DNA of 11,055 nt from a candidate division CSSED10-310 bacterium (GTDB lineage Bacteria; CSSED10-310; JAFGDC01): the NCBI GenBank assembly GCA_016932295.1, contig JAFGDC010000609.1, positions 1 to 11,055 of the forward strand. Direction: 5' to 3'. The translations under genes were made by a program, and so were the position numbers. This document shows positions 1-11,055 of this stretch, one piece after another. How positions within the stretch are numbered: the stretch's first letter is position 1; each line of letters begins with the position of its first letter. The notes beneath the pieces were generated by a model, which ran no database searches, was not told the DNA's origin, and saw only the letters and a list, made by a program, of their open reading frames with translations.

Positions 1-685
1 TGGGCGCCAGGAGGTTGACGCCGGCGAGGGCGGGGTGCGTTCTGGTCCAGGAGCGCATGCTATAAGCGGAGATTGTCAGGGCGAATACGAGCCATACCAC
101 CGGGCTGTCAAGTTGGTTCAGCAGAAGCGCTTGGCTCAACAACAGCCCCATGGCGGTGAAGGATGCCACGCGCCGATCCCGACCGCAATCCATGATGGTA
201 AAGCAGAAATACGATCCCGCCATGGTTGCCGCCACGGCCGCCAGGCGGCCACCCAGCGTTATCACTGCATGACTGAGAAGCGGTGCGGACAGAACAGCAA
301 GGGCTGCCAGGCTGCACCCCATCACCAAGCGGGACCGGAACCAGGATGACAGGGGACGCAGTCCCAGCTCACACGTGTGCCAGGTCGCCGCCACCTGAAT
401 TACCAAGCACAAGCCGCTCACCACCAGTATATGATCACCCCAAGCCTTCCAGGACAGAACCGTGGCGGCGAGGAGGCACAACCCCACATCCTTGAAGAGA
501 CTGATCGGCGTCAGCCGGTCGCGTTCAGAACTCACCATCATGACGATCAATTCCAACAACAGGTTTAGGGCGAGGGGTACGAAGAAGTCCAATCGTCTCA
601 GGCCGGCAACGGGAAAGTGTGTCAGCCGCACAGTCAGTCCGAGCAGTACGAACATCGCCAGATACCATGTCAGCCGTGGGAACAT
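1..685 (-). CDS. Polytopic integral membrane protein, function unknown (3' end outside window)
   Basis: The reverse strand is open from an ATG at 685 to the window edge, giving about 228 residues without a stop. The protein begins MFPRLTWYLAMFVLLGLTV and has many hydrophobic helices separated by short Arg-rich loops, about six or more membrane segments by eye. It is therefore an inner-membrane protein. I recognise no family, and no catalytic motif is visible. An alternative GTG start at 715 would add ten residues and has a GGAGG ribosome-binding site (720-724) only 4 nt upstream; the ATG at 685 has a weaker AGGA at 9 nt. It is transcribed away from the T3SS genes, so it is probably not part of that system. 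The C-terminus is cut off, so the full length and any soluble domain cannot be judged. Confidence 0.75.
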   Translation of the reverse strand, partial: MFPRLTWYLAMFVLLGLTVRLTHFPVAGLRRLDFFVPLALNLLLELIVMMVSSERDRLTPISLFKDVGLCLLAATVLSWKAWGDHILVVSGLCLVIQVAATWHTCELGLRPLSSWFRSRLVMGCSLAALAVLSAPLLSHAVITLGGRLAAVAATMAGSYFCFTIMDCGRDRRVASFTAMGLLLSQALLLNQLDSPVVWLVFALTISAYSMRSWTRTHPALAGVNLLAP

Positions 686-745
686 TGCAAGAAATCCTGA
701 CTCTTTGCTTGACACATCGCCTCCATCATGGTGGTCAAGTGGAAG

Positions 746-773
746 AATATACTTTAGCAGTTCGATTCGCCAA
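746..773 (-). promoter_or_regulatory. Candidate sigma-70-type promoter for the minus-strand membrane protein gene
   Basis: On the minus strand TTGGCG (768-773) and TATATT (746-751) are separated by 16 bp. They match the -35 consensus at 4 of 6 positions and the -10 consensus at 5 of 6. Transcription would start near 739, giving a short leader that contains the GGAGG at 720-724. Position and spacing support it; there is no experimental evidence. Confidence 0.45.
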
Positions 774-1489
774 GAGCCATGCCGCTGAGACAGGCGCTCG
801 CGCTGACATGGAAGAACTCACGGTGGTGGAACGAGGTTCGACGAGCGGAGTGGATCTCTTCGGTTTCACCATTTGACCTCACAACGCAGGAAATCCGGAA
901 GCAGCTCGTGCTTTGGTTTCGAAATAAGCCTGAGGTGGATCGCCCGGTAGTGAGGAGAGGTTGTCTGACGAAAAGCGCCTTTGTGTGCCATCATTGGTGT
1001 CTTTATCAGCGCCACTGGTTGGGGTGAAGGCGGAGGAAGGACCAATCAGGCCACGCCCAGGGTGCATGTGATCAATCCGACGCGCAGCCAAGGCACACAA
1101 AGACTGTCAGTTCACCCCCTCATAATGACACCACTTCCTGTCTGCTCACCGCGTCTTGGCATGTTCGAGTAACGCCAGCAATGCATCCTTTGTCTCCGTG
1201 GTTGCTGTGGAAGATTGAAAGCCAACGCATCGCGACGATCATTACAAGATTCCGGGTACGACCCCATCGGAACGCGAGTCCCGCCTGGTTCCTGTAGTAG
1301 ACGGTGAGCCACACGCAATTCATTTGTTTTCGCAGGGCGACACGGTGTCTTTCAAACTGATCCCGGCACTACCACCGGCAGACAGAATCCGAGACGGAAT
1401 CCTTATGTTGAAACGAAAGGCCCGGGAGCGTCTTCTTGACAGGCTACCGGCGATTTGCCACCATATGCAATGGCAAGGAGGGTTGCTGG
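774..1489. other. Intergenic region between divergent genes
   Basis: About 700 bases without a convincing gene. The short open frames here lack ribosome-binding sites and give low-complexity, Arg/Pro/Cys-rich translations with no recognisable domain. The stretch holds one copy of a dispersed repeat (1247-1282) and must hold the promoter of the gene at 1490, but I found no convincing -35/-10 pair for it. Confidence 0.6.
1247..1282 (-). repeat. Dispersed repeat, copy A (inverted relative to copy B at 2891)
   Basis: Read on the minus strand, the 20-base core (1247-1266) matches 18 of 20 bases of TGGGATCGTACCAGGAATCT at 2909-2928. Weaker similarity extends upstream (GGGA..TCGC..TCC) and downstream (GATGCGTT after a short insertion). 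Both copies are flanked by short inverted GC-rich arms. Both lie in gene-free DNA, so a small repetitive element or a shared regulatory site is more likely than coding conservation. Confidence 0.55.
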
Positions 1490-2716
1490 ATGGATCACAA
1501 TCTGCTGTCGCCTTTAAAAATTCCCCGGGAACCGGTCCAATTGGGCGGATTCAGCAAGTGGTATCAGGTTCGGATAGTTCCGCCGGTTCTGATTCTACCC
1601 TTTTTGTTGGTGCTGTTCGCCGCGAACCTCACTTGTCCCGCGGCAGCGCAACCAGGATTCGACAATGGTATGGTGGCACAACCGGAGTTTTCGCTTGATC
1701 AGGGTCTCACCGCCGATGAGCCAATACCGTCGAGCCAGCCGACGCCGACCCCTGTGAACAAGTATCGATTCGATCCAGAGATCGAGGAAATCCGCCAGTT
1801 ATTCGGGGTCACGGATCAGGCTGGTGAAGGACGTGATAGCCGGGATATCTATCCTCCACTGGTTACCAACCTGACACCCGAGAAAATCCCGGCGGGGGAA
1901 CCGGTGACGTTTACTGTCAAGGTTCAGGACAACTCGCCGAATCCCCAGGTGTTCGTGCACTATCGAAACATCGGCGCGGATGCGGAATATATTAAGGTGC
2001 CCATGAGTATCGTGAGCGATGCCCAGAAAGGGTTGTACGAAGTCACCCTTCCCGACCCGGTTCTGAATGGTAAGGGCATCCACTTTTTCTTCGAGGCCGT
2101 CGATCAGACCGGAAACAAGGGCTACTCCACCATCGACCTGGAAATCCCCCACCTGTTGTTGCTGGAGTCCAGTGCCAGGTTTTTACCATGGATCCTTGTC
2201 GGGTTTGCTGGCATCATCATTCCCACTCTGATCATCCTGATTCGGCGAAGGATGTACACACGGAAAGAAGAACAGAGAACCGCCCAACTGCGAAAGTTCA
2301 TCTCACGCCAGAAACAACTTGATCAGGAGCGTAAACGCTTGTACAAGCGTCACTTGGAGCAGATGCAAGGCTACAAACGGGTGGAATCCGACCAGGCCTC
2401 TGACGCCGGATTGGATGAGGAAGTGGTGGAACTGGAAGGCACCTCCCGGACCGCGCCCCCCATTGGAACGGGAGGCGGCGCGCGAGAACGGCAGCGGGAC
2501 AGTGGTTCCCGCCACCCGGTAAAAACCAAGAAACCCCCTGCGGGATCACACCCATCGAAGGCCGAGGAAATCCTCAAGCAGTTCGACGACAAATTTGCCA
2601 AGAAACGCCCCAAGCAATCATTCGATTTAGATTCAGAAGTGCGCAAACTGCTGAACGACCAAGACCTCAAAAAGCAATTCGATACCGAGGACGACCAGGA
2701 AGAAGATGCTCAATAG
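1490..2716 (+). CDS. Exported membrane-anchored protein with Ig-like domain and charged cytoplasmic tail, function unknown
   Basis: 408 residues from the ATG at 1490, which has an excellent AAGGAGGG ribosome-binding site (1475-1482). A TTG 54 nt further upstream lacks that support. Residues 1-53 form a long signal sequence: a basic N-region, a hydrophobic core at about 29-48, and a possible AAA|Q cleavage after 53. Residues about 122-218 look like a beta-sandwich of Ig/Fn3 type (YPPLVTNLTPEKIPAGEPVT, then alternating hydrophobic strands ending in YSTIDLEIP). A second membrane helix spans about 231-251 and is followed by RRR. Residues 255-298 are a Lys/Arg/Gln-rich probable coiled coil, and the rest is a polar, acidic-ended tail. 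The likely topology is a periplasmic Ig-like domain tethered to a cytoplasmic coiled coil. It precedes the T3SS genes on the same strand, separated by a long gap, so a link to secretion is possible but unproven. I do not recognise a named family. Confidence 0.88.
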   Translation: MDHNLLSPLKIPREPVQLGGFSKWYQVRIVPPVLILPFLLVLFAANLTCPAAAQPGFDNGMVAQPEFSLDQGLTADEPIPSSQPTPTPVNKYRFDPEIEEIRQLFGVTDQAGEGRDSRDIYPPLVTNLTPEKIPAGEPVTFTVKVQDNSPNPQVFVHYRNIGADAEYIKVPMSIVSDAQKGLYEVTLPDPVLNGKGIHFFFEAVDQTGNKGYSTIDLEIPHLLLLESSARFLPWILVGFAGIIIPTLIILIRRRMYTRKEEQRTAQLRKFISRQKQLDQERKRLYKRHLEQMQGYKRVESDQASDAGLDEEVVELEGTSRTAPPIGTGGGARERQRDSGSRHPVKTKKPPAGSHPSKAEEILKQFDDKFAKKRPKQSFDLDSEVRKLLNDQDLKKQFDTEDDQEEDAQ

Positions 2717-2890
2717 CATGCGCTGATTGTCTCACGTGTATCGGTGCTCCGGTCAAATCAACCGGAACGGAGAATTCCACCGGTTCACCACCAGAAATTA
2801 CTACGGGGATACCAGAGAAACCTCGAAAATACGTTCACAATAATGGTGACAAGACACACAGTGCGAAGCTGCCCAGTGTCTCTCCCTCTT

Positions 2891-2934
2891 GGGATCGCAT
2901 CGGTCCAGTGGGATCGTACCAGGAATCTGATGCG
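2891..2934 (+). repeat. Dispersed repeat, copy B, within a stem-loop
   Basis: The core 2909-2928 is 18/20 identical to the inverted copy at 1247-1266. This copy is bracketed by a perfect 6-bp inverted repeat, CGCATC (2896-2901) and GATGCG (2929-2934), so it could fold as a stem with the shared core in the loop. A TTGACA at 2949-2954 follows, but no convincing -10 lies 16-18 bp downstream of it. Confidence 0.55.
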
Positions 2935-3017
2935 TTTGCGGTGAATCGTTGACACCAAATGCCTTGCTACAGTCATTTCTTTCTTCAACCAGGTCGATTC
3001 ACCGGTTTTTTTTAACA

Positions 3018-3094
3018 GGAGCCAAGTGCTCCGGGGACGGAGCCAAGTGCTCCGGGGACGGAGCCAAGTGCTCCGGGGACGGAGCTGTCTCCCC
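3018..3094. repeat. Three perfect 21-bp tandem repeats plus partial fourth, each hairpin-forming
   Basis: Units at 3018-3038, 3039-3059 and 3060-3080 are identical. Each is the dyad GGAGC-CAAGT-GCTCC followed by GGGGAC. A degenerate fourth unit starts with GGAGCTGTCTCC (3081-3092). GCTCC of one unit can also pair with GGAGC of the next around a GGGGAC loop, so two alternative folds exist. GGGGA (3075-3079) can pair with TCCCC (3090-3094). The units are contiguous with no variable spacers, so this is not a CRISPR array. Confidence 0.9.
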
Positions 3095-3168
3095 TGAAAT
3101 GCATCCACAAGATCTGCATGAGACTCCTCCCAATCACAGGTGGTGGATGTGGTGATTTCTTTTCCAAC

Positions 3169-3197
3169 TTGCCGATTTTGTTCGGCGGGGTTACAGT
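3169..3197 (+). promoter_or_regulatory. Weak candidate promoter for the MshEN/GAF-like gene
   Basis: TTGCCG (3169-3174) and TACAGT (3192-3197) are spaced by 17 bp, each matching the sigma-70 consensus at 4 of 6 positions. The region also contains the inverted repeat GCCGA-TTTTGT-TCGGC (3171-3186), which could be an operator or chance. Transcription would start near 3204, leaving a leader of about 90 nt. Confidence 0.3.
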
Positions 3198-3211
3198 AAA
3201 TAGAACGCAGC

Positions 3212-3227
3212 CGCTGGGGACGCAGCG
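3212..3227. repeat. Small hairpin CGCTG-GGGACG-CAGCG
   Basis: A perfect 5-bp stem closes a six-base loop upstream of the 3294 gene. The GGGAC loop resembles the GGGGAC between dyads in the tandem repeats at 3018, suggesting a related sequence family. The hairpin is too short to act as a terminator and has no T tract. Confidence 0.4.
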
Positions 3228-3293
3228 TGGGTTGCCGTAGAGCCGAATAAAAGGTGAATCGATGGGTTTCGAACTGTCTGGGGAGGACGCCCG

Positions 3294-4331
3294 ATGATGA
3301 TGAAGCTGGGCGAAATGATGATGCTGGACGAGGTGATTACCCAGGACGAGCTGGACAAGGCTCTTGAACGACAGAAAGTGATGGGCGGCCGGATCGGGAC
3401 AAACTTGCTGGAGTTAGGGTATGTGACGGAGAACCAGGTGGTTCAGTATCTCGCCAGGCAACGAAATGTTCCCCCCATGCCACCGGGCGTTCTGGATTTC
3501 GTCAGTGACAAGGTGATCGCCACCATACCCCTGCAGATCGCCCAGGACAGCAAGGTGATCCCCTTCAAACGGGAACGGAACCAGCTCCATGTCGCCATGG
3601 CTGATCCGCTCGATCTCGCTGCCATCGATGCCCTGGGTTTCATTGCCGGTTCAACAATAAAGATCTACATCACCGCCGAGGCGAGGATCATCTACTCGCT
3701 GCAGAAGTATTACAAAGTGAATCCCAAGTTCCGCTACCAGCAGCTTATCAAAAAACTCGACACAAAAGCCGACACTCAACAGAGAAGGGTCACTCCGCCC
3801 CGCTTCACCGATTCAGCAAAACTCGCCAAGGAGAAACCCAAAAAAACCACCATCGAAGTCCTGCTGAACGGTGAAAGCAGACGCAAGATACTCGGCGCCA
3901 TGTGCGAAGCACTCACCCCCCTCTGTGAACGGGTGCTGATCTACATCATCGACAAACACACCATTGCATTTTGGGATGACGTGATAGAGTTCAACAGCGA
4001 ACAGAAAGGTGAACTGCTCAACCTGGACTTGCAGGAGGACTCGTTCCTCAAGGATTTCATCGGTTCCAGCGAGCCGTTCTGTGGACCCATTCCACCCAAT
4101 GAACGTAATTCGAAACTCATCGGCGCTCTGGGTGATCTCTATCCCGTGAACGCCGTGGTAATGCCCCTGGTGCTCGGGAAACACAGCTACGGCATCGTTT
4201 ACTGCGACAATCTTCTCTCCAGCGAACCCATCAAGAATTTCGATGCGTTCAAGAAAATCCACCTCATGGCTCTCTATTCGGTCAAGATTTACTACCTCAA
4301 GAAACGAATTACCGAACTCAGCGAGTCGTGA
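3294..4331 (+). CDS. MshEN-domain (c-di-GMP-binding type) protein with C-terminal GAF-like domain
   Basis: 345 residues, with GGGAGGA 7 nt upstream of the first of three consecutive ATG codons (3294, 3297, 3300). The N-terminus is an MshEN / GspE N-terminal domain. Two adjacent 24-residue motifs are visible, K4-Q27 (LG..M...VIT...L..ALERQ) and R33-Q56 (RIG..L...GYVT...V..YLARQ). These match the RLGxxL...G...L...LxxQ motif known to bind c-di-GMP in MshE-type ATPases. The domain continues to about residue 145 (IPLQIAQ, VAMADPLDLAAIDAL). No Walker ATPase domain follows. Instead, after a basic linker (about 150-185), residues 190-340 look like a GAF-like domain (CGPIPP, VVMPLVLGKHSYGIVYCDN). The protein is therefore a likely soluble sensor or adaptor, not a secretion ATPase. 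It lies 74 nt upstream of the FliG-like gene and sctL, probably in the same operon, which hints at c-di-GMP control of the T3SS (inference). Confidence 0.88.
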   Translation: MMMKLGEMMMLDEVITQDELDKALERQKVMGGRIGTNLLELGYVTENQVVQYLARQRNVPPMPPGVLDFVSDKVIATIPLQIAQDSKVIPFKRERNQLHVAMADPLDLAAIDALGFIAGSTIKIYITAEARIIYSLQKYYKVNPKFRYQQLIKKLDTKADTQQRRVTPPRFTDSAKLAKEKPKKTTIEVLLNGESRRKILGAMCEALTPLCERVLIYIIDKHTIAFWDDVIEFNSEQKGELLNLDLQEDSFLKDFIGSSEPFCGPIPPNERNSKLIGALGDLYPVNAVVMPLVLGKHSYGIVYCDNLLSSEPIKNFDAFKKIHLMALYSVKIYYLKKRITELSES

Positions 4332-4405
4332 TGCTTCCTCCGGAGCGGCTGAACCGCCGCGTTTCGAAACATCTGGTCATGGATTTCTGTGGAGCGTGCT
4401 GACGA

Positions 4406-4942
4406 ATGAGTGCCGGAAACAACGCCACTGGTCCCGCCGGAGAGTCGGGCGACGAGCTACTGGCTGTCCTGTTGGTCATGTTCGTGCCGGAGCCATTGAG
4501 CCTGCTGCCTTTCCTCCGACCCGATGAATCAATACGACTGGCAAACTGGCTCGAAAGCAATAAAAGCATCGACGCGAACACCCTACACCATCTTCTTGCA
4601 GCCAATGTCACCATGGCACCGGTACCTCCCGGAAGGATTCCCGGCAGTGCACTGGAAAGCTGCATCGAATGGCTGTCCCGAGAACGCAGTACGGTGGTGA
4701 AAGCAGCTCTCAAGCTGCTACCCATGGAGCAGGCGGAATCCATCCTCGCCCGCCTGCCCGATGAGCTGAAGACCATGTGTCGGAAGTGCGGAGTCAAGGA
4801 AGAAGAGGGCCTCGACCATCACATTCGAACAGTGATCCGCTCGTACCTTTGCGCGCATGTGAGTGTTGGAGACCGTGGCGAGCGCCGTCCAGAAGCGGCG
4901 AACAGCCTTCACCGGATCAACCATGAAGGAGATCGAGGATGA
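4406..4942 (+). CDS. Small FliG-like protein upstream of sctL (SctK-like position)
   Basis: 178 residues overlapping sctL by ATGA, so the two are translationally coupled. Two stretches recall the helical repeats of the flagellar switch protein FliG: LLPFLRPDESIRLANWLESN (33-52), like the FliG N-terminal domain, and ALKLLPMEQAESILARLPDE (101-120), like the middle-domain L..LP.E.A..IL..LPDE pattern. No FliG C-terminal motor domain is present, and full FliG proteins are about 330 residues. The position is telling: flagellar loci run fliF-fliG-fliH, and here the gene sits directly before the FliH homologue. In injectisomes the poorly conserved SctK occupies this role in the sorting platform. The FliG resemblance is from motif reading only. 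The ATG at 4406 has only a distant GGAG (4391-4394), so a start inside the N-terminal 25 residues is possible. Confidence 0.72.
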   Translation: MSAGNNATGPAGESGDELLAVLLVMFVPEPLSLLPFLRPDESIRLANWLESNKSIDANTLHHLLAANVTMAPVPPGRIPGSALESCIEWLSRERSTVVKAALKLLPMEQAESILARLPDELKTMCRKCGVKEEEGLDHHIRTVIRSYLCAHVSVGDRGERRPEAANSLHRINHEGDRG

Positions 4943-5550
4943 AGACCGAGCAACATCCACCAGACACTGGAGGACAGCCCGAAGCGAGCGATTTGATCAT
5001 CGATGCTGAATGCTATGCGGCTCGCGAGGAGGCGGCGCGCATAGTGGCCAGAGCCCAGGCTGAAGCTGCAGCCATTCTCGGTGCGGCGGCCGCTGAACTG
5101 GAATCGATGCGGCGCAAGGGATATGAAGAAGGTTACCGCCGGGCGATTGATGAAAGCCTGCAACTGCTCACCAGCGCCAAGCGGATAAGGACCGCCTACC
5201 GGGAAGAACATGCCAGGGATATCATCAGGATCGCACTCAAGGCAGCCGGCAAAATAATCGGCAGAGAAATCAAACAACAGCCGTCCACAACGGCATCAAT
5301 TGTGGAGCAAGTGTTGGCCGCCGCCCGTTCCAGAGAGCAGATCACCGTGCTGGTCAATCCCCGTGACCTCGAACAGGTGATCACGGCACGCCCCAGGTTG
5401 ATCGCAATGGTGGGGCGAGCCAGGGAGTTCACTATCCGAGGCGACGTGGCGGTCAAACGGGGAGGATGCATCATCGAGACCGAGCTGGGTGCCATCAATG
5501 GCGAACTCGAAAGCCAGCTCAACAGGCTGGAGGAAACGCTTACAAGCTGA
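4939..5550 (+). CDS. sctL: Type III secretion stator protein SctL (FliH/YscL family)
   Basis: 203 residues, the usual size for SctL. SctL dimers tether the ATPase SctN to the cytoplasmic sorting platform and restrain its activity. The N-terminal half is an Ala/Glu-rich helix (27-60) of the FliH/V-ATPase-E type, followed by the typical GYEEGY (61-66). Residues 93-112 (RDIIRIALKAAGKIIGREIK) and 135-145 (ITVLVNPRDLE) match the conserved C-terminal globular part. GGCIIETELGAING (175-188) is the family's most recognisable motif. The ATG overlaps the previous stop (ATGA). Unusually, sctL is not next to sctN: the substrate-like gene and regulatory genes lie between them. No terminator is obvious after the stop. 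Confidence 0.94.
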   Translation: MKTEQHPPDTGGQPEASDLIIDAECYAAREEAARIVARAQAEAAAILGAAAAELESMRRKGYEEGYRRAIDESLQLLTSAKRIRTAYREEHARDIIRIALKAAGKIIGREIKQQPSTTASIVEQVLAAARSREQITVLVNPRDLEQVITARPRLIAMVGRAREFTIRGDVAVKRGGCIIETELGAINGELESQLNRLEETLTS

Positions 5551-5767
5551 CACCGAGTGGTCCCGGTCGCCCGTTTCGCGTCGCACGATTCCGGAATCAG
5601 GCGTTCCCATCGAAACCACCCGCGCATCAGCGTGGCACTCCTTCCCTACTGCGCCATCCTTTCCATGCCATGAGGTGAAGAGCCGCTGGATTTCCAGGGG
5701 ATGCACAGACAGGATGTCGAGCCGTGAATCGAATGGCATTCCAATGAAAAAAAAGTCTGTTCGGTAC

Positions 5768-5794
5768 GCAACTTTTTCAAAAAGACACCGATAA
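5768..5794 (+). promoter_or_regulatory. Candidate sigma-28 (FliA)-type promoter
   Basis: ACCGATAA (5787-5794) matches the sigma-28 -10 consensus GCCGATAA at 7 of 8 positions. GCAACTTT (5768-5775), at exactly the canonical 11-bp spacing, matches TAAAGTTT at 5 of 8. Transcription would start near 5800, at the first base of a stem-loop. The locus encodes a FliA-like sigma factor at 7093, a natural candidate to read this promoter. Motif-based; not tested. Confidence 0.55.
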
Positions 5795-5799
5795 CAGTA

Positions 5800-5819
5800 G
5801 TGAGTTCGAAAGAACTCGT
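5800..5819 (+). promoter_or_regulatory. 5' leader stem-loop with GAAA tetraloop
   Basis: GAGTTC (5802-5807) and GAACTC (5812-5817) pair perfectly around a GAAA tetraloop, and two outer G-U pairs extend the stem to 8 bp. It sits at the predicted 5' end of the transcript and 17 nt before the AGGAGGT ribosome-binding site. 5'-terminal stem-loops of this kind are known to protect bacterial mRNAs, as in ompA; that role here is inference. Confidence 0.5.
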
Positions 5820-5849
5820 AACCTGAAACCTTTCGAGGAGGTAACAATT

Positions 5850-6263
5850 ATGTCAGCAATCAACAACGTCACCATCAGGACATTCAATCAGACGGCAGCC
5901 GCGACGCGGCGAAGCGGCTCGAGTGGATTCGCGACGTTCCTCAAGGCAGCGGGGAAAACGCTGGGAGCAGCAGGTCGGGCCGCCGCCCCCTTCATCCCGG
6001 GTGGACCTATCGTGCAGGCAGCCATCGAAGGCGCGGCCGCCGGGGCTTCCGACGCAGCCATGGTACAGCAGGCCGGCACCAACACTGGCACCACCAACGG
6101 CAACTATGATTCCGGCACCGGCACCGAGAGCGGCATGAGCATGTCAGAAGCGCTTGCCATGCAAATCCGCATCCAGAAAGAAGTGGTCATGTTCTCGACG
6201 CTCTCCAACGTTGCCAAAGCCCGTCACGATGCATCGATGTCGGCCGTCCGGAACATCAAGTGA
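5850..6263 (+). CDS. Small T3SS-associated protein, probable secreted substrate or filament subunit
   Basis: 137 residues with a near-ideal AGGAGGT ribosome-binding site (5836-5842), so strong translation is expected. The N-terminus (1-30) is rich in Ser, Thr, Asn and Ala, like many T3SS export signals. Residues 28-75 are Gly/Ala-rich and weakly hydrophobic (GFATFLKAAGKTLGAAGRAA, then a GP-containing turn). Residues 76-95 are a Gly/Thr/Asn linker. The C-terminal 40 residues form a predicted amphipathic helix (QIRIQKEVVMFSTLSNVAKA, ending AVRNIK). There is no Cys and no signal peptide. T3SS rod and needle subunits also polymerise through a C-terminal helix, so a needle, second rod or tip-type substrate is plausible, but the rod SctI is already encoded at 7838 and I cannot assign a family. 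The gene stands alone between its own candidate promoter and a hairpin. Confidence 0.85.
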   Translation: MSAINNVTIRTFNQTAAATRRSGSSGFATFLKAAGKTLGAAGRAAAPFIPGGPIVQAAIEGAAAGASDAAMVQQAGTNTGTTNGNYDSGTGTESGMSMSEALAMQIRIQKEVVMFSTLSNVAKARHDASMSAVRNIK

Positions 6264-6300
6264 ATACCCGCCCCGATTCTCTTCACCAGCTTCATAACGC

Positions 6301-6337
6301 ACCTGATGCAGCGCACCATCTTAGCGCTGCATCAGGT
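6301..6337 (+). terminator. Long perfect hairpin 38 nt after the substrate-like gene
   Basis: ACCTGATGCAGCGC (6301-6314) and GCGCTGCATCAGGT (6324-6337) form a perfect 14-bp stem around a 9-nt loop. No T tract follows (ttgcatggcg), so it is not a classical intrinsic terminator. It could be a Rho-independent-like pause, a processing site or a 3' stabiliser that isolates the 5850 transcript from the downstream operon. Confidence 0.6.
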
Positions 6338-6402
6338 TGCATGGCGAACGGGTATCACCTGAAAGAATTAGTAACAAATAACTACAAATCATCTGATCCG
6401 TT

Positions 6403-6411
6403 TGGTATAAT
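6403..6411 (+). promoter_or_regulatory. Extended -10 promoter for the sigma factor / sctIJNO operon
   Basis: TGGTATAAT contains a perfect TATAAT (6406-6411) preceded by the TGn extension, lying in AT-rich DNA. The -35 position (TACAAA at 6383-6388, 17-bp spacing) is poor, as usual for extended -10 promoters. Transcription would start near 6418, heading into the operon. This looks like a housekeeping-sigma promoter, distinct from the sigma-28 type at 5768. Confidence 0.6.
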
Positions 6412-6426
6412 AAAGTCACAATCACA

Positions 6427-6440
6427 CACAAGCGCTTGTG
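6427..6440. promoter_or_regulatory. 14-bp perfect palindrome, candidate operator
   Basis: CACAAGCGCTTGTG is a perfect dyad at about +10 to +23 of the predicted transcript, a classical place for a repressor to block initiation or clearance. A 14-bp palindrome somewhere in 11 kb is not rare by chance, so the position carries most of the weight. No candidate regulator with a matching site can be named. Confidence 0.4.
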
Positions 6441-6492
6441 GATCACGCCTCCGCATGGTCTTCCGAAGATTGACCCGTGAAGGGGTGGAGTG

Positions 6493-6720
6493 ATGGCGAC
6501 CGATACCGTGAAGCATGAACGCATCGTCCGGATGGCTGGAACCAGAGAGTGTGCAATGAAAGAAATGGGCGGTTCGGGGTATGGATGGGAGAGTGGGGCA
6601 TCTACCGGGAGGAGCCGCGGGGCGGCGGCGCCTGAACAAGCCGTGTTGCGCTGGGGCCGGCCGGTGAGTGCCGGAAGGCGGGAGGAGAGGTCTCAAGATG
6701 ACAATCCCATTGCTTCCTGA
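6493..6720 (+). CDS. Doubtful small ORF upstream of the helical protein gene
   Basis: 75 codons from an ATG at 6493 preceded by GGGGTGGAG, though the GGAG is only 2 nt away. The N-terminal third (MATDTVKHERIVRMAGTREC) could be helical. The remainder is Gly/Arg-rich and runs through the ribosome-binding site and first codons of the next gene. It may be a small real protein, a translated leader, or chance. No family is recognised. Confidence 0.22.
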   Translation: MATDTVKHERIVRMAGTRECAMKEMGGSGYGWESGASTGRSRGAAAPEQAVLRWGRPVSAGRREERSQDDNPIAS

Positions 6721-7096
6721 TCCATCGAAAAAGATCGGCGGGATTCGACCTCCCGCCAATCTCGACAAGGCGAAAGGTCCAGGTGGCGCTGATTTCGCGG
6801 CGCTGGTCACACCGCGATCCGTTGCGCCGGATGCTTCCACAGGTCCTTCGAACTATCTGGATTCCATCAAGTCCGTTATCGGCACCAGCGGCGCAATGGA
6901 CCGGGCAGACAGGAAAAATGAAGTGATCAGGCTCACCGTCGATCGAATAATCGAGGACAGCAATCTCGTGCGGTCATTGCCCGGAGATGCCCGGACGGTG
7001 TTGAGGGATCGGCTCACCGAGTATCTCGGAGGGGATCCGCTTTTCAATTCGAAACTTGAATCCCTGCTTGACCGAATCGAGGAATCGCTGTCGTGA
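6698..7096 (+). CDS. Small protein coupled to the sigma factor; candidate FlgM-like anti-sigma or export regulator
   Basis: 132 residues from the ATG at 6698, chosen because GGAGGAGAGG (6681-6690) lies 7 nt upstream; a GTG at 6668 has no such site. Residues 1-70 are rich in Pro, Gly, Ala and Asp and look disordered. Residues 71-130 form several amphipathic helices (NEVIRLTVDRIIEDSNLVRS, then LRDRLTEYLGGDP and LESLLDRIEESL). The stop overlaps the sigma factor start as GTGA, indicating coupled translation in a fixed ratio. A disordered N-terminus plus a helical C-terminus, encoded next to a FliA-like sigma factor, is the layout of FlgM, the anti-sigma factor exported by flagella. I see no clear FlgM sequence signature, so this is an analogy from context and architecture. 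A chaperone or other small T3SS protein is equally possible. Confidence 0.82.
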   Translation: MTIPLLPDPSKKIGGIRPPANLDKAKGPGGADFAALVTPRSVAPDASTGPSNYLDSIKSVIGTSGAMDRADRKNEVIRLTVDRIIEDSNLVRSLPGDARTVLRDRLTEYLGGDPLFNSKLESLLDRIEESLS

Positions 7097-7821
7097 CCTG
7101 GGTGATGTGGAGTGATTTCGGACCCATGTTGGAGGTGGTCCAGCGCCGGCGACGCGACGCCCTGGTGGAGGGACATCTGGAATATGCCCGGCAGATCGCC
7201 AGGCGGATTCATCGCAGCCTCGGCTTGCGGATCGAATTGTCCGAGCTGGATGCGTGGGGCAGACTCGGATTGCTGCAGGCTGCGGGCAGTTACGACCATG
7301 GGGGCGGCAGCAGTTTCAAGACATTCGCCCACTACCGGATTCGGGGAGCCATCTATGACGGACTCCGCCAGATCGGCTGTCTGACACGCGATCAGTACGC
7401 AAAAGTGAAGTTCTCCAGCCGGGCTGATGATCTCATGAGCGCGGAATCGTCCGCGACCAGGACCGAATGCTCTGAAACACTGGAACAGAAGGCTGGTCGA
7501 TTACTGTCGATTGCATCGGATCTGGTGCCCGTGTTCCTGCTTTCCTGCGAGGGGACCCAGGACCTTACCAGCGGGATGGAGGATGGAGGTAAATCTCCTG
7601 AGGAAGAAGTGTCCTTGAGTGAGGAACGGGCGATATTGGCGGATCTGATGGAGGGATTGAGTGATCGCGAGCGGTTGTTGATCACGATGTACTACTACCA
7701 GGACAAACCGCTCAGCGACGTGGCTCAGGAACTGCGTTTATCCAAGTCCTGGGTGTCGCGAATGCACAACACGGTAATCCGCAAGCTGCGCGACCGCATG
7801 CGTGAACGCGGCTGTGCATAG
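7093..7821 (+). CDS. Sigma-28 (FliA)-like alternative sigma factor within the T3SS locus
   Basis: 242 residues, close to the usual FliA length of about 240. Region 2 spans about 23-95: ELDAWGRLGLLQAAGSYDHG (51-70) for core binding, then SFKTFAHYRIRGAIYDGLRQ (74-93). The second holds the RIRGA..D.LR signature of sigma-28 factors in the -10-reading helix. Region 4 spans about 176-236, with a helix-turn-helix at 207-233 (LSDVAQELRLSKSWVSRMHN) for -35 recognition. Region 3, between about 100 and 170, is strongly diverged: the usual LGR.PT..EIA pattern of FliA is absent and a polar Ser/Glu/Thr-rich stretch replaces it. The GTG start at 7093 overlaps the previous stop; an ATG at 7105 is an alternative. 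It probably directs RNA polymerase to T3SS promoters such as that at 5768. A normal flagellar role is less likely because the neighbours are injectisome genes. Confidence 0.92.
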   Translation: MTWVMWSDFGPMLEVVQRRRRDALVEGHLEYARQIARRIHRSLGLRIELSELDAWGRLGLLQAAGSYDHGGGSSFKTFAHYRIRGAIYDGLRQIGCLTRDQYAKVKFSSRADDLMSAESSATRTECSETLEQKAGRLLSIASDLVPVFLLSCEGTQDLTSGMEDGGKSPEEEVSLSEERAILADLMEGLSDRERLLITMYYYQDKPLSDVAQELRLSKSWVSRMHNTVIRKLRDRMRERGCA

Positions 7822-7837
7822 CTGCAAGGGGGGAACC

Positions 7838-8221
7838 ATGGCCATACAGGGGATGCATTCCATGCAACGAATCAGTTCCCGGATACCTGCTGGGACTGAT
7901 TCAGTGGCTGGACCGTCACGATCGTTCAATCAAGTGCTTGGCGCCGAACGCAATGGACTGCGGCCGGATAGAGGGCCGGAGGGCACACTTTCGAATGCAT
8001 GTGTCAGGACATTGCATGAAGTTCTTGATGCCGTGGTGCATGGTCAGGCCCAGGTCAGCAGGATAGTTGACCTGGCCTTGAACGGTAAAACATTTTCACA
8101 ACAGGAACTTTTAGTACTGCAAACCGGGATGTACAGCTTCATCCAGGAGTTGGAACTTACCAGCAAGGTGGTCGAACAGGTCACGAATGGTATCAAGACC
8201 ACCATGCAAACGCAGGTATGA
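7838..8221 (+). CDS. sctI: Type III secretion inner rod protein SctI (YscI/PrgJ family)
   Basis: 127 residues from the ATG at 7838, preceded by AAGGGGGG (7826-7833) and 16 nt after the sigma factor stop. An upstream ATG at 7802 would overlap the sigma gene and lacks a ribosome-binding site. The diagnostic part is the C-terminal helix (about 84-127). FSQQELLVLQTGMYSFIQEL then LTSKVVEQVTNGIKTTMQTQ matches the SctI pattern of an L-Q-rich helix followed by SKVVE..T.GI...L.TQ at the extreme C-terminus. SctI is exported early and polymerises into the rod linking the export gate to the needle. The N-terminal half is polar and variable, as in the family. The stop overlaps sctJ as ATGA, and the sctI-sctJ adjacency is the standard injectisome order. 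Confidence 0.9.
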   Translation: MAIQGMHSMQRISSRIPAGTDSVAGPSRSFNQVLGAERNGLRPDRGPEGTLSNACVRTLHEVLDAVVHGQAQVSRIVDLALNGKTFSQQELLVLQTGMYSFIQELELTSKVVEQVTNGIKTTMQTQV

Positions 8222-9024
8222 CCATGACACCTTGGCCGCAATCAACCACGCGCGCAGCAGACAGGGTACCCGTCCTCCTGCTGCTGGGGCTCGCGCTGCT
8301 GGCGGCGGGATGTGACACCACGCTGCTCCACGGCCTCGATGAACGGGCCGCAAACGAGATAATCGTTGTAATGGAGCAGTCTGGCATCAAGTGCAGGAAA
8401 ATCGAGGAGCATGGCGATCGAGGCAGTACATGGGCGGTATCCGTGCCACGAGGTCATGCACCTGAAGCGTGGCGGTTGTTGCGTGACCGGGATCTGCCGA
8501 GGAAAGAGGAACAGGGATTCGCCGAGGTGTTCGCCAAAAAGGGATTGATACCCACCACCATGGAGGAGAAGGCGATGATGTTGCATGCGCTGAGTGGTGA
8601 GTTGTCCCACACCATCGAGACGATCGAAGGCATTGTGGATGCCCGTGTCCACCTGGTGATACCAGAGGTGAGTGAGTACCTTGGTCAGGAGGAACTTCTT
8701 CCCGAGCCATCAGCGGCCGTATTGGCCAAATACCGCACCGAGCCGGCCGTGGGTGTCGGGCAGATTGCAGTCCTGGTGGCTCATAGTGTCCAGGGATTGT
8801 CGCCGGATCGCGTCTCGGTGCTTCTCGTGCCCCAGGATCCCATAGAGAGTAACGGACCCGCCATTGTAAGTTTCATGGGAATCGAGACAACGTCCGCTTC
8901 CTGGCCACGCCTGCGCGGCCTTGCCCTGGCGGCGGCGGTGCTGCTGGTACTTTCCTGGGGCTTGACGGTGCTCCTCGCTATCCGCCAATTCCTGGCGGTG
9001 CGGCGTCATCAGGAAACCCCATGA
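8218..9024 (+). CDS. sctJ: Type III secretion inner-membrane ring lipoprotein SctJ (YscJ/PrgK family)
   Basis: 268 residues, typical for SctJ. Residues 17-32 are a lipoprotein signal ending in LAAGC with the acylated Cys at 32, so the protein is lipid-anchored on the periplasmic face of the inner membrane. Ring-building motif 1 covers about 36-105, including [20 protein letters not shown] and the family landmark [14 protein letters not shown] (92-105). Ring-building motif 2 covers about 115-205, with [20 protein letters not shown] and [10 protein letters not shown] (141-150). A C-terminal membrane helix spans about 233-256 and is followed by a short basic tail. SctJ forms the inner MS-like ring with SctD. 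The lipobox distinguishes it from flagellar FliF and confirms a non-flagellar system. The ATG at 8218 overlaps sctI; an ATG at 8224 is possible. The stop overlaps sctN as ATGA. Confidence 0.97.
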
Positions 9025-10346
9025 ACCAGCCACACTTTGACAGCGCCGGCATCCTGGAGAAATTGGAGTCAGCCTCACCGCTTACCGCCCGCGGGCGCAT
9101 CACCGAGGTTGTCGGCCTGGTCATCCGGGCAGCCGTACCTGGAGTGCGGATCGGTGAACTCTGCCGCATCGAAGACCCTGGTTCCGATTCACACACCTAT
9201 GCCGAAGTCGCCGGATTCAAAGACAATCAGGTCATCCTCATGGCCCTGGAACGTATTACCGGCATCGGGCCTGACAGCGTCATATTCCCCACGGGTCGAT
9301 CATTGCGAATCCGAGTGGGCGAGCATCTCCTGGGCCGGGTATTGGATGCGCTCGGCAGACCGCTTGACGGTTGCGCTGTAGATTCCGGCGTCGATCAACC
9401 GGTCATGGCGCCACCACCAGCGCCCTTGCAGCGCCAATTGATAACCAGCCCGCTGCAGGTAGGCATCAAGGCGATCGACGGTCTGCTCACGTGCGGCGAA
9501 GGCCAGCGCATGGGATTCTTCGGCGCGGCGGGTGGCGGCAAGAGTACGTTGTTGGGCATGATCGCACGCAATACGTCAGCGGATGTGAATGTCATCGGGC
9601 TGATCGGCGAACGCGGCCGGGAAGTCCGCGAGTTCATCGAACACTCTCTTGGCGATGGGGGCCTCGAAAAATCGATCCTGGTCGTCTCAACCTCGGATCA
9701 ACCGGCCATGCTTCGTATCAAGTCAGCATATGTCGCCACCGCGATCGCTGAATACTTCCGTGATCGCGGCAAACGCGTCCTGCTCATGATGGACTCCATC
9801 ACCAGGTTCGCCAGGGCTCTTCGCGAAGTCGGGCTGGCCATCGGCGAACCACCGGCGCGAGAGGGATACCCGCCGTCCGTGTTTTCCACGTTACCGCGCC
9901 TGCTGGAGCGCGCAGGGACGTCTCAGACCGGCTCCATCACCGGTTTCTACACCGTGCTGGTGGCTGGTGACGATCTGACTGAACCGATCGCCGATGAAGT
10001 CATGTCCATCCTCGATGGACACATTATTCTTTCCCGGGAGTTGGGGGCGCGAGGTCATTACCCCGCCATCGATGTGCTGCGCAGCAAGAGCCGCGTGATG
10101 TCGCAGATCGTGAGTCCCAGGCAGTTGCAGGCTGCGCGTAACGTTCTCAGCTCCCTGGCGGTATATGAAAAGGAACGTGATTTTATCCACATCGGAGCTT
10201 ACAAGACCGGCTCAAATCCGGTAATCGATACCGCAATTTCGGCGGAACCGGCGATTTCCAGGTTTCTGCGCCAAGCGCCAGGGGATTTGTCAACGTTCCC
10301 TGACACGGTGGATCAATTGTGCACGCTGGCGGAGAGGCACTGTTGA
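9021..10346 (+). CDS. sctN: Type III secretion ATPase SctN (FliI/YscN family)
   Basis: 441 residues, the normal size. SctN is the hexameric cytoplasmic ATPase that releases substrates from chaperones and helps drive export. The N-terminal beta-barrel spans about 20-95, followed by [13 protein letters not shown] (105-117). Walker A is GAAGGGKST (168-176) with Lys174; most relatives have GVGKS, so the glycine-rich form is a mild variation. [13 protein letters not shown] (193-205) contains the catalytic Glu197. Walker B is RVLLMMDS (252-259) with Asp258, followed by [20 protein letters not shown] (260-279) and [18 protein letters not shown] (282-299), both highly conserved. The C-terminal helical domain spans about 365-441. 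All catalytic residues are present, so it should be active. Flagellar FliI is an alternative only in principle, because the neighbours sctI and lipoprotein sctJ define an injectisome. Confidence 0.98.
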
Positions 10347-10825
10347 AACACCGGGACTATCCTCTGAATGCCCTGCTCAAGCTGCGGGCCTATGTCAAGG
10401 AGACGAATGCGCAGACCTTCAAGGAAGTGCATGAACGCCTCGACGAAGCGCTCGCCACGCGCCGCGAACTCCAGGAGCGGTTGGGACGACTGGCAAGGAG
10501 GAAAGGGGAATTGCATGAACACTTGCTGGTCACCTCCAGGCCTGTCTCAGAACACGGCCGCTCGATCCATGATTATGCCAGCAATGTAAAATCATTGAAC
10601 GATCATATGCGAAGTCTCGAAAAGGATCTCCAGGCGCAGGATTCGATTATCCGGGAAATTAATATCCAGTTGGAACGGCACCGTGAGGATCTTCGCGATT
10701 CCTTGCGTGACGAAAGGGTGGTGGAACTCCATAAAACCAAGTGGAACCAGGAACGCCGGCGCACGGAGAAGCGAGACGAGGCAAAGCGGCTTGATGAACA
10801 TTCATCAGGCAGGGATACGAGGTAG
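10343..10825 (+). CDS. sctO: Type III secretion stalk protein SctO (FliJ/YscO family)
   Basis: 160 residues from a TTG at 10343 that overlaps the sctN stop (TTGA) and has GGAGAGG (10331-10337) 5 nt upstream. A GTG at 10319 would add eight residues with a weaker site. The protein begins [14 protein letters not shown], close to the family opening, and is then an almost continuous charged coiled coil (about residues 10-150, rich in Arg, Glu, Leu and Gln). SctO inserts as the central stalk of the SctN hexamer, couples it to the export gate SctV and recycles chaperones. Its size, coiled-coil nature and position directly after sctN make the call secure even though family sequence conservation is low. 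Confidence 0.88.
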
Positions 10826-10829
10826 CGCG

Positions 10830-11055
10830 ATGAGTGTCGATCCATGCTCCCCCAAGGGGATGGTACGGTCGAGTCAGACCGCGACCGGTTTCCGCCTCCC
10901 GCATCGAACCGATCGCCGGGCGTTTGTGACGACAGTGCCGCCCGTGCGTCCCGGCGCTTCCCGTGCCATCGGCGGGGGATGTTCACCGGACGAGGAACGG
11001 GACAGCGCGAAGTCCGTTGGCAATACCTGCCGGAAGTCCTGTGATAACTCCGGAA
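10830..11055 (+). CDS. Start of a further gene after sctO (truncated by window), possibly SctP
   Basis: An ATG 4 nt after the sctO stop opens a frame of 75 codons that is still open at the window edge. The translation (MSVDPCSPKGMVRSSQ onward) is polar, Arg/Pro/Ser-rich and without recognisable motifs. In many injectisome loci the needle-length regulator sctP follows sctO and has a disordered N-terminus, which would fit. Against it are the unusual number of Cys and Arg residues, weak ribosome-binding support (GAGG at 10819-10822), and an overlapping frame (10844-11044) with similar composition. The product assignment is a guess from position. Confidence 0.38.
   Translation, partial: MSVDPCSPKGMVRSSQTATGFRLPHRTDRRAFVTTVPPVRPGASRAIGGGCSPDEERDSAKSVGNTCRKSCDNSG

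Follow-up and report, generated by a model that had tools for sequence, protein, structure and literature searches.

In the flagellar FliA (sigma-28)/FlgM system, a FliA-family sigma factor reads promoters with the -10 element NCCGATAA placed 11 nt from the -35 element TAAAGTTT, a late axial subunit is among the targets, and a small gene lies beside that of the sigma factor. HrpL and BtrS are ECF-type sigma factors dedicated to injectisomes, and the hrp regulon includes a pilin gene together with dispersed effectors. Chlamydial sigma-28 is a FliA-family sigma factor of a bacterium with an injectisome and without a flagellum. HrpL of plant-associated bacteria is a dedicated sigma factor whose promoter box stands ahead of type III secretion genes (PMC5263251, PMC2957411), and in Bordetella the injectisome-specific BtrS has a secreted antagonist, BtrA, which couples expression to secretion (PMC10732220). 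Chlamydial sigma-28 bound only the hctB and tsp promoters in ChIP-seq (PMC12282069), and knock-down likewise pointed to hctB and tsp (PMC10597470). Injectisomes are considered flagellum-derived, and a survey from 2012, the main text of which mentions neither sigma nor FliA, reported non-flagellar systems only in Chlamydiae, Proteobacteria and Verrucomicrobia (PMC3459982). Among open-licence papers, mostly at the level of abstracts, no FliA-family sigma factor dedicated to an injectisome was found.

The window, meaning the whole stretch of 11,055 nucleotides analysed, contains a section of an injectisome (type III secretion) locus according to gene and family assignments. Its features are the following:

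4939..5550, + strand: sctL, stator protein (PF02108 above cut-off; TIGR02499 E 8e-20, slightly below cut-off)
5768..5775, + strand: -35 element GCAACTTT of the injectisome box (read directly; part of an exact match to GMAACTTT-N12-CCGATAA; top matrix match with the window left out)
5787..5794, + strand: -10 element ACCGATAA (read directly; consensus scan, refined pattern and matrix)
5800, + strand: predicted, approximate transcription start (from the position of the -10)
5802..5817, + strand: GAAA-capped stem-loop of 6 bp at the 5' end of the leader (fold z -2.1; no equivalent in the leaders of eight relatives)
5835..5841, + strand: ribosome-binding site GAGGAGG (read directly)
5850..6263, + strand: sctF-like gene for a probable 137-aa needle or pilin-type axial subunit (homologues upstream of sctI-sctJ in other injectisomes)
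6301..6337, no strand: perfect 14-bp hairpin without a U-tract (arms 6301-6314 and 6324-6337)
6698..7096, + strand: ORF of 132 aa, candidate secreted anti-sigma factor (putative function; 4-nt overlap with the sigma gene)
7093..7821, + strand: FliA-family sigma factor of the injectisome-side group (TIGR02479 E 5e-34; PF04542/PF04545; tree)
7838..8221, + strand: sctI, inner-rod protein (PF17001 E 7.8e-5, below curated cut-off; order sctI-sctJ)
8218..9024, + strand: sctJ, inner-ring lipoprotein (TIGR02544 E 1.5e-44, slightly below cut-off; PF01514)
9021..10346, + strand: sctN, export ATPase (PF00006, PF18269)
10319..10825, + strand: sctO/FliJ-like stalk protein (TIGR02473 E 2.4e-7, below cut-off)

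The window resembles the flagellar system in its FliA-family sigma factor, the -10 element, the 11-nt spacing, a putative late axial subunit as target and a small gene beside the sigma gene. It differs in that the sigma gene lies in an injectisome locus, the -35 element is GMAACTTT instead of the flagellar one, the apparent targets are injectisome and secreted-looking genes, and the small protein is something other than FlgM; of the 22 genomes examined, 18 gave no flagellin match, as far as incomplete assemblies allow. HrpL, too, is a dedicated sigma factor that goes with a box at type III secretion promoters, but it is of the ECF type and its box is unrelated. Also BtrS is injectisome-specific but of the ECF type, and the 132-aa protein of the window is a candidate antagonist only. 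Chlamydial sigma-28 shares the FliA family and the company of an injectisome, but it bound at hctB and tsp alone. Another machine has apparently taken over a control switch of the flagellar kind: with a probability of roughly 85%, positions 5768-5794 are a promoter for the sigma factor of 7093-7821, a member of an injectisome-tied group, which would drive the needle-like late gene and, in relatives, dispersed genes for secreted-looking proteins. If true, the flagellar late-gene switch serves a second machine in bacteria without flagellin.

Read directly, the -10 element matches GCCGATAA at seven of eight positions and lies 11 nt from the -35 element, which matches the flagellar -35 at five of eight; the -10 and the spacing are thus of the flagellar sigma-28 type, while the -35 is not. 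These three values had been given in the original prediction and were borne out, as were the ribosome-binding site ahead of the ATG at 5850 and the sigma gene some 0.8 kb downstream, which starts about 0.83 kb past the stop codon (6261-6263). Rather than a weak FliA element, the -35 is by comparison with relatives an exact copy of that in a lineage-specific box, GMAACTTT-N12-CCGATAA.

With thresholds of at least 7/8 for the -10, at least 5/8 for the -35 and a spacer of 10-12 nt, the consensus scan found the 5768 site, in two registers, as the sole site of the window. Shuffled sequences gave about 0.15 sites per such window, and this rate, together with the 5/8 match to the classical -35 consensus, would suit a chance or housekeeping match, the gene being read from upstream or by sigma-70. 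Such a reading is highly improbable given the conservation of the site at orthologous places and its enrichment across genomes described below, and the promoter scan listed no sigma-70-like promoter near 5700-5850. When scored with a matrix of the boxes of seven other genomes, the window left out, the site reached 26.2 bits and the runner-up 11.5 among the 22,058 window positions. Among 681,974 positions scanned in 17 injectisome loci that have no sigma gene alongside, drawn from 72 such loci among the best 80 of 473, none reached 26.2 bits. The refined pattern matched the window only once, without mismatches, even when three were permitted.

Two structures had been proposed to frame the gene. 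The leader stem-loop (GAGTTC-GAAA-GAACTC) is indeed GAAA-capped, but it has six Watson-Crick pairs and not eight base pairs, two extra G.U pairs being unused in the minimum-energy fold, and 6 of 200 shuffles were as stable. While the -35, the -10 and their spacing within 5768-5819 are conserved in relatives, a GAAA-capped stem at the 5' end was present in none of the eight relatives' leaders folded, and the stem-loop was rejected as a conserved 5' protector. The perfect 14-bp hairpin does start 38 nt past the stop codon (z -5.9; 0 of 200 shuffles equally stable). It is not followed by a run of T and hence does not classify as an intrinsic terminator, and its loop of 9 nt explains its omission from the terminator scan, which admits loops of 3-8 only. 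Also the hairpin was rejected as a general feature, as, out of 12 folded cases with a box or sigma, only three had z below -2, namely the window, G046 and G103. A TATAAT at about 6400-6415, past the hairpin, might serve the small ORF-sigma-sctI operon as a start of the sigma-70 type; the promoter scan of the window did not flag it.

The product of 7093-7821 contains sigma regions 2 and 4, and the FliA/WhiG model TIGR02479 was the best of 71 families (E 5.4e-34), with 117.9 bits against a curated cut-off of 189.6 bits, below which it thus remains. In a tree of 29 sigma factors, labelled by gene position and similarity and not by function, 22 injectisome-side sequences were split from seven flagellar-type ones with support 100/100. 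The window sigma was not among the flagellar FliA proteins of this tree; its branch is long, and support for its closest neighbours is weak. The injectisome-side group comprised 14 sequences in or near injectisome loci and eight that were the sole FliA-type sigma found in an injectisome genome, a 92-aa fragment from G226 being left out, and the flagellar-type group four from flagellin-bearing genomes, two beside a FlgM match (one below cut-off) and one unlabelled.

The box could be real and yet be read by an ordinary flagellar FliA encoded elsewhere, the sigma factor of the locus serving something else. The box shares its -10 with flagellar FliA promoters, and the sigma content of the window's host is seen from its contig alone. 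This alternative is nevertheless quite improbable given the many genomes in which flagellin was not found, and in 13 flagellin-less, sigma-bearing genomes just one FliA-family match apiece was found at E 1e-12. Furthermore, the flagellin -35 differs from the injectisome box: G314, which has both machines, carries TAAAGTTT-N12-TCCGATAA before one of its two flagellin genes, the other being without a good site, G014 has TAAAGTTT-N11-GTCGATAC, and G008 has TAAAACTC-N10-TCCGATAA at one of three flagellins, the remaining flagellins examined having weak or no sites. The flagellar word TAAAGTTT-N12-CCGATAA occurred in 10 copies in nine of 396 Acidobacteriota genomes, namely G314 (with flagellin), G226 and seven others, all with a FliF-sized match. 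The two boxes are thus largely found in separate genomes, and G314 has both. Co-occurrence and phylogeny suggest that the box is instead read by the neighbouring sigma factor.

For the relatives, an SctJ alignment was scanned against genome contigs of several phyla, and the best 80 of 473 loci were considered. By tblastn, 12 of these 80 had a relative of the 5850 gene, always upstream of sctI where both were seen, and eight had a FliA-family sigma near sctJ. Loci with a needle-like gene or sigma beside sctJ were labelled Acidobacteria, Fischerbacteria, Myxococcales/Anaeromyxobacter and Deltaproteobacteria, and one from Candidatus Fischerbacteria (L002) shares the window order of needle-like gene, small ORF, sigma, sctI and sctJ. 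Further searches of Acidobacteriota genomes added G034, G046, G274, G314, G353 and G226, with a sigma in or near an injectisome locus. The consensus scan of 11 sigma-bearing loci found a site immediately upstream of the needle-like gene in four of them, namely the window, L002, L119 (G034) and L128 (G046), one site elsewhere in each of L003, L004 and L024, and none in L001, L009, L023 and L028. The L003 site (11849-11875) lies in the 3' part of an sctT-like gene and was regarded as a probable chance match; the stretch 11849-11890 may still be real, as the homologous next gene in the genome of L001 (L298, G008) has a one-mismatch site too, so that two Acidobacteria show such a site before this gene.

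Of 17 sigma-bearing cases, the window included, nine had a FliA-consensus box ahead of the sctF homologue, against 0 of 12 others (Fisher p 0.0024), most of the latter being visibly GC-rich, which makes the AT-rich box less likely there by chance. The nine are the window, G001, G034, G046, G274, G314, G353, G051 and G038. Of the eight without a box at the fixed thresholds, G005, G064 and G103 have box variants, as does G172 outside the 17, and upstream of the needle-like homologues of G130, G047, G060, G226 and G003 none was recognised. The sigma-less cases, i.e. those in which the limits used gave no FliA-family match or only a match weaker than E 1e-18, are L006, L007, L010, L012, L013, L018, L021, L022, L026, L034, G014 and G207. 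Most sites carry G[CA]AAC at the -35 instead of TAAAG. G075 has the box, the needle-like gene and the 132-aa homologue, and no sigma was found in it; in G003 the sigma is on another contig. The G003 sigma (L326, G003:C241), from a Myxococcales genome, is of the injectisome type (E 5e-34), and the needle-like gene of this genome, in L005, is without a box.

The original prediction proposed to see whether motif matches cluster at injectisome genes, and a concentration in injectisome genomes was seen among the 396 Acidobacteriota genomes, where 23 of the 31 exact copies fell in 8 of the 19 genomes having an SctJ match with an SctJ-sized frame; the reversed pattern gave three matches. The remaining 11 of the 19 had no exact box. 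Outside the SctJ set the box occurred once each in 8 of 377 genomes, presumably mostly by chance; two of these have a FliA-family match (E 1e-19 to 1e-22), and six have none at E 1e-8. G310, counted among the others and without an exact box, could be a twentieth injectisome genome, having a 224-aa frame that matches the SctJ profile. If the 19 genomes make up a 0.05 share, as estimated from listed sizes, the chance of this enrichment is about 7e-24; the refined box was derived in part from genomes later counted, and with five needle-gene sites left out 18 of 26 exact boxes still lie in injectisome genomes (chance 4e-18). Together with the conservation in relatives, the enrichment lends good support to the proposal of a sigma-28-type promoter before a substrate-like gene and dedicated to the injectisome. 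The pattern would offer a simple sequence handle with which needle and substrate genes of uncultured Acidobacteriota could be predicted.

Allowing up to one mismatch, 77 sites were found in 17 of 22 genomes. The 15 flagellin-less genomes with sigma or box (G075 included) had 57 sites versus 7 for the reversed pattern, and the other seven 20 versus 5, including 13 versus 4 in G314 and 4 versus 0 in G008, where all four share a contig with the injectisome-side sigma. The 60 stretches fetched cover 62 of the 77 sites. A location 20-110 nt upstream of an ORF that has a ribosome site and 100 codons or more was recorded for 16 of 21 exact and 21 of 41 one-mismatch sites, compared with 679 of 4800 positions drawn at random from these stretches, leaving 25 of the 62 sites placed otherwise; one-mismatch sites before unrelated or doubtful ORFs (e.g. 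L254, L264, L268-L271) were kept in the counts.

The box is not confined to one gene, a correction to the original prediction, whose tie of the promoter logic to the injectisome stood. It precedes needle-like genes in G353, G274, G051 and G008 and the small-ORF family in G314; in addition, G353 and G274 share four gene pairs in which both related genes carry it. Also long low-complexity proteins are encoded behind it, which look secreted from their appearance only. A DUF1521 protein (PF07481, E 2.9e-15) adjoins the sigma in L128 (G046), behind a second box site, and a DUF1521 protein of G314 (E 5.6e-14) is likewise behind a box; both genes (L128 13752-14783; L255 435-1493) are near the sigma gene. 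A lipase-domain gene (L249) and genes whose starts resemble ordinary lipoprotein or signal peptides by eye (L279-L280, L282-L284) are among those behind box sites, and not every target therefore need be an injectisome substrate. Several box-associated proteins (L244, L290, L262) and the small-ORF family (window 6698) have by eye a similar M-x-I-D/S start, possibly a shared export signal.

The target gene at 5850 had been called substrate-like; it stood as the apparent promoter target, and its identity was corrected to a likely needle or pilin-type axial subunit, judged by position and C-terminus. The N-terminal part of the protein is variable and rich in Gly, Ala and Ser, the alignment shows the C-terminal helix to be conserved, AlphaFold was confident for helix 98-136 only, and the gene lies near the inner-rod and inner-ring genes as expected for SctF. 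It had no Pfam match, the needle model PF09392 included, and the assignment consequently rests on position and C-terminus, not on a family score. A protein search with it found one homologue besides itself (P0002, 34% over 97%), and a PDB profile search with the needle-like family gave no meaningful match.

A filament or translocator-type secreted substrate (EspA/HrpA-like) instead of a needle would leave the promoter reading unaffected. The length of 137 aa with its long variable N-terminal part would fit such a protein, as would the similar C-terminal motif ending a larger protein (L272), the several copies of 5850-type genes in some genomes, and the NCBIfam HrpA pilin model, which matches 4 of 14 members (best E 0.0047). 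It appears rather unlikely in view of the 5850-type gene being upstream of sctI in many loci and only 81 aa long in L002. Similarity to needles points the same way: the relative L018 matches PF09392 at E 0.0076, below cut-off, an iterated HMM with a lax inclusion limit joins shorter proteins, some of them Pfam needles (L070 E 1.4e-15, L031 E 4e-11), and hhalign aligned the 5850 family with a needle-like family over 36 columns (E 7e-5, probability 63). A single Holophagae locus (L031) has three frames with needle-like C-termini (1-129, 492-1037 and 8347-8790).

Searches with the 132-aa protein gave no Pfam match at E 10 and nothing above the NCBIfam cut-offs, and the protein is not FlgM by sequence (no PF04316; hhalign against five FlgM sequences E 0.15, probability 0.4). 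An AlphaFold model of it, run with two sequences, has a low-confidence N-terminal half and a helical C-terminal half; this predicted shape would fit an exported anti-sigma factor such as FlgM, without sequence relation, and with a mean pLDDT of 50 it was left out of the evidence. Its family comprised 17 sequences, of which 14 were aligned. Of 26 injectisome genomes, 16 had a member at E 0.05 or better (G001, G034, G046, G274, G314, G353, G051, G075, G038, G005, G047, G060, G064, G103, G130 and G172), and none was found in G226, G014, G207, G002, G003, G004, G006, G007, G008 and G009. Thirteen of the 16 contributed sequences to the alignment; the exceptions are G046, G038 and G172, the last two with close relatives in it. 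Over 381 Acidobacteriota genomes the profile recovered the same 16 and no other, all among the 19 SctJ genomes, and 15 of them have the injectisome sigma, G075 being the exception. In the window the small ORF and the sigma gene overlap, and in L002 they are directly adjacent. Loci are not all alike, as the Myxococcota and Sulfopaludibacter-type loci (L001, L003, L004, L009, L023, L024, L028) have a related sigma and the small ORF was not found in the three such genomes searched (G007, G008, G009).

The 132-aa protein may, speculatively, be a secreted anti-sigma factor whose sequence bears no relation to FlgM. A role as needle chaperone or assembly factor is about equally open, and we give it nearly an even chance. 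The small ORF follows the needle-like gene in several other genomes and in G034 adjoins sctI, behind a TPR gene, and injectisome-type sigmas occur without it in G226, G003, G007, G008 and G009, all of which, with the dissimilarity to FlgM, would suit a chaperone. Its restriction to SctJ genomes, nearly all with the injectisome sigma, fits such a role less well. Likewise, searches of G014, G207, G002 and G004, injectisome genomes without the sigma, gave no match to it, and in G047 and G060 it lies directly before the sigma gene on a contig other than that of sctJ.

Under the promoter reading preferred here, RNA polymerase with the FliA-family sigma of 7093-7821 would read 5768-5794, the injectisome-side sigma recognising GMAACTTT-N11-NCCGATAA, i.e. 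with the flagellar -10 retained and a different -35. The sctI-sctJ-sctN part would most likely be made first, after which the sigma would turn on the needle-like gene as a late gene through the box and, in relatives, also dispersed genes resembling secreted substrates. More speculatively, the 132-aa protein may keep the sigma inactive until the finished machine exports it. A complete checkpoint of the flagellar style, in which a FliA-family sigma with a -35 specificity of its own is restrained by small secreted anti-sigma factors of a new family, freed by working export, and then activates needle or filament and substrate genes genome-wide, is a tentative proposal that we consider somewhat short of even odds.

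An Rfam search of the window gave one sub-threshold match, taken as chance, a plasmid search with 5700-6340 gave no matches, and viral-contig scans with the needle-like gene and with SctJ found no relatives. A short in-frame tandem repeat (GAKCSGD) is present between genes at about 2949-3155 (ORF 2949-3155). At the edge of the injectisome genes, 3294-4331 encodes a 345-aa protein with an MshEN domain of the c-di-GMP-binding type (PF05157), and matches to this stretch are present in L005 and L026 near their needle-like genes.
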